Positions 1-64,000 of a stretch of 64,000 nt of DNA are shown piece by piece; the first letter of the stretch is position 1; every line of letters begins with the position of its first letter. Origin of the DNA: Flavobacteriales bacterium (lineage in GTDB: Bacteria; Bacteroidota; Bacteroidia; Flavobacteriales_F; PHOS-HE28); contig JAHBUL010000017.1 of NCBI GenBank assembly GCA_019638085.1, positions 1 through 64,000 of the forward strand, read 5' to 3'. Below the pieces are notes generated by a model, which searched no databases, was not told where the DNA came from, and worked only from the letters and a program-made list of their open reading frames with translations. Both the position numbers and the translations under genes were made by a program.

Positions 1-424
1 AACTGGAGTCCAGTATTTCTTCAGGGGTCTGTGATGCCTCTTCGGAACTCTCATTGGATCCGGAGGCATTGCGTTTCGACATGGAGGAGAGGAAGTCATT
101 GAAATCAGTGAATTTCCGGAGATAGGCGATATTGATCCTTCCCGGCTTCAGCTTGAGTTCTTGCTTACCTCTTGAAGTTATCTGCATCGTCCCCCGTTTC
201 GGGGATATGAGCAGCCCGGCCTTGACAAGATGGAAACGAGCCCACATAACCCGATTGTAGAATGTCTGTTGCACTCCACTTGGAAGCATTTCGTTCTTCT
301 CCTTCTCGGTCAACTTGAACTTGGTGGCAAGGGCTTCAACCACATCCCTATTGGTGTGAGGATTTCCATCGGAAACATATTCCAATAGAGGAAGCATCGT
401 GGATTGGTAGTCCGGAATGGCCAT
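1..424 (-). CDS. mrr: Mrr-type restriction endonuclease, N-terminal part (runs off left edge)
   Basis: I translated this frame by hand from the ATG at 424; it stays open for 141 codons to the window edge. The protein opens MAIPDYQSTMLPLLEYVSDG, followed by helix-rich sequence containing LPSGVQQTFYNRVMWARFHL and KAGLLISPKRGTMQITSRG. This is the winged-helix DNA-binding domain (Mrr_N) of the Mrr family, which recognises DNA ahead of a C-terminal PD-(D/E)XK nuclease. The last visible residues, TPEEILDSS, are the usual linker to the nuclease, which lies outside the window. Mrr proteins cut modified DNA, acting as type IV restriction. Whether this copy is intact cannot be judged. No upstream in-frame ATG gives a better start. 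A dispersed repeat lies just upstream of it. Confidence 0.85.
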   Translation of the reverse strand, partial: MAIPDYQSTMLPLLEYVSDGNPHTNRDVVEALATKFKLTEKEKNEMLPSGVQQTFYNRVMWARFHLVKAGLLISPKRGTMQITSRGKQELKLKPGRINIAYLRKFTDFNDFLSSMSKRNASGSNESSEEASQTPEEILDSS

Positions 425-470
425 GGATGGATACTTTGGGCAGGCAAGTTCGTTGTTATACCGGGAACCC

Positions 471-616
471 GCGTGAGGGATAGGAGCGGCACCCCGCAGT
501 GGTGTAGGGGCGATGCATGCATCGCACATGCGCCGCGAGGAGTAAAGCGGATAGCCCGACCCCGCTGCTCCTGATCGCAGCAGAGCGGAGCCGAAGGATG
601 AGCGGGGGCACGCCCA
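471..616 (-). repeat. Dispersed modular repeat, copy A (reverse orientation)
   Basis: Read on the minus strand, it starts TGGGCGTGCCCCCGCT, contains GGGGTCGGGCTATCCGCT and CTCCTCGC, and ends CTCCTATCCCTCACGC. The same three conserved boxes occur in the same order at 6384-6498 on the plus strand. Between the boxes the sequence differs but still pairs with itself: CCCCGCT is matched by AGCGGGG around the first variable arm, and a perfect 16-bp palindrome, GCGATGCATGCATCGC (510-525), lies in the second. It fills most of the gap between mrr and the four-helix-bundle gene. I have seen elements of this style scattered in Bacteroidota genomes; their function is unknown to me. Confidence 0.75.
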
Positions 617-622
617 ATAGAT

Positions 623-1288
623 TCAATCCTTTGGCTTCTGCGCTTTCAGTTCCGACCTCACTTTGTACAAGCGCTCGCTGAAGCCTCCGTCCTTTTCGAA
701 AGCGCGGGCTTGACTTTCCACCTGTTTGTCCAATAGGTGGATCGCGATCTTGCTCAAGGTCTGGCCGACGTTGGCGCTGATCTCGGCGTATGCCCGGCCT
801 TGCACGGTGGCCGGTGTTCGCGCAGTGCGTGGCCCTTCCGGAGCTGCCGTGCGTGCTTCCTTTTCGCGTTCCCAAAGCGCCTTGATCCACAGCGCGACTT
901 CATCGGCATCCTTGCAGCGTGCGTTGCTCAGCTCCTTCCGACGCGGGTCCATGGGTTCCCACAAGGGCAGTTTGCGGTGTTCCAGAAATGCCTCGTAGTC
1001 CTTCCGAAGCTCATCCAAGCTGGCGCGCGCCACGCTGGTGAGGTTCAGCTCCAACTTCTTGGTGGTAGCACTGATCTTGCTGCCTTCTCCGATGTTGCTT
1101 TCCCCGCTGCGTGCGGCTTGCTCCATCTGGTCGTGGGTGCGGCTGCCGCGAGGTATGTAACGATCCACGAAGCGAACGGTCACGAGGTAGAGCAGCTTGG
1201 CCACTTGGTAGCTCACCAGCTTTTCGTAGCCACCGCTGGGCGGAAGGATCTTGGAGTATTTGGGGTCGCGGTGTTGCATGGTAGCCAA
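623..1288 (-). CDS. Four helix bundle suffix domain protein
   Basis: The protein has 221 aa. The first ~120 residues look like the four-helix-bundle family related to proteins encoded in 23S rRNA intervening sequences and to Avd: YEKLVSYQVAKLLYLVTVRF, then RSGESNIGEGSKISATTKK and ELNLTSVARASLDELRKDYE. The C-terminal part (DADEVALWIKAL, then a charged tail) matches what is called the four-helix-bundle suffix domain. It is probably cytosolic; no signal peptide or membrane segment is visible. The molecular role is not known; relatives of the fold bind nucleic acid. The ATG at 1288 gives MATMQHRDPKYSK; the second Met, three codons on, is an alternative. It lies downstream of dinB in the same orientation, with a strong inverted repeat (1308-1382) in between, so co-transcription is doubtful. 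Confidence 0.75.
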   Translation of the reverse strand: MATMQHRDPKYSKILPPSGGYEKLVSYQVAKLLYLVTVRFVDRYIPRGSRTHDQMEQAARSGESNIGEGSKISATTKKLELNLTSVARASLDELRKDYEAFLEHRKLPLWEPMDPRRKELSNARCKDADEVALWIKALWEREKEARTAAPEGPRTARTPATVQGRAYAEISANVGQTLSKIAIHLLDKQVESQARAFEKDGGFSERLYKVRSELKAQKPKD

Positions 1289-1307
1289 GTTAGTTGTAGT
1301 GGGTTAA

Positions 1308-1382
1308 ATGGACTCGAATGGACGCAAATGGACGCACCCGCTCTGCGGTGCGCCAGGTCCATTTGCGTCCATTGGAGTCCAT
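1308..1382. repeat. Long near-perfect inverted repeat built from a 10-bp tandem motif
   Basis: The left arm 1308-1333 and right arm 1357-1382 are reverse complements over 26 positions with one mismatch. Each arm is itself made of repeats of about 10 bp of the form ATGGACKCRA (ATGGACTCGA, ATGGACGCAA, ATGGACGCAC). The loop contains CGCACC...GGTGCG, which can extend the structure. It sits between the dinB stop and the start of the four-helix-bundle gene, so it could terminate dinB transcription, although no T-tract follows on either strand. Its tandem character is more like a small mobile or REP-type element. Confidence 0.7.
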
Positions 1383-1406
1383 TGGCTTTGGTTATTCCGA
1401 TCTGAT

Positions 1407-2627
1407 TCAACTCCTTCTATTCGCCAACAGCACCGGGGCCTGCCCATCGAAAGGGTTATCCATTCTTCCGATGCTTTTGGCGCCCATGCCGGCGGCGCGC
1501 ATCACCATGCGGTCGCCGAAGCGCTTGCGCACTTTGTCCATCGCTTGGTAGAGGTTCATGGCCTCCTGCGTGTCGGTGAAGGCGTCCATCTGGTGGCCGC
1601 CGCCCACGAGGTGGCTGAAGCGGATGCCCACCAAGCGGATGCGTTGGCGACGGTCGTACAGTGCGCGGAAGAGCTCGTGCACCGTGGGCAGGATGATGTG
1701 GTCACACGCGGTGTAGCCGATGCGTAGCTGCCGCGTGTGCGTGTTCATGTCGGCATAGCGGATCTTCACGGCGATGCAGCTGGTGAGCTTGTCACCTTTG
1801 CGCAGTTGGTAGGCGAGGTTTTCCGCCATGGCGGTGAGCAGGCCGCGCAGCTTCGCCATGTCGATGGTGTCGCGCTCGAAGGTGCGTTCGGTGCTGATGC
1901 TCTTCCGCTCGTGCCACGGCGTCACCGGGCTGGGGTCGATGCCGTTCGCCTTGCGCCACAGCACCGGCCCGTGCTCGCCCAGCAGCCGTTGCATCAGGTC
2001 TATCGGCAGCTCTTGCATGGTGTGGATACGTGCCACGCCCATGCTGCGCAGCAGGTGCGCCGTTTTGCCGCCCACGCCGGGAATGCTCTCGATGGGCATC
2101 GGCGCGAGGAAGGGCTTTTCGGTGCCGCGCTCCACCTCGCGTTGGCCGTTGGGCTTGGCGGTGTTGGTGGCCACCTTGCTCACCGTCTTGTTGATGCTCA
2201 GCCCGAAGCTGTTCGGCAGACCGGTCTCCTTGGCGATGTACTGGCGCAGCTCGCTGGCCAGCTTCATCGCGCCGAAGAACTTCTCCATGCCGGTGAGGTC
2301 CACGTAGAACTCGTCCACGCTGGTCTTCTCAAAGAGCGGCACGCGCTCGCGGATGATCTCGGTGACCTCGTCGCTCTTCTTCATGTAGGCACCGCTATCG
2401 CCGCGCAGGATGATCGCATCCGGACAGAGCTGCTTGGCGGTGCGCATGGGCATGGCGCTGCGCACGCCGAAGTGCCTTGCCTCGTAGCTGCATGAGGCCA
2501 CCACGCCGCGGTCGCTGTCGGAACCCACCAGCACGGGTTTGCCACATAGTTCCGGATGCTTCAGGCGTTCCACGCTCACGAAAAAGCTGTCGAGGTCGAG
2601 GTGGACGATGGTGCGTTGCTTGCTCAT
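1407..2627 (-). CDS. dinB: DNA polymerase IV (Y-family, DinB)
   Basis: This is a 406-aa Y-family translesion polymerase. The start is the ATG at 2627, giving MSKQRTIVHLDLDSFFVSVE; an upstream ATG at 2681 would only add an arginine-rich tail that runs through a hairpin. Catalytic acidic residues are visible: Asp11 in HLDLDSFF, and Asp105-Glu106 in TSVDEFYVDLTG. The helix-hairpin-helix segment IPGVGGKTAHLLRSMGV follows the palm, and the little-finger domain occupies roughly residues 235-350. The tail GRMDNPFDG and LLANRRS looks like Bacteroidota homologues. Pol IV copies past damaged bases with low fidelity and is usually damage-inducible; no recognised SOS box is seen, only a strong hairpin in the leader (2635-2663). 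Confidence 0.92.
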   Translation of the reverse strand: MSKQRTIVHLDLDSFFVSVERLKHPELCGKPVLVGSDSDRGVVASCSYEARHFGVRSAMPMRTAKQLCPDAIILRGDSGAYMKKSDEVTEIIRERVPLFEKTSVDEFYVDLTGMEKFFGAMKLASELRQYIAKETGLPNSFGLSINKTVSKVATNTAKPNGQREVERGTEKPFLAPMPIESIPGVGGKTAHLLRSMGVARIHTMQELPIDLMQRLLGEHGPVLWRKANGIDPSPVTPWHERKSISTERTFERDTIDMAKLRGLLTAMAENLAYQLRKGDKLTSCIAVKIRYADMNTHTRQLRIGYTACDHIILPTVHELFRALYDRRQRIRLVGIRFSHLVGGGHQMDAFTDTQEAMNLYQAMDKVRKRFGDRMVMRAAGMGAKSIGRMDNPFDGQAPVLLANRRS

Positions 2628-2634
2628 GGATGAT

Positions 2635-2663
2635 CGCGATCGACGTTGAAGCCGTCGATCGCG
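2635..2663. promoter_or_regulatory. Perfect 11-bp-stem hairpin in the dinB leader
   Basis: CGCGATCGACG (2635-2645) and CGTCGATCGCG (2653-2663) are exact reverse complements with a 7-nt loop. The structure ends 8 nt upstream of the dinB ATG on the minus strand. It may be a protein-binding operator or a translation-masking hairpin for dinB, or the terminator of the upstream gene ending at 2706. No T-run follows it, which argues against simple intrinsic termination. The function is inferred only from position. Confidence 0.45.
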
Positions 2664-2705
2664 CCGCCATAAGATAGGCAACGGAAGAAAGCGGGAAGTT
2701 CCGCA

Positions 2706-3341
2706 TCACCCCATCGTCTTCGCATGGAAGTAGCCGCCGCTTTCCATGAATGTCTGCACCTTCAGGATCGCTTTCAACTGTTCGCCCACCAAGGGCGATT
2801 CGCGAAGCTTCTCCCGGAAACCCTCGTGCAGCAACACCACATTGCTGCCAAGCTCGTCCAGCCGGGCTTTCAGCCGACCGGCATCGTCGAGCAACTCGGT
2901 CTCCTCCCGCTCAACGGCTTGGATCAGCCCATGCACTTCGCGGTAAGCGGCCCTTCCTTCCGCGGAAAGAATATGCGTGGAGAAGAGCAGGCCCTTGGCC
3001 ATCAGATGCTCCTGCATGGGGCCGCTCTTGAAGGTGCCGAAGTCGTCGATCGTCCGGTTCATGTGGATCCGTAGGTCCGCCAAGGAATCCGGGCGGTCGG
3101 CCGGGAAGAGCGACAGCGCAAAGGCCTCGGGCGCCGAGAGGGGCACTGGGTCCGCAACATGCGTAAGGAAGAGCCGCATCACCAAATGGTGGTTGTCGTG
3201 CCCCGCCACCACCCTGCTATAGTCCAAGGAGATCGCACCGGTATGGCAGAGGTGATAGATAGTGTAACAAAGCATTGCTTCCCCCGAAGAGAAGAGCGGA
3301 TGGTGCAGATAGTGATATGTATGTGGGCCGATGGATTGCAT
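2706..3341 (-). CDS. Protein of unknown function (helical, soluble)
   Basis: The 211-aa protein is not recognised. The N-terminal half is rich in His and aromatic residues (HTYHYLHHPLFSSGEAMLCY, then GHDNHHLVMRLFLTHVADP). The C-terminal half is strongly amphipathic and helical (AVEREETELLDDAGRLKARL), consistent with a coiled coil. No signal peptide or membrane span is seen. It lies 78 nt upstream of dinB in the same orientation and could share its transcript. The gene itself is supported by normal residue composition and by the lack of a competing frame. Clustered His residues might bind metal, but no known motif is evident. Confidence 0.65.
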   Translation of the reverse strand: MQSIGPHTYHYLHHPLFSSGEAMLCYTIYHLCHTGAISLDYSRVVAGHDNHHLVMRLFLTHVADPVPLSAPEAFALSLFPADRPDSLADLRIHMNRTIDDFGTFKSGPMQEHLMAKGLLFSTHILSAEGRAAYREVHGLIQAVEREETELLDDAGRLKARLDELGSNVVLLHEGFREKLRESPLVGEQLKAILKVQTFMESGGYFHAKTMG

Positions 3342-3522
3342 GGCAACGGTTTTTAAATGGATAACAACCGGTGCGATGAAAGGTGCGCGGTGCTGTCCCC
3401 TCAGCGGTCTCCGCCGTACGGCAGACCCTGAGGACCCTCAGGACACTGTGGCCAATTTTCTCCTATGTTTCTTTGCCTGGAAGGCATCCCGCGCAACACC
3501 AAGGCTGATGCCGCAGAGCACC

Positions 3523-4332
3523 ATGATCATCGACATCCATACCCACATCAACAACTACCACGAAGATCGCGTGGTCTCCCTCGAGGAATGCTTGGACCGC
3601 CTTGTAGCGGCCATGGCGGAGAACAAGGTGGACTACTCCTTGGTGCTCACCTCGTACAAAGTGAACGAGCATAGGCCGAGCACCAAGCGCGTGGTGGAGG
3701 CCATCAGCGGAAGGAAGAACCTGGGCGTGGTGGCAGGCATCAGCTACCTGCACTACAACCATCATGACCTGAGCGAGATCGCTGAATACCTGCAACAGGG
3801 CCTTGTAAAAGGATTGAAGCTCTATCCCGGATACGAGCCGTTCTACCCGAACGATACGCGCTTGAAAGTGGTCTACGACATGGCCGTGGAATACGACGTG
3901 CCCGTGATGTTCCACAGCGGCGACACCTATGCACCGACCGGTCGCGTCAAGTACTCGCACCCGCTCCAGATCGACGACCTGGCCGTGGACTTCCCCACCA
4001 TGAAGATCGTGATCTGCCACGTGGGCAACCCATGGATCAAGGACTGCATGGAAGTGGTGTACAAGAACGACAACGTCTATGCCGACTTTTCAGGCCTGGT
4101 GCTCGGCGACTTCACCGACAAGTTCGAGAAGTTCATGAAGAAGGAACTCGAGGAAATGATCACCTATGCCGGCAACCCGCGCTACCTGCTCTACGGCACG
4201 GATTGGCCCATCTCCAACATGGGCTCCTACCTCAACTTCATCAAGCAACTGGACCTGCCGGACGACCGCAAGGAAATGATCCTCTGGAAGAATGCGGCGG
4301 AGTTGTTCAAGATCGATGTGACGCAGCTGTAG
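3523..4332 (+). CDS. Amidohydrolase-family metal-dependent hydrolase
   Basis: This is a 269-aa TIM-barrel amidohydrolase (Amidohydro_2/COG2159 style). I chose the ATG at 3523 because MIIDIHTHINNYHE puts the metal-binding HxH (His6, His8) at the end of strand 1, as in the family; the 64 residues that could be added upstream are not protein-like. Further expected ligands follow in order: HSGD after VPVMF, CHVGNPW, and YGTDWP near residues 225-230, which carries the final barrel Asp. Such enzymes hydrolyse or decarboxylate small carbonyl compounds. The substrate cannot be told from sequence. It is monocistronic by spacing, diverging from the gene on its left and converging on the one at 4369. 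Confidence 0.85.
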   Translation: MIIDIHTHINNYHEDRVVSLEECLDRLVAAMAENKVDYSLVLTSYKVNEHRPSTKRVVEAISGRKNLGVVAGISYLHYNHHDLSEIAEYLQQGLVKGLKLYPGYEPFYPNDTRLKVVYDMAVEYDVPVMFHSGDTYAPTGRVKYSHPLQIDDLAVDFPTMKIVICHVGNPWIKDCMEVVYKNDNVYADFSGLVLGDFTDKFEKFMKKELEEMITYAGNPRYLLYGTDWPISNMGSYLNFIKQLDLPDDRKEMILWKNAAELFKIDVTQL

Positions 4333-4368
4333 GGGCAGCTTTTCAGTAACCTCTCCGGTCATTCCTGA

Positions 4369-4791
4369 TCACTTGAGCCCAATGAACAGGATGATCCAGA
4401 ACAGCGTGCCCAGGATCAACGCCGCCATGCGTTGCCGATACTTTCTATTGAAGCTCCGCCGGTCCAGTTCGGAAAGTCCGAGCTTGTATTCCAGGCCGAA
4501 CTTCCTGGCCAAAAGTTTGGTCAGGATCATGAACGGAGCACCCAAAAGGACGAGCAGGAGCTTCCAAAGTGGATAGCCCTCCTGTGCATGCCGACCATGC
4601 AACTCCTCCAGAGCGATCGATGCCTGAGAGAACGACTGTTCATGCGTCTTGATGTCTTCGGTCGGCACGCCTCGTTTGACCAGCTCCATCTGTGCCAATG
4701 CCCGTGCTTCCGGTTGCCACGAGGCGGCATCCGAGGTCATCTTCAGCAGCTCCTTCGTACTCCGTTCGGAGATGGGCGGGTGGAAGTCCAT
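4369..4791 (-). CDS. Hypothetical membrane protein with two C-terminal hydrophobic segments
   Basis: The 140-aa protein starts at the ATG at 4791 (MDFHPPISERSTKELLKMTS). Residues 8-60 look like the short helical module found in proteins that sort substrates by tail (SWQPEARALAQMELVKRGV). The C-terminal half has two hydrophobic stretches, LWKLLLVLLGAPFMIL and AALILGTLFWIILFIGLK, separated by a basic loop (RRSFNRKYRQR). This suggests an inner-membrane hairpin with a cytosolic N-terminus. No family name can be given with confidence. Its start lies 59 bp from the divergent aldehyde dehydrogenase gene, so the two promoters are close. Confidence 0.6.
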   Translation of the reverse strand: MDFHPPISERSTKELLKMTSDAASWQPEARALAQMELVKRGVPTEDIKTHEQSFSQASIALEELHGRHAQEGYPLWKLLLVLLGAPFMILTKLLARKFGLEYKLGLSELDRRSFNRKYRQRMAALILGTLFWIILFIGLK

Positions 4792-4850
4792 CGCGGAGCA
4801 AGCTACATGCGCCTGATGATCCGATCGTCGGCATCTATCTTTGAAAACCC

Positions 4851-6305
4851 ATGGCAAAGAAGAAAACCATCGATTGGGCACTCGCCCCCGCTCCTGAGAA
4901 CAAGGACCACATCACCATCAAGCCGCAGTATGAGCTCTTCATCGGCGGCAAATGGGTGAAGCCCAAGAGCGGCAAGTACTTCGATACCATCAACCCCGCC
5001 AACGAGCAGAAGCTCGCGCGCATCGCCGAGGCCAACGAGGCCGATGTGGATGCCGCCGTGAAGGCCGCCCGCAAGGCCTACCAGGGGCCATGGGGCAAGA
5101 TGCCCGCCAGCGAACGCGCCAAGTACATCTACCGCATTGCGCGGCTGATGCAGGAAAAAGCCCGCGAACTCGCCGTGATCGAAAGCATGGACGGCGGCAA
5201 GGCCATCCGCGAAAGCCGCGACATCGACATCCCGCTCGCCGCTGCCCACTTCTTCTACTATGCCGGCTGGGCCGACAAGATCTCCTACGCTTTCCCCGGC
5301 AAGCAGACCAGCCCGCTCGGCGTGGCCGGACAGGTGATCCCGTGGAACTTCCCGCTCCTGATGGCCTCCTGGAAACTCGCGCCCGCACTGGCCTGTGGCA
5401 ACACCGTGGTGCTGAAGCCCGCCGAGACCACACCCCTCACCGCACTGAAGCTTGCCGAGATCATCCAAGAAGCCGATCTCCCCGAAGGCGTCGTCAACAT
5501 CGTCACTGGCGCGGGGGCCACGGGCGCCGCGGTGGTCAACCATCCGGATGTCAACAAGGTCGCCTTCACCGGCAGCACCAACGTGGGCAAGCTCATCCAG
5601 CGAAGCACCGCAGGCTCCGGCAAAAAGCTCACCCTCGAGCTCGGCGGAAAAGCAGCCAACATCATCTTCGCAGACGCCACCATCGACCAGGCCGTGGAAG
5701 GCATCGTCAACGGCATCTACTTCAACCAAGGCCACGTATGCTGCGCCGGTAGCCGTCTCTACGTGGAAGAGGCCGTGTACGACGAAGTGCTGCGCAAGCT
5801 CAAGCACCGCATGAACAGCCTCGTCGTGGGCGACCCGCTGGACAAGAACACCGACATCGGCGCCATCAACAGCAAGGAACAGCTCGGCACCATCAACAAA
5901 TACCTCAAGATCGGCCAGGAGGAAGGCAGCGACATGTTCCAGCCCACCTGCGACCTGCCCAGCAAAGGCTTCTGGTGCCCACCCACGCTCTTCACCAACG
6001 TGGCCCAAAGCGCGCGCATCTCACAAGAAGAGATCTTCGGCCCCGTCCTCGCCGTGCAGACCTTCCGCACCATGGACGAAGTGCTGCAAAAGGCCAACAA
6101 CACCCCCTACGGCCTCAGCGCCGGCGTGTGGACGGACAAAGGCAGCAAGATCTTCAACATGACCACCAAGCTCCGCGCCGGCGTCATCTGGGCCAACACC
6201 TTCAACAAGTTCGATCCCACCTCACCGTTTGGCGGCTACAAGGAAAGCGGGTATGGACGGGAAGGAGGCGTGCATGGCTTGGGGGCGTACTTGAATTTGA
6301 ATTGA
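4851..6305 (+). CDS. Aldehyde dehydrogenase, full length
   Basis: This 484-aa NAD(P)-dependent aldehyde dehydrogenase oxidises an aldehyde to the acid. Visible motifs are PWNFP (around residue 166), the cofactor-binding FTGSTNVGK (239-247), LELGGK with the general base Glu263, and FNQGHVCCAG with catalytic Cys297. The length is normal for the family. A second ALDH gene at 8205 is truncated before the catalytic domain. A full-length plus a degenerate ALDH side by side is the arrangement fused in ALDH16 proteins, so I infer that the two products work together. The usual deoC neighbour is not in this window, and the substrate is unknown. The ATG at 4851 follows a short leader and gives a basic, lysine-rich start. 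Confidence 0.92.
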   Translation: MAKKKTIDWALAPAPENKDHITIKPQYELFIGGKWVKPKSGKYFDTINPANEQKLARIAEANEADVDAAVKAARKAYQGPWGKMPASERAKYIYRIARLMQEKARELAVIESMDGGKAIRESRDIDIPLAAAHFFYYAGWADKISYAFPGKQTSPLGVAGQVIPWNFPLLMASWKLAPALACGNTVVLKPAETTPLTALKLAEIIQEADLPEGVVNIVTGAGATGAAVVNHPDVNKVAFTGSTNVGKLIQRSTAGSGKKLTLELGGKAANIIFADATIDQAVEGIVNGIYFNQGHVCCAGSRLYVEEAVYDEVLRKLKHRMNSLVVGDPLDKNTDIGAINSKEQLGTINKYLKIGQEEGSDMFQPTCDLPSKGFWCPPTLFTNVAQSARISQEEIFGPVLAVQTFRTMDEVLQKANNTPYGLSAGVWTDKGSKIFNMTTKLRAGVIWANTFNKFDPTSPFGGYKESGYGREGGVHGLGAYLNLN

Positions 6306-6322
6306 GTGATGATGCACGCTGT

Positions 6323-6385
6323 CACATCGAGCAATAGCGAAGCGACACTACGCAGAGCGCGAAGCGATCGAGAAGTCGAGATGTG
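6323..6385. repeat. Imperfect inverted repeat abutting dispersed repeat copy B
   Basis: CACATCGAG near 6323 and GTCGAGATGTG ending at 6385 form an imperfect inverted pair. Between them lie short reiterations of GCGAAGCGA type. The element joins directly onto the dispersed repeat beginning at 6384. Elements with CACATCGAG...CGAGATGTG ends occur in many Bacteroidota intergenic regions as far as I know. It could be a hairpin left by a small mobile element or a terminator for the aldehyde dehydrogenase gene. Confidence 0.4.
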
Positions 6386-6498
6386 GGCGTGCCCCCTTGC
6401 TCAAATGCAGCAAGGGGTCGGGCTATCCGCTGCAAGTCCTCGCACCCCCGGCCTACGAGCCGGGGTCGCTGTGGGCTTTCCGCTTCTATCCCTCACGC
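6384..6498 (+). repeat. Dispersed modular repeat, copy B
   Basis: It starts TGGGCGTGCCCCC, contains GGGGTCGGGCTATCCGCT and GTCCTCGC, and ends CTTCTATCCCTCACGC, matching copy A at 471-616 box for box. Its variable arms differ from copy A yet pair perfectly: CCCCTTGCT with AGCAAGGGG (9 bp), and CCCCGGC with GCCGGGG (7 bp). It lies in the gap after the full-length ALDH gene, at the left border of the inserted block of small genes. It has no coding potential of its own. Confidence 0.75.
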
Positions 6499-6559
6499 AA
6501 GAGCAAACCTGAAGAAGCTCACAGGCGCATTCATGAACGCAGACTGCAAATTTTGAGAA

Positions 6560-6883
6560 ATGCCTGTTTCGCTGTCCTTCTCTTATGCGAAGCTCACTGA
6601 AGCGGTGGAGATTTTCGTGAACCATGAGGACGATGCAAGACAACGACTGCTCGCCGCCGAGATACCACTAACACTCATTTCAAGCGAGGACTTACCCGAG
6701 CCATACAACAAGGAATGGGCAACACTGTGGTCAATGCTAACGGATAGAGGCACGAGTCAGGATTTCTCACCATTCCAATATACCGTTCTGCAAATGAGGA
6801 AGAAGCGAGCAGCCCAGTTCATTGGAGAAATATGGAACATGATGGCCATGCTGGATTCCTTTATCAGGCGTGGTCCACATTGA
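6560..6883 (+). CDS. Small hypothetical protein
   Basis: The 107-aa protein is probably cytosolic and helical: AKLTEAVEIFVNHEDDARQR, then a middle LPEPYNKEWATLWSMLTDRG, then a basic helix RKKRAAQFIGEIWNMM. I do not recognise a named family. Its base composition is visibly less GC-rich than the ALDH genes on either side, and it follows the dispersed repeat, so it may be part of an acquired block. The layout of a short helical protein with a conserved Trp-rich middle resembles small orphan or immunity-like proteins, but that is only an impression. The stop lies upstream of the chosen start of the next gene. Confidence 0.5.
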   Translation: MPVSLSFSYAKLTEAVEIFVNHEDDARQRLLAAEIPLTLISSEDLPEPYNKEWATLWSMLTDRGTSQDFSPFQYTVLQMRKKRAAQFIGEIWNMMAMLDSFIRRGPH

Positions 6884-6935
6884 TTATTTCCATCTAATTC
6901 ACGCACATCAACCGACTCTGGTAGTTTTGATTGAG

Positions 6936-7460
6936 ATGCCTCCCCGCCTCGAATACATCACCATAGCAGCATTGTGCTTCTGCGGCTCTATCAATGCGCA
7001 GACCAATAAGATAGTGACCACTGCAATAGATAGGGTCGTCCAAGAGATCAATCAGTCGGAGGACTATGAGGTACGGACGCTGGAGAATGATGAATTTCTC
7101 GAGCAGATGACGGACGGCGGAGGTGAGTTGACGGGGCTGATGAGAAACGGACAATTGGTCAAGATGATTGAGCAGGTGGGTCTTTCGAGTTGCGTCAACG
7201 TCACTGAGTACTACTTCGAGAATTCCCAACTTGCTTTTATCTCAGTTCAAGGTTCGGAGTTCTCATATATCGACAGCACGTCCTCATTCGATCCACGCGC
7301 TCAGGACGTGACAATGAAAGCCAACTTCTATTTTCATGCGAACAAATTGATCGAGTCTGAGCTGAAGGGTTCAACGCGTTGTGGAGGTGCTCCAACCAAG
7401 GAATGGGCAGCGGTTTATCAAACCGAGGCACTGCGACTCAAGGGTTTGTTGATGCACTAG
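6936..7460 (+). CDS. Secreted or periplasmic hypothetical protein
   Basis: The 174-aa protein starts at the ATG at 6936, which places a signal peptide at the N-terminus (MPPRLEYITIAALCFCGSIN, then AQ as the likely cleavage site). Starting further upstream would put 22 residues ahead of the signal. The mature part contains two pairs of acidic segments and an alternating beta-like pattern (VTEYYFENSQLAFISVQGSE). Two cysteines, one in SSCVN and one in TRCGG, could form a disulfide. The family is not recognised. Like the preceding gene, it is less GC-rich than its surroundings. Confidence 0.6.
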   Translation: MPPRLEYITIAALCFCGSINAQTNKIVTTAIDRVVQEINQSEDYEVRTLENDEFLEQMTDGGGELTGLMRNGQLVKMIEQVGLSSCVNVTEYYFENSQLAFISVQGSEFSYIDSTSSFDPRAQDVTMKANFYFHANKLIESELKGSTRCGGAPTKEWAAVYQTEALRLKGLLMH

Positions 7461-7489
7461 GAACAAGGTTCCCCAACTCTAGCGCGACT

Positions 7490-7705
7490 TTACACTCGTG
7501 CCTTTGCACCATCTTTTCCCGGCTTCACTGAACAGTAGAAGCAAATTTCTTTCGCAACTGGCTTCGGAACCGGAGCACTGTAGAATTCTTGGGCATCTGG
7601 GAGCGCCTCAACAATCCAATTTTCAATCCCGTCGAATTCGACGGGATTAGAATGCATACAGGTATGGACAGCTTCGAGTTCAACGACCGTACCTAACGAA
7701 GACAT
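7490..7705 (-). CDS. Small hypothetical protein (uncertain)
   Basis: A 71-aa reading frame starts at the ATG at 7705 (MSSLGTVVELEAVHTCMHSN). An upstream ATG at 7726 would abut the next gene's start. The sequence has plausible composition (EFDGIENWIVEALPDAQEF, then FYCSVKPGKDGAK) but no recognisable domain. It is the only frame of any length in the gap 7461-7726. It may be a real gene on the opposite strand or a chance frame. Confidence 0.3.
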   Translation of the reverse strand: MSSLGTVVELEAVHTCMHSNPVEFDGIENWIVEALPDAQEFYSAPVPKPVAKEICFYCSVKPGKDGAKARV

Positions 7706-7726
7706 TCCACGCCTACCTTCGGTCAC

Positions 7727-8113
7727 ATGCGGTCCGTCATAACCATAGGCGAAGTCTCCGAGCTGCGGGCTCCCTTAAAGTACTTCCGTCCTTGGCTGCG
7801 GAATGAGAAGCCCAGTGCCTTCGATCTTCCGACACGGCAGGAGCTGGTCCTGCTCGGAGTCGCCTTCTTCTTCGCTCCATTGGTGATCGCTTTTGCATCC
7901 ATTTGGATCTTCTTCCAAGAGGAATTCGCGGAGTTGCATGGCAGGGAGCGTGTTCTCTTCCTCCTAGCAGTCCCGTTCCTTTTGCCTGCCGCCTATTGTT
8001 ACGTGGTCGTGCATGACATGATTCGGCCCTTGGCCATGCGCATCCTGCTGCGGAGGCGCTTGCTCCGCGAGGCGAAAAAAGCGGTCCGGGAGCTTATGGC
8101 AGGTTTGCCTTGA
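7727..8113 (+). CDS. Hypothetical two-span membrane protein
   Basis: The 128-aa protein has a hydrophilic N-terminus of ~40 residues, then two hydrophobic segments (LVLLGVAFFFAPLVIAFASI and VLFLLAVPFLLPAAYCYVVV). It ends in a very basic helix (RILLRRRLLREAKKAVREL). The positive-inside rule would leave both ends in the cytoplasm. No family is recognised. It is the last gene before the truncated ALDH paralogue, and its GC-rich codon use is closer to the flanking host genes than to the two ORFs at 6.5-7.5 kb. Confidence 0.6.
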   Translation: MRSVITIGEVSELRAPLKYFRPWLRNEKPSAFDLPTRQELVLLGVAFFFAPLVIAFASIWIFFQEEFAELHGRERVLFLLAVPFLLPAAYCYVVVHDMIRPLAMRILLRRRLLREAKKAVRELMAGLP

Positions 8114-8204
8114 GCGATGAACAGAGCCTACGCTGGCTGGCAATTCCCGCTGGCGCAGGCACTTCAGCCCATGGGCTTAACTTTGGCTACGAACTACGAT
8201 CTCC

Positions 8205-9182
8205 ATGGCCAAGACCGCGACCAAGCCTACCTCCCCTTCTGCCAAGGCCGAAAAGCCTGCCCATAACGGACACGACACTACCGTTGCCGCCAAGAAAGCC
8301 GAACGCCTTCCGGTGATGAAGACCTACAAGATCTTCATCGGCGGAAAGTTCCCTCGTACCGAGAGCGGCCGTTACTACCAGCCCAAGGACGCGGATGGCA
8401 AGCCGCTTGCGAACATCTGCCGGGGCAGCCGCAAGGACATCCGCAACAGCGTAGTAGCAGCGCGAAAGGCCGTAGGCGATTGGGCGAACCGCAGTGCATT
8501 CAATCGGGGACAGATCCTCTACCGCATCGGCGAAATGCTCGAAGGCCGTAGCGCCCAGTTCGTGCATGAATTGGAACTGCACGGCGCAACGCGCAAACAT
8601 GCGGAGGCTGAGGTGAGCGCCGCCATCGACTGCTGGATCTATTACGCAGGCTGGTGCGACAAATACCAAGCGATCTTCAGCAGCGTGAACCCTACGAACA
8701 GTTCACACTTCAACTTCAGCGTACAGGAACCCACCGGCGTGGTGGGCCTGATGGCACCAAGCACCTCCGGCCTCATCGGACTGGTGAGCACCGTGGCACC
8801 GATCATCGCGGGCGGCAACACCGCGGTGGTAGTGGCCAGCGAAGATCATCCATTACCGGCCGTCACCTTCGCGGAAGTGCTCGCCACCAGCGACCTGCCC
8901 GGCGGCGTGGTGAACCTCATCACCGGCCTGCGCTCGGAACTCCTGAAACCGCTCATTACACACATGGACATCAATGCCGTGGTATGCGCGGATCCCACCA
9001 AAGAGGAGAAGCAAATGCTGGACACCGAGGCCGCCACGAACATGAAGCGTCTGGTGGTACCCAAGGTGAAGGACTGGATGCAAGAGGAAGGCCGCACACC
9101 CTACATGATCCTGGACACGCAGGAGGTGAAGACCACCTGGCACCCGATCGAGCGCGGGCAGGGTGGGGGCGGCGGGTATTGA
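8205..9182 (+). CDS. Truncated aldehyde dehydrogenase-like protein without catalytic domain
   Basis: The 325-aa protein begins with a Lys/Ala-rich leader (~35 aa) and then follows the ALDH fold: YKIFIGGKFPRTESGRYY, AIDCWIYYAGWCDKY, VGLMAPSTSGLIGLV in place of PWNFP, GGNTAVVVAS and LPGGVVNLITG. It then departs. The FTGS, LELGGK and catalytic-Cys segments are absent. About 75 residues of other sequence follow, ending in Gly-Gly-Gly-Gly-Gly-Tyr. The frame is open and clean, so this is not simply a broken gene; I infer a non-catalytic partner of the ALDH at 4851, as in the second half of ALDH16. The two genes are 1.9 kb apart because of the inserted block. Confidence 0.85.
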   Translation: MAKTATKPTSPSAKAEKPAHNGHDTTVAAKKAERLPVMKTYKIFIGGKFPRTESGRYYQPKDADGKPLANICRGSRKDIRNSVVAARKAVGDWANRSAFNRGQILYRIGEMLEGRSAQFVHELELHGATRKHAEAEVSAAIDCWIYYAGWCDKYQAIFSSVNPTNSSHFNFSVQEPTGVVGLMAPSTSGLIGLVSTVAPIIAGGNTAVVVASEDHPLPAVTFAEVLATSDLPGGVVNLITGLRSELLKPLITHMDINAVVCADPTKEEKQMLDTEAATNMKRLVVPKVKDWMQEEGRTPYMILDTQEVKTTWHPIERGQGGGGGY

Positions 9183-9232
9183 TCTAGGTGAACCAGATCA
9201 AATGACACTTGGCGATCTTTGAGGAAAGCCAT

Positions 9233-9406
9233 ATGACCACCATCATCAAGCGCACTACCACACGAAAGCAGTTGGTGGCGCTCTTAAAGGGAAAGAAGCG
9301 CAAGCGTAAGGCCAAAGGCGTTGATGTGAAAAGCTTTGCCGGGAAGCTTAAGCTTGAGGGCGATCCGTTGGAGATCCAGAACCGTATGCGTGATGGATGG
9401 AAATAG
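9233..9406 (+). CDS. Antitoxin-like small protein of a PIN-toxin pair
   Basis: The 57-aa protein starts at the ATG at 9233 (MTTIIKRTTTRKQLVALLKG), with a GAGGAAAG ribosome-binding-like run just upstream. It is strongly basic in the middle (KKRKRKAKGVDVKSFAG) and ends KLEGDPLEIQNRMRDGW. The pattern 'GVDxKxxxGxxxLxxDPLExQxxMRDEW' is typical of Bacteroidota antitoxins paired with PIN-domain (VapC) ribonucleases. The next ORF overlaps its 3' end and starts like a VapC but stops after 17 codons, so this antitoxin is an orphan. Confidence 0.75.
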   Translation: MTTIIKRTTTRKQLVALLKGKKRKRKAKGVDVKSFAGKLKLEGDPLEIQNRMRDGWK

Positions 9407-9446
9407 GTTGTTGGTGGACACCAATATCATCCTCTGGAACACTTGA
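9393..9446 (+). pseudogene. Remnant of a PIN-domain (VapC) toxin gene
   Basis: An ATG at 9393 overlaps the end of the antitoxin gene and reads MDGNRLLVDTNIILWNT, then stops. LLVDTNIIL is the first strand and first catalytic Asp of a PIN ribonuclease. Everything after that, normally about 120 residues, is missing, and neither of the other plus-strand frames resumes PIN sequence nearby. The toxin has therefore been lost through deletion or rearrangement. Confidence 0.7.
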
Positions 9447-9667
9447 GCCATGAACTGGATAAACGCTACAGGGTCGAACATCTCTTCGGCCAGTTGCATA
9501 TCGGCAGTTTCAATATCCACCAACTGTTCGATAGCCCATTCTGGAAGGATCACGATATTGTACGAGTCACGGATCTGGAAGAGGGATCAATGATCTACAT
9601 CGATCCAACCCTGTACGATGCGATAGGGATCGGGCGTGTTCGTGGCCCGGGCGCGAGCTCCAATTAG
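9443..9667 (+). CDS. Short ORF behind the broken toxin, possible gene remnant
   Basis: A TTG-initiated frame of 74 aa reads SHELDKRYRVEHLFGQLHIG, then FWKDHDIVRVTDLEEG, then YIDPTLYDAIG. The last part faintly recalls the C-terminal half of DUF2442 proteins, which are often found in toxin-antitoxin neighbourhoods. The start codon is poor and overlaps the toxin remnant, so this may be the 3' part of another decayed gene. The remaining stretch to 9781 shows nothing coding that I can support. Confidence 0.25.
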   Translation: MSHELDKRYRVEHLFGQLHIGSFNIHQLFDSPFWKDHDIVRVTDLEEGSMIYIDPTLYDAIGIGRVRGPGASSN

Positions 9668-9781
9668 TTCAGGCCCACGGCGCGTAAGTGTAGCGAGACC
9701 GGGCCTCGCGAATAGTTTGCACTTCGCTGGAGAGGGCGGACTTGCGGAAACCGACGCGCTGTGAGAAATGGGATTCTACAC

Positions 9782-10819
9782 TCAATGCTGCACCACCAAC
9801 CTCCCCGTCGCAACCGTACCATCGGCGCCGGTGGTCTTCACCAAGTAAAGTCCATTGCCCCATGTGGAAGTATCCATCCAATGCTGACCGGCGACGATGG
9901 ATCCGCCATGGACCAACACGCCGGTGGCGTTGAATACTTCCAGTTGCGTTGTTCCTGATCCATGACGTGGGGTCTCGATCATGACTTGATCACCCGCGGG
10001 ATTTGGAAGAAGAGATGTCGCGGGCGATCGTTGCGCACTGATGCCCACGGATCGGTCGAACTCGAAAATATAAACCGTCTGGTAGGCGAATGCACTTCCC
10101 CCGATCCGCTGAGCAACGAGATAGAGATACGTGCCATCGTAATACATGCCGCGGGGCGATTGGTCGCCGTCCGGATCCGGAAGGTCAACAAACCCGATGT
10201 CCTGCTTGGTGGTGAGGTTGTACGAGTAGATCCGTTCGGGATCGCCATGCAGGTCATCCGTGACATAGAGCAACGTGTCGCCTTTCAATGCAATACCATA
10301 GGGTTGCTCGCCGTGAAGAGGTACCGTATCGATGGGTGCTGCATCACCCGGAACCCACTTATATGCATACGCGAACGGGTAGGTATCGAAATCAGGATAG
10401 TACATGGTGTACCATACCGCATTGCCCTCCGCACATAGATCACCGATGCCGGAGGAGTGACCGCCGATCACATCCGGAAAGGTCCACGTATTCAGCAATG
10501 TGCCCGCTAATGATACTTCGTACAAGTGGGCACCGTTGGAGGTATAGTCCTGAGCGATCAGATATGAATTCGGGCGACGAATGAGGCCGTGGTTGAAGGT
10601 GTATCCCGTTGCCTGCTGGCCGAAGATCGTACCGCTGAGATCGGAGAAATACACATCACCCGAAATGTCAGCCCCGAGGAAGATCGTGTCCCCGCTCAAA
10701 TGGATCCCCCAGAAGTTCTGGCTGATCCCGGGATAGGGGATGCTGTCGATCAAGGTTTGTGCAGTACAGGTTGCACTAAGGAAAAGTGCAGCCGCGATGG
10801 AGATGATGATCTGCTTCAT
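9782..10819 (-). CDS. Secreted beta-propeller-like protein with T9SS type A sorting domain
   Basis: The 345-aa protein starts at the ATG at 10819, giving the signal peptide MKQIIISIAAALFLSATCTA before Q. Residues 25-260 contain repeated short strands of the form 'GDTIFLGADISG', 'GDTLLYVTDDLHGD' and 'GTYLYLVAQRIGG', consistent with an NHL/Kelch-like propeller that could sense or bind a ligand. The last ~75 residues (SLLPNPAGDQVMIETP ... GLYLVKTTGADGTVATGRLV) form a Por secretion (type A) sorting domain that directs export through the T9SS and is cleaved at the outer membrane. It is monocistronic, facing away from the truncated ALDH region. The ligand is unknown. Confidence 0.8.
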   Translation of the reverse strand: MKQIIISIAAALFLSATCTAQTLIDSIPYPGISQNFWGIHLSGDTIFLGADISGDVYFSDLSGTIFGQQATGYTFNHGLIRRPNSYLIAQDYTSNGAHLYEVSLAGTLLNTWTFPDVIGGHSSGIGDLCAEGNAVWYTMYYPDFDTYPFAYAYKWVPGDAAPIDTVPLHGEQPYGIALKGDTLLYVTDDLHGDPERIYSYNLTTKQDIGFVDLPDPDGDQSPRGMYYDGTYLYLVAQRIGGSAFAYQTVYIFEFDRSVGISAQRSPATSLLPNPAGDQVMIETPRHGSGTTQLEVFNATGVLVHGGSIVAGQHWMDTSTWGNGLYLVKTTGADGTVATGRLVVQH

Positions 10820-10893
10820 GCCATGGTGCTTTGAAACACCGAATGTAGCATGCACTCAGAGCTTTGCAGCAGGAAGTAGGTATTTGTCGGGGC

Positions 10894-11898
10894 TCAAAAC
10901 TTCGCGCACGGCACAACCCGCCTGCGGGCCATCGAACGCTTCTTGCGCTTGTCCGCGAACTCAAAGATCGTAGTGATCTCATGCGCGCCACCGCTGTTCA
11001 ATGCCAAGCGCGAGATGGTGATGTCGTAGCTATAACCGAAGCGCCAATCACCGGCCTTGAAGCCGACGAGAACGGAGATGGCATCATTGTTCTGGTAACC
11101 GGGTTGGTATGCCTTCAGCGGAAGACCGCGGTACCAAAGGCCTGCGAAGACCGGGTCCCGTTCATAGTATGCGCCGATGTCCAGCTGGTCGAATTTACCC
11201 TGTGCACGGTAGTTGAATGCAGCCACGATGGATTGGGGGTCCTTCCGCACCATTCCTCCCGAGCGTAACTTGAACCGATAGCCGCCGTGCATGTTGAACT
11301 GACGGGGCAGTGCTGCTTCACTTTCCAACAGTGATTGATTGGGTTCGTTCATATGCTGGAGCGCAAAGCCGAACCATAGTTGCGGCGTGAACAGCAACAA
11401 TCCGGAACCGATATCGGAATAGCCCTTCTTTCGGCCGTCGTAATATTCATAGGTGGCCACATCACCACCACGTGATAGCTGATCATTGAAGATGAGCTTG
11501 GAGTAGTTCACCGAACGGCTCGCATAGCCGATTTGTAGGGCGGGCCGCAGGAAGACCTTGTGTTTCAAGCGGATCTCATAGGCATACTGGAAGGTGAAGC
11601 TGGTAGAGCTTAAGGCGCCACTACCGGCCTGGTCACGCGTGGCGATGATGCCAATGCCGCTATTCAGGCTGCCTAAATACTGGTCGGCAGCCAAGTTATA
11701 GCTCACGAATGCGCCAGGGATGGCAGGCCATTGATCGCGGAATTGAAGGGTGAACCGGTTCTGGATCGTGGTACCGGCAAAGGCAGGGCTCAAATAGGTC
11801 GGTGCGGCATAGAACTGCGTAAAATGAGGGTCCTGGGCCACAACGTGGCCCAGGACGCCGAGCATCCAAGCAATTGTGAAACCGAACCGGGGGGTCAT
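10894..11898 (-). CDS. PorP/SprF-family type IX secretion outer-membrane protein
   Basis: The 334-aa protein starts at the ATG at 11898 with signal MTPRFGFTIAWMLGVLGHVV then AQ. The mature N-terminus DPHFTQFYAAPTYLSPAFAG is the hallmark of the PorP/SprF family, followed by outer-membrane beta-barrel strands (FQYAYEIRLKHKVFLRPALQ, then AGDWRFGYSYDITISRL). Members sit in the outer membrane and are needed to export or anchor particular type B T9SS cargos; SprF serves the SprB adhesin. It is the last gene of a three-gene operon, starting 4 nt after the stop of the TPR/PD40 gene, downstream of a type B PKD giant. I infer that it is the dedicated partner of that giant. Confidence 0.9.
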   Translation of the reverse strand: MTPRFGFTIAWMLGVLGHVVAQDPHFTQFYAAPTYLSPAFAGTTIQNRFTLQFRDQWPAIPGAFVSYNLAADQYLGSLNSGIGIIATRDQAGSGALSSTSFTFQYAYEIRLKHKVFLRPALQIGYASRSVNYSKLIFNDQLSRGGDVATYEYYDGRKKGYSDIGSGLLLFTPQLWFGFALQHMNEPNQSLLESEAALPRQFNMHGGYRFKLRSGGMVRKDPQSIVAAFNYRAQGKFDQLDIGAYYERDPVFAGLWYRGLPLKAYQPGYQNNDAISVLVGFKAGDWRFGYSYDITISRLALNSGGAHEITTIFEFADKRKKRSMARRRVVPCAKF

Positions 11899-11902
11899 GA
11901 GG

Positions 11903-13504
11903 TTAGTGCTGGGGCAAGGCACCAGCGGTCTTATCGTTATGCGACAGGGACACATCCAGCGATAATCTGCCGGTCATCTCTTCATCCTCGTTGTAGAGTT
12001 CGTACTCCCACGGAGCAAAGCCCTCGGCGGTCACTTCCATGTGATACGCTTGCCCCGGGCGGACAGCCATTACATAGCGGCCCGTGTGTTCATTGGTGTT
12101 GTAGATGCCGAATATTTCCTCGGTCTTGCTATCGGAGAGAATGATTCGGGCCTTCAGGGGTTGGTCTATCGCGTTCGTGATCACACCCTGCACCAATAGG
12201 TATTCCACTTGGCTGGTAGGAAAGACCACCTCATAGATATCCTGTCCTCCCAATCCGCCTTCACGTTCGGAACTGAAGTAGCCCGTTCGGCCATCCTCAC
12301 CGAGGGAAAAGTAGATGTCGTCATTCACCGTGTTCAAAGGATAACCCATGTTCAACGGTCGGTCCCAGATGTTCATGTCGGGGTCCAGAAGGCCAGCTTT
12401 GAAGATGTCAAAACCACCCATGGTGTTGTGCCCGTTACTGCTGAAGAAAAGCGTGGTGCCATCGCTGTGCAGGAAGGGCGCATCCTCGTCGTACGGTGTG
12501 TTGATGTTTGGTCCAAGATTCAAGGGTAGGCTCCATTCCCCGTTCGGCAGCCGACGGATACGATAGAGATCGCGTCCACCGAATCCTCCGGGACGGTCGC
12601 TTGTGAAATAGATCTCCGAACCATCAGGGGAAATGGTGGCGCTGGGCTCATGGTATTTGCTGTTGATCTGGTCCGTCATCCGCTGCGGTGTTGCCCATAT
12701 CCCTTGCGAGCGTTGGGTGATATAGAGGTCGCCATCCGGGACCAGGTCGCTGGCGCGATAAATGATCATCTCGTTGCCATCCGGGCTGAGGCCTACTGTT
12801 GCATCCTGCATCGTTGAGTTCACCGGCGCTTGGATGTTAATGGCGCGGCTCCATATTTCATCGGTCTTCGTGCTGGTATAGATGTCCTCGTAGTATTGGC
12901 CACTTTCATCCTTCAGGCCGCCCATGGTACCGGGTCGGCGACTGGTGTAGTACAGTATGCTGCCGTCCGCGGTCACTAACGGGCAGTAATCATGCGCGGG
13001 TGAGTTGATGGCGGCTCCCAGGTTGCGGATCCGCAATCGCACGGGATCAGCAGTGAGGGATCGAGCGTTGTTCGCGATCGCGATCTGGCGGTCCACTTCT
13101 GCGTTGGGCACTTCCCGGCCGGTCTCATGCCTGTATTGTTCCAGCAATGTGATCTCTTCCCCGAACCGCTGCTGGCGGTGACGTGCCATGGCCAATTGAT
13201 AGATGCCCTCCACACTTCCATACCGGACGGCCACTTCAAAGCGCGCTGCGGACTTGTCCCGCTTATCAGGCATGTTCACCTCGCACATGCCAATGCCATA
13301 GAAGGTTTCAGCGAACGTGGTATCCACGTTCACCAAGCGCTTGTAGATCCGGTAGGCATCGGTCCACTGTCCGGCCTCCATCAGGACCCGGGCCTCATCC
13401 AACATATTGTACTGAGCACGGTTGTAACCTCGCTGGGCTTCCACCGTCCCGCTCAATGCAATGGCCATCAACATAGCCGTCATCAGTTGTTGCTTTCTCC
13501 TCAT
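11903..13504 (-). CDS. TPR and PD40 beta-propeller protein of a T9SS cluster
   Basis: The 533-aa protein has a signal peptide (1-23, ending VEAQ). TPR-like helices follow at about 30-130 (LDEARVLMEAGQWTDAYRIY), then a PD40/WD40-like propeller at about 160-420 with repeats such as LSPDGNEMII, ISPDGSEIYFTSDRPGG and GYFSSEREGGLGGQDIY. A carboxypeptidase-regulatory-like domain lies near 430-515. PorE-type T9SS proteins share this layout but normally end in an OmpA peptidoglycan-binding domain, which is absent here. Its ATG overlaps the stop of the PKD giant by 4 nt and its stop is 4 nt before the PorP/SprF gene, so the three are translationally coupled. Confidence 0.88.
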   Translation of the reverse strand: MRRKQQLMTAMLMAIALSGTVEAQRGYNRAQYNMLDEARVLMEAGQWTDAYRIYKRLVNVDTTFAETFYGIGMCEVNMPDKRDKSAARFEVAVRYGSVEGIYQLAMARHRQQRFGEEITLLEQYRHETGREVPNAEVDRQIAIANNARSLTADPVRLRIRNLGAAINSPAHDYCPLVTADGSILYYTSRRPGTMGGLKDESGQYYEDIYTSTKTDEIWSRAINIQAPVNSTMQDATVGLSPDGNEMIIYRASDLVPDGDLYITQRSQGIWATPQRMTDQINSKYHEPSATISPDGSEIYFTSDRPGGFGGRDLYRIRRLPNGEWSLPLNLGPNINTPYDEDAPFLHSDGTTLFFSSNGHNTMGGFDIFKAGLLDPDMNIWDRPLNMGYPLNTVNDDIYFSLGEDGRTGYFSSEREGGLGGQDIYEVVFPTSQVEYLLVQGVITNAIDQPLKARIILSDSKTEEIFGIYNTNEHTGRYVMAVRPGQAYHMEVTAEGFAPWEYELYNEDEEMTGRLSLDVSLSHNDKTAGALPQH

Positions 13505-16500
13505 CGTAATAGGGTAAGGTCACCGGTCATTCGTTTTTCATCACCGGTAACGAACCGGGCATAGGCTTTCCAGACATAGACATCCTGCTTCGACAAACGC
13601 CCGCGGTAGTACCCGTCCCAGCCTTTGTGTATGTCGTCCGTTTCGAACAGAAGTTCACCCCAGCGATTGAAGACCTGAAGGTGGTATTCCTGCACGCCTT
13701 CGCTCATGGGATGGAAGATGTCGTTATCGAAGCTGTTCGGATCGTATACGCCATCCGTAGGCCCGGTGTTACCTGGCGTGAAAGCGTTCGGGAATACGAT
13801 GTCTCCGCCGGCAATGGAAGTGACCGCGCCAGGAATACTGAACGTATCCGGACAGTTCCAAACGTTGTTCGCGATAAGGGATACATCGAACACACCTGGC
13901 TCTTGGTAGTAATGCACCGGGTTCGCATCATTGCTGAATGTGCCATCACCGAATTCCCAGACATAGCTGGTAGCATTGGTGCTGAGATTGTAGGTGAACA
14001 TCGGCTGCGTAGGTGCTATCACCTCGGAAGGTTGTAGCGTGAAGAAGGCCATGGCAGAGGGCCGGACCACTACGGAATCTACTTTCACCATCGTGCTCAC
14101 GCCGCCGTTCATCCCAAAGGCCGTAAGTGTGATCGTGTACGTGCCGGGCGAATGGTATTCGTGAACGGGATTCTCTGCGATGCTCGTAGCACCATCACCG
14201 AACTGCCATTGGTAGCCGAGCCCGAGCAAGGAGGTGTTTGTGAACGCCACGGTAAGCGGGGCGCAACCAACTCCGCTGCCGATGAATGATGCGGTGGGCA
14301 GCGGTGGATCGATGGAGATCTGCTGGCTGGCCGTATCCGTGCACATGCCGGTGCTCACCGTAAGGGTGATGGTGTAATTGCCCCACGTGGCGTAGATGTG
14401 TGCAGGGGGATCCTCCAAGGTGGAGGTGCTGCCATCACCCATCGACCAGGAATAGCCCCACTGACCATTTGGTGTAGTGTTGTTGATCGTTACGGTGGCG
14501 TCAGGGAAAGCCTGTCCGAATGGGGTGGCCAGGAAGGAAGCGGTCGGTGCCGGATGGATCACGATATCGTGCTGGGCCGTCTGCGTGCAGCCATAGGCCG
14601 AGGTGGCGGTCAATGTCACGGTATAGGTGATATCCGTCGTGCCGGTATTCACGTAGGTATGCGTGATGTCCGTGCCTACCAGGGTAACGCCGTCGCCCAT
14701 GTTCCACAGCGCCTGGGTTGTTCCAATGCTTTCGTCCGTCAGATCGATCACCGCAGGAGAACAAGCCTCAAGCGGTAGTTGGAAGATGGCTTCAATGGCC
14801 GGATAGATCGTTACCGGTACGGTAGAGGTATCCACGCAACCGAATGCGGTGGTGGCCGTGAGCTTTACCGGATACTGGAGCGGCCCGCTGCCGGTGTTGT
14901 TGAAACTGTGAGAGACATCACCGGGTACGGCATTCAGGAAGGTTCCATCACCGAACTGCCAGTTCATGCTGGCAGCACCGATGCTCAGGTCTTGGAAGGA
15001 GATCGCCGCTGGCGCGCATGCCGTACCCGGACTCGCGGTGAATTGTGCGATCGGGGCCGGGTGTACCAATACCGATGCAGTGGCCGTATCGCTGCAGCCA
15101 AAGGAGGAATTGGCGATCAGCACCGGATGGAACAAGGTATCGGCCAACCCATTATGATTGTAAATGTGTGTTGGATTCGTGGATGCGCTTCCTCCACCAT
15201 CACCGAAGGTCCAGAGGTAGTTGTTCGCCCCCGTGCTCAAGTTCACAAAGTGTGGATTCATCGGCGAGCAGCCCGAACTGTCCGCAACAAAAGCCGCATT
15301 CACTTGGGGAAATACCTGCAAGGTGGAGGTGGCCGTATTCGTGCAGCCGTACTCGGAAGTGGCGCTGAGGGATAGCGGATAGGAGTTCGCCCCAGGTCCG
15401 GAAAAGTTGTACCAGTTGTGGCCATGGGTAGCTGCCAGGGTATCGGAGGTCTGTCCATCACCATAGGACCAGTGGTAGGTGCTGGCACCTTGCGACTGAT
15501 TGGTCAACGTGGCGACCAAAGGATGGCAACCCGATGTGGAACTCACCGAGAACTGCGCTACCGGTGAAGGATGCACAACGATCACACCGGAGGTGCTGTC
15601 CGTGCATCCGAACGCGTTGGTTGCCACCAGCTTTACCAGGAAGTGAAGGGTGCTGTCCGTATTGTTCAGATACGTGTGCTGTGGGGTAGGTCCGCCGCCG
15701 CTGCTTCCATCCCCAAAATCCCATTGATAGTTCACGGCTCCGAGAACGGAGGGGAAGGTGACCAGCAAGGGGGTGCAACCGCTATCAGGTTGGGCACTGA
15801 AGCTGAAGTTAGGTGCCGGGTATACGGTGATGTTCTGTTGACTGGTGCTGCTGCACCCCGCCCAGTTGCTCACGGTAAGTGTCACGGACATCACTTGGAG
15901 CACCCCCGTATGGTTGATGTAGGTGTGCGATGGTGAAGCATCCGTACTCGTGGTGCCATCACCGAAATCCCAATGGAAATCCGAACCGCCGGTGCTGTTG
16001 TTGGTGAAGTTCACATCCAACGGAGCACAACCCGGGTATGCATCATGGCTGAACATGGCCAGCACGGTCGGCGCAACGGTGATGGTCGTGGTTGCAGTAT
16101 CGCTGCATCCTGAAGCAGTGCTGGCAACCAAGAGGGCGGTATACACACTGTCCGCAGCTCCTGGGTTCATATAGGTATGTACGGGTTCAGTATCATTGCT
16201 GTTCCCGCCATCGCCGAAGTACCAGACATAGTTCGTGGCCCCCGTGCTGGTATTGGTGAAGGTCACCTCCATCGGGGAGCACCCGTTCAATGGGTCGGCG
16301 CCCATGGTCGCTACCGGCTTCGGCTCCACGGTAATGGTAGAGGTGCTGGTACCCGAGCAATACGGTGTGGTTGTGGTCAATGTGACCGTATAGGTTCCTC
16401 CGCTAGCATAGAGATGCTCGGGGCCCTGCACGGTATCGGTATTCCCATCCCCAAAGTCCCACAACCATTGCTGCACCGGGTTTCCAGGAGCGGTGATGGT

Positions 16501-18030
16501 GAGGTCCGCGAACTGTGCGGGCAAGCCTTCGCACACATTCTGTACGCCGATCACCGGATCGGGGACCGCATAGACGTGTACCGTATCACGGTGGATATCA
16601 TTGCACCCTTGGTTGTTATACGCGGTAAGGGAGATGATGTAATCCCCCACCGTGGAAAAGGTGTGCGGCGGAGGAGCAGCGAGTGCGCTTGTGGTTCCAT
16701 CACCGAAATCCCAGAGGTAGTTCACTGCGTTGATGCTTGTGTTCGTGAATGTGGTCGTTAGCGAGATACACGCGGCATCAACATCCGAAGTGAATGCGGC
16801 CGTCGGGCTCGGGAGAACGGTTACTGCAACGGTGGCCGTATCCGCACAACCTGCGGTGGCACCTTGAATGCTCGCGGCGTATTGCACATTGTACACGCCC
16901 TGTGTATTGAAGGTATGGCTTTGGTCGCCTGCGGAAGTCCAGTTGAAGCCGTTGCCATCATCGAAGTTCCACTCGAAGTAGTTGGCCCCTCCATTGGTGG
17001 TCTGGTTGAATTGAACGGGGTCACCTGCACACACGGGTGTGGGGTTGGCTGTTAGGCTCACTGACGGTGGGGGTACGATGTTGATCGTTACATAAGTCGT
17101 GTCGATACCACAGTAGTTGCTGTCCAGCAACATCACCTCATAGGTGCCGATCGCAGGATAGGCGATGGTATGCGGGAAGGTGGGAGGCCAAGGCGTCCAA
17201 TCGATGATGGAATCATGCCCTGCTCCCCAGTAGTCACCAAAGTTCCAGTACTCATAGCGCTGGTAGATGTTGCCCTGATTAAGGCAGTTCCGGTTCGTGG
17301 TGTTGAGGTAGGTCACCTCATTATCGGGCCAACATAGCAGGGTGGCGCTCGGTGAAATGTTCGCCGTGTCAATGTCCCATATCCGGATAGGATTGAACGT
17401 GGCGATACTGGGTCCTCCTTGAAGCGTGTTGCACTGGTTTTCCGCGCTCAATCGTACGGTGGTCTCACAACCCACAGTGCCGGGCAGATACATGTGCGAG
17501 AGGACCTGACCCAGGTTGGTATGGTCATAGGTGTCCCATGTGGTTCCATCTCCGAAGTTCCACATGAACACCGTATTGGGCGAGGTGTTGGTGCTGCTGT
17601 TCATGAAGTCCACCGATTGCGGTGCACATACCTGCGTGAGGCCGCCAATAGGGATCTGGATAGAGGCACTGGTGCTTTGTTCCATGGTCACCGTGCCGGT
17701 GATCACACAACCGCTGGTGATCTCGGTGAAGGTCACCGTGTATGTGGCTATGCCGGCGGCATACACATGGCTTACCGTCTGCGGTGGATTCAATCCTGCT
17801 CCACTTTGAGGCGGGGAACCATCGCCCCAATCGATGGTGTACGCTCCCGTGGCCGTGGGCGAACCAACCACCAAAGTGAAATTGCCGCCGGAGCAGCTGA
17901 TCCAAACAGGGGCATCGCTTGGGTCGCCGTTGCTGTTGAACAGCATTGGGCATTGGGCGATCACCAGACCTGGAACAAGCCCGGCTGCCAACAAAAGCAA
18001 GGTTTTCCAAAGGGTCATAGGGGATCTCAT
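13501..18030 (-). CDS. Giant secreted protein with ~16 PKD repeats and type B (gliding) T9SS sorting domain
   Basis: The protein is about 1509 aa. A signal peptide follows the ATG at 18030 (MRSPMTLWKTLLLLAAGLVP, ending VIAQ); 18018 is an alternative start. I count 16 PKD-type units by their W-x-[FMY]-G-D-G signatures, among them WNFGDGTTW, WDFGDGNTD, WYFGDGGNS, WSYGDGQTS and WEFGDGTFS, spaced about 85-95 residues. The C-terminus (VFPNAFTPG, then VQEYHLQVFNRWGELLFETD and GWDGYYRG) is the gliding-motility-associated type B sorting domain. It is presumably a long surface filament used for adhesion or gliding. It is the first gene of the operon with the TPR/PD40 and PorP/SprF genes, comparable in layout to sprB with sprF. 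Confidence 0.92.
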   Translation of the reverse strand: MRSPMTLWKTLLLLAAGLVPGLVIAQCPMLFNSNGDPSDAPVWISCSGGNFTLVVGSPTATGAYTIDWGDGSPPQSGAGLNPPQTVSHVYAAGIATYTVTFTEITSGCVITGTVTMEQSTSASIQIPIGGLTQVCAPQSVDFMNSSTNTSPNTVFMWNFGDGTTWDTYDHTNLGQVLSHMYLPGTVGCETTVRLSAENQCNTLQGGPSIATFNPIRIWDIDTANISPSATLLCWPDNEVTYLNTTNRNCLNQGNIYQRYEYWNFGDYWGAGHDSIIDWTPWPPTFPHTIAYPAIGTYEVMLLDSNYCGIDTTYVTINIVPPPSVSLTANPTPVCAGDPVQFNQTTNGGANYFEWNFDDGNGFNWTSAGDQSHTFNTQGVYNVQYAASIQGATAGCADTATVAVTVLPSPTAAFTSDVDAACISLTTTFTNTSINAVNYLWDFGDGTTSALAAPPPHTFSTVGDYIISLTAYNNQGCNDIHRDTVHVYAVPDPVIGVQNVCEGLPAQFADLTITAPGNPVQQWLWDFGDGNTDTVQGPEHLYASGGTYTVTLTTTTPYCSGTSTSTITVEPKPVATMGADPLNGCSPMEVTFTNTSTGATNYVWYFGDGGNSNDTEPVHTYMNPGAADSVYTALLVASTASGCSDTATTTITVAPTVLAMFSHDAYPGCAPLDVNFTNNSTGGSDFHWDFGDGTTSTDASPSHTYINHTGVLQVMSVTLTVSNWAGCSSTSQQNITVYPAPNFSFSAQPDSGCTPLLVTFPSVLGAVNYQWDFGDGSSGGGPTPQHTYLNNTDSTLHFLVKLVATNAFGCTDSTSGVIVVHPSPVAQFSVSSTSGCHPLVATLTNQSQGASTYHWSYGDGQTSDTLAATHGHNWYNFSGPGANSYPLSLSATSEYGCTNTATSTLQVFPQVNAAFVADSSGCSPMNPHFVNLSTGANNYLWTFGDGGGSASTNPTHIYNHNGLADTLFHPVLIANSSFGCSDTATASVLVHPAPIAQFTASPGTACAPAAISFQDLSIGAASMNWQFGDGTFLNAVPGDVSHSFNNTGSGPLQYPVKLTATTAFGCVDTSTVPVTIYPAIEAIFQLPLEACSPAVIDLTDESIGTTQALWNMGDGVTLVGTDITHTYVNTGTTDITYTVTLTATSAYGCTQTAQHDIVIHPAPTASFLATPFGQAFPDATVTINNTTPNGQWGYSWSMGDGSTSTLEDPPAHIYATWGNYTITLTVSTGMCTDTASQQISIDPPLPTASFIGSGVGCAPLTVAFTNTSLLGLGYQWQFGDGATSIAENPVHEYHSPGTYTITLTAFGMNGGVSTMVKVDSVVVRPSAMAFFTLQPSEVIAPTQPMFTYNLSTNATSYVWEFGDGTFSNDANPVHYYQEPGVFDVSLIANNVWNCPDTFSIPGAVTSIAGGDIVFPNAFTPGNTGPTDGVYDPNSFDNDIFHPMSEGVQEYHLQVFNRWGELLFETDDIHKGWDGYYRGRLSKQDVYVWKAYARFVTGDEKRMTGDLTLLR

Positions 18031-18207
18031 CGTCCGTCTGTACGGAGGGATCACGGGTTTGGATACCTATACCGGAATGGAATGCGACCAAGTGTTCCAA
18101 GCGCACGCCGAACGGCCCAATGTGACCGATGATCAAAGAGGGAAGTCTGTCGAACTATTCAGGCGCAGGGCCGTAATAATGCAAACAATGGACTGGACCA
18201 AGAGGAC

Positions 18208-19695
18208 ATGGCGAATTTCGACCTTTGCGTGATAGGCGGCGGGCCTGCCGGTTATGCTGCGGCCATGCGGGCCATCGATCTGGGCAAACGTGTTGCACTT
18301 ATCGAACGTGACCGCATCGGTGGCACCGGTATATATAATGGGGCGCTCGCCTCAAAGACCCTATGGGAGCTCAGCCATCGCGTGGCCACTGCCAACGAGG
18401 TGCTTCGCGGCCGTGATCGGGAACCGTTCCGGCTATCGTGGGACGAGATCACCAAGACCCTCAACGAGGCCCAGTTTGAACGCAAGTATCTCTACTCCTG
18501 CCACATGCAGATGATGGAGGCCGGACCCAGTGAGGCCGGGCGGATGTTCAAGCATATTCGTGGACATGCGGTCTTTACCGATCCACATACGCTCATGGTA
18601 ACACGTGATGATGTTGCCACCAAGTTCACGGCCGACCATTTCGTCATCGCAACAGGTAGCCGCCCGAGAAGCCTGCCTCATATTCATGTGGATGAGCGCC
18701 GGATCTTTTCCAGTGATGGCATCTTTAATATCCAGGAACTTCCCAAGAGCATCGTGATCATTGGCGCGGGAGTGGTAGGTTGTGAATTCGCCACCATCTT
18801 CAGCAATTTCGGGAATACCAAGGTGCACCTGATCGATCGTGCCCCGCGCATTCTGCCATTTGAGGATGAGGATGTCTCAGATCTGGTAGCACGGAACTTG
18901 GAGCGGAAGGGTGTGGTCATTCATCACCAAGCGAGACTGGAACGCATCGCTGCGGAACCGGATGCGGTGCGCTATCTGCTCCGCTTTGAGCAGGGAGGCA
19001 CCGAGGAAGTAGCCGTTGAAAAGGCATTGCTTTCAGTGGGGCGTATAGCGAATGTTGATGGCCTGGGCTTGAACAAGGCAGAAGTGGACATGGATACCAA
19101 CGGCAACGTGGTACTTACCGGAACCTGTACATCCCAGCCACACATACATGTGGTCGGAGATGCAATGGGAGCGAACATGTTGGTGAACATTGGTGAACAG
19201 GAAGGGAGGCATGCGGTGGAACGCATCTGGAACGTACATGAGCAACCGCTGTACCATGCTAACGTGAGCACGATCATGTTCCTCGATCCCGAAGTTGCCG
19301 GTGTGGGTCTTAATGAGCAGGATTGCCGCACGCGGAACATTCCATACCGCATGGCGCGGATCGAGTACTCCTGCCTGGCCCGTGCCATTGCGATGAGGCG
19401 CACAAAGGGCTTCTTCAAACTGATCGTTACCGACGATGACGAAATGAAGGTTCTCGGCATGCGCGCCGTGGGAGAGCACGCCAGCAGTGCCATTCAGGCG
19501 GTGGCCTTGATGATGGGCACTGACATGGGCATCCACGAACTCGCCAAGCTTATGCATCCGCATCCCAGCATTATAGAAGGGGTGCAAGAATGCGCTCGCA
19601 TGCTCTTGGGCACGAGCATCTTCAAGCCCGAGGTGCTGAACGACCGCATGCGCTGCGATCGCTGGAAACCGAACGCCGCTGAGAAGGCCGCGTGA
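18208..19695 (+). CDS. FAD/NAD(P)-dependent oxidoreductase of the dihydrolipoamide/transhydrogenase fold lacking both redox cysteines
   Basis: The 495-aa protein has the N-terminal FAD motif DLCVIGGGPAGYAAAM. The NAD(P)-binding motif is SIVIIGAGVVGCEFATIFSN, and the second FAD motif ends in HIHVVGDAMGANMLVN. The C-terminal dimerisation domain carries the His/Glu dyad HPHPSIIEG. The segment that should read GGTCLNVGCIPSK reads GGTGIYNGALASK, so the disulfide cysteines are replaced by Gly41 and Ala46. It therefore cannot work as lipoamide or glutathione reductase. By fold it is nearest to soluble transhydrogenase (SthA), which also departs from the CxxxxC pattern. It stands alone, divergent from the PKD operon, and no lipoamide-complex genes are nearby. 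Confidence 0.85.
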   Translation: MANFDLCVIGGGPAGYAAAMRAIDLGKRVALIERDRIGGTGIYNGALASKTLWELSHRVATANEVLRGRDREPFRLSWDEITKTLNEAQFERKYLYSCHMQMMEAGPSEAGRMFKHIRGHAVFTDPHTLMVTRDDVATKFTADHFVIATGSRPRSLPHIHVDERRIFSSDGIFNIQELPKSIVIIGAGVVGCEFATIFSNFGNTKVHLIDRAPRILPFEDEDVSDLVARNLERKGVVIHHQARLERIAAEPDAVRYLLRFEQGGTEEVAVEKALLSVGRIANVDGLGLNKAEVDMDTNGNVVLTGTCTSQPHIHVVGDAMGANMLVNIGEQEGRHAVERIWNVHEQPLYHANVSTIMFLDPEVAGVGLNEQDCRTRNIPYRMARIEYSCLARAIAMRRTKGFFKLIVTDDDEMKVLGMRAVGEHASSAIQAVALMMGTDMGIHELAKLMHPHPSIIEGVQECARMLLGTSIFKPEVLNDRMRCDRWKPNAAEKAA

Positions 19696-19732
19696 GCATT
19701 CCTGTCTTCTGTCGTGAGTGTCATCGAACTCT

Positions 19733-19755
19733 GTCGCGAGCGTCTCGCTCGTGAC
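19733..19755. terminator. Hairpin between convergent genes
   Basis: GTCGCGAGCG (19733-19742) pairs with CGCTCGTGAC (19746-19755), 9 of 10 positions, with a 3-nt loop. It lies in the 95-bp gap between the convergent flavoprotein and di-haem peroxidase genes, where a shared terminator would be expected. No T-tract follows, and the surroundings contain further GTCGTGAG/CTCGTG fragments. It may therefore instead be a remnant of a dispersed palindromic element. Confidence 0.4.
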
Positions 19756-19790
19756 CGCACGGAGCCGACACTATCGCTCGTGCTCGCCCT

Positions 19791-20936
19791 CTACAAGTGC
19801 GGTGACCCTGGGTCCTGGAATGCCGGGTTCGTCAAGAACTCCTCATCCGTCAACGAATTCAGGAAGGAGATGATCTGCTGCCGTTTGGTCGGAGTGAGAC
19901 CGAGCTCCATATCCGGATCGGTGAATTTCATGAACGGGTCCACCGTGGCGGAAGGATGTCCGCCAGTGTTGTAGTGGTTCAGCACCTCATTGATGTTGGC
20001 GAAGCGCCCATCATGCATGTAGGGTGCGGTCACCATGATGTTCCGAAGTGTCGGCGTCTTGAATTTCGCCATGTCCGCAGGGTCGTCCGTAACACCTGCG
20101 CGCCCGGGATCAGTGAAATTCATGTCCAAGCCATTGTTGTGGAACTGTTCATCGGTGAAGAGGCCTGCATCCGCAGTGTGGCAATGGAAGCAGTCCGCGC
20201 CACCTTGCCCGATCACCGGCGTGCTGCCAGCCACCGGAATGATCTGGCCGATGGCACCGCCTTCCTTCTGGAACAGGTCAAAGCCCAACTGTGCATCAAC
20301 CGGGACGCTGCCTTCGTTGCGTCGCCATTTATCAAACGGGCTATTGCCGCTCACCATCGTGCGGATGAACTGGGCAACGGCCTTGGCCACCAGCAAAGAG
20401 TCGATCTGGTCGGTGCCGAAAGCGCGTTCGAACAATATAGGGTACACCGCATCCGCCTGCAATTTGCTCATGGCATTGGGCCATGTATCGTGCATCTCGA
20501 TCGGGTTTTTCACCGGCTCCAGGATCTGCTGCTCCAAGCTCGAGGCACGCCCATCCCAGAAGAAGAATTGCGAATAGCCCAAGTTGATCAATGGCATGGA
20601 GCTACGGAAGCCCGCAATGCTGTCGATGCCTTTGCTTACGGCCTTGCCATCACTGAACGCCAGTGAAGGCGCGTGGCAGCTGGCACAGCTCATGCCATTG
20701 TCACCACTCAAGCGTTTTTCATAAAAGAGGAAGCGGCCCAGGTCAATGCCTTCCACGGTTAGTGGATTATCCGCTGGGAATTGCATCGGAGGCAGATTGG
20801 ACGGTATCTCCAGATGGTAGGGAGTGGCGCCCGAACTCGGCGGCGGCAATTCCTCGTTGGGGTCATCGCGCTTGCACGAGGCAAAGGCCGCCATGCCAGC
20901 GATCAACAGGAGAATGATGGGGAAGGAGCGGTTCAT
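19791..20936 (-). CDS. Di-haem cytochrome c peroxidase/MauG-family lipoprotein (first of two)
   Basis: The 381-aa protein has a lipoprotein signal (IAGMAAFASC, Cys21) followed by an acidic/proline-rich linker. It has two haem c attachment motifs: CASCH at about residue 85 and CFHCH at about 250. The conserved FKTPTLRN and APYMHDGRFANINEVLNHY segments belong to the bacterial di-haem peroxidase/MauG family. These enzymes use peroxide or a high-valent haem pair to oxidise peroxide or protein side chains. It lies third in a tightly overlapping operon behind an MbnP-like lipoprotein and a second di-haem protein, overlapping the latter by 4 nt. It is probably anchored on the periplasmic side. An MbnH-like role, modifying a Trp in MbnP, is an inference. 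Confidence 0.88.
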   Translation of the reverse strand: MNRSFPIILLLIAGMAAFASCKRDDPNEELPPPSSGATPYHLEIPSNLPPMQFPADNPLTVEGIDLGRFLFYEKRLSGDNGMSCASCHAPSLAFSDGKAVSKGIDSIAGFRSSMPLINLGYSQFFFWDGRASSLEQQILEPVKNPIEMHDTWPNAMSKLQADAVYPILFERAFGTDQIDSLLVAKAVAQFIRTMVSGNSPFDKWRRNEGSVPVDAQLGFDLFQKEGGAIGQIIPVAGSTPVIGQGGADCFHCHTADAGLFTDEQFHNNGLDMNFTDPGRAGVTDDPADMAKFKTPTLRNIMVTAPYMHDGRFANINEVLNHYNTGGHPSATVDPFMKFTDPDMELGLTPTKRQQIISFLNSLTDEEFLTNPAFQDPGSPHL

Positions 20937-21955
20937 TCTACAACGTCCAAAGATCGCTCATCCGTAAGCGACCGGAGAAAGGAGGCAAGATCCTGCTTTT
21001 GGTCAGGTGAAAGTTGCAACGGGGTGATCAATGGATCCTTGTTCGGATCGGCAAGTCCACCGCTGTTGAAGTGTTCGATCGTTTCCTCCAATGTGGCCAT
21101 GCTTCCATCGTGCATATACGGTGCCGTGAGTGCGATGTTGCGCAAGGTCGGTGTCTTGAATTTCCCGCGGTCTGCAGGGTTCAGAGTGACACGCTGTCGC
21201 CCGGCATCTGCTGTATGGTCAAGCGCAAGGCCCACGTTATGGAAATCATGATCGCTCAGATCGAATCCGGCATGGCAAACCGAGCACTGGGCAGCGCCAT
21301 TGAAAACCTGCATGCCGCGCACTTCGGCATCGTCCAAGGCCGTGGCATCCCCCTGTAGGAAGCGGTCGTAACGGGATGTTCCGCTCAACAGTGTACGCTG
21401 GTAGTTGGCCAGTGCACGGGTCAGTACGTACAGGTCCAACGGCTTTCCATAGGCCTGCATGCTCATGGTGGTCAACACCGGGTCATCGCGCAAGGATTCC
21501 AACACCAGCTGCGGGTCGGCATCCATTTCCGCTTCATCCATTATGGGAATGAAAACCTGTTGCTCCAATGTGGGTGCGCCACCGTCGCGCATCAGGAGCG
21601 GGTGGTATGCCACGTTCGCCAAGGACGGGCTATTTCGCATGCCAACGCCACCATGCACCCCGATGCTCAGCGCAACGGTGTCGCTGAAGGCCCTGTCCGG
21701 ATGGTGGCAGGAAGCACAGGAAATACCGCGATCCAGTGAAAGGCGTTCATCGAAGAACAGCGCCTTGCCCAATTTCACGGATGCGACCGTAAGCGGATTA
21801 TCGGCACGAAGTGGCGGCTCCGGCCAGCCCGGTGGTACGTGGAGCTCGAAGAGTGAGCCATCCGCATGCGGGAATTCCACGGGATCCCGTGTGCATCCGG
21901 CCAGCAGAAGACCGGCCAAGAGTGGCCAGATCATCGCGTGGCGGAACATCTTCAT
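20933..21955 (-). CDS. Di-haem cytochrome c peroxidase/MauG-family lipoprotein (second of two)
   Basis: The 340-aa protein has a lipobox (LLLAGC, Cys20). It carries two CxxCH motifs, CASCHHPDRAF near residue 80 and CSVCHAGFDL near 230, and the family segment FKTPTLRNIALTAPYMHDGS. It is shorter than its neighbour because an insert around the second haem is missing, so the pair are diverged paralogues and not a recent duplication. Its ATG overlaps the stop of the MbnP-like gene by 4 nt. Translational coupling suggests that the MbnP-like protein and this haem enzyme act together at the cell envelope. Confidence 0.88.
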   Translation of the reverse strand: MKMFRHAMIWPLLAGLLLAGCTRDPVEFPHADGSLFELHVPPGWPEPPLRADNPLTVASVKLGKALFFDERLSLDRGISCASCHHPDRAFSDTVALSIGVHGGVGMRNSPSLANVAYHPLLMRDGGAPTLEQQVFIPIMDEAEMDADPQLVLESLRDDPVLTTMSMQAYGKPLDLYVLTRALANYQRTLLSGTSRYDRFLQGDATALDDAEVRGMQVFNGAAQCSVCHAGFDLSDHDFHNVGLALDHTADAGRQRVTLNPADRGKFKTPTLRNIALTAPYMHDGSMATLEETIEHFNSGGLADPNKDPLITPLQLSPDQKQDLASFLRSLTDERSLDVVE

Positions 21956-22725
21956 TCCCCTTCAATGCTGAAGGCGGCTATTTGCAGATCGGCTGCCTTC
22001 AGGCCGATGTTGATATCCTCCGTGCCGTGCCAAATGGCCCCTTCGGAAAGTTGAAGCACTTGGCTGCCATCCGTGAAGAAGCGGGAAATATCCACGTTCA
22101 CGGTAAGGCGCACGGTATCACTGGTGGTCACGTTCAGGTTGAAGGGTATTTCCCGACTGCGGTAGCACGTATCAAGTCCCGTGTGCAGGTCGAAGGTGAA
22201 AGGAGGTTCACCCGTTCCATTCGGATCATTATCGAACTTTCCCGAGAAGATCACAAAACGGTACATCGTGGCCCAGCTCCAATACATGCCACTGTTGTTG
22301 CCCGTAGGGTCGTTCGGAGGGATCGTCGCCAGGTCGCGATGGTTCAGGTCATAGGGAAGACCCAAGCCGAGCTTCACGCTCTGGTAGTTGCCCACCGGAA
22401 CGGAAAGTGTCCGGTACAAAGGACCATTGGTCACATTGAAAAGGTCTGCATCGAAAAGCTGGTAGGTCTCATCACCGTTGGTGAGTCCCAACGGCGCGAG
22501 ATAGAACTTGAGCTCGGTCACCTTGATACGCTGATCACCTGCTGCTGCATAGACCGTGTTCTTGTCGAACGGCGTGCCGTTCCAAGTAGGCTTTACGGTA
22601 AGCTTTACCACCTGTGTGTTCACTTCCGGAGCGGGTGGAGTGGGAACTTCAGGATCCTTCTTACAGCCGCTGAACAGAAGAAGGGAGGCCAACGCAAGGC
22701 CGCCAAGTAACTGGGAGTGGGACAT
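21952..22725 (-). CDS. MbnP-family periplasmic lipoprotein
   Basis: The 257-aa protein has a lipoprotein signal (LLLFSGCKKD, Cys20) and a proline-rich linker. It then has the beta-sandwich sequence of the MbnP family: VKVTELKFYLAPLGL-like strand, GMYWSWATMYRFVIFSG with closely spaced Trp residues, and DIEIGL-like end (EDINIGLKAADL). Known MbnP proteins bind copper through a kynurenine formed from a Trp by the di-haem enzyme MbnH encoded beside them. Here the gene heads an operon with two di-haem proteins of that class, which fits. No methanobactin precursor (mbnA) or mbnB/mbnC is seen nearby. Which Trp would be modified cannot be told by eye. Confidence 0.8.
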   Translation of the reverse strand: MSHSQLLGGLALASLLLFSGCKKDPEVPTPPAPEVNTQVVKLTVKPTWNGTPFDKNTVYAAAGDQRIKVTELKFYLAPLGLTNGDETYQLFDADLFNVTNGPLYRTLSVPVGNYQSVKLGLGLPYDLNHRDLATIPPNDPTGNNSGMYWSWATMYRFVIFSGKFDNDPNGTGEPPFTFDLHTGLDTCYRSREIPFNLNVTTSDTVRLTVNVDISRFFTDGSQVLQLSEGAIWHGTEDINIGLKAADLQIAAFSIEGE

Positions 22726-22833
22726 GTTCGGATATGACGAAGGACGTGAAGTGAAGGTCGCCCGTTATTTCGCACGAATTTACGATTTTCAAAGGTGGAT
22801 GGATCAGGCTTTTGGACGATACCTTGCCTGCCC

Positions 22834-25800
22834 ATGTTCAAGGTACTCCACAGTTCCGCAGGTGCAGGCAAGACACATGCCTTGGTGAAGCACTATCTGT
22901 TGCTATCACTGCGCGGATCCGATCCTTCACTCTACACGCACATTCTCGCGCTCACCTTCACCAACAAGGCGGCTGCGGAAATGCGCGAGCGGGTGCTGGA
23001 GTACCTGGAAGCTCTGGCTTCCGACGAACCGCTCAAGGCGGCGAAGGCCGATGTGCAAAGCTCCGTGATCGCCGACGCAGGCATTACGGCCGAGGAGTTG
23101 CACTTGCGCGCGAAGGCGATGCTAACGCACATGCTGCATAATTGGTCCCAAGTGGCCATCAGTACGATCGATGCTTTTACACGTCGCGTCGTGATGCCCT
23201 TCGCACGTGATCTGCAACTCGACCACGAGCTGCGCATGACCACGGAAGAGCCTTACTATAGGGCCAAAGCGGTGGATCTTCTTCTGGAAGAGGCAGGCCA
23301 GGACCCGGCACTCACCAAGGTGCTCCTGGCCACCTGTGAACAGCTCTTGGAGGACGAACGTTCGTGGCGCCCGGACAGGCCCCTGCTGGAGCTCTCGGTA
23401 CAGCTGACCAAGGAAAACGCGCTGGAGCACTTGGCCACGCTGCGCGAAATGGACAGCGAGCAATTCCTTGATCTATACAAGCGATTGCTCCAGCGTACCA
23501 ATGCCTTCAACGATCGCATGCGGAAACTCGGTGCCGAGGCCTGTGAGGCCATAGAGCGTGCCGGGCTTGTTGATAAGGACCTCGCATACGGTAGAAATGG
23601 GGTCATCAGCTACTTGCGAAAGTTGCGTGATTTCAGTGGTTGGGTCGATATCGGCAGCAATGTGACCAAGACCTTGGAGAGTGATAAGTGGCACTCAGGC
23701 TCCGCCACACCATCGGCGATCGGAGCGATACAAGGCCTTACACCCATGCTGCGGTCAACCATCGAGACGGTGGAAGCGCTCCGGGATACGGAGATGCGCG
23801 AAAATTCCTTGGCCACGGCCATTCTGCGTGACCTACTGGCCACGGCCAGCCTCAACTCCATTGATCAACGCTTGGAGGGACTGAAGCGCGAGGAAGGCGT
23901 CTCTTTCTTCAGCGACCTTACCCGCAAGGTGATGGATATTGTGCAGCGGGAACCCGCACCATTTCTCTATGAGCGGCTCGGTGAAAAGTATCAGCACTTT
24001 CTCATTGACGAATTCCAGGATACCAGCCTGATGCAATGGCATGCGCTGTTGCCGTTGGTTGAAAATGCGCTGGCCACGGATGGCTCCGTGCTGCTGGTCG
24101 GCGATGCGAAGCAGGCCATCTATCGCTGGCGCAACGGAGAGGCGCGGCAGTTCGTCGCCTTTCCCGAAGTATTCCGGAAGGAGATGCTCGAACGTGGCGA
24201 TGCATTCGAGTCGGTATTGATGCGCGCCCATACGCCTGTTCAAGCGCTGGCCTCCAATCACCGCTCAGCAAGGAACATCATCACCTTCAACAACGAGGTG
24301 ACCGGCAAGCTGAAGCAACAGTTGGATGAGCTCGACCGGAATGTATACGACGAGCATGAGCAGGCCGCAGTGCGGGAAGAGGAGGGCTATGTGGAGGTGA
24401 GTTGCTACGGCAAGGATCCTGAAGCGGAGGTCCCGCCGCCATGGGCATTGATGGTGCAAGCGGTGAAGGACAGTCTTGAGGATGGGTATGGCCTCGGTGA
24501 TATCGCGGTATTGGTACGCACCAAGAAACAAGGTGCGGATGCCAGCAAACAGCTCACAGCCCAAGGCTGGGAGGTGGTATCCCCGGATGGACTAACGCTA
24601 GGCGCGAATGCCGTGGCCTGCGCAGTGGTGCACATCCTGGCCTGGTTACGGCATCCCGGCGATGCGAATGCCGCCCTCGCTGCACAGTCCATCGCTGCGG
24701 TCGGGACGAAAGAGGAAGCGGTGGATCCCTTTGCTGGCGGAGTGAAGCCTCAGGACTTCCTGCGCAAATGGCGTTCAGGACATCCGCGTATCAGCGCACG
24801 CCTGCCCCTGGTCACATTGATCTGCAGGCTAGCAGAGGCCCTTCAACATGATGCGGCGTCTGATGTCTTCACCATGGCGCTGGTGAACGAAGCACACGCA
24901 TTCTCAAAGGCGAACGGGGACGACCTCTCCGGTTTTCTGGAACATTGGGATCGTGCCGCAATGAACCGTTCCATCGGCGGTACGCCCGGTGCTGGTGCCA
25001 TCCAAGTGATGACCGTCCACAAGGCAAAGGGACTGCAGTTCCCGGTAGTGATCGTGCCTGAGGCGGGGAAAAGTTCGCGCGGAGGAATGGGCGAGCGGAT
25101 CTGGATCGTACCGGATCCCGCACTGCAAGGCCCGCCCAGTGCATTGGTGAAGAAGACCACCGCGTTGACGGACCTCGGCATTCCTGAATTGGTGGAGGAG
25201 GATCGGCTCTCAAAACTCGATGAGCTCGATGTGCTCTACGTGGCGCTCACCCGGCCGGAACAACGATTGTATGTGAGTGTGTCGGGGGAAGGCAATGACT
25301 TCTTGGCGAAGGCGTTGCGCGAACACTTGGACCTGGCGTTGGGGGAAGTATGGAGCGCCGGCCAGCGAAGCCCCAAGGTTGCGAAAGAGAAAAGTCCCAC
25401 TGCAAAGGCTCGCATCACATTTGAGCTGACACCTGCAGCGCCACAGGGCGAACGCACACTGGCCATCCGACGCGAGGCACCGGAAGACTGGGATCCAGCG
25501 GACCCGGATCCCTACCGAAGCCATGGCCGCGCGGTACATGCCATGCTCGCGCGCGTTCACACACCGAAGGACCTGCCAGAGGCCATCGCCATGGAAAGCG
25601 CCAGTTGGGGTCTGGAGCCCGTAACGAGCGAAGCCATTGGAAAACACCTGGCCATCTTGCTGGCAAAGCCGGAACTCGCCCCCTTCTTCCGCGATGGCTT
25701 GGAAGTACATACCGAGACCACCCTGCTCGATGCCCAAGGGAATGCGGTTCGCCCGGATCGGATCGTCCGTGAAAGTGGTCAGTTGCGCATATTGGACATC

Positions 25801-25938
25801 AAGACAGGAGAGCCTACCGAGCAACACAAGCAGCAAGTGCGCAATTACGCAGTGCTGCTTCAGGAGGTGGAGGGCAGGCCGGTGGAAGGGTACTTGCTCT
25901 ACATACGTAGTGGCGAACTGGTGCCTGTGCAAGTATGA
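22834..25938 (+). CDS. addA: AddA-like UvrD-family helicase/nuclease (RecB-type)
   Basis: The 1034-aa protein starts at the ATG at 22834, so the Walker A motif is almost at the N-terminus (MFKVLHSSAGAGKTHALVKH). Helicase motifs follow in order: LTFTNKAAAEMRER, FLIDEFQDTS, GDAKQAIYRWRNG, VMTVHKAKGLQFPVVIV and LYVALTRPEQRLYV. The last 200 residues carry a RecB-type nuclease with RPDRIV and ILDIKTGE. Together with an AddB-type protein it would unwind and resect double-strand breaks for RecA loading. The AddB-like gene is on the same strand 4.4 kb downstream, not adjacent. The ElaA-like gene overlaps its stop by 4 nt. Confidence 0.9.
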   Translation: MFKVLHSSAGAGKTHALVKHYLLLSLRGSDPSLYTHILALTFTNKAAAEMRERVLEYLEALASDEPLKAAKADVQSSVIADAGITAEELHLRAKAMLTHMLHNWSQVAISTIDAFTRRVVMPFARDLQLDHELRMTTEEPYYRAKAVDLLLEEAGQDPALTKVLLATCEQLLEDERSWRPDRPLLELSVQLTKENALEHLATLREMDSEQFLDLYKRLLQRTNAFNDRMRKLGAEACEAIERAGLVDKDLAYGRNGVISYLRKLRDFSGWVDIGSNVTKTLESDKWHSGSATPSAIGAIQGLTPMLRSTIETVEALRDTEMRENSLATAILRDLLATASLNSIDQRLEGLKREEGVSFFSDLTRKVMDIVQREPAPFLYERLGEKYQHFLIDEFQDTSLMQWHALLPLVENALATDGSVLLVGDAKQAIYRWRNGEARQFVAFPEVFRKEMLERGDAFESVLMRAHTPVQALASNHRSARNIITFNNEVTGKLKQQLDELDRNVYDEHEQAAVREEEGYVEVSCYGKDPEAEVPPPWALMVQAVKDSLEDGYGLGDIAVLVRTKKQGADASKQLTAQGWEVVSPDGLTLGANAVACAVVHILAWLRHPGDANAALAAQSIAAVGTKEEAVDPFAGGVKPQDFLRKWRSGHPRISARLPLVTLICRLAEALQHDAASDVFTMALVNEAHAFSKANGDDLSGFLEHWDRAAMNRSIGGTPGAGAIQVMTVHKAKGLQFPVVIVPEAGKSSRGGMGERIWIVPDPALQGPPSALVKKTTALTDLGIPELVEEDRLSKLDELDVLYVALTRPEQRLYVSVSGEGNDFLAKALREHLDLALGEVWSAGQRSPKVAKEKSPTAKARITFELTPAAPQGERTLAIRREAPEDWDPADPDPYRSHGRAVHAMLARVHTPKDLPEAIAMESASWGLEPVTSEAIGKHLAILLAKPELAPFFRDGLEVHTETTLLDAQGNAVRPDRIVRESGQLRILDIKTGEPTEQHKQQVRNYAVLLQEVEGRPVEGYLLYIRSGELVPVQV

Positions 25939-26399
25939 ACGGAATGCAAGACTTGGAATGGTCCGTCCACGACTTCGCTGCATTGAGCGTGGACCTTCTG
26001 CATGCGATCCTGAAGCTCCGTGTGGATGTGTTCGTGGTGGAACAGGAATGCCCATATCCCGAAGTGGATGGCCGCGATCCGGATGCACTACATCTGGTTG
26101 CTAGACAAGCGGATGGCACATTGGTGGCTTACGCTCGGATACTACCGCCCGAAGCGGATGGAATTCCGCACATCGGTCGCGTGGTGTTGCCGAAAGAGCA
26201 GCGCGGAACGGGCCTCGGAAAGCGATTGATGCAGGAGACATTTCGTGTGCTGCGTGAACGATATGGAAGCGCGCGATCCGCCATAGCGGCACAAACGTAT
26301 CTGCATCAATTCTACACGGACCTAGGCTACGTGAGGACAGGCGCGGATTACCTCTGGGACGGCATCCCGCACGTGGACATGGTCCGCAACGAGGACTGA
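25935..26399 (+). CDS. GNAT N-acetyltransferase, ElaA type
   Basis: The 154-aa protein has the ElaA signature at the start (LHAILKLRVDVFVVEQECPY, then DGRDPDALHLVA) and the acetyl-CoA-binding segment RVVLPKEQRGTGLGKRLM. It ends FYTDLGYVRTGADYLWDGIPHVDM, where ElaA has F-x-E-D-G-I-x-H. It transfers an acetyl group to an unknown small molecule or protein amine. The ATG at 25935 overlaps the AddA stop (ATGA), pointing to co-transcription with addA; ATG at 25944 is an alternative. Co-occurrence with addA is likely a matter of operon layout and not of shared function. Confidence 0.85.
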   Translation: MNGMQDLEWSVHDFAALSVDLLHAILKLRVDVFVVEQECPYPEVDGRDPDALHLVARQADGTLVAYARILPPEADGIPHIGRVVLPKEQRGTGLGKRLMQETFRVLRERYGSARSAIAAQTYLHQFYTDLGYVRTGADYLWDGIPHVDMVRNED

Positions 26400-26598
26400 C
26401 CTCCGCATTTTCAACCACGTCTCAACGGCCACGGGAAACACTTGTCCTCCTCATCGGCTAGCTTCCGTAAGCCAAGCCAACAATGAAGGTTTGCTCGCCT
26501 GCATTTCGCTCTTGGACATGGGGCTGCAATAAGGATCGGTTACAAAGGTCAATGGTCACCCAATCCATTTCTCTGTGACCTCCGTGTCCTCGCCTGGG

Positions 26599-26633
26599 CG
26601 AAGCGCTTTGGGCTCCTCCGCCAAAGCGCTTCG
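26599..26633. terminator. Perfect 13-bp-stem hairpin between convergent genes
   Basis: CGAAGCGCTTTGG (26599-26611) and CCAAAGCGCTTCG (26621-26633) are exact reverse complements with a 9-nt loop. It lies in the 273-bp gap between the end of the ElaA gene and the end of the PKD gene on the other strand, where both need a terminator. No T-tract is present. It is embedded between CTCTGTGACCTCCGTGTCCT and ACGGTCTGTGGTGAA, which looks like one dispersed sequence interrupted by the hairpin. The rest of the gap (26400-26570) shows nothing I can support. Confidence 0.5.
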
Positions 26634-26672
26634 GCGACAGCGCGCGAAGCACGGTCTGTGGTGAACCTCCTC

Positions 26673-28799
26673 TCACCGGATCAATACAAAGCTCCCGTTG
26701 TATTCCTTCTCCAGCGGCCCGTATTCCGTGAGCCAAGCCTTGTAGGAATACATCCCGGGGATGCCGTTCTTTCCATCCCACCCCTTCTCCGGGTCATTGG
26801 TGCTGAATACCACTTCACCCCAGCGGTTGAAGATGTCGAGCTGGTATTCACGGGCGCCCTTCACGCTGGGTTTCCACTCTTCGTTGAAGCCATCGCCATT
26901 CGGCGTGAAGGCGTTGGGAGCAAAGAACAAATGATCGCCTATGAATATGCGCAACGTGGTGGTATCCGTGCAGCCCAGGCCACTGGTCACGGTCAACAGC
27001 GCCGTATACCAGCCAGCGTCATGGAATGTATGGATGAAGAAAGTGGTATCGTAGTGAAGGCCTTCCACTTGGAAATCCCACTTCTCCGCATCAATGGAAT
27101 GGTCCGTGAAGGTCACCTCCGGCTCAAGTACCGTGGTCGCTGTCGGCAAGGCCGTGGCTATTGCGGTGGGTTGAGGTGACACGGTGATCAGGCCAGGAAC
27201 GCTGAGCGTGCGCGAAGTGATGCAGCCCGAATCCGTGGAAACGGTCAACGAGACATCATAGATGCCGGCTGCCTCATACACGTGCTCGGGAATGCTGTCC
27301 GTGCTGGAGGTCCCATCCCCGAAGTGCCAGAGGTATGAGAGCGGTGTCCCGGCGGTTGAGCTATTGGTGAATGCAGGGGCAAAAGGAACACAGCCATTGG
27401 TATCCGCCGTGAAGTTCGGTTCCGGCAACGGAAAGATCCGGATGCTGTCGGAGAACGAGTCCGTGCATCCTCCCTCATCCACGGAGACGGTAACGGTATG
27501 GCTTCCCAAGGTGGACCAGCCAACCGTGGTGGTCGCGCTGTTCAGGTCAGGAGATACACCTGTGCCAAAATCCCATTGCAGGTTGGCGGCTGAGGTGAAG
27601 TTGCCGAATGCGGTCAGGGATATGGGGAGTTGGTCGGTGCACAAGGGGGGAGGAGCGATAAAGGCCACACCCACCGGATCGTGTACTTCATATGTGCTGT
27701 ACGAGGTGTCGGCGCAAGGCCAGCCGGGGTTGGCTATCAAGCTGACGGTGTAGGTGCCGGGAGCAGGGTAAGTAAAGGATGGATGCGTCTCCGATGATGT
27801 ATCAGCAGCGGTGCCGGGAACGCCGAAATCCCAATGGTGGAAATCAGACCCGGTGCTCAGGTTCGTGAACTCTACCGCGAGTCCATCGCAGGTGTTCTGC
27901 TGTTCTTGGATCGATGAGGTAATGGCTTGTGTGCAGGCCACCACCAAGAAACGAAAGTCGCGGATCACTTGGCTTAGGAGTACCCCGTTACGGTATTCAC
28001 TCACGCATAGGCTCACCGCAAAGTTCCCGATCGTGGTGGGGTGGAGCGTCAATTGTCCGTTGGAACTTCCGAAATCCACGGGAGGATTGGAGTTCAGCTG
28101 GTTGTTCACGGAATAGCCGGCTGCCCAGATCACAGGGGCATAGGGCGGTGGGGAGGGAGGGTCAGGGGCAATATTGAACAGGTTGTCACCACCTTGTAGC
28201 GGTGCGCAAAGGGCATATACGAGTGAGTCGCCATCCGTGTCGACCGCCAACTGCTCGAGCACCGTGGTCTGATCCAAGCACAGCACCATGGGCGGGTCGT
28301 CCGCGAAGTTGGGCGAGCTGTTCGGGCCGGAGAGCGTGGGGTCCGGTACCTGCACGGTGCAGGTCATCCCTTGTGAGCTGGGGTTATTGTTGATGTTGAT
28401 CACGGCTGGTGAACGGCAACAGCGTTGATAGGCCAATGTGTATCCGCCGGTGCCGGAGGGGAGATGGATCACCCCGGTGTAGATGCCCTGCTTCGTGCAA
28501 ATGCTTGGAGGTGCGGTAAGGCAAGGATTGGTCACCACAACCGGCATGGTGGATTCAAAGGGCAGCGTGAAATAGACCGTGTTCACGAGGAAACCCGTGC
28601 TATTGAAGATCCCAATGGCCACTTGGGGGTCCAACGCGGTATTATTGGTGTTGGCGGGCCCGCAATCACGGTATAAGCGTAAAGTCACTTGGTAATTGTC
28701 ATTTCCCAAGTAGGTGTAGTACATCTCTCCTCCAAGGATGTGCGTGGCTTGTCCATGGAGGAAGCAGGCCATGAAAAGAATTACCAAGGTGGTGCGCAT
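26673..28799 (-). CDS. Secreted PKD-domain protein with type B (gliding) T9SS sorting domain
   Basis: The 708-aa protein starts at the ATG at 28799 (MRTTLVILFMACFLHGQA as signal). The mature N-terminus THILGGEMYYTYLGNDNYQV, followed by LYRDCGP, is a domain shared by many large secreted Bacteroidota proteins and is rich in cysteine. Two or three PKD units follow (HHWDFGVPG, LWHFGDGTSS, and a degenerate one near residue 570). The C-terminus FFAPNAFTPNGDGFNEEW to YQLDIFNRWGEVVFSTND is a type B sorting domain. It is a surface protein of unknown ligand. It lies between addA and addB on the opposite strand and is divergently arranged with the type A cargo gene at 29008. Confidence 0.88.
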   Translation of the reverse strand: MRTTLVILFMACFLHGQATHILGGEMYYTYLGNDNYQVTLRLYRDCGPANTNNTALDPQVAIGIFNSTGFLVNTVYFTLPFESTMPVVVTNPCLTAPPSICTKQGIYTGVIHLPSGTGGYTLAYQRCCRSPAVININNNPSSQGMTCTVQVPDPTLSGPNSSPNFADDPPMVLCLDQTTVLEQLAVDTDGDSLVYALCAPLQGGDNLFNIAPDPPSPPPYAPVIWAAGYSVNNQLNSNPPVDFGSSNGQLTLHPTTIGNFAVSLCVSEYRNGVLLSQVIRDFRFLVVACTQAITSSIQEQQNTCDGLAVEFTNLSTGSDFHHWDFGVPGTAADTSSETHPSFTYPAPGTYTVSLIANPGWPCADTSYSTYEVHDPVGVAFIAPPPLCTDQLPISLTAFGNFTSAANLQWDFGTGVSPDLNSATTTVGWSTLGSHTVTVSVDEGGCTDSFSDSIRIFPLPEPNFTADTNGCVPFAPAFTNSSTAGTPLSYLWHFGDGTSSTDSIPEHVYEAAGIYDVSLTVSTDSGCITSRTLSVPGLITVSPQPTAIATALPTATTVLEPEVTFTDHSIDAEKWDFQVEGLHYDTTFFIHTFHDAGWYTALLTVTSGLGCTDTTTLRIFIGDHLFFAPNAFTPNGDGFNEEWKPSVKGAREYQLDIFNRWGEVVFSTNDPEKGWDGKNGIPGMYSYKAWLTEYGPLEKEYNGSFVLIR

Positions 28800-28945
28800 C
28801 TGGAAAGAGGACGACAAGATAGGCCGATCCGTTGGCCAGATTGGTATTCAATTCCACTCGGACCACGGTCCACAGAAGCCATAACAGGGCAAACGGATGT
28901 CGAAAGGCCTGTGTTTTCCATACAGCTTCATCTCCGTAGATCACA

Positions 28946-28953
28946 TAACTTTG
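28946..28953 (+). promoter_or_regulatory. Possible Bacteroidota -7 promoter element
   Basis: TAACTTTG matches the TAnnTTTG -7 consensus of Bacteroidota sigma-ABfr promoters and lies 54 nt upstream of the ATG at 29008. I see no convincing TTG/TTTG -33 box at the expected spacing, so this is only a candidate. The 208-bp gap also has to hold the promoter of the divergent PKD gene, for which I found no clear match. Confidence 0.35.
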
Positions 28954-29007
28954 AAGGAGCGCTTCGGTCCTTGGGGCGTAGAACGATGATCCAAAACCAT
29001 TGACACC

Positions 29008-29949
29008 ATGAAGACATCTTTACAAGATCGTGGACTTGCAACCTTGCTTCTAGCCGCCCTTTCCATGGGTGCATACCAAGCAGAGGCCCAAGTGGTCCAG
29101 ATAGACACAGGTTCACCCTCCACACCCGTGTATGCCGTGGGCCCGATCTACATGTCCTCCACATTGTTCTACCGTTTTAGCCGGTATGCGTACCTCTACA
29201 CACAGCCGGAGTTGGCAGCGGTCGGGATCACTCCGGGAACCGAGATCTCAACAGTGGGATGGATGAAAAACACTTCCAATTCCACGGACGGACCTGCAGT
29301 TTTCAAGATCTACATGAAGAATTCCATTACGGGTGACTATTCCGATCCTACAGCGGACTGGTCGAACCTGAGCAGTGGAGCAACAATGGTTTATTCGAAC
29401 CCCGTCCAAGCCATTCCGGTCACCGCAAGTCCAACCTACATCGACTTTACGCTCACCGCACCTTTCACATACACCGGCGGTTCCTTGGAGGTGCTTACGG
29501 AGTGGGACATCTCAGCGCCGGCAGCACCGATCGCCACCGGAGCTTTTGAATGGGTGAACACGATAGTACCGGACCGGATATATGGAAAGGGTGGCAGTTC
29601 GCTACCTACCAGCTTATCCAGCACAAGCAATAACACCAATATAGATGACATGCGTCCGGTGATCCAATTCACCATCGATAATTCCACTGGGCTCCGAGAG
29701 GAGCTGGATTCCAAGATCACGATCTATCCGAACCCTGCTGAGCAGTTCATCCAGATCAGGAATGAAACCATGGTCCCATTTGAGAACATCGTGATCACGG
29801 ATGCCGTGGGAAAATTGGTCCATTTGGAAGGCCAGACCGGCATCCAAGCAGATCACCGGATCAATGTGGAGACACTGGAAGCTGGATCCTACATCCTGTC
29901 CATTCAGACCAGCGATGGGCTTATTGTGAAAAGGTTCACGGTCCTGTAA
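29008..29949 (+). CDS. Secreted protein with T9SS type A sorting domain
   Basis: The 313-aa protein has a signal peptide (MKTSLQDRGLATLLLAALSM, ending AEAQ). The middle has beta-rich sequence with spaced Tyr/Thr (YMSSTLFYRFSRYAYLYTQP, then TEISTVGWMKNTSNSTDGPA, YSNPVQAIPVTASPTYIDF), probably a carbohydrate-binding or adhesin-like jelly roll. The last ~85 residues (KITIYPNPAEQFIQIRNETM to GSYILSIQTSDGLIVKRFTV) are a canonical type A sorting domain. It is likely released or lipid-anchored at the surface after T9SS export. It stands alone, with a hairpin terminator after the stop. Confidence 0.85.
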   Translation: MKTSLQDRGLATLLLAALSMGAYQAEAQVVQIDTGSPSTPVYAVGPIYMSSTLFYRFSRYAYLYTQPELAAVGITPGTEISTVGWMKNTSNSTDGPAVFKIYMKNSITGDYSDPTADWSNLSSGATMVYSNPVQAIPVTASPTYIDFTLTAPFTYTGGSLEVLTEWDISAPAAPIATGAFEWVNTIVPDRIYGKGGSSLPTSLSSTSNNTNIDDMRPVIQFTIDNSTGLREELDSKITIYPNPAEQFIQIRNETMVPFENIVITDAVGKLVHLEGQTGIQADHRINVETLEAGSYILSIQTSDGLIVKRFTVL

Positions 29950-29966
29950 GCATTGAAACAGCGGAG

Positions 29967-29999
29967 AGGGAGGTGTCCGATCGGTCGGTTCACCTCCCT
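29967..29999 (+). terminator. Rho-independent-like terminator after the type A cargo gene
   Basis: AGGGAGGTG (29967-29975) pairs perfectly with CACCTCCCT (29991-29999) around a 15-nt loop containing CCGATCGG. TTCTTC follows. It starts 18 nt after the stop of the gene at 29008 and overlaps the stop of the opposite-strand gene at 29990, so it could serve both strands. Confidence 0.6.
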
Positions 30000-30244
30000 T
30001 CTTCATGCTGTTGACCCAGCAGTTTCTCTACCACCTCGGCGGGGCATTCCTCCACATGCCCATCGCTCATGGCGATCAGTTCTTGGATCCGCACATGCTC
30101 CGGATAGGCCAAGGCCGATAGACGGTGGATCACATGCTTCCTGCCCACACGTTGCACTTCAACGAGTTCCGTGGGTGAGTTGATGCGATACCAGTTCAAG
30201 CCATTGGCCGACCGTCGGTACAAGGGGAAACGGAGTTGATCCAT
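29990..30244 (-). CDS. Small conserved hypothetical protein
   Basis: The 84-aa protein starts at the ATG at 30244 (MDQLRFPLYRRSANGLNWYR). The pattern 'FPxYR...W/FYRI(N/S)..E(F/L)xExxxxGxxxxxHxxxAxxxPxxxxIQxLI' looks like a short conserved protein I associate with Flavobacteriia, but I cannot give it a family name. No signal peptide or membrane span is seen. It is divergent from the AddB-like gene with 80 bp between the starts. A longer start at 30334 would overlap the addB start and is unlikely. Confidence 0.6.
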   Translation of the reverse strand: MDQLRFPLYRRSANGLNWYRINSPTELVEVQRVGRKHVIHRLSALAYPEHVRIQELIAMSDGHVEECPAEVVEKLLGQQHEEGR

Positions 30245-30324
30245 GGAGGCTACTTTGCGCAAAGTTCGACACTCCACAGCGCCTTGGGCTCGGAGTGGTC
30301 CCTTATCGACCCAAACCTGTATCC

Positions 30325-33066
30325 ATGACCGCATTCCTGAAGCAAGTGGCGCAAGCGTTGGTGGCCGAGCACGGAAGTGCGTTGCGTGATATGGCCGTGG
30401 TACTTCCCAGCCAACGTGCCGGGCTGTACCTGCGCAAATGGATCTCGGCTGAAGCAGGCAAAGCCCTCTGGAGTCCCCGGATCTTTACCATCGGTACGTT
30501 CATGGAAGAACTTTCGGGACTCCGACCATTGGCTCCGGAGGAACTGCTTTTCGAGGGCTACGAGGCCTACCGGAAAGTGGAAGGGGCAAGAGCCCAGACT
30601 TTCGGTGATTTCCTCTTGTGGGGAGGTACCACCTTGGCTGATATCAGCGAGGCGGATGCCCACTTGGCCCCCTTGGATAGCTACTACCGTAACCTACGCT
30701 CTTGGGAAGAGATCGAGTGGACCTTCAATGACGATCCCTTGAGCCAGGGCCAAGAGCGTATGGTCCAATTCTGGGCCATGGTAGGGAAGCTGCACGGCGC
30801 GTTGAACGCGCGCCTCGCGGAGAAGGGGACCGGTACTACAGGGCTGATAGAGCGCACGGCGGTTGCTCGTGTCAAGGAAGCTGCGGTAGGTTGGAAAGTG
30901 GTCTGGTTCGCAGGCCTTAATGCGCTTACCCCGGCTCAGGAAAGCGTCCTGTGTCATTTCCAAACCGCCGGCACAGGACGTATGGCCTGGGATGCGGACC
31001 GGTATTACATCGAACGCAAGGAGCAGGAAGCCGGTCAACATCTGCGCAAAGCGATCCGATCCTTTGGACCCGGGGTTATTCCCATGGGGAACAACTTGGC
31101 AGAGGGTGATCTGAAACTGCGGACCGTACGCGCACCCAACGATGTGGCACAGGCGTGGTGTGCAGCGGAATTCCTGAAGAACGCCAGTGCCGAGGAACGT
31201 GAACGTACCGCCGTGGTGCTCGCCGATGAGAGTTTGCTGGCACCGCTGTTGGAAGCACTTCCGCCGGACCTCGGGCCACTGAACATTACCATGGGCCTGT
31301 CCGTGGCCCAACTGCCCATCGGCTCTTACCTGAATGCCTTCCATCAGCTACATGCAGGGATGCGGTCCGGCGCGGGCTTTTTTCACGCGGACATCGAGCG
31401 TTTCCTCGGACATCCATTTCTGCAGCAAGGGCCTATGGCCGCAGCGGTGAAGCAACTCTCCGAGGACATCAGGTCCCAGCAGCGCGCCTTTGTTTCTCCT
31501 GAGATCCTGCAGGATGCACTCCAACGCTCCGGGGTCTTTGCGGAGGCGAGTGCGGTGTTCAGTGAGGTGAAGGATGTGCGCGTGGAGATGCCGAAGATCA
31601 CGGCCCATGCCTTGTCTTGGGCCATGCACGCCACCCAAGGAGATGAACTGGCGACGGAGCAGGTTTTCCAAGCCTCCCTGATCCTCCGGCGGATCCATGT
31701 GCTCTTATCGCGCTATGAACACGAGCTGGATCTGAAGGCATACGCCAGCTTGTTCCAGCGGTTGTTGGGCTCGGCGCGTATCGGCCTCTTTGGTGAGCCG
31801 TTGGCAGGCGTGCAGGTAATGGGGATGCTTGAGGCCCGCGCATTGGATCTGGAGCGGGTGATCATACTTGGAGCTCATGAAGGTTCATTGCCCTCCTCCG
31901 GTGCGGAACGATCTTTCATTCCGTTCGAGTTGCGAAGGGAACATCATATGCCGCTGCGTGATGGGAACGATGCCGTACAGGCCTATAACTTCCTGCGGAT
32001 GCTTCAGCGCGCCAAGGAGGCCATGCTGATCTGGCCGGAAGGTGCCGAACCCACCGGCCCGAGCCGCTTCATCCTCCAATTGGAACACGAACTGTTCAAG
32101 GGAAAGGAAGATCGCATGGAGGCCTACGACGCACGCATCGCGATGCCACAGGATCAGCCCGCCGCAGTACGGGTGCAGAAGGATCAAGCCGTGCTGAAGG
32201 CTTTGCGAAAAAAGCTGGAGGCCGGCCTTTCCCCATCCGCCTTAGGTGATTGGTTACGCTGTCCGTTGGATTTCCATTTCAAGCATGTGCTGAAGCTGAG
32301 TGAAAGCGAGGGAGTGGACGTGCGCATCCCCCCGGATCTGCTGGGGGAGGCGTTGCATGCTTCCATGGAAAGGGTGTATCGGCCAATGCTCGGCCGTCCG
32401 CTGCAATCCACGGTACTGATGGAAGCCGTGGAAAATATTGAAGCAATGATGGTGGCCAAGCTGGAGGAGAAAATGGCAGCGGACCAACTGGGCCAAGGCC
32501 AGCCCCTATTGCAATTGCGGATGGCTGCGGATGCCGCGAAACGGTTCCTGCGGAACGAAGCGGATAACATCGACCTTGGAGCGGTGATCACGCCGCTCGA
32601 ATTGGAGACGGGATCGTCCCACGCCCTGGACCAAGCAACGCAAGCGCTCGGCTCGCCCGTATTGCTGAAAGGTCGCTTGGACCGTGTGGACCTTAGGGAT
32701 GGTCATGTTCAGATACTTGATCTCAAATCAGGAAAAGTGGATCCATATGACCTCGTCCTGAAAGAGATGACGCTGGAGGGTCTTATGGGAAAGAAGCGAT
32801 ATGCCGCCCAATTGCTGGTTTACGCATGGCTCTACCTGAAGGAGCATCCGGAAGCGGATGCTGTACAGGCCGGCGTGCTCCCACTGCAGCGAGCAGCCAG
32901 TAGCGAGCCCGAATTGCTGAAGCTGCCGGGAGGTACGCGCATCGCACGTGGGGACTTGCCCGAGATCGAGGCGTTGTTCACTGAAGTGGTGCAGCGGATG
33001 ATGGATCCTGCAATACCGATCGAGCATGACCCCAAGAGCACCTACTGCACCTTCTGCCTTACCTAG
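30325..33066 (+). CDS. addB: AddB-like PD-(D/E)XK nuclease
   Basis: The 913-aa protein starts at the ATG at 30325 (MTAFLKQVAQALVAEHG). The N-terminal half resembles an inactivated helicase (VVLPSQRAGLYLRKW, then FIPFELRREHHMPLRDGN). The nuclease is at the C-terminus: SALGDWLRCPLDFHFKHVLK, KGRLDRVDLRDGHVQILDLK with the catalytic D and D-x-K, and QLLVYAWLYLKEHPE. AddB proteins bracket this nuclease with a 4-Cys iron-sulfur cluster. Here I can see one Cys in LRCPLDF and two in the terminal YCTFCLT, but the usual fourth Cys is missing because the protein ends there. It pairs with the AddA-like protein in break processing. Confidence 0.85.
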   Translation: MTAFLKQVAQALVAEHGSALRDMAVVLPSQRAGLYLRKWISAEAGKALWSPRIFTIGTFMEELSGLRPLAPEELLFEGYEAYRKVEGARAQTFGDFLLWGGTTLADISEADAHLAPLDSYYRNLRSWEEIEWTFNDDPLSQGQERMVQFWAMVGKLHGALNARLAEKGTGTTGLIERTAVARVKEAAVGWKVVWFAGLNALTPAQESVLCHFQTAGTGRMAWDADRYYIERKEQEAGQHLRKAIRSFGPGVIPMGNNLAEGDLKLRTVRAPNDVAQAWCAAEFLKNASAEERERTAVVLADESLLAPLLEALPPDLGPLNITMGLSVAQLPIGSYLNAFHQLHAGMRSGAGFFHADIERFLGHPFLQQGPMAAAVKQLSEDIRSQQRAFVSPEILQDALQRSGVFAEASAVFSEVKDVRVEMPKITAHALSWAMHATQGDELATEQVFQASLILRRIHVLLSRYEHELDLKAYASLFQRLLGSARIGLFGEPLAGVQVMGMLEARALDLERVIILGAHEGSLPSSGAERSFIPFELRREHHMPLRDGNDAVQAYNFLRMLQRAKEAMLIWPEGAEPTGPSRFILQLEHELFKGKEDRMEAYDARIAMPQDQPAAVRVQKDQAVLKALRKKLEAGLSPSALGDWLRCPLDFHFKHVLKLSESEGVDVRIPPDLLGEALHASMERVYRPMLGRPLQSTVLMEAVENIEAMMVAKLEEKMAADQLGQGQPLLQLRMAADAAKRFLRNEADNIDLGAVITPLELETGSSHALDQATQALGSPVLLKGRLDRVDLRDGHVQILDLKSGKVDPYDLVLKEMTLEGLMGKKRYAAQLLVYAWLYLKEHPEADAVQAGVLPLQRAASSEPELLKLPGGTRIARGDLPEIEALFTEVVQRMMDPAIPIEHDPKSTYCTFCLT

Positions 33067-33097
33067 GAAAGAGGGAGCGAACCGCTTAAAAACCGAA

Positions 33098-33120
33098 CAG
33101 GGGCCCGGTGTGGGCCCCTG
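33098..33120. terminator. Perfect 9-bp GC-rich terminator hairpin
   Basis: CAGGGGCCC (33098-33106) pairs exactly with GGGCCCCTG (33112-33120) around the loop GGTGT. On the minus strand the hairpin is followed within a few bases by TTTTT, so it can act as an intrinsic terminator for the response regulator gene, although that ends 200 bp away. On the plus strand it lies 32 nt after the addB stop. The rest of 33121-33322 holds no gene that I can support. Confidence 0.65.
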
Positions 33121-33322
33121 CGCGGTAAACCTGCAAGGATTAGGAACCAGATCAAAGGAAGAACCTTGGATCTGGAAGTAAGACGCGAGCCATCATGCAG
33201 GGTTGCCTCCGGGTGGCTAAAATCCGGGCTAAATGAATACCCTGAGCTTTAGCTAGGCGCAAATGTGACTGATTTTGAGCGGGTTGCCAGTGAAAGTGCT
33301 TCCCGAGGTTCCGCTTTTTATC

Positions 33323-34024
33323 TTAAGGGGTGAAGGTGTAGCCCACCCCACGTATGGATCGGAAGTGCTTCGGCTTGTGCGGGTCAACTTCGAAATACTT
33401 CCGGAAGGAAACAATGAAATTATCGATCGTTCGTGTGGTAGGGAATACATCATATCCCCACACCTTCTGGAGGATCTCCTCCCGGGAAACCACGTCGCCG
33501 GCACGCTCGGTGAGCAGCCGAAGGAGCAACATTTCACGATGGGTAAGCCGCTTTTTCAATCCCCGCTGACCAGTGATCTCATAGGTCTCGAAATCCACGG
33601 TGTTGGTTCCGAATCTGCGCTGGGTAGGAATGATCGGGGCAGGTCCTTCATTGGATCGGGCCACCAGTTTCTCCACACGCAACAGCAGCTCCTGTAGGTC
33701 GAAGGGTTTACCGAGATAGTCGTCTCCCGCCTTTAGTCCGCGTACACGATCGGCCGGGGTGCTACGGGCCGTGAGGAAAAGAACGGGCGTCCGGTCGCCT
33801 TCAAGCCGAATGGTCTCGCAGATGGTGAACCCGTCCACATCCGGCAACATCACGTCCAGCACGATGCCATCGAAGCGGGCACCGCGAATGCGATCCAAGG
33901 CCTCCCCACCGCGGACCGCCGTGGTAACATCATAGCCTTCCAGCTCGAAGTTCATACGCAACGTGGATCGCAACGATTCCTCGTCCTCTACCAGCAACAA
34001 TCGTTTTGGGACCTTCTCCTCCAT
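33323..34024 (-). CDS. OmpR/PhoB-family response regulator
   Basis: The 233-aa protein has a receiver domain (residues 8-120) with acidic DE at 14-15, phosphoacceptor Asp57 in GIVLDVMLPD, Thr in FLTARS, and Lys in YLGKPFDL. A winged-helix DNA-binding domain follows (about 135-232) with LTHREMLLLRLLTERAG, EEILQKVWGYDVFPTTRTID and FRSIRGVGYTF. It would bind DNA after phosphorylation by a histidine kinase. No kinase gene adjoins it. The only kinase in the window is at 62966, 29 kb away. It is divergent from the men operon, with 95 bp between the starts, so it may regulate that operon or itself. Confidence 0.92.
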   Translation of the reverse strand: MEEKVPKRLLLVEDEESLRSTLRMNFELEGYDVTTAVRGGEALDRIRGARFDGIVLDVMLPDVDGFTICETIRLEGDRTPVLFLTARSTPADRVRGLKAGDDYLGKPFDLQELLLRVEKLVARSNEGPAPIIPTQRRFGTNTVDFETYEITGQRGLKKRLTHREMLLLRLLTERAGDVVSREEILQKVWGYDVFPTTRTIDNFIVSFRKYFEVDPHKPKHFRSIRGVGYTFTP

Positions 34025-34119
34025 CAGGCTACTTCATATACGACGGCCAAGCAACACTTGTACCGTCCGGTTTTCCATTATCCGATCGTCAAAGATCGCT
34101 CCAAGGCTACTTTCGCAGC

Positions 34120-34539
34120 ATGTTCAACGCAGAACAGCTCGCCTTTGCCAACGCCTTGCGCAAGGATACCATGGTGGAGCGCTTGGGAATCACATACATC
34201 CCGAGCCCTCCCGGAACCTTTGCCGCTACTATGCCGGTGGACGCCCGTACCTTCCAACCCATGGGACTCCTTCACGGCGGGGCAACGGCTGCATTGGCCG
34301 AAACGTTGGGCAGCATGGGTTCGGCCATGTTGGTGGACCTCGATAAATTCGCCGTGGTCGGCATCGAGCTCAATGCAAACCACATCAAAGGTGTGCGCTC
34401 CGGCGTGGTCACGGCCACGGGTACCGTGCTCCACAAAGGCCGAACCACCCATGTATGGGACATCCGGGTGAACAATGAGCAAGGAGAGCTCGTTGCCGTA
34501 TGCAGGCTCACCAATGTAGTGATCACAAAGAAACCATGA
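34120..34539 (+). CDS. menI: Hotdog thioesterase, probably 1,4-dihydroxy-2-naphthoyl-CoA hydrolase
   Basis: The 139-aa protein starts at the ATG at 34120; the upstream 38 residues possible in this frame are not protein-like. It has the PaaI/YdiI hotdog pattern: PMGLLHGGATAALAETLGSM (catalytic Glu in the helix) and VGIELNANHIKGVRSGVVTA. The family hydrolyses acyl-CoA thioesters. Being the first gene of a complete menaquinone operon and overlapping menF by 4 nt (ATGA) points to the DHNA-CoA step between MenB and MenA. The assignment comes from context more than from residues. Confidence 0.82.
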   Translation: MFNAEQLAFANALRKDTMVERLGITYIPSPPGTFAATMPVDARTFQPMGLLHGGATAALAETLGSMGSAMLVDLDKFAVVGIELNANHIKGVRSGVVTATGTVLHKGRTTHVWDIRVNNEQGELVAVCRLTNVVITKKP

Positions 34540-35645
34540 GCGAACCCACCGTACTGCACAAGGCTTTGGCCCAGTGTATCAAGAAGCGCCTCACGTTCGC
34601 GGCGTTCCGAACTCCCGGCCAGCCGGTGCAGATCTGGGCCCAGCGAAACCCGGAATTGGAGACCGTGGATGGCACTTTGCTTCTAGGGCTCAACCAAGTA
34701 TTTCTCATTGCTCCTTTCAACTTGGATCGTGAGCATGTGCCGTTCATCCGTTCTGATATCGAATTGATGTTCCCTGAGATCGACCCCGACATCACCCGGT
34801 TGGAGGAGTGCGAGGGAGCCTTGCTTAAAGCGGAGCAGCATGATGTGCCCACGTTGAAGCACGATTTCATCCGGGCCGTGGAAGTAGCTAAGGAAGGGTG
34901 TGTTGCACGCCGCGTGGACAAAGTGGTGCTATCACGCGTGATGTCAGCCGAGATCGATGTGGACCAGTGGCCGGAACTCTTCACCCGCGCCTTGGATGCG
35001 AATGAGGAGACGTTTGTGGCCATGGCGCACACCCCTGAACACGGACTCTGGATGGGAGCTTCTCCCGAACGCTTGGTACATGAGGACCTGGATCATGTGC
35101 GTGTGGATGCGATCGCGGCTACACGCCCCAGCGATGCCGTTCCCGGCCGCATTTCGGGATGGGGGGCCAAGGAACTCGATGAACAGGAACAGGTGATGTG
35201 CCACGTGCATTCCACGTTCGCACGGATGGATCTACAGAACATTGTGGTCAGGGGGCCGGAAGTGATGCAGGCCGGACCGGTAGCGCACCTCCGTACCTTG
35301 GTGGAAGCTGACCTGGGCGATACCTTGCTGGGTGATCTGGTATTGCAATTACATCCCACACCGGCCATTTGTGGTTCACCTACAAAGGCAGCATCTGATC
35401 TGATCGCCGCACAGGAATCACACCAGCGCTCGCTTTATACGGGTTTCTGGGGTCCGTGGAATGCCGACGGACCAACGGAGTTGTTCGTCAACCTCCGTTG
35501 CATGCGCTATCACCACGGTGCAACACAACTTTTGGTAGGGGCAGGCATCACGGCCGGGAGCGATCCGGAAATGGAATGGATGGAGACGGAACGCAAGGCA
35601 CAAACCTGGCTCCGTTTGATGGATCCGGAACGTGCGGCGAACTGA
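34536..35645 (+). CDS. menF: Isochorismate synthase
   Basis: The 369-aa protein is a chorismate-utilising enzyme. Typical motifs are KVVLSRVMSAEID, MGASPERLVHEDLDHVRVDA with the general acid/base region, DAIAATRPSD, HPTPAICGSPTKAA and YTGFWGPWN. It converts chorismate to isochorismate, the entry step of menaquinone synthesis. The ATG at 34536 overlaps the menI stop; menD begins 3 nt after its own stop. Entry into siderophore or salicylate synthesis (EntC, PchA) is ruled out by the surrounding men genes. Confidence 0.92.
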   Translation: MSEPTVLHKALAQCIKKRLTFAAFRTPGQPVQIWAQRNPELETVDGTLLLGLNQVFLIAPFNLDREHVPFIRSDIELMFPEIDPDITRLEECEGALLKAEQHDVPTLKHDFIRAVEVAKEGCVARRVDKVVLSRVMSAEIDVDQWPELFTRALDANEETFVAMAHTPEHGLWMGASPERLVHEDLDHVRVDAIAATRPSDAVPGRISGWGAKELDEQEQVMCHVHSTFARMDLQNIVVRGPEVMQAGPVAHLRTLVEADLGDTLLGDLVLQLHPTPAICGSPTKAASDLIAAQESHQRSLYTGFWGPWNADGPTELFVNLRCMRYHHGATQLLVGAGITAGSDPEMEWMETERKAQTWLRLMDPERAAN

Positions 35646-35648
35646 GCA

Positions 35649-37328
35649 ATGGTCACCTCCGATCATTTTACCGCAGCTGAACTGGCCCGCCTCTGCGCGG
35701 CAAAAGGAGTGCGGCACGCGGTGATCAGCCCGGGCTCCCGGAATGCGCCACTGGTGATCGCCTTCGGGAAACAGCCGGACATCCAGTGCTTGCAGGTGAT
35801 CGATGAACGCAGCGCCGCCTTCTTCGCCATGGGCATCGCGCAGCAGATGCATCAGCCCGTGGCATTGATCTGCACCAGTGGAAGCGCGGTGCTCAATTAC
35901 GGACCCGCCATTGCCGAGGCATTTTACCAGCGCATCCCGCTTTTAGTGATCTCCGCTGACCGACCGGAGGAATGGATCGACCAGGGCGAAGGCCAGACGA
36001 TACGGCAGCGCGATGTGCTGGACCCGCACCTGAAGAAGAGCGTGCATTTGCCCCGGGCCACGGATGATCTTTCACGCTGGCATGGGGGAAGGCTGATCAA
36101 TGAGGCCATCGATGCCACCTTGCTTCCCACACCCGGCCCCGTGCAAGTGAACGTGCCCTTCAACGAACCATTGTACGGTACCACCGAATTGAAGGAACAG
36201 GTCCGGCTCATAGCACCGATGCCTGTGGAATCCTTCATGCTACCGGACAAAGGATGGCGTGTACACCAGCTGTCCACCAGCTTGAAGGTGATGGTGCTGA
36301 TCGGCCAAGGGATGTGGAGCGATGGCATGCGAAAGCGTTTGCGTGAGCTGGCGGCATTGCCGCAGTTCACGGTGTTCACCGAGGCTACCTCCAACTTGGA
36401 TGATGCGGCATTCATCACCTGCATCGATCGGACGCTGGAAGGAGTGAATGCGAGCAACGAGAATGACCTGAAGCCCGATGTGCTCATCACCTTCGGTGGT
36501 GCCATCGTGAGCAAACGGATCAAGGGACTGTTGCGCAAGTGGAGACCAGCACAGCATTGGCATGTGGATGCTGGTCAGCGCTATTTCGATACCTATCAAA
36601 GCCTCACCCACGATATCGCAGTAGCACCGCACATCTTCCTCGCGCAGCTGGAAGGCCAAGTGAAAGACAACGAAAGCCTGTACGGCGAAGCATGGCGCAT
36701 GGTGGATGCACGGATGCGTGAGGCACACCGGGCCATATTGAAGGCGACCCCATTCTGTGATCTCACGGTCTTCGAAGCGCTATTGGAACACATCCCGGAA
36801 GGAAATGACATTCATTTGGCGAACAGTACGGCAGCACGCTATGCGCAACTCTTCGACCGGGAACGGGGACATCGCTACTTCAGCAACCGGGGCACAAGTG
36901 GCATCGATGGCTGCACCAGTACTGCCGTGGGTGCAGCTTTTGCAACCGATAGGCCCACAACACTGATCACCGGTGACGTGGCTTTCTGTTACGATAGCAA
37001 CGCATTCTGGAACAACCATCTTTCCCCGGAATTGAAGATCATCGTCATCGATAACGGCGGAGGAAACATCTTCCGCTACATCGATGGTCCCGACATGGAT
37101 CCCGAACTGCTTCCGTGGTTCGAGTCCCCGCACAAGCGCGATATTCCTGCGATGGTGAAGAGCTTCGGTATGCCGTACTATACCGCGCAGGATGAAGCCT
37201 CGCTGAAGCTCGGACTTGCGGATCTCTACAAACCGCACGACACGCCCGCCGTGCTCTACATCAAGACCGATGCGCTCACCTCACCGAAGGTGCTGCGCGA
37301 ATATTTCACGAAACTCCGTTCCGCTTGA
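35649..37328 (+). CDS. menD: 2-succinyl-5-enolpyruvyl-6-hydroxy-3-cyclohexene-1-carboxylate synthase
   Basis: This is a 559-aa thiamine-diphosphate enzyme. It has HAVISPGSRNAPLVIAFG at the N-terminus, the glutamate-bearing QVIDERSAAFFAMGIA, SADRPEEWIDQGEGQTIRQ, and the ThDP/Mg motif GDVAFCYDSNAFWNNH ending VIDNGGGNIF. It joins isochorismate and 2-oxoglutarate to give SEPHCHC. The length is as usual for the family. It is tightly placed between menF and menB in the operon. Confidence 0.95.
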   Translation: MVTSDHFTAAELARLCAAKGVRHAVISPGSRNAPLVIAFGKQPDIQCLQVIDERSAAFFAMGIAQQMHQPVALICTSGSAVLNYGPAIAEAFYQRIPLLVISADRPEEWIDQGEGQTIRQRDVLDPHLKKSVHLPRATDDLSRWHGGRLINEAIDATLLPTPGPVQVNVPFNEPLYGTTELKEQVRLIAPMPVESFMLPDKGWRVHQLSTSLKVMVLIGQGMWSDGMRKRLRELAALPQFTVFTEATSNLDDAAFITCIDRTLEGVNASNENDLKPDVLITFGGAIVSKRIKGLLRKWRPAQHWHVDAGQRYFDTYQSLTHDIAVAPHIFLAQLEGQVKDNESLYGEAWRMVDARMREAHRAILKATPFCDLTVFEALLEHIPEGNDIHLANSTAARYAQLFDRERGHRYFSNRGTSGIDGCTSTAVGAAFATDRPTTLITGDVAFCYDSNAFWNNHLSPELKIIVIDNGGGNIFRYIDGPDMDPELLPWFESPHKRDIPAMVKSFGMPYYTAQDEASLKLGLADLYKPHDTPAVLYIKTDALTSPKVLREYFTKLRSA

Positions 37329-37379
37329 ACGTTGCGATCCCGTTGCGTCGTAGCGCCGTTGCGGTATACCTTTCCTCCC

Positions 37380-38198
37380 ATGACACGCACTTGGACCCCC
37401 ATCAAACAATACACCGACATCCGCTTCGAGCTCTTCGAAGGCATCGCCAAGATCACCATCGACCGGCCCGAGGTGTACAACGCCTTCCGCCCGGAGACCA
37501 CCATGGAAATGCTCGATGCGATGGACATCTGTCGCGAGATGAACGAGGTGGGCGTAGTGGTGCTCACCGGTGCTGGCGACAAGGCCTTCTGCAGCGGAGG
37601 AGATCAGAACGTGAAGGGGCGTGGTGGCTACATCGGCGCGGACGGCGTACCGCGCTTGAACATCCTCGACATGCATCGCCGCATCCGCGAGATCCCCAAG
37701 CCCGTGGTGGCCATGGTGAACGGATACGCCATCGGTGGCGGGCACGTGCTGCATGTGGTCTGCGACCTCACCATCGCCTCGGAGAACGCACGCTTCGGCC
37801 AAACAGGTCCCAAGGTAGGCAGCTTCGATGCGGGCTTCGGCAGCAGCTATTTGGCCCGGCATGTCGGCCAAAAAAAGGCGCGCGAGATCTGGTTCCTCTG
37901 TAACCAATACACCGCGAAGGAGGCCGAGGACATGGGCATGGTGAACAAGGTGGTGCCGCTGGCGGAACTGGAAGACACAACAGTGGATTGGTGCCGCACC
38001 ATGATGAAGCGCAGCCCGATGGCCCTGCGCATGATCAAGCGCGGCCTCAACGCTGAGCTCGATGGCCAGCGTGGTATGATGGAATTCGCCGGCGATGCCA
38101 CCTTGATGTTCTACATGATGGACGAGGCGCAGGAGGGGCGCGATGCGTTCATCGAAAAACGGGACCCTGATTTCAAGAAGTTCCCGAAATTCCCGTAG
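37380..38198 (+). CDS. menB: 1,4-dihydroxy-2-naphthoyl-CoA synthase
   Basis: The 272-aa crotonase-fold protein starts at the ATG at 37380 ([20 protein letters not shown]); a longer in-frame start at 37332 would add an unlikely tail. It has [15 protein letters not shown] (oxyanion loop), [20 protein letters not shown], and [21 protein letters not shown], which is specific to MenB. It closes the ring of o-succinylbenzoyl-CoA to DHNA-CoA. It lies 51 nt downstream of menD and 93 nt upstream of menA. Confidence 0.95.
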
Positions 38199-38291
38199 AT
38201 GAGTGGATGTGAAGACGCTGAGGCGCAGAGGAATGAAACGTTGGAAAGTCGTTCATCTCGCGGCGTTCGGTCTTTGGTCCACTCGTGAAGG

Positions 38292-39185
38292 ATGAAGCAC
38301 TGGATACACGCCTTCCGCCTGCGCACCCTGCCATTGGCGATGAGCAGCATCATTACGGGTAGTGCGTTGGCCGCGTTCCATTCCGAATTCCGCTGGCCGG
38401 TATTCGGCTTGGCCTTGCTCACGGCGATCCTGCTGCAGGTGCTGAGCAACTTGGCGAACGATCTGGGTGACCATCTGCACGGCACGGACAACGAGGTGCG
38501 TGTAGGGCCGCAGCGCTCCGTGCAAAGCGGGGCTATTTCCACTGTGGCGATGAAGCGCGCCATGTGGATCTGTGGCCTATTGGCCTTTGTATCCGGCGTT
38601 GCATTGGTCGTTGTCGCCTTGGGGGTGACCGCGACCACGATCGTGTTCCTGTTGATCGGTCTGCTCGCCATCGGAGCAGCGGTGAAGTACACCTTCGGCA
38701 GCAACCCGTACGGCTATGCTGGTTTCGGAGATATCAGCGTCCTGCTTTTCTTCGGTATCGTAGGCGTTATTGGGGCGTTCTATCTGCACACCCGTTCGTT
38801 CGTTCCTGCAACCTTCCTGCCCGCCATCGGCATCGGCTTGCTTTCCACGGCCATGCTCAACCTGAATAACATGCGGGACATCCATGGGGACGCCGCCAAT
38901 GGCAAACGAACCTTGGTGGTGCGCATGGGAACGGCACGTGCGAAGAGATACCATGCCGCATTGGTCCTTATAGGTTTCGCCTCCTTGGTCCTGTTTTCCG
39001 CAATGCACTTCCGCACGTGGTGGCAGTATGTCTTCATCCTCTCCTTTGTCGCGATGGACCGTCACCTGCGGTTCGTAATGAAGAACACGGAGCCTCGGGC
39101 ATTGGATCCGCACATGAAGTTCCTGGCCTTAACGACGCTGGTAACCGCATTGCTCTTTTCTTTGGGGTTGGTCCTGGCAGCATAG
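38292..39185 (+). CDS. menA: 1,4-dihydroxy-2-naphthoate octaprenyltransferase
   Basis: The 297-aa UbiA-family integral-membrane prenyltransferase has about eight hydrophobic spans. It has the first aspartate motif NLANDLGDHLHGTDNEVRVG and a second one in the region NMRDIHGDAANGKRTLVVRM. It attaches the isoprenoid chain to DHNA in the inner membrane. The ATG at 38292 is consistent with other MenA proteins that start with a short cytosolic 'W-x-x-A-x-R-x-x-T-L-P' helix. A small dispersed-type sequence (38212-38231) lies in the gap before it. Confidence 0.92.
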   Translation: MKHWIHAFRLRTLPLAMSSIITGSALAAFHSEFRWPVFGLALLTAILLQVLSNLANDLGDHLHGTDNEVRVGPQRSVQSGAISTVAMKRAMWICGLLAFVSGVALVVVALGVTATTIVFLLIGLLAIGAAVKYTFGSNPYGYAGFGDISVLLFFGIVGVIGAFYLHTRSFVPATFLPAIGIGLLSTAMLNLNNMRDIHGDAANGKRTLVVRMGTARAKRYHAALVLIGFASLVLFSAMHFRTWWQYVFILSFVAMDRHLRFVMKNTEPRALDPHMKFLALTTLVTALLFSLGLVLAA

Positions 39186-39243
39186 GAGCAATCCGGAGAG
39201 CTTCATAACTCCGTGCCTTTGTGCTTCTGAGGTCAGAATATCC

Positions 39244-40299
39244 ATGATCCACGCCACTTGGAAGGAACTCACCCTCAACCCGCGCTTCCCTCTGGGCACC
39301 AGCAAGGGCGTGATCCAGGAGCGCACGGTGTGGTACCTGATCGCATGGGACCCGAGCCGGCCACAGCTCCGTGGCATCGGGGAAGCTGCGCTCTTTCCCG
39401 GGCACAGCAAGGAGTTCCCGGCGGATGTGCGCACCAAGTTGCTTGAGCTATGCCGCGATACTTCAAACTGGGAACAGCGCTTGAAGGGTGACCTGGTCCA
39501 AGTGCCCAGTGTGCGGTTCGCAGTGGAACAATGCCTGAAGGATCTTGATGCCAGCGGGAGCAAAGTGCTTTTCCCCTCCGATTTCACCTTGGGTCGGCAA
39601 GGCATCCCGATCAATGGCCTGGTCTGGATGGGCGATAAGGTCACCATGCGCGAGCGGATCAAGGCGCAGATCGATGGTGGCAGCCGCTGTGTGAAGATGA
39701 AGATCGGCGCGATCGGTATCGAAGATGAACTGGAGCTGCTCCGCGAAGTGAGAAAAGAGTTCAGTGCGAAGGAGCTGACCTTGCGTGTGGATGCGAACGG
39801 TGCGTTCACGCATGGCAACGCCATGTCCGTGCTGGAGCGCTTGGCCGAGCTCGAAGTGGAGAGTATCGAGCAGCCTATTGCACCCGGCCTATACGAGGCA
39901 ATGGCGGAGCTCTGCGCAGCGACACCATTGCCGATCGCGTTGGATGAGGACCTGATCGGCTTGAATACCCGATTGGCCAAAAAGGAACTGCTCGAACATG
40001 TGCGACCCCAGCACATCGTGATCAAACCCAGCATGGTCGGCGGTTGGGCAGCCGCCCATGAATGGATCGATCTGGCCGAAGAGCGGAACATCGGCTGGTG
40101 GATCACTTCCGCACTGGAAAGCAGCATCGGCCTCAACGCCATCGCCCAGTGGACAGCTACCTTGAAGCCAAGCATTCCCCAAGGCCTGGGCACGGGCAAT
40201 GTGTACACCGACAATATTCCTTCTCCGCTCCACATGCTGAACGGTGAGCTGCACTACAGCCCGGAAATGCCGTGGGACCTACACCGGTTGGAACGATGA
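39244..40299 (+). CDS. menC: o-Succinylbenzoate synthase
   Basis: The 351-aa protein is a member of the enolase superfamily. It has a capping domain at the N-terminus and the barrel residues CVKMKIGAIG (Lys), LRVDANGAF (metal Asp), VESIEQPI (metal Glu), IALDEDLIG (metal Asp) and HIVIKPSMVGG (Lys). It dehydrates SHCHC to o-succinylbenzoate. MenH, which makes SHCHC, is not in the window. It overlaps menE by 4 nt. A 24-nt dispersed-type sequence lies just upstream (39209-39233). Confidence 0.92.
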   Translation: MIHATWKELTLNPRFPLGTSKGVIQERTVWYLIAWDPSRPQLRGIGEAALFPGHSKEFPADVRTKLLELCRDTSNWEQRLKGDLVQVPSVRFAVEQCLKDLDASGSKVLFPSDFTLGRQGIPINGLVWMGDKVTMRERIKAQIDGGSRCVKMKIGAIGIEDELELLREVRKEFSAKELTLRVDANGAFTHGNAMSVLERLAELEVESIEQPIAPGLYEAMAELCAATPLPIALDEDLIGLNTRLAKKELLEHVRPQHIVIKPSMVGGWAAAHEWIDLAEERNIGWWITSALESSIGLNAIAQWTATLKPSIPQGLGTGNVYTDNIPSPLHMLNGELHYSPEMPWDLHRLER

Positions 40300-41405
40300 G
40301 CGCACGAAGGAAATATGCGCGGACCATCGATGAGGCGTTCCATTGGTTGACCGTGGATGGTAAGTTGATGAGCAGCGTAGCTGCCCTTACTCATTTTGAA
40401 CGGCTCGCCAGCACGCGCAAAAAGGATATGGAGTGGAAAAAAGCGATCAGGGACGTCCTGTTCCAACTGGCCATCGGAGGAAGATCCATCACCGCAAGCA
40501 CCAGCGGCACTACGGGACCGCCCAAATGGATGACCATTCCCAGAAGGGACCTGGTGAACAGTGCGCGTGTAACGGCCGATGCCTTTCAGCTCAGGGAAGG
40601 CGACCGGACCCTGCTCTGCCTACCGTGCGAATACATCGCGGGTAAAATGATGTTGGTACGCGCCATGGCACTGGGGCTGGATCTGCATGTGATCGATCCA
40701 CGTGGCAGCGTAATTGACAACCTGGGTACCACCACCGACCGGTTCCGGTTCACGGCCATGGTGCCGTTGCAATTGCACCGGGCCATCCAGGAAGATCGTG
40801 CCCGCGTGGAGGAACAGTTCGATATCATCCTGCTCGGTGGAGGACCGGTGAGCGCGGTGCTGCAGGAGGACCTGCAGGGTCTGGGAACGCATGTATTCCA
40901 AGGCTATGGCAGCACCGAAACCGTGACGCATGTGGCTTTGCGTAGGGTGAATGGCGGAGTACCGGAAGAGCTTTACACCGCGATCGCCAATGTGACCTTC
41001 AGCACGGATGAGCGGGGGTGTCTGGTGGTGCGCACGCCACACCTTACCAGAAAAGAGCATGTCACCAACGATCTTGTACAACTTACCGATGACCGACACT
41101 TCCGGTGGCTAGGTCGTATTGACAATGTGATCCTGAGCGGTGGCAAGAAGATCTTTCCGGAGGAACTCGAAGTGCGAACCGCTGGCGTGATCCCTTTTCC
41201 GCACTTCTTTACCGCCTATCCCGATGATCTATTGGGCCAAGCCGTGACGCTGGTCCTGGAGACCGATCAAAAGCCGGAGGATGTTCTGGAAGAACTGATG
41301 GCAGCCTTGTTGAGCGTTCTTGCCAAGCATGAACTACCACGCCGGGTAGTGGCGTTGAGGAACTTCCATCGGACCCGCTCAGGAAAGGTCTTGAGGCAAG
41401 TCTGA
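40296..41405 (+). CDS. menE: o-Succinylbenzoate-CoA ligase
   Basis: The 369-aa AMP-binding enzyme has the P-loop TASTSGTTGPPKWM, FQGYGSTETVTHVALR, and the C-terminal hinge RWLGRIDNVILSGGKKIFPE, ending FHRTRSGKVLRQV with the catalytic Lys. It activates o-succinylbenzoate to its CoA ester. It is shorter than the ~450-490 aa enzymes of many bacteria, as is usual in Bacteroidota operons. The ATG at 40296 overlaps the menC stop. It is the last gene of the men operon and converges on the gene at 41419 with a 13-bp gap. Confidence 0.92.
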   Translation: MSARRKYARTIDEAFHWLTVDGKLMSSVAALTHFERLASTRKKDMEWKKAIRDVLFQLAIGGRSITASTSGTTGPPKWMTIPRRDLVNSARVTADAFQLREGDRTLLCLPCEYIAGKMMLVRAMALGLDLHVIDPRGSVIDNLGTTTDRFRFTAMVPLQLHRAIQEDRARVEEQFDIILLGGGPVSAVLQEDLQGLGTHVFQGYGSTETVTHVALRRVNGGVPEELYTAIANVTFSTDERGCLVVRTPHLTRKEHVTNDLVQLTDDRHFRWLGRIDNVILSGGKKIFPEELEVRTAGVIPFPHFFTAYPDDLLGQAVTLVLETDQKPEDVLEELMAALLSVLAKHELPRRVVALRNFHRTRSGKVLRQV

Positions 41406-41418
41406 TGACCGGCGACGG

Positions 41419-42195
41419 TCAATCCTGCGGCTTCACGTTCAGCGAAAGGAACAGTCCTTTCTTTTCGAATGCCTTCAGGAGGAAACGGATACAAAGGATC
41501 AAGCCGGTCATCTCGAAGACCTCCTCAAGGGTATACAGCGTGATGTACAAAGGGTTCATGTATTGCCAGCAGCCCGAGGGGTCGTCATAGATCCGACAGG
41601 GTAGCCAAGGGAAGTCTTCAGCAGGGTACGAGTCCGAGCCCACCACCTTTCCTCCGGCCATTTCCAGGAAAACAGCTCCGAAAACGTAGATGGCCCCACT
41701 GATCAACAAGCCTCTTCTCAGCTTCGGGTCAAGATTCAAGAGCCATCTGGAAAGCAGGACCAGAAGCCCAATAGCAGCAAGGCCGTACGGGATCACCCAA
41801 GCATAATAGAACCAGCCCAGCTCAATTGCGCTTTTACCCTCATGACCGAGGAGGCGATGTGTGAAGAACACGAATTTTTCATGGATCTGCGATCCTTCAT
41901 CAATTCCGAGGAAGACGAATATGGCAGCCATCAAGAACCAACCGGATCTTTTATTGGCAATTGCCGCCTTTCCGTGCAGGTAGAATAGACCTGCCCCGAT
42001 GAAGAACAGACTAATATTGAAGAAAGTGGGAAGGTTGGATTCGAGGTCCAGATCCACCAATTGGGTAAGAGCTTCCACCTTTATCTGAAGCACAGTATGG
42101 CAAAAGGCAACGATAAGATGTAACACCACTAAAATACCCAAGATCGTGAAAAGGGTGCGGGTGGTCGTGCTGGAGTGGAATTCGATCTTATGCAT
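41419..42195 (-). CDS. Multi-span membrane protein with a conserved D-E-x4-H-E motif
   Basis: The 258-aa protein has about seven hydrophobic segments. The third contains LMAAIFVFLGIDEGSQIHEK, with Asp99, Glu100, His105 and Glu106 at the membrane edge. Such clustered acid/His residues in a membrane protein often bind a metal and cut an amide bond, as in the ceramidase-like family, but I do not claim membership. Other charged conserved pieces are AGGKVVGSDSYPAEDF and YTLEEVFEMTG. The family is not recognised. Converging closely on menE, it probably shares terminator signals with it. Confidence 0.75.
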   Translation of the reverse strand: MHKIEFHSSTTTRTLFTILGILVVLHLIVAFCHTVLQIKVEALTQLVDLDLESNLPTFFNISLFFIGAGLFYLHGKAAIANKRSGWFLMAAIFVFLGIDEGSQIHEKFVFFTHRLLGHEGKSAIELGWFYYAWVIPYGLAAIGLLVLLSRWLLNLDPKLRRGLLISGAIYVFGAVFLEMAGGKVVGSDSYPAEDFPWLPCRIYDDPSGCWQYMNPLYITLYTLEEVFEMTGLILCIRFLLKAFEKKGLFLSLNVKPQD

Positions 42196-42278
42196 ATAGC
42201 GAATTATGGGAATTAGGCGCTGCTGAGACTTCCCCCATGGGGGGTGCCGCCCTCTTTACGGAGGACGACACCGATTCG

Positions 42279-42434
42279 TTATGCTTTACCCATGATCTTG
42301 AACATACCTGTGCCGCATTCCGGGCACTTGCCTTTCATGGCTTTGCGTCCGTTCGCCATGGTTACTTCACCGGCCTCTTTCATATTGCGCTTGGCCTTGC
42401 ACTTCACGCAATAACCTTCAACTTCTGCTGCCAT
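42279..42434 (-). CDS. DUF5679 zinc-ribbon mini-protein
   Basis: This is a 51-aa protein I translated by hand from the ATG at 42434: MAAEVEGYCVKCKAKRNMKE, then AGEVTMANGRKAMKGKCPEC, then GTGMFKIMGK and Ala. It has the two CxxC pairs (YCVKCKAK and GKCPECGTG) of the DUF5679 family, probably one Zn site. The function is unknown. It is probably expressed alone or with trpS upstream, 132 bp away; the gap contains a 14-bp palindrome AGGCCGATCGGCCT at 42456-42469. Confidence 0.85.
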   Translation of the reverse strand: MAAEVEGYCVKCKAKRNMKEAGEVTMANGRKAMKGKCPECGTGMFKIMGKA

Positions 42435-42566
42435 TTTCCTCAGGGTTTTAGTTATAGGCCGATCGGCCTGGATTATTTATCGGCAATGTAATGGGAAGGA
42501 ATGTCTTCTCAGGCAGCAGGAGGGAAACGGGTTATCAACAAGGGTCACACAGAAACGTCCTCAGGA

Positions 42567-43547
42567 TCACCGTTTGGGGAGATAGCCAGTGCGCTCACGA
42601 ACCCGATCCAAGGTTAAACGACCCACGGCACGGGCCTTCGCTGCACCAATAGCCAATTGCTTATCCAATTCCTTTCGGTCCACCATGAGTTCCTGGAACA
42701 TCCGTCGTTCATTGGAGAACCGGGACAGCAATAGACCCAGGAGTTCTTTCTTGGCATGCCCATACCCATAGCCACCCGCACGATAGTTTCCTTCCATGGC
42801 ATGGGTCTCCTCCGGGGAGGCTATCAGTTTGAACAACTGGAATACGTTGTCCATGTTGGGGTCCTTCGGCTCTTCCAGGCTTTTGCTGTCCGTTACGATC
42901 CCCATCACCTGCTTCTTCAGTTCCTTTTCCGGCAGGAAAATGTTGATGGTGTTGTCATAGCTCTTGCTCATCTTCCTTCCATCGGTGCCGGGGATGGTCA
43001 TCAGTTGCTCGTCGATCCGCGCTTCGGGCATCACGAAAGTGTCCTCTCCATAAACGCGATTGAAGACGCTGACAATATCCCGGGTGATCTCCAAGTGTTG
43101 CTTTTGATCCTTGCCTACCGGCACGCTGTCGGTATCATACAACAGGATATCGGCAGCCATCAACACCGGATAGTAGAAGAGGCCGGCATTCACCAGGCTC
43201 ACATTCGCGCCTTTATCCTTGAAGGAGTGCGCATTGGCCAGCATGGGGTAAGGCGTAAGGCAGCCCAAGTACCAAGCGAGTTCGGTCACTTCAGGTACAT
43301 CACTTTGGCGATAGAAGGTCACCTTTTCAACATCCAGGCCACAGGCCAGCCAAGCAGCAGCAACCGCATAGGTGTTCTCCTTCAATACCAGCGGGTCACG
43401 CACGGTGGTGAACGAATGCAGGTCGGCTATGAAAAGGAACGCATCATTCCCTGCGGTCCTGCCCATCTCGATCGCAGGGAGAATGGCGCCAAGGAGGTTG
43501 CCGAGGTGAGGGATCCCGGTGCTTTGAATGCCGGTAAGGATTCGCAT
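42567..43547 (-). CDS. trpS: Tryptophanyl-tRNA synthetase
   Basis: This 326-aa class Ic aminoacyl-tRNA synthetase charges tRNA-Trp. The HIGH-type motif appears as GIPHLGNLLGAI near residues 11-22 and the KMSKS motif as GRKMSKSYDN near residue 197. Other family pieces are DLHSFTTVRDP and DQKQHLEITRDI (the segment that follows tRNA contacts). The length is normal. It is divergent from plsC with ~90-120 bp between the starts. Confidence 0.95.
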   Translation of the reverse strand: MRILTGIQSTGIPHLGNLLGAILPAIEMGRTAGNDAFLFIADLHSFTTVRDPLVLKENTYAVAAAWLACGLDVEKVTFYRQSDVPEVTELAWYLGCLTPYPMLANAHSFKDKGANVSLVNAGLFYYPVLMAADILLYDTDSVPVGKDQKQHLEITRDIVSVFNRVYGEDTFVMPEARIDEQLMTIPGTDGRKMSKSYDNTINIFLPEKELKKQVMGIVTDSKSLEEPKDPNMDNVFQLFKLIASPEETHAMEGNYRAGGYGYGHAKKELLGLLLSRFSNERRMFQELMVDRKELDKQLAIGAAKARAVGRLTLDRVRERTGYLPKR

Positions 43548-43669
43548 GATGGAGTGTTATTGGCCCTCCCGTGCTTGTGGGCAGCGAAGGGGGACGAATA
43601 TAGAAGCTAGCTTCGCCCTTTATTTTCCAGCTCCCCGTGCCCGATACCAGGAATAAGCAAACCCGGCCC

Positions 43670-44455
43670 ATGGTTGCCGATGGCGACAGCCTGCGTAGGA
43701 CGGCCTATAAGTGGCTGTTCTTTATTCCCCGGCTGCTGTACAAATTGTGGTTCGTACTGGTCTTTCTGGTATCGCTGGTCGTGCTGTACATCCCGTTCCG
43801 CATTTTGTTGCGAAGGCCGTCCGGTTATCCAGCTGCGTTCAAGTTGATGCGTGCATGGGGTAGCTTCCTGGCGCTGTTTTCCTTTGTCCCCTTGCGGATT
43901 GAAGGGCAACAACGTTTACCTCCGTCCCCGTATATCGTCTGCCTCAACCATGGGAGCTATCTGGATATCATACACACGTTCAATGTGTTGCCGGAGTACT
44001 TCCTGTTCATGGGCAAACAAGAGCTTCTCAAATGGCCACTGTTCAACATCTTTTTCAAGGACATGCACATAGCTGTTAACCGGGACAACGGCATGGAAGC
44101 GGCGCGGGCATTGTTGAAAGCTGGCCAAGCGCTCGACCGCGGCATTTCAGTGAGCATATTTCCCGAGGGGACCATCCCGAAGAGTGCACCTCGGATGTTG
44201 CCCTTCAAGGACGGGGCCTTCCGGTTGGCCATCAAGAAGCAAGTGCCCATTGTGCCGATCACCTTTTTGGATAATTGGAAACTCCTGGGTGATCCTGAAG
44301 ACCCGTGGAGCCGCGCGAAGCCGGGCATCGCACGGGTGATCGTACATGAGGCCATCGCTACGCAAGGTCTGGGTCCGGCGGATGTCGATAACTTGCGCCT
44401 CCGGGTGTTTGAAGCAATGGAAGCACCACTACGAAAGGAATACCCAGCCAAATGA
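43670..44455 (+). CDS. plsC: 1-Acyl-sn-glycerol-3-phosphate acyltransferase
   Basis: The protein has about 261 aa from the ATG at 43670; a GTG start at 43637 would add 11 residues. It has an N-terminal hydrophobic region (LWFVLVFLVSLVVLYIPF), the acyltransferase motif I CLNHGSYLDIIHT (the NHxxxxD pair), motif III FPEGTIPKSAP, and motif IV VPIVPITFLDN. It adds the second acyl chain in phospholipid synthesis at the inner membrane. It overlaps gatC by 4 nt, giving a two-gene operon. Confidence 0.88.
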   Translation: MVADGDSLRRTAYKWLFFIPRLLYKLWFVLVFLVSLVVLYIPFRILLRRPSGYPAAFKLMRAWGSFLALFSFVPLRIEGQQRLPPSPYIVCLNHGSYLDIIHTFNVLPEYFLFMGKQELLKWPLFNIFFKDMHIAVNRDNGMEAARALLKAGQALDRGISVSIFPEGTIPKSAPRMLPFKDGAFRLAIKKQVPIVPITFLDNWKLLGDPEDPWSRAKPGIARVIVHEAIATQGLGPADVDNLRLRVFEAMEAPLRKEYPAK

Positions 44456-44742
44456 AGATCGACGAAGCCACCTTGGACCGTATTGCTGAACTGGCACGGT
44501 TGGATATGCGCGACCCGGAACTGAGAAGCTCGATGCTCCATGATATGCAACGCGTGATCGACTTTGTGGAGGTCCTTTCCAAAGTGGACACCAAGGGCGT
44601 GGAACCACTGATATTCCTTACGGATGAACAGGATGTGCTCCGAGCGGATGTGTCTTCCTTGGAGCTCAGTAAAGAGGAAGTTCTGGGAAATGCCCCGGTG
44701 AAGGACAGCGACTACTTCAAGGTGCCCCGGGTGGTGGGTTAG
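44452..44742 (+). CDS. gatC: Asp-tRNA(Asn)/Glu-tRNA(Gln) amidotransferase subunit C
   Basis: The 96-aa protein has the GatC pattern: IDEATLDRIAELARLDM, then MLHDMQRVIDFVEVLSKVDT, VEPLIF and the conserved LRADV. It stabilises GatA in the complex that amidates misacylated tRNA. GatA and GatB are not in the window. The ATG overlaps the plsC stop (ATGA). After it, 44743-44967 contains nothing I can support. Confidence 0.92.
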   Translation: MKIDEATLDRIAELARLDMRDPELRSSMLHDMQRVIDFVEVLSKVDTKGVEPLIFLTDEQDVLRADVSSLELSKEEVLGNAPVKDSDYFKVPRVVG

Positions 44743-44967
44743 GTCGTTCAGCTACCCAATTACCAATGATCAGGGGTACAGCGCTCATTACGGCACATGT
44801 GCTCAGGCTACCCGGTAACGCATGGGTGGCCATGCCGCCCCGATCTGATTCGTTCATTGAAAAATGGACCTACTGAAGGGGGAGGTGACTCCCACGAAGC
44901 TTGGAACCTCGATGGATGAGGATAACTTCGCCGAACATCAGGCCACAAGCCAAAGCAACAGCATAGC

Positions 44968-46158
44968 ATGTACGGAAAACTGAAGGACGATCTGATCAAG
45001 GAGTTGGCCGCCATCGAGGAAGCGGGCCTGTACAAGCGTGAGCGCATCATCACCAGCGAGCAAGGGGCTGAGATCACCGTGAACGGGCGCCAAGTATTGA
45101 ACTTCTGCGCCAACAACTACCTCGGTCTAAGCTCCGATCCTGAAGTGGTGAAAGCTGCACATGAAGCGCTGGACTCCCATGGGTATGGGTTGAGCAGTGT
45201 ACGTTTCATCTGCGGCACGCAAGACGTCCACAAGGAACTCGAAAAGAAGCTGGCCGACTTCCATGGCACGGACGACACCCTCCTTTATGCGGCTTGCTTC
45301 GATGCCAATGGCGGAGTGTTCGAGCCGCTCCTTGGGCAGGAAGATGCCATCATCAGCGATTCGCTCAACCACGCCAGCATCATCGATGGGGTACGCCTCT
45401 GCAAGGCCATGCGCTACCGCTATGCGAACAATGACATGGCGGACCTGGAGGTACAGTTGAAAATGGCGCGGGCCGATGGAGCGAACCACATAGTGATCGT
45501 TACCGATGGCGTGTTCAGCATGGACGGTATCATCGCGGACCTCAAGGGGATTTGCGATCTGGCCGACAAATACCAAGCCTTGGTAATGGTGGACGACTGC
45601 CATGCGACAGGATTCATCGGTAAGACCGGCCGCGGCAGTATTGAACACTGCGGCGTGATGGGCCGGGTGGACATCATCACCGGCACGTTGGGCAAGGCAT
45701 TAGGTGGGGCCATGGGTGGGTATACCACAGGGCGGCAGGAGATCATTGATATGCTGCGCCAACGCTCAAGGCCCTATCTCTTCAGCAATTCGCTTACACC
45801 GGTCATTGTGGGAGCAAGCATCAAAGTGATCGACCTGTTGAGTGCTTCCACCGAACTCCGCGACCACTTGGAGAAGAACGTGGAACGGTTCCGCACGGGT
45901 ATCGAGAAACTCGGCTTCAAGACGCGCGGGGCCGGCGCCGCGATCGTGCCCGTGATGCTCGGCGATGCGAAGCTCAGCCAAGTGATGGCTGACAAGCTGC
46001 TGGAGGAAGGGATCTACGTCATCGGCTTCTTCTTCCCCGTGGTTCCGAAGGATACGGCACGCATCCGCGTGCAGCTAAGCGCAGCGCATTCCGATGCGCA
46101 GATCGACAAGGCGCTTGCGGCTTTCGAGAAGGTGGGCAAGGAGCTGGGCGTGATCTGA
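44968..46158 (+). CDS. kbl: Glycine C-acetyltransferase (2-amino-3-ketobutyrate CoA ligase)
   Basis: The 396-aa PLP enzyme of the alpha-oxoamine synthase family has [37 protein letters not shown] (kbl-specific), [15 protein letters not shown], and the PLP lysine in [17 protein letters not shown]. It cleaves 2-amino-3-ketobutyrate from threonine with CoA to give glycine and acetyl-CoA. Threonine dehydrogenase is not adjacent. 8-Amino-7-oxononanoate synthase (BioF) is related but less likely, given the FICGTQ motif and length. Confidence 0.92.
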
Positions 46159-46208
46159 GCCTTGATCCATCAAAGGGGCCTCGGAAAACCAATGCCGCTG
46201 ACGAGCAA

Positions 46209-47741
46209 TTAACCGAGCCGATCCACCGCTACCTTGTACTGCGGGTCCTCCACGATGTTCACGTCGATCACATTCCCGGCGTTGTGCAGGAGGGCTCTGC
46301 AATCAGAGCTCAAGTGGCGTAGGTGTACCTTCTTTCCTGCGGCCCGGTAGCGTTCGGTGATCCGGTTCAATGCCTCGATCGCGCTCATGTCCGCCACGCG
46401 GCTTTCGGCGAAGTCGATCACCACTTCTTCCGGGTCGTTGGGGACATCGAACTTATCGTTGAATGCCTGCACGCTTCCGAAGAAGAGGGGGCCATGGATC
46501 GCGTAGTGTTTCACGCCATGCTCGTCCACATGCTTGCGAGCGCGTATGCGCTTGGCATTCTCCCATGCGAACACCAATGCAGAGATCACCACACCCACCA
46601 GCACTGCGATGGCGAGGTTATGGAAGAAGACCGTGATGGCCATCACCGTCAGCATCACGAACACATCGTGGCGCGGCATGCGGCCGAAGCTGCGCAGGCT
46701 GGCCCATTCGAAGGTGCCGATCGCCACCATGAACATCACGCCCACCAGCGCTGCCATGGGCAGGCGTTCGATCAGCGGTGCGCCGAACATCACGAACACC
46801 AGGAGCATGATCGAGGCTGTGATCCCGCTGAGCCTTTCCCGTGCACCGCTGCTGATGTTGATCAGGCTTTGACCGATCATCGCGCAGCCACCCATACCGC
46901 TGAAGAAACCGCTGAGCACGTTGGCCGCTCCCTGTGCAACGCATTCCTTGTTGCTCCGTCCCCGTGTGCCGGTGATCTCGTCGATCAGGTTGAGCGTGAG
47001 CAGGCTTTCGATGAGGCCCACGGCCGCCACGATCGCTGAGAAGGGGAGTATGATCATCAACGTCTCCCATGTGAACGGCACCTCGGCAATGTGGAACGGA
47101 GGGAAGGCGCCGCTGATGGAGGAGATGTCGCCGACCGAGCGCGTATGTATGCCGAAGCCGATCACCAATGCGGCAACCACCAAAATGGCTGCTAGGGAAG
47201 AGGGCACTGCGCGCGTCAGCTTCGGAAGACCCCAGATAATGGTCATGGTAAGCGCGGTAAGTCCGATCATCAACCACATCGGGGAGCCGGTGAGCCATGT
47301 GCCGTCCATGGTCTTGAATTGCGCGAGCTGCGCCATGAAGATCACGATCGCTAAACCGTTCACGAAGCCGTACATCACCGGTTGGGGCACCAGGCGGATG
47401 AATTTGCCGAGCTTGAAGACGCCGGCGAGCATCTGCAGCAGACCCGCAAGAACCACGGCGGCGAAGACGTACTCAACTCCATGCCGTGCTGCCAAGGCCA
47501 CGATCACGACAGCTATGGCACCCGTGGCGCCGGAGATCATGCCGGGCCGCCCGCCGAGAATACTGGTAACAAGACCCATCACGAAGGCGGCATAAAGACC
47601 GGTGAGCGGAGAGAGGCCGGCGATCAATGCGAAGGCCACCGCTTCGGGGATCAGCGCCAGTGCCACGGTGAGGCCGGAAAGCACCTCCGTGCGGTAGTTC
47701 ACCTTCTGTTGGAAGTCGAAAAGACGGATGTACGGGCGCAT
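46209..47741 (-). CDS. SulP-family inorganic anion transporter
   Basis: The protein has about 510 aa and starts at the ATG at 47741 ([20 protein letters not shown]), which is the usual SulP N-terminus; the longer start at 47777 is not needed. It has about 11-12 membrane spans with the family signature [21 protein letters not shown] cytoplasmic C-terminal STAS domain (about 425-500) contains [20 protein letters not shown]. It probably takes up sulfate, bicarbonate or a related anion; the anion cannot be told. The MFS gene is 67-103 bp upstream on the same strand. Confidence 0.9.
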
Positions 47742-47843
47742 GGGGAAAAGGGCGATGAGGTCGGCCGGGGTCTGCACACCGAATACATATCGGCCTGCTT
47801 TAAAAGGGTCGCGAATGTACGTGGTGTGGAATACCGGGAGGAT

Positions 47844-49052
47844 CTAGCGTACAGCTGCACCTGTCGACGGTGCGGGGACCACCATTGCCACGTAGATCAA
47901 TACGATCACCGTGATCACACCCGTGATCGCGAATGCGATCGGTGCGCCGAGCGAATACCAGAGCAAACCGGTGAGCGAACTTGCCACCAGCGCACATAGG
48001 CTCTGGAAGCCTGCAAGAAAGCCGATCGCCGTGGCGCTGTCCTCACGTCGTACCACGTTCACCACCCACGCCTTGGAGATGCCGTCCGTGGCCGCCGCAT
48101 AGAGTCCGTACAGCAGGAAAAGCGCGCCATACCAAACCATTTCAGCCTTGCCGAACAGGATCGGTTCCCGCGCCATCCCAAAGTAGACCAAAGCGAAGAG
48201 CGCAAGCCCCAGAAGAAAGATGTTCTTCAGACCGATCCGGTCCGCGAGCAGTCCCAAGGGGAATGCCGCCACTGCGAACACGAGGTTGTAGAAGATGTAT
48301 ACGCCGATGGTGGCGCTGTCACTCATCCCGGCGTTCTTCGCCCCGAGCAACAGGAACATATCGGAGCTGTTGAAGAGCGCGAAGAGCAAGAGACCGATAA
48401 CGAGTCTGCGATAAGCCGTAGGGGCAACTTTCCAGTAGCTGATGAAGGAAAAGAAGCCGACCTTCCTTGTGCTTGCGTTAGGGCTTTCAGCCCGATCGCG
48501 CAGGGTGAATGAAAGTGCGACGGCGATCACGCCGGGGATGAAGGCGATGAAGAACAGCGGCACGTAATCATCCGGATGGAAATAGAGGTATACCAATGCC
48601 AGTGCGGGTCCGATGGCGGCGCCCAGCGTGTCCATACCCCGGTGGAAGCCGAACACGGCGCCTTTGGTGGCCGGGATGGAGGCATCGCTCAACATCGCAT
48701 CACGCGCTGCAGTGCGAACTCCCTTTCCAAGCCGATCAACGGTGCGCGAGAAAAAGATCCAGAGCGGCGCGACGAACAGGGCCATCATCGGCTTGCTCAC
48801 CGCGCTCAGCGCATAGCCCCATTGTACGAAAGGCGCGCGTTTGCCCATCAGGTCGGAGCGCTTGCCGAAATAGCCTCTACTAAGCCCCGCCGTCGCCTCG
48901 GCCACGCCTTCCAACACGCCGATCAACACCACGGAGAAGCCGATGCTGCGGAGGTAGAGCGGCATCACGGGGTAGAGCATCTCGCTCGCCATGTCCGTGA
49001 ACAGACTGATCAGACCGAGCGCCCAAACGGTGCGGGTGAGTATGCGCTTCAT
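47844..49052 (-). CDS. MFS transporter
   Basis: The 402-aa protein has 12 hydrophobic spans. It has the MFS loop 2-3 segment RGYFGKRSDLMGKRAPFVQW, which replaces the usual GxxxDRxGRK, and a related one (LLADRIGLKNIF) after span 8. The start MKRILTRTVWALGLISLFTD, then MASEMLYPVMPLYLRSIGF, is typical of a Bacteroidota/Proteobacteria MFS subgroup of unknown substrate. It lies between ppa and the SulP gene in the same direction. An export function for a drug or metabolite is possible. Confidence 0.88.
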   Translation of the reverse strand: MKRILTRTVWALGLISLFTDMASEMLYPVMPLYLRSIGFSVVLIGVLEGVAEATAGLSRGYFGKRSDLMGKRAPFVQWGYALSAVSKPMMALFVAPLWIFFSRTVDRLGKGVRTAARDAMLSDASIPATKGAVFGFHRGMDTLGAAIGPALALVYLYFHPDDYVPLFFIAFIPGVIAVALSFTLRDRAESPNASTRKVGFFSFISYWKVAPTAYRRLVIGLLLFALFNSSDMFLLLGAKNAGMSDSATIGVYIFYNLVFAVAAFPLGLLADRIGLKNIFLLGLALFALVYFGMAREPILFGKAEMVWYGALFLLYGLYAAATDGISKAWVVNVVRREDSATAIGFLAGFQSLCALVASSLTGLLWYSLGAPIAFAITGVITVIVLIYVAMVVPAPSTGAAVR

Positions 49053-49071
49053 GACCCTGGATCATGGCCGA

Positions 49072-49614
49072 TCATGAATGCGATGGATACGCCATGTCGT
49101 AATCGGCTATCGCCTTCCGCAAGATCGTCTTCGCCATTTCTGCATCCTGCAGCTCATCCACCACCACGGTCTTGTTCTCCAGGCGTTTGTATTCGCGAAA
49201 GAACTGGATGATCTCGGAACCGAGATGTTCGGGAAGGTCCGTGATCGAGTTGATGTGTGCAACGCTCATGTCATCCGCCGCCACCGCGATCAGTTTATCG
49301 TCCCCTTCGCCGTCATCCAACATCTGCATCACTCCGATCACCTTGGCGCGAACAATGCAAAGCGGCTGAATATCCATCTGCGAAAGCACCAGGATGTCCA
49401 AGGGGTCGTTATCATCTCCAAGTGTGCGTGGAATGAAACCATAATTGGCAGGATAATGGACGGATGAGTACAGCACGCGGTCCAAGCGCAGCATGCCGCT
49501 GGCCTTATCCAACTCGTACTTGGCCTTGCTCCCTTTGGATATCTCGATGATCGCCTCCACGATATCCGGAGCATCCGGACCAAGTTCAACATCATGCCAC
49601 GGATTGAATTTCAT
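49072..49614 (-). CDS. ppa: Inorganic pyrophosphatase (family I)
   Basis: The 180-aa protein starts at the ATG at 49614 ([20 protein letters not shown]); an ATG three codons upstream is possible. It has [39 protein letters not shown] with the Mg-binding DNDPLDIL, and [16 protein letters not shown]. It hydrolyses pyrophosphate to drive biosynthetic reactions. It follows 53 bp behind the cupin gene and 20 bp before the MFS gene, so all three may share a transcript. Confidence 0.95.
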
Positions 49615-49666
49615 GATCGACACATGCTCCTTTAATCGTGATCAATGCCACCTCAGCTCGAAGGTG

Positions 49667-50539
49667 CTATTCGCGGAGCCGCATAACGCCACCGGCCAAT
49701 TTCCCCAACAGGAGGGCGGGAGTGGCCAATACAGGTGATTTCTTGCGCCATTCAATATGGGTGTCCTTGAGGAAACCGGGCCAATTGCTTTTCTCCAGCA
49801 ATGCCCTTCCATAGGAGATGCTCGGACCCGGAATGCTCGTCATATGCCACCACCCTGTGGGGAAGAATATGGTCTCGCCCTCCTTCAGAATGTCCCGGTG
49901 ACCGCTGGCCTTGGCGAACAGCGGGAAACGTTCCAGGTCCGGAGCGAACACGTCGTCCACTCCGGAATAGAGAGGGTATTCCGGGCGTGGGTACATGTAC
50001 GGGGTTTGGTCCGGTGCAAAGAGAAAGAACTCCTTGTCACCGTACAGTTGGGTGATCTGCGTGTGCAGGTGCCGCAGGTCCACATGCAGAACAGGAAAGG
50101 ACGCTCCCTTGCCACCGAAGAACACCTCTTGCTTGATCGCGCTACTGAACAGGCGATGTGGCCAGAAGGGGTTCGCGAACCGGTCCGAACTCCCCAGAAG
50201 GAAAGGTTTGACATCGGCGGTGAGTTCGGGAAAAACATGGTCGATGTTCAAGTTGTACGAATAGGGCGCAGGTTTTTCCACGGTGGAGCTCTTGATCAAC
50301 TCCATCTGCTCAGCCACGGTGTATTCCACCCCTTTTACGTCCTTGCTCAGATGCCCGTATCTAGTGCTGAAGAACTCCGGGGTCCACTTCCCCAAAGCCG
50401 GCCAATTCCGGGCAAATTCCGTTATGATCACGGGTTTACCCTTCAGCACGAATTCATGATGGAACTCTTTCGGGGTCACGTGGGAGACTCTCTCCAGACC
50501 CGGAAGATCATCCCTGAGCAAAGGTGAATTGTTGGCCAT
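49667..50539 (-). CDS. Cupin-like (JmjC-type) 2-oxoglutarate/Fe(II) oxygenase-like protein
   Basis: The 290-aa protein starts at the ATG at 50539 (MANNSPLLRDDLPGLERVSH). It follows the cupin_8/JmjC pattern: KGKPVIITEFARNWPALGKW, then the metal site LHVDLRHLHTQITQLYGDKE (His-x-Asp) and the distal His in FFPTGWWHMTSI. Such proteins hydroxylate amino-acid side chains using iron and 2-oxoglutarate. The target protein is unknown. No signal peptide is visible, so it is cytoplasmic. Confidence 0.85.
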   Translation of the reverse strand: MANNSPLLRDDLPGLERVSHVTPKEFHHEFVLKGKPVIITEFARNWPALGKWTPEFFSTRYGHLSKDVKGVEYTVAEQMELIKSSTVEKPAPYSYNLNIDHVFPELTADVKPFLLGSSDRFANPFWPHRLFSSAIKQEVFFGGKGASFPVLHVDLRHLHTQITQLYGDKEFFLFAPDQTPYMYPRPEYPLYSGVDDVFAPDLERFPLFAKASGHRDILKEGETIFFPTGWWHMTSIPGPSISYGRALLEKSNWPGFLKDTHIEWRKKSPVLATPALLLGKLAGGVMRLRE

Positions 50540-50706
50540 TGGCAAAGTTGAATGGTGAATTCGTCGTTGTACTAAGGTCATGAACTCCCCGGGAGGTATA
50601 CATGGCCTTGTGACCTTTTTATCGATGTGAATTTAGCGGTTTGGTAGGGAGGGTGTCGCATTGAACCATACTTACCAACCGTTGGCCACGGGATCGTGTT
50701 GACCCC

Positions 50707-51450
50707 TTACAGTTTTCTGAAGTAGCCGCAGGCATTCTCGTTGGCGTAGAGCATCCCTACCGTTTCCGGCTTATCCGCGAAGAATTCGTCCACGGCCCGC
50801 TTAACACCTGGAGACCGATAACCGCCTTCAAGCCCTTTTCGGGGAAGCAATTTCTCGTCATAGTATACCGCGATCATGCCGATGGCACCAGCTGGCATCC
50901 GCTCGTACACATGCGGTAGAACATGTTTTGTGCCCTCATAAAGATCACAATCGATAAGTGCGAAACAGATCTGTTCCGGAAGCTCCTCCGGTATGGTATC
51001 CTCGAACCAACCTTTATGGATATGGGGCAACTTGAGACCCAGACTGTCGAAATTCTTGATCAGGACATGATCGTCCACCGCCATATCCCCTTCTGAATAC
51101 ACCTCATCCCTGTGGTCCGTTTCCTGCAATTTTGGTAAGCCTTCGAAGCTGTCGTAGGCATGTAGTTGCTTCCCTGAGGCCAATGTGTTCAGGATAATAC
51201 GCATCACGATCGTGCTTTCCCCTGCATTGCAACCCAACTCCACCACATCGCCAGGTACATTATGAACCACCGTTTGCTCCAACAGGTGAAAGAGGTTCAT
51301 GCGTATCTCCACGTTGGCCATGCCCGGCTGAGGTGGCGTGAGCTTTGCCTTGATCCGGAATTTCCGTAGCACGCGGTTCAGGAATCGTTGCCAGTCCTTG
51401 GGGTTCCGATGATCCCAGTCGAAGGTGGTAGCGATGAAGGTGTTGTGCAT
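50707..51450 (-). CDS. TylF/MycF-type O-methyltransferase
   Basis: The 247-aa protein has the SAM motif VPGDVVELGCNAGESTIVMR and then HAYDSFEGLPKLQ (second acidic ligand). ICFALIDCDLYEGTKHVLPH carries the conserved Asp pair that binds Mg, and GGYRSPGVKRAVDEFF follows. This is the TylF/MycF/NovP family of sugar O-methyltransferases. It may methylate a surface polysaccharide or a natural product; no other sugar-modification genes are near. It is separated from the flanking genes by 167 bp (left) and 33 bp (right). Confidence 0.85.
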   Translation of the reverse strand: MHNTFIATTFDWDHRNPKDWQRFLNRVLRKFRIKAKLTPPQPGMANVEIRMNLFHLLEQTVVHNVPGDVVELGCNAGESTIVMRIILNTLASGKQLHAYDSFEGLPKLQETDHRDEVYSEGDMAVDDHVLIKNFDSLGLKLPHIHKGWFEDTIPEELPEQICFALIDCDLYEGTKHVLPHVYERMPAGAIGMIAVYYDEKLLPRKGLEGGYRSPGVKRAVDEFFADKPETVGMLYANENACGYFRKL

Positions 51451-51483
51451 ATGGTCTTTTTGGTTGGTTGTTCTACGGTGGTG

Positions 51484-52383
51484 TTAGCGCAACGTTTCGT
51501 AGCGGATGATCTCGATCATGCCGGTCTCGTTGTTCTTCGTAATGATCGCTTTGAGAAAAAGCGTTCCCTCGGCATAGAGGTATTCACTATGGCGTACCAG
51601 GACGTCATTCCTACGTAGGTCACGCACCAAAGGGTTGCCGGCCTTGTCATAGGTCCATTGCCATGCACTCCAATGTGGGGAGCCCAGATCCGCCTGTTCC
51701 TTTCGCTCGGCCAGCCTTCCTTGGGCATCATAGCTGAAGGAGGTCCGCCCACGACGCTGGGTGATCAAATTGCGACGCTCAACGCTTCGCAAATAGCCAA
51801 GCCCGTCCCGTGTAAAAGTTTCTTCCTGATACGGTCTCCCACGATCATTGAGCCAGGTCTTCCGCCACATGGTATCGTTCAATGTGGTGTATTCGTAGCG
51901 TTCATCACTGACGATCGTGGTGCTTCCTTCCACGAAGCGGTATCGATCACTGCTGAGGTTTTCCAATCGAACATTTTCCACGTGTACGGCGCGACCATCC
52001 TTGTCGTACTCCTTTCGCAATGCGTAGTATCCGTGGATGTCATTATGCAGTTCCTGCAACAGTCGGCCATTTGCATCGTAGCTGTACATCACCGAAGCCG
52101 TATCGATGCCGGAGCCGGGCTTCCCGAAGGAGTTGTTCGAATAGCCCAAACGTCCTCCTTCACCGAAGCGATAAAGGAAATGCCGGTCCAGCGGCACCAT
52201 GGGCCGACCGTCCCGCTTTACCCAAGCCTGACCACTCACGCTCTTCACACTATTGCGAGCGATGAACTCCGGATTGAAATGAAGCATGCCCGGATCATCG
52301 GCCCCGGGATCCACCAAGAGCATTTGCGCATGTGCGAAGGAAGTGCTGGCCAAAATGCCACAAAGCATCAGCGTCCTCATCAT
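51484..52383 (-). CDS. Secreted hypothetical protein with YD/RHS-like beta repeats
   Basis: The 299-aa protein has a signal peptide ([20 protein letters not shown]). The mature part has short repeated 'sheet' units: [80 protein letters not shown] and [17 protein letters not shown]. This resembles YD/RHS-type repeats, though no RHS core or toxin is present. It may be a periplasmic or surface structural protein. Its ATG overlaps the stop of the DUF255 gene by 4 nt, so the two are co-transcribed. Confidence 0.75.
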
Positions 52384-54488
52384 CGCATCTGCTTCAAAGC
52401 CTCATCCACCGTATGGACGGGTAGTTGACATACTTTGTTCTCGCACACGAAGATGGTCGTGGTGCCATCCTGGAACTTATCCTCCAATAAGGGGAGATCA
52501 CTCTTTATCGTGCCTCCAAGGAACACGCCACCGGGGATGTAGTGGGCGGAAAACCCGCGTCTACGGAGCAATGCTTCTTTGCCCGTGATCGCGATCTCGT
52601 ACCACGGATACACATGGTCCATCAGCAACAGCGCCCAATTGGAGTATCCGCCAGGGTAGTCGGCCATGCTCGCATGCACATTGTTCAATTGTTGCTTGCT
52701 GATGGCAAGCATGCGCTGATCCTCGTAAAGGTGTCCTAGGATGAAAAGCCCTTTGGCCATGCTCGAGTTGGATGCTGGGATCACATTGTCGTTCACCTCC
52801 ATCCGCCGGGCGATCAAGGGCGGATCGAGATCACTGGTGAACCAGAACATGCCGCTCTTTGCATCATGGAAGTGCAGCATGGCATATTCGGCCAAGGCGT
52901 GGGCATCCTTCAGCCATTGCTCATCAAAAGTGATTTGATAAAGCGCGATCAGCGCCTCGATCGAAAAGCTGTAGTCCTCGAGGTAACCATTGATACCGAC
53001 TTTGCCCTTGGTATAACTGTGCCAGAGGCCCCCTTGTTCCTGTTTGCATGTAGTAAGCAATAGCCGCATGGTTTCCTCGGCCTGTGCCAGATATGCGCTA
53101 TCCCCCATGGCCGCGTAAGCATCACAAAGACCGGTCACCATCATGGCATTCCACGAGGTGAGCACCTTATCATCCAGCCCGGGGCGCGTTCTTCTGCGGC
53201 GTGCGGCAAGCAGTTTTGCATCTATGCGATCCCGTGTTATCCGTAGCTCATCCTCCGTGATGCCATGTTTGATCGCATAAGCGCTATCACTCATGGAGCG
53301 CAAGAGAATGTTGCGTCCTTCCTCCCAAAGACCTTCTCCGCCCACACGATAGAACTCCCGTGCGAACCCCGCATCTTCACCGAGCGCGTTGTCCAGTTCC
53401 GCGTCGGTCCATACATAAAAGAGCCCCTCCTCACCTTCGGAGTCCGCGTCCAATGCACTGTAGAAGGCGCCCTCCGGAGAACGCATCTCGCGTTGTGCCC
53501 AAGCTATCGTCCGTTCAACCACATCTCGATATGCATCATCACAATAGGCCTGAAATGCGTGGCTGTACAAGGAGATCAGCTGCGCATTGTCGTACAGCAT
53601 CTTCTCAAAGTGCGGTACTTTCCAGCGCGCGTCGGTGCTATAGCGAGCAAAGCCACCGCCGATCTGGTCGAAGATCCCGCCTTGGGCCATCTTGTCCAAC
53701 GTGAGGCGCACCTGTTTGTGTATCGCCTTGTCTCCGGTGGTGACGGCGTAGCGCAGCAGAAATTCGTAGTTGTTCGGTAGGGGGAATTTCGGGGCACGGT
53801 CGGGGCCGCCTTCCTCTGTGTCGAAGTTCTTCAGAAAGCCTTCAGCAAGCTGGTCCGCATCCGCCCGCGTAAAGTCCGGGGCCTCGGTGTTCAAAGCCAC
53901 CAGTTCAGCCTGTTGCACACCTTCGTGCAGCCGTTCCGCATATTCGGTCACCTTCTGCGGCTCCTTGGCCCATGTTCCAGCGAGTTGCTGGAGTACTTGT
54001 GTCCACTGTTCCTTTGGGAAATAGGTGCCGCCATACACTGGCCTGCCGTCCGGTAGAGTGAAGCAATTCAAGGGCCAACCACCGCGACCGGTCATCAGTT
54101 GTACTGCCGCCATGTACACCTGGTCCACGTCCGGCCGCTCCTCCCGATCCACCTTGATGCAAACAAAGTGCTCGTTCATCAGCTCCGCGACCGAACTGTC
54201 CTCAAAGCTTTCGTGCTCCATTACATGGCACCAGTGGCAGCTGCTATATCCGATGCTTACCAGCACCAACTTGTTCTCCGCCTTCGCTTTGTCGAAGGCT
54301 TCATCGCCCCATGGATACCAGTTCACGGGGTTGTGTGCGTGCTGAAGCAGGTAGGGGCTGGTTTCCTTGGCCAGTCGGTTGGTATGGGCGTGCATGGTAT
54401 CTTTCACGGGTGTCTGTCCGGTGCCACAGCCCGGGAGCAGGAAAAGCAGGAAGGGAAGGGCGCGCGATGCCCGGCAGAGGATGCGCAT
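52380..54488 (-). CDS. DUF255 thioredoxin-fold/six-hairpin glycosidase-like lipoprotein
   Basis: The 702-aa protein starts at the ATG at 54488, giving the lipobox signal [20 protein letters not shown] before Cys21. The N-terminal DUF255 thioredoxin-like domain (about 35-200) has [20 protein letters not shown], then [17 protein letters not shown] (a CxxC active site) and [13 protein letters not shown]. The remainder (200-700) is an alpha/alpha six-hairpin toroid as in N-acylglucosamine 2-epimerases. It is the family of YyaL and spermatogenesis-associated protein 20. The activity is uncertain. A lipid anchor suggests the periplasmic face. Confidence 0.88.
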
Positions 54489-54490
54489 GA

Positions 54491-55210
54491 ATGGATAAAG
54501 GTAAAAACTCAGGATGGCGGCTCCGCCCACCCGGGGCCTATGCTCGTCAACAACGCACCGTTGATGCAGGGCCGCAGGGGCCTCAATGGCCAGTGACACT
54601 CATGCTCCTCGGTGTATTTGGAGCGGTCTTCATTTTCTATGCCATTGGGCAACGGACGTTCATCTCCTTTACGGAGCTCTTTCGCTGGTTCGCACTTTTT
54701 GCTTTTGCAGGGAACCTTGTCCCGGTGCAGTGGTATACCAAACCATTGGCCATGGACCGCATGGAATGGTTCTGGTTCAATCTACTGGCTATCGGGCCGT
54801 TGCTTCTTTGTACGGGCCTTTTGGTCAACTTTTTCTTTCATGGAAAAGAAGAGAAAATGTTGGTACATGCGGGAAATGCCTTCAGCCTTCATACGTATTG
54901 GCGCACCAATGGTGAGTTCCCTCCTCACCTTCCTTGGCCCTCCGACCTCGGAGCGGATCCGGATAAGGACCGTATGGCAATGGGTACCGCTTTGCCTGGT
55001 GATGTGGTCTATGGGGTGGCCAAGGGTGCCTTTGGATACTTGGTGATCACCTCCCGTGCGAATATCAGGGAGCTGTCCGGTTGCTCATGTAATGAGCGGT
55101 GGGACATGGCCAATACCACCAAGGAATTCAGCGTAGATCGACCCGATGCTCCACTTCGAACGGGAAGCGCTTTCGCAGCGACCGGGCTTTCCCGACGACC
55201 GTTCCTTTAA
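54491..55210 (+). CDS. Hypothetical two-span membrane protein
   Basis: The protein is up to 239 aa from the ATG at 54491, but that start is only 2 bp from the divergent DUF255 start. A GTG at 54593 or ATG at 54602 ([20 protein letters not shown]) may be the true one. It has three hydrophobic stretches ([53 protein letters not shown]), then a soluble tail with [17 protein letters not shown]. The family is not recognised. Its 3' end overlaps the LEA-type gene on the other strand by 83 bp. Confidence 0.6.
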
Positions 55211-55580
55211 CACCAAGTTTCATGGAGCCGCTCAGTGCAGAGGTCAGCAACAAAGGGAGCAAGCCTGCTTGTCCATTGGTGAAGGTGGTGTGCAGTGGGA
55301 CGGTATAGAGCTGAGTGCTGTTCGGCAACAAGACGATGGTACTGTCCAGCATGGCTTTCCCCAAGGCGATATCATTCACGTAGAGGTCCACGTCGGGGTC
55401 CATCACCTTGATACGGAACGGGTTCGGGTTGTGAACTTCAACGGTGACGACCGCGGCAAGTCCTTTTGCATCGAATCGGGTAAGCTGTGCATCACGTACG
55501 CCGAGCAACTCCACCTCGCTGTAGTTCGTGCAACCGGAAAAAAGCGCGATCGACAGAAGTGCAACAAGAAACCTCGTCAT
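55128..55580 (-). CDS. LEA type 2 family lipoprotein
   Basis: The 150-aa protein starts at the ATG at 55580 with lipobox MTRFLVALLSIALFSGC (Cys17). The mature part has the WHy/LEA14 fold: AAVVTVEVHNPNPFRIKVMD, NDIALGKAMLDSTIVLLPNS and a basic C-terminus. LEA type 2 proteins are extracytoplasmic and stress-linked, with unclear function. It lies 48 bp downstream of the dipeptidase gene on the same strand and has an 83-bp antisense overlap with the convergent gene. Confidence 0.82.
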   Translation of the reverse strand: MTRFLVALLSIALFSGCTNYSEVELLGVRDAQLTRFDAKGLAAVVTVEVHNPNPFRIKVMDPDVDLYVNDIALGKAMLDSTIVLLPNSTQLYTVPLHTTFTNGQAGLLPLLLTSALSGSMKLGVKGTVVGKARSLRKRFPFEVEHRVDLR

Positions 55581-55627
55581 GATGAATGGGTTATTGACTC
55601 CGGACTCCAGTCCCGACTCCGCTCGCC

Positions 55628-56998
55628 TCACTTGCTCATTTCAGCAAAATGCTGGTAGAATTTGGGGATGGTTGCAATTCCTTTCATGTAGTTGAACACG
55701 CCGTAATGCTCATTAGGGCTATGGATGTTGTCGCTATCCAACCCGAAGCCGAAGAGGATCGTTTTCAGGCCCAGGACGTCCTCGAAAAGCGCCACGATCG
55801 GGATGCTCCCTCCGCCTCGGGTCGGGATAGGCGTCTTTCCAAAGGTCTCTTCCATGGCCTTGCTCGCCGCTTTGTATGCAATGCTGTCAGTCGGTGTAAC
55901 GGCCGCTTCGCCACCATGGTGGGGCTTCACTGTAACCGTGACGTAGGGTGGAGCGATCTTGTTGAAGTGATCGCTGAAGAGCTTGGTGATGTCGGCACTT
56001 TTCTGGTTCGGGACCAAGCGCATGCTGATCTTGGCGCTGGCCTTGGAAGCGAGCACCGTTTTGGCACCCTCGCCGATATAGCCACCCCAGATACCGTTCA
56101 CATCCAAGGTGGGTCGTATGGTGGCACGCTCGGATGTGGAATATCCCTTCTCCCCACGTGCGGCCTTAATACCGAGTTCATCCATCCACTCCTTTTCATT
56201 GAAAGGGGCCTTTGCAAGCTCCTTTCTTTCAGCGTCGCTGAGTTCCTGCACTGCATCATAAAAGCCCGGTATGTTGATGCGGTGGTCCTTATCATGCAGG
56301 TTAGCGATCATCTCGCAAAGCACATTGATGGGATTCGCCACTGCACCACCATAGACGCCGCTGTGCAGGTCGCGGTTCGGGCCTACCACCTCCACTTCAA
56401 GGTAGGATAACCCCCTCAGGCCCGTGTTGATGCTCGGCACATCGTTGGCGATCATGGCCGTATCGCTGATCAGGACCACGTCCGCCGCCAGCTTTTTCTT
56501 GTTCTCCTTTACGAAGGTGCCGAGGTTCTCCGAGCCCACTTCCTCTTCGCCCTCGATCATCATCTTCACATTGCAAGGCAGGTTGCCGGTCTTCACCATG
56601 GCTTCCACCGCCTTCACGTGCATGTAGAATTGGCCTTTATCGTCCGCACTGCCACGAGCATAGATCACATCGTCCTTTATGACCGGCTCGAACGGAGGGC
56701 TGTCCCATAATTCCAAGGGATCGGCAGGTTGCACATCGTAGTGCCCATATACCAGTACGGTGGGCTTGGCCGGATCGATGATCTTTTCGCCATAGACGAT
56801 CGGGTGGCCCTTGGTGGGGCATACTTCCACCTTTTCCAGACCAGCCTCTTCCATACGTGTCTTTACAGCTTCGGCACAGCGGGCCACATCAGCCTTGTAC
56901 TTGGGATCGGCGCTCACACTCGGTATCCGCAGTAGATCAAGCAGTTCATTGAGGAAACGTTCTTTGTTGGTCTCGATATGCTCTTCCACGGATGCCAT
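55628..56998 (-). CDS. M20-family dipeptidase
   Basis: The 456-aa protein starts at the ATG at 56998 (MASVEEHIETNKERFLNELL); an upstream Met at 57025 adds nine residues. It has the two-metal motifs VYGHYDVQPADPLELWDSPP (His, Asp) and ARGSADDKGQFYMHV (Asp). MIEGEEEVGSENLG carries the catalytic Glu. VVLISDTAMIANDVPSI and TRGGGSIPIVALFED follow from the dimerisation/catalytic domains. It hydrolyses dipeptides in the cytoplasm; the peptide type is not clear. Confidence 0.92.
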   Translation of the reverse strand: MASVEEHIETNKERFLNELLDLLRIPSVSADPKYKADVARCAEAVKTRMEEAGLEKVEVCPTKGHPIVYGEKIIDPAKPTVLVYGHYDVQPADPLELWDSPPFEPVIKDDVIYARGSADDKGQFYMHVKAVEAMVKTGNLPCNVKMMIEGEEEVGSENLGTFVKENKKKLAADVVLISDTAMIANDVPSINTGLRGLSYLEVEVVGPNRDLHSGVYGGAVANPINVLCEMIANLHDKDHRINIPGFYDAVQELSDAERKELAKAPFNEKEWMDELGIKAARGEKGYSTSERATIRPTLDVNGIWGGYIGEGAKTVLASKASAKISMRLVPNQKSADITKLFSDHFNKIAPPYVTVTVKPHHGGEAAVTPTDSIAYKAASKAMEETFGKTPIPTRGGGSIPIVALFEDVLGLKTILFGFGLDSDNIHSPNEHYGVFNYMKGIATIPKFYQHFAEMSK

Positions 56999-57140
56999 AG
57001 GGTTCAAGGTTTGAATAAAGGCCAAAGATAGGATCCGAGGTTAGCGCGGTTCGATGGAGATTTACCGTTCAGGCAACTTGTTTACATACTTTGGGGTCAT
57101 CTCGAAAGCCCGTATTTTGCCCAAACGCTATCCGCAACCA

Positions 57141-59789
57141 ATGATCACACGTGCCGCTGTTTCGTTCATCGCTATCCTTACCATCGGCTTGGCGCAAGCT
57201 CAATTGAACGTAAGTACCACTATGACCCCAGCGCAGTTGGTGCAAAACGTCCTTTTGGGCGGCGGGGTGTCAGTGAGCAATATCACTTTCAATGGAGTGC
57301 CATCGCCCGCCACGCCGCAGGACGGCACGGGCGCGTTCACTACGGTGAACTCGAACCTCGGGCTGGATGCGGGCATCATCCTGACTTCCGGGCTCGCTTC
57401 CAGCATCGGCCAAGCAGCTTCGGAATTCTCCAGTGACGACAATGGATGGGGATCCGACCCGGACCTGCTGGCGATCACCACCTCGGGAAACACGATCCAT
57501 AACAAAGCCGTTTTGGAATTTGACTTTATTCCAACCGGGGATTCATTGAAATTCAATTATGTCTTTGGCTCTGAGGAATACCCTACGTTCAATTGCAGCG
57601 CGAACTACAATGATGTGTTCGGGTTCTTTTTGAGCGGGCCGGGGATAACCGGGCCGTACACGAACAATGCCATCAACATCGCGCTGGTTCCGGGGACGAA
57701 CCTGCCGGTATCGATCGCCAACATCCATGGCAACCAGAATGCAAACTGCCCTCCTGCGAACAGCCAATTCTATGTGGACAATGCCGGTGGGACCACGGTG
57801 GTCTACAACGGGTTCACCACGGTGCTGCAGGCGCGTGCCTTGGTGGAATGCGGCGTTACCTACCACATCAAACTGGCCATCGGTGATGCCGGTGATACCA
57901 GCTACGACTCCGGCGTTTTCCTGCAAGCGGGGAGTTTTGCCAGCACCGGCCAGATCATTCCCATGCTGACCACAGGAAATGCCGTGGTGGGCGTGAACGA
58001 TACCACCATGTTCGAGGGTTGCGGGATCATTCCGTTCAATTTTTACCGGATGGGGGATACCACGAACGTGGACACGATCAATCTCATCGTGGGTGGCACC
58101 GCCACTCCGGGCGTTGACTATTATCCGCCGTTGCCTACCCAGATCATCTATCAACCCGGTGATACGATGATGACGTTCCCCCTTACCGTGCCCTACGATG
58201 CGGATGGCTTGGAGACCATCACGATCAACATTACACAGAACATCGTGTGCAGTGGCTCTCAGGTGGTCAACGACTACACATTCTATATCGATCAATATCC
58301 GCTATTGGAAGTGGAGACAGAGGATGTGAACGGTCTGTGTGGACAGACCTATGAGATAGGGCCGGATGTGAGTGAAGGTGCCGGTATATACGGCTACCTC
58401 TGGAGCACAGGGGAAACTACACCCACGATCACCGTCTCCGTGGATACCACCACGACATTCTACGTCACTGTTACCGATACTTGCAGTGTTCCAGCGGTAC
58501 AGGACAGCATCACCGTATTCATTCCAGCCTATGCTCCTATGGGGGTCACGGCCAGCCCGGACACCGCAATTGCGTGCCTGAACAATGCTGACATCAGCGC
58601 GATCAGTACGGTCGGTGGGAACGGCGATTACACCTATGAATGGACCCAAGGCGGGACCGTGGTTGGGAACAACCCCACGTTGAATGTACCGGCCAGCGAT
58701 CCTGTTTGGTATGTGATAACAGCATACGACGGATGCATGCACAGCGCCACGGACTCGGTGCTCGTGAGTACGGCGCCCTTGCCGGACATCCAGATCCTCT
58801 CATGGGACACAACCGTGTTCTGTACCGGTGATTCCGTGGTCCTGTTCCCCTTGGACGTAACCGGTGGGAATGGTGTGTACACCTACACTTGGACGAACGA
58901 TACCGGTGCGGTTCTGAGCACCGCCGATACGTTGCTGGTCGGGGTGCCCACCGATGCGAACTATACCTTGAACGTATACGATCAGTGCGGATATTCCGCG
59001 GACAGCACCTTCACGACCCGTTATCCGCGATACCAGCCATTCCGGATCGATCTTACACCGGACAGTACCATCTGCGTGGGCGATTCCATCACTTTATGGG
59101 CCAGGATCAGTGGGGGTTCCGGTGTACATACCATCGATTGGGAAGGTTGGGAGTGGAGTGACCCGAAGATGACCTATAGCGGTGATCAGGATGCCGCGTT
59201 CACGGTTGATGTGTTGGACCGTTGCGGTGAATTCATCAGCGCGATCACCAATGTCACCGTGCAGCACCCTGAGGCCAAGATCCTGATCTACAATCAGGGC
59301 CAGGATGATTGGCTCTTCCAAGCAGCCACCTATCCATACTTCGTGCCGGTGATGATCTGGGACCTCGGCGATGGTACACGCGTAAAGGCCACTTCAACAA
59401 CCCATAGTTACGTGGACCTGGAAGACCATTGGGTATTCTTGCATACCGTGAGCGAGGAGGGGTGCAAAGCGGTGGACAGCCTACTGATCAAACCTCCGGC
59501 CACCCTCTTTTTCCCCAACGCATTTACGCCGGATGGAGATGGCGTTAATGACATGTTCGGTCCGGTATCTTCCTCCGTTACGGAATTCCACATGCTCATT
59601 TTTGATCGCTGGGGACACGTTGTGTTCGAGTCGGAGGATATCAATACCCAGTGGGATGGCACTGTTATGGGTGGCGGATTGGCCTCTACTGGTGTCTATG
59701 TATATAAATATCGGGCGAAGGGGCATTATTTCGAAGCCAACGAGAAGTACGGCCATGTTACCTTGGTCCGCGGAAGTAACGGTCGATAG
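57141..59789 (+). CDS. Choice-of-anchor L surface protein with type B T9SS sorting domain (first of pair)
   Basis: The 882-aa protein starts at the ATG at 57141 (signal MITRAAVSFIAILTIGLAQA then Q). The N-terminal ~265 residues are the choice-of-anchor L domain: QLVQNVLLGGGVSVSNITFN, LKFNYVFGSEEYPTFNCSAN, NDVFGFFLSGPGI and YHIKLAIGDAGDTSYDSGVF. The middle has several Ig/PKD-like units with cysteines. The C-terminus LFFPNAFTPDGDGVNDMF to FHMLIFDRWGHVVFESED is a type B sorting domain. It is a likely surface adhesin. A -7-like ATACTTTG lies at 57086-57093. The next gene is a paralogue 17 bp downstream. Confidence 0.9.
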   Translation: MITRAAVSFIAILTIGLAQAQLNVSTTMTPAQLVQNVLLGGGVSVSNITFNGVPSPATPQDGTGAFTTVNSNLGLDAGIILTSGLASSIGQAASEFSSDDNGWGSDPDLLAITTSGNTIHNKAVLEFDFIPTGDSLKFNYVFGSEEYPTFNCSANYNDVFGFFLSGPGITGPYTNNAINIALVPGTNLPVSIANIHGNQNANCPPANSQFYVDNAGGTTVVYNGFTTVLQARALVECGVTYHIKLAIGDAGDTSYDSGVFLQAGSFASTGQIIPMLTTGNAVVGVNDTTMFEGCGIIPFNFYRMGDTTNVDTINLIVGGTATPGVDYYPPLPTQIIYQPGDTMMTFPLTVPYDADGLETITINITQNIVCSGSQVVNDYTFYIDQYPLLEVETEDVNGLCGQTYEIGPDVSEGAGIYGYLWSTGETTPTITVSVDTTTTFYVTVTDTCSVPAVQDSITVFIPAYAPMGVTASPDTAIACLNNADISAISTVGGNGDYTYEWTQGGTVVGNNPTLNVPASDPVWYVITAYDGCMHSATDSVLVSTAPLPDIQILSWDTTVFCTGDSVVLFPLDVTGGNGVYTYTWTNDTGAVLSTADTLLVGVPTDANYTLNVYDQCGYSADSTFTTRYPRYQPFRIDLTPDSTICVGDSITLWARISGGSGVHTIDWEGWEWSDPKMTYSGDQDAAFTVDVLDRCGEFISAITNVTVQHPEAKILIYNQGQDDWLFQAATYPYFVPVMIWDLGDGTRVKATSTTHSYVDLEDHWVFLHTVSEEGCKAVDSLLIKPPATLFFPNAFTPDGDGVNDMFGPVSSSVTEFHMLIFDRWGHVVFESEDINTQWDGTVMGGGLASTGVYVYKYRAKGHYFEANEKYGHVTLVRGSNGR

Positions 59790-59806
59790 CATTGAACAGC
59801 GATAAC

Positions 59807-61429
59807 ATGATACGCCAACTATTCATTTTCCTGGCCGCTACGGCAGCGATCCCTGCGATCGCCCAACTGAACGTGAGCACCACCTTGACACCTGCGCAAC
59901 TTGTTCAGAACGTTTTGGTGGGCGGTGGTGTATCCGTTTCGAATGTGACCTTCAACGGGGTGGCAGTAACCTTGCCGCAGGATGGCTCCGGTTCATTCAC
60001 CAACGGTAATTCAACGAACTTGGGCCTGGATGCAGGGCTGATCCTATCGTCAGGACTAGCCTCGAACATACCGGGTCCCGCTACCTTTTTCGGGAGCGAT
60101 ATATTGGGTACGGGATCCGACCCTGACCTCGTGGCCATTACTACTCCTGGTAATAGCATCGAAGATAAGTCCATCTTGGAATTCGACTTTGTTCCAAACG
60201 GTGATTCGTTGAAGTTCAATTACGTTTTCGGATCGGAGGAATACCCCACCTTCAATTGCAGTTCGAACTTCAACGATGTCTTTGGCTTCTTCCTCAGTGG
60301 ACCTGGCATATCGGGGCCATACACGAACAATGCGATCAATATCGCCTTGGTGCCGGGCACCAACCTTCCGGTTGGGATCGCCAACATCCATGGGTCTGAG
60401 AACTCGGGATGCCCACCGGCCAATGAACAGTTTTATGTGAGCAACGCGAACGGTACCACGATCTCGCTGAACGGGTTTACTACCCTGCTGCGCGCTGAAG
60501 CGGCGGTTACTTGTGGGGAAACCTACCATATCAAATTGGCCATCGGTGATGCGGGCGATGCTAGTTATAACTCCGCCGTGTTCCTGCAAGCAGGAAGTTT
60601 CCAGTCCAATGTGCTGCCCACTTTGACGGCCAGTACGCTTTTCGGAGATGGAACCGCAGCGGAGGGTTGTGAAGGAGGCAACTTCACCATTTATCGTCCA
60701 GCCGGGGCCGATAGCACATACACGGTGGATTTTTTCTTCACCGGTACCGCGATCCCGGGTGTGGATTTCAACGATATTCCGAGCCCTGCAGTTATTCCGG
60801 CAGGTCAGGATTTCGTGGTACTTCCCTTCCAAGCCTACGAGGACGGTATCGTCGAAGGGATCGAAACGGCCATCCTGAACGTGTTTATCGTGAATGCTTG
60901 CGGCGACACGCTCACCAACTCCGTGATCCTGGCGATACTGGATTATCCCGAGATGTTGATCGATAGCCCTACCCCCTTGCTACTACAATGCGACCAGGAT
61001 TCCATACCCATTTACGCCAGTGTAAGCGGAGGATTCGGACAGGTCACCATGTCCTGGAGCGATTCCATTTACTCGGACCATATCTATGTGCCGGGCATGG
61101 AGAACGGCACGTACACCGTTTCCGTTACCGATCAATGCCCGAAGACCGTAAGCATGGAGATCGTTGTGGACGCCGGTTGCCAAGTGATCATCCCGAACGT
61201 GATCACGCCCAATGGTGATGGGCAAAACGACAAATTCGTGATCGAAGGGATCAAGGGGCGGGAAAATCACGTACAGCTCTGGGACCGTTGGGGCAAGCAG
61301 GTGTTGAACACGAGAAACTACCAGAATAACTTCGGGGCAAAGGGACTCCACGATGGGGTCTATTTCTACGTCATCCGGGTCCTGGAAAAGGACTACACCG
61401 GACACCTACAGATCTTGGGAAGTAAATAG
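59807..61429 (+). CDS. Choice-of-anchor L surface protein with type B T9SS sorting domain (second of pair)
   Basis: The 540-aa protein starts at the ATG at 59807 (MIRQLFIFLAATAAIPAIAQ); a further Met at 59792 gives a short leader. Its N-terminal ~265 residues are close to those of the preceding gene, with matching blocks such as QLNVSTTLTPAQLVQNVLVG and SGPYTNNAINIALVPGTNLP. After a shorter middle (a Calx-beta-like piece around 290-390) it ends in a type B sorting domain (IIPNVITPNGDGQNDKFVI to VQLWDRWGKQVLNTRNY). It seems to be a tandem duplication that has kept the anchor domain and diverged beyond it. Confidence 0.9.
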   Translation: MIRQLFIFLAATAAIPAIAQLNVSTTLTPAQLVQNVLVGGGVSVSNVTFNGVAVTLPQDGSGSFTNGNSTNLGLDAGLILSSGLASNIPGPATFFGSDILGTGSDPDLVAITTPGNSIEDKSILEFDFVPNGDSLKFNYVFGSEEYPTFNCSSNFNDVFGFFLSGPGISGPYTNNAINIALVPGTNLPVGIANIHGSENSGCPPANEQFYVSNANGTTISLNGFTTLLRAEAAVTCGETYHIKLAIGDAGDASYNSAVFLQAGSFQSNVLPTLTASTLFGDGTAAEGCEGGNFTIYRPAGADSTYTVDFFFTGTAIPGVDFNDIPSPAVIPAGQDFVVLPFQAYEDGIVEGIETAILNVFIVNACGDTLTNSVILAILDYPEMLIDSPTPLLLQCDQDSIPIYASVSGGFGQVTMSWSDSIYSDHIYVPGMENGTYTVSVTDQCPKTVSMEIVVDAGCQVIIPNVITPNGDGQNDKFVIEGIKGRENHVQLWDRWGKQVLNTRNYQNNFGAKGLHDGVYFYVIRVLEKDYTGHLQILGSK

Positions 61430-61436
61430 CCTCCGA

Positions 61437-62969
61437 TCAGGAAGGATCACTGATCAAGGAGCGGCCTGTCATCTCAGCGGGTTGTTCCATTCCCAGAAGA
61501 TCCAATAGGGTGGGGGCCACGTCGGCCAAGATGCCATTTCGCAATTGTACTTGGCGGTCGGTGAGCACGATCACCGGCACCGGATTCAACGTATGGGCGG
61601 TATTGGGTGAACCATCCGGATTTACCGCCTTGTCCGCATTTCCATGGTCGGCAATAATGATGAATGACCAGCCTTTGGCACGGCCGGCCTCCACCACCTT
61701 TTTGGCACAGGCATCAGTGGTTTCCACCGCCGCAACGATGGCTGGGAACACCCCGGTATGGCCCACCATGTCCGGATTGGCGAAGTTGAGGACCATCAAC
61801 TGCGCACCTTCTTCGGCGAATGCCTGTATGGCCGCTTCAGCCACGGCCGGCGCACTCATTTCAGGCTGAAGGTCATAAGTGGCCACCTTGGGCGAGGGTA
61901 TCACATTCCGCCGCTCCCCCGGAAAAGGTTCCTCCCTTCCCCCGCTGAAGAAAAAGGTGACGTGCGGGTATTTCTCGGTCTCTGCCAAGCGCACTTGTTT
62001 ACCTCCTGCTAATGAAACCACTTCACCCAAGGTCATGCGCAGGTCCTCCTTGTTGAAGAGGACGTGTACCCCTCGGAAAGTATGGTCATACATCGTCATG
62101 GTGACATAGTGGAGCGGCAAGGGCTGCATATCCTGATCGGGAAATGCTCGTTGCGTGAGCGCCTCGGTGATCTCACGGCATCGGTCCGTACGGAAATTGA
62201 AGCAGATGACCACATCGCCCGGCCGGATATGAGCCAACGGTCGTTGGTCCGTTCCAACGATAGCGCAGGGCTCAATGAATTCATCGGTGATGCCTTTGGT
62301 GTAACTGGACTCAATGGCCCATGTGGCGCTGGGGGCCTTATCGCCCGTTCCCCGCACCAACAGGTCGTAGGCTTTCTTGATCCGCTCCCAGCGCTTATCA
62401 CGGTCCATGGCAAAGTACCGCCCACAGATACTGGCCACGCGTGCTGGTGTGCCCATGATGTCCTGCTCCAATTGCTGCACGAACCCCAATCCGCTCTTCG
62501 GATCGGTATCCCGTCCATCGGTGAAGGCATGGATGAAGACATCCTTGAGCCCGGCTTTTTCGGCAAACTTGCACAAGGCCACCAAATGAGAGCTTGTCGC
62601 GTGTACACCGCCATCCCCGATCAGGCCTATGAAGTGAAGCCGCTTGCCAGGCATGGCCGCCATCCGGAATGCCCTTTGAAGTACCGGGTTGCGCTCCAAC
62701 GAGCCATCGGCGATGGCGTGGTCTATGCGTACCAGGTCCTGGTACACCACACGGCCTGCACCGATGTTCAGATGCCCCACTTCGCTATTGCCCATTTGGC
62801 CAACAGGAAGGCCCACGTTCTCACCGTCCGTGCGCAGGCTGGCATGGGGTGCGTAGCTCAGCAAGCCATCCATGAAAGGGGTGCTTGCTTGGGCGATGGC
62901 ATCGCTTTCATCGCCGGCCCCAATGCCCCATCCATCAAGGATGATAAGGGCGGCCTTTTTATCGATCAT
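61437..62969 (-). CDS. gpmI: 2,3-Bisphosphoglycerate-independent phosphoglycerate mutase
   Basis: The 510-aa alkaline-phosphatase-fold enzyme has MIDKKAALIILDGWGIGAGD with the first metal Asp, the catalytic Ser in GQMGNSEVGHLNIGAGRVVY, HAFTDGRDTDPKSGLGFVQQ, NFANPDMVGHTGVFPAIVAA and IIADHGNADKAV. It interconverts 3- and 2-phosphoglycerate using Mn. It ends 7 bp from the choice-of-anchor gene and overlaps the histidine kinase by 4 nt, so it is co-transcribed with that gene. Confidence 0.95.
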   Translation of the reverse strand: MIDKKAALIILDGWGIGAGDESDAIAQASTPFMDGLLSYAPHASLRTDGENVGLPVGQMGNSEVGHLNIGAGRVVYQDLVRIDHAIADGSLERNPVLQRAFRMAAMPGKRLHFIGLIGDGGVHATSSHLVALCKFAEKAGLKDVFIHAFTDGRDTDPKSGLGFVQQLEQDIMGTPARVASICGRYFAMDRDKRWERIKKAYDLLVRGTGDKAPSATWAIESSYTKGITDEFIEPCAIVGTDQRPLAHIRPGDVVICFNFRTDRCREITEALTQRAFPDQDMQPLPLHYVTMTMYDHTFRGVHVLFNKEDLRMTLGEVVSLAGGKQVRLAETEKYPHVTFFFSGGREEPFPGERRNVIPSPKVATYDLQPEMSAPAVAEAAIQAFAEEGAQLMVLNFANPDMVGHTGVFPAIVAAVETTDACAKKVVEAGRAKGWSFIIIADHGNADKAVNPDGSPNTAHTLNPVPVIVLTDRQVQLRNGILADVAPTLLDLLGMEQPAEMTGRSLISDPS

Positions 62970-63925
62970 GAGTGACGTGGAAATATGGCCGTGAAGGTAG
63001 AACCATGTGGAAGGACGGATCGATATTCCACCCGCCCGCCAAGATCCTCCAAGAGCCTGCTTACGATGAACAGCCCAAGGCCGGTGCCTTTCTCGTTCCT
63101 GGTGGCCTCGTTACCGCCTCGATAGAATTTGCCGAACATCCGCTGTCTGTCCTCCTCCGGTATCCCAGGTCCGTTATCCGTTACGCCGAGTTGTACAGTA
63201 CGGTCCTTCGCGACCAACCTTACCTCCACTGTGGATCCCTTCGGCGCATACTTACAGGCGTTGCCCAGCAGGTTCCCCAAAATGGAACGGAAGGCCAGGG
63301 CGTCCGTCATGAGGATAAGTTCCGGCGGTAATAGCACCTCGATCCGATGATCACGGCCATAGGAGGATCGGGCTTCGTCCAAAAGCTCCCGGGTCTCCTT
63401 CACCAGGTCCACGGGTACCAATGTGGGAGGGACGGCATGTTCTTCCAATCGGCTGGCCAAGAGGATCTGTTCGGCCAATCCATGTAGCCGCTCCACATCG
63501 GAGCGCGCATTGCGAGCTAGTAGTTCGCGATGTTCGGGGTCGAGATTCGGTCTTTGCAGGGTTTGCAAGTGGAGCTTCAACGCGGCAATGGGTGTGCGTA
63601 ATTCATGGCTGGTGGCCATGAGGAAGTCCCGTTGCTGACGGGCTAAGGAGAGCTCGTGCCGCAGGGTGCGGAACGTGATCCAGAGTGCCAACAACAGCAG
63701 GACCAGGAAGACCAGTCCTTCACCCACCACCATCATCAACGTGTGCTTGGGCAACCGGATCGGAAGATGCGGCATCACGCCCTCCGTGATCAATTGTTCC
63801 TGTAAGGCGAAGATGTCACGGTCCTTGCTCAGTAACAGCCACATCCACCATGCGGATTGCAACAGGATGTACAGGACCAAAAAGCCAAAAAGCAGCACCG
63901 GGGTGCGAGGGGCAGGGCGCGCCAT
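62966..63925 (-). CDS. Two-component sensor histidine kinase
   Basis: The 319-aa protein has two membrane spans (about 11-33 and 62-84) with a short periplasmic loop between, too small for a folded sensor domain. The dimerisation/phosphoacceptor helix FLMATSHELRTPIAALKL carries His107. The ATPase has NLLGNACKYAP, DNGPGIPEEDR and GTGLGLFIVSRLL. No response regulator gene is adjacent; an OmpR-type regulator lies at 33323. The start is the ATG at 63925, and its stop overlaps gpmI. The remaining 63926-64000 shows no gene that I can support. Confidence 0.92.
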   Translation of the reverse strand: MARPAPRTPVLLFGFLVLYILLQSAWWMWLLLSKDRDIFALQEQLITEGVMPHLPIRLPKHTLMMVVGEGLVFLVLLLLALWITFRTLRHELSLARQQRDFLMATSHELRTPIAALKLHLQTLQRPNLDPEHRELLARNARSDVERLHGLAEQILLASRLEEHAVPPTLVPVDLVKETRELLDEARSSYGRDHRIEVLLPPELILMTDALAFRSILGNLLGNACKYAPKGSTVEVRLVAKDRTVQLGVTDNGPGIPEEDRQRMFGKFYRGGNEATRNEKGTGLGLFIVSRLLEDLGGRVEYRSVLPHGSTFTAIFPRHS

Positions 63926-64000
63926 GCCGCAAAAATAGGGGCTTTGGACCTTGTGCTCCTGTGGGATGATTGTATCGTGATGGCCGGCGAACTCCCGGAA

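Follow-up and report, generated by a model that had tools for sequence, protein, structure and literature searches.

Two copies of Flavo-1 and their neighbouring genes

The window, that is, the whole stretch of 64,000 nucleotides analysed here (Flavobacteriales bacterium, contig JAHBUL010000017.1), begins with a gene on the minus strand (2–436, cut by the window edge) encoding an Mrr N-terminal domain characteristic of type IV restriction (PF14338, E 3e-31). Next to it lies a folded element at 471–615 on the plus strand (copy A), followed by a minus-strand gene at 623–1288 for a four-helix-bundle protein of the 23S rRNA IVP-like kind (PF05635, E 2e-4, below the cut-off). The stop codon of the latter gene is 7 nt from copy A, and the gene is kept at this place in relatives. 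The Mrr_N gene is thus on the 5′ side of copy A, hereafter the cargo side, and the four-helix-bundle gene on its 3′, or outer, side.

The second copy of the same element (copy B) is located 5.8 kb away at 6385–6498, in the opposite orientation, on the minus strand. On its outer side there is a conserved aldehyde dehydrogenase gene (4851–6305, plus strand). On its cargo side, the interval 6499–8204 contains three small ORFs (6560–6883, 6870–7460 and 7727–8113), none of which matched Pfam, and ends at the next conserved gene at 8205. The content and length of this interval differ in each relative. It should be mentioned that another repeat of Bacteroidota type, TGTCACATCGAGC...GTCGAGATG, occupies positions 6322–6384 between the aldehyde dehydrogenase stop codon and copy B; similar sequences were found at the same place in four relatives (L118, L121, L127, L129).

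The two copies had been described in the earlier note as a repeat pair with three shared boxes and variable hairpin arms. The pair is real, and the three boxes and all the named arms were recovered. The boxes were read on the minus strand at copy A, where the Flavo-1 strand is the plus strand.

Comparison of the window with Rfam at the gathering threshold gave no match, and it was an E-value scan of related copies that revealed Flavo-1 (RF01705), with E-values of 5e-9, 6e-4, 8e-4, 3e-3, 4e-3 and 0.17. Against the gathering cut of 42 bits, two relatives scored 52.3 and 52.0 bits, others 31–34 bits, and copy A 24.9 bits (E 0.17, on the same strand). All these copies fall into one homologous set joined by R1, a covariance model that found full-length matches throughout the phylum. 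With this model copy A scored 71.2 bits (E 1.8e-13) and copy B 97.7 bits (E 1.4e-19), both copies being members of the training set. The helices of the Rfam model align with arm P2 of R1, whose consensus helices and loops are the same, and the pair counts agree; the central arm, the strand and the host phylum are the same in Flavo-1 and in the window copies. We regard it as near certain that both copies are Flavo-1. Their earlier placement among intergenic sequences of Bacteroidota without an assigned function was right, but the element already had a name. Our search for literature on an intergenic repeat of such kind in Flavobacterium found none.

The element is not limited to the two copies known at first. 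Single boxes searched alone at two to three mismatches were not above chance. In this genome the exact 14-mer TCGGGCTATCCGCT is confined to the two copies, with one-mismatch sites elsewhere, and the combined motif GGTCGGGCTATCCGCT was present in 31 of the 58 genomes of a set of relatives (one to nine sites each; reversed-pattern controls were near zero). Whole elements from the relatives have one common architecture, and a third, diverged copy (L004) lies on a different contig of this assembly.

Fold and covariation of the full-length element

Independent copies fold alike under DNA and RNA parameters, on the strand opposite to that of the originally described boxes. The full unit is about 75–150 nt long and forms a closed three-way junction, YYY|GCGTG...CACGCCC|AAA, composed of an outer stem GCGTG/CACGC, a long arm P2 whose tip is variable, and P1, a further hairpin that is variable too. 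P2 consists of short helices between symmetric internal loops, in the order GGG-A-TA-(3x3 loop)-GC-(3x3 loop)-AAG-C-CC, and these loops are purine-rich on the Flavo-1 strand.

In copy A the outer stem is formed by GCGTG at 471–475 and CACGC at 609–613, and its pairs covary. The conserved central arm P2, with its symmetric purine-rich loops, occupies 477–557 (GGG at 477–479, CCC at 555–557) and has a variable tip holding a 16-nt palindrome; P1 extends over 560–607, with arms at 560–566 and 601–607. In copy B the halves of the outer stem are at 6387–6391 and 6494–6498, P2 with its variable tip is at 6420–6492, and P1 is at 6393–6417, its arms (6393–6401 and 6409–6417) being CCCCTTGCT/AGCAAGGGG. 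The 76-nt Rfam model comprises the central arm and a few flanking bases; it lacks the stem that closes the element, the variable hairpin P1 and the sharply defined termini, which are therefore new relative to it.

Base-pairing is kept while the arms vary, as the earlier note had proposed from two copies. Among 87 distinct copies, 94.3% of the cells were paired and 25 of the 26 pairs showed two-sided changes (268 such cells); none of 500 shuffles reached this level, and slid controls were 22–45% paired. A further 94 copies, taken from named genomes and absent from the training set, gave 94.0% paired cells and 279 two-sided cells. Fitting the alignments to the structure biases these percentages upward, but it does not account for them, as the slid controls show.

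The outer ends, taken before for fixed boxes, turned out to be paired: GCGTG/CACGC covaries with GCGTT/AACGC, and the ends read GCGTG(A/G) / CACGCCC or GCGTTAGGG / AACGCCC. They are sharp, with a pyrimidine at position −1 in 246 of 263 copies and AAA past the end in 149 of 263. The mismatches that are tolerated within helices are strand-biased (G-T 71 versus A-C 34), which indicates that it is one particular strand that folds.

Both the covariation and this bias support the earlier suggestion of selection on folded RNA or single-stranded DNA rather than copy decay. However, whole P1 arms are swapped between near-identical elements at one locus (CCCGGAGGG versus GGTTCGCCGCGGCGAA). Such whole-arm replacement is possible via template switching at palindromes, and so the covariation is not purely a product of selection; template switching may add to it.

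In several Flavobacterium copies (L322, L328, L329, L201 and others) the 5′ end of the element is preceded, at a distance of about 35 nt, by an inverted repeat CTCGGT...ACCGAG. This lineage-specific repeat has a conserved 16-nt motif, TTATGAAACCGAGTTT, and is common to copies with different cargo.

Distribution of Flavo-1 and variable gene content beside it

At least one copy (E <= 0.01) was detected in 51 of 296 Bacteroidota genomes, with up to at least 13 copies per genome; all per-genome counts are lower bounds. Named hosts include Flavobacterium, Algibacter, Arenibacter, Pedobacter, Mucilaginibacter, Limnovirga, Niabella and Adhaeribacter. Neighbouring genes are found in all four orientations around the element, and 3′ gene ends are favoured on both sides (135 of 210 and 137 of 206). 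This mixture of orientations, together with the preference for 3′ gene ends, argues against a fixed regulatory position.

In three Flavobacterium genomes (G122, G196, G272) copies with a long extended P1 were located 430–720 nt from similar contig ends (L342-L347, L350, L351). These copies probably adjoin a region repeated in the genome, rRNA operons for example; no rRNA or tRNA match was found beside them in the first 3 kb.

One locus of variable gene content, a syntenic gene pair of Flavobacterium, was matched in 144 of 150 species and parsed in 45. In about nine species the gap of 50–310 contained neither element nor ORF, with one marginal ORF exception; one species had Flavo-1 alone in the slot, and in about 26 Flavo-1 came after a single small ORF or a pair of them, always in the same orientation. 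Thus, element-bearing and element-free orthologous sites both exist. The element is followed by about 50–140 nt on its 3′ side versus 12–1756 nt on its 5′ side. A few species have an ORF but no detected Flavo-1, though in one of these a decayed remnant was recognized by eye. ORF-element-ORF-element tandems occur at L341, L201 and L321, and species with about 92% identical flanks bear different ORFs. In one species (L336) a four-helix-bundle (S23-like) gene, the same kind of gene as that flanking copy A, was seen in the slot without Flavo-1.

The idea of a cassette family travelling genome-wide was not borne out for the one cargo ORF family tested, which was bound to this locus in 10 of 12 genomes. 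Exchange through the flanking genes therefore likely contributes.

Another such locus is that of copy B. Within the genus to which the window belongs, the model placed Flavo-1 within about 100 nt of the stop codon of the same aldehyde dehydrogenase gene (ALDH1) in 23 of 26 species. The interval between ALDH1 and the next conserved gene, ALDH2, is 0.15 kb in one species without the element (G020) and 1.9–18.4 kb in the others. Among the genes beside the element in this interval are a C5 methylase accompanied by an ApaLI-like nuclease (below the cut-off), AbiJ_NTD4, an Eco57I-type methylase, an RVT_1 reverse transcriptase, TIR_2 (below the cut-off), SLFN_AlbA_2 and Abi_C. In G024 the Flavo-1 by ALDH1 (L125 / L163) appears to be split by an apparent insertion sequence.

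At the best-sampled loci the 3′ side of the element is conserved, and the 5′ side carries 0–18 kb of species-specific genes. Neighbouring copies show a related pattern, although the numbers are small. The 13 pairs less than 1.5 kb apart comprised eight inverted pairs with the 5′ ends facing each other, no inverted pair with facing 3′ ends and five direct pairs. That all close inverted pairs are oriented 5′ to 5′ fits the 5′ side being the cargo side. At distances of 1.5–6 kb, three pairs were inverted and 5′-facing, nine inverted and 3′-facing, and six direct. Exceptions to the polarity, with extra DNA on the 3′ side, were found at L204, L252 and the L195/L185 pair; outside the genus of the window, homology of one flank only was seen about equally often on either side.

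No target duplication was seen when insertion sites were compared between species, with the joints placed at less than base-level precision. Among the first genes beside Flavo-1 (138 on the cargo side and 118 on the outer side) no family or recombinase was enriched, and the cargo-side first genes of the whole set were not clearly enriched for defence.

A putative DNA element bordering gene cassettes

To account for these data, we suggest, with about even confidence, that Flavo-1 is a single-strand-folding DNA element of REP/REPIN-like kind that borders exchangeable gene cassettes. One strand would fold into the closed three-way junction while single-stranded, the active form being DNA, and the element itself would move, spreading as a repeat of REP/REPIN type. 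The fold would then constitute one boundary of a slot where gene cassettes insert and swap, the element taking part in the exchange, with its 3′ end (CCC|AAA) predicted to face the stable host gene and its 5′ end (YYY|GCGTG) the cargo.

The comparison with REP/REPIN sequences and their RAYT proteins (PMC3116915, PMC2817692) rests on several common features: both kinds of repeat are dispersed, intergenic and palindromic, form inverted pairs and are found at gene 3′ ends. The differences are also clear. A REP is one hairpin of 20–40 nt, whereas Flavo-1 is a three-way junction of 75–150 nt; RAYT genes do not track Flavo-1; and Flavo-1 differs by bordering gene cassettes. In this last respect it resembles the defence hotspots between conserved genes, since the restriction, Abi, TIR or RT genes of the ALDH1-ALDH2 interval vary from species to species; the slot beside Flavo-1 is distinguished from them by a folded repeat at one fixed border.

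It is less probable, but a serious alternative, that Flavo-1 is a passive, selfish REP-like repeat, mobile now or once, which settles in spots variable for other reasons and has no part in exchange. The preference for 3′ gene ends, the occupation of the same spots by other intergenic repeats and the exceptions to the polarity all agree with this reading. So do the locus-bound cargo families, which fit allelic exchange through the flanking genes without a role for Flavo-1. Such a random bystander should, however, have cargo on either side. The cargo is one-sided both where Flavo-1 is present in the Flavobacterium slot and beside ALDH1, with the reservation that sites of one locus are not independent of each other; moreover, in all eight close inverted pairs the 5′ ends face each other.

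Returning to the DNA element at the border of exchangeable cassettes, a stronger form of this proposal can be put forward only tentatively. Flavo-1 might be a folded single-stranded DNA recombination site, or an end, of an unrecognised cassette-exchange system of Bacteroidota that in some lineages distributes anti-phage genes. Its logic would parallel that of integron attC sites, with a three-way-junction fold and a different enzyme.

Flavo-1 was described in 2010 as a candidate RNA of Bacteroidetes that is not cis-regulatory (Weinberg et al. 2010, PMC2864571). Since then it has been catalogued as a candidate small RNA, and a 2022 review counted it among abundant sRNAs without function. Rfam files it as such (Gene, sRNA), and the evidence obtained here leans to a DNA element. 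If Flavo-1 were a structured RNA (an sRNA or a 3′-UTR element), the transcript of the Flavo-1 strand would fold and act. The covariation and the excess of G-T over A-C mismatches, which marks one strand as folded, are in line with this, as is the location of the element in sense orientation after the cassette ORF at the Flavobacterium locus. Nevertheless, we consider this explanation unlikely, because elsewhere the orientation to genes is mixed, and copy number and site vary between species. G-U pairs are few, amounting to 1.75% of standard pairs in Flavo-1 versus 6.6% in small SRP RNA from Bacteroidota, with one-sided changes at 10% versus 19%, in a comparison that uses one RNA control and ignores relatedness. 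There is no T-run terminator downstream. The published transcriptome of Flavobacterium psychrophilum does not show consistent transcription either: Flavo-1 matches are sense or antisense, and many lie outside transcribed regions (PMC9723704). That Flavo-1 acts as a DNA element rather than as RNA is thus moderately supported. An intrinsic terminator was rejected too, as the sequence lacks a T-run and is A-rich past the 3′ end and T/C-rich before the 5′ end.

Were Flavo-1 the target or end of a Y1 transposase of the RAYT/IS200 type, this would fit its REP-like behaviour and the inverted pairs, and the sole Flavo-1 of one genome (L105 in G047) lies about 190 nt from a Y1 gene. Yet Flavo-1 is absent from the flanks of the other 30 Y1 loci (1 of 31 with it), and three genomes with 3, at least 10 and at least 12 copies (G138, G256 and G272, respectively) have no PF01797 match. 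We therefore rejected a general link to RAYT, and the explanation as a whole seems very improbable.

Least credible of all is an attC-type site served by an integron integrase. Flavo-1 and attC do have in common a single-strand fold with a conserved core and a variable tip, a location downstream of small ORFs and occasional two-cassette tandems, but the GTTRRRY/RYYYAAC core (R boxes) is absent from the Flavo-1 ends, and integrase_gron, over the cut-off in 84 of 296 genomes, was seen in only 1 of the 51 Flavo-1 genomes, which largely refutes this origin. Besides, the cargo slot of Flavo-1 is on one side of a single element, and ORF orientation is mixed in the genus of the window.

Should Flavo-1 prove to be a DNA element bordering cassettes, its annotations ought not to be taken as sRNA genes. 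The full element with its outer stem and P1 could then serve to locate the borders of cassettes throughout Bacteroidota, and the adjoining slots would be places to seek new anti-phage genes and the enzyme that recognizes the fold.

Flavo-1 is also present in 36 plasmid records of Bacteroides, Parabacteroides and Phocaeicola; in one backbone it is situated between an ArdC gene and a recombinase stop codon. In Bacteroides conjugative plasmids, as in L449 (NZ_CP041231.1 33322-33398), it lies between a gene for an ArdC-like single-stranded-DNA-binding protein and the recombinase gene, and a role of the plasmid Flavo-1 in the single-stranded leading region of these plasmids is possible. In addition, the element was found on eight contigs classed as viral. 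One contig of this class, 9 kb in length (L445, IMGVR_UViG_3300028735_000371), contains five copies, four of which form two inverted pairs 24–29 nt apart.
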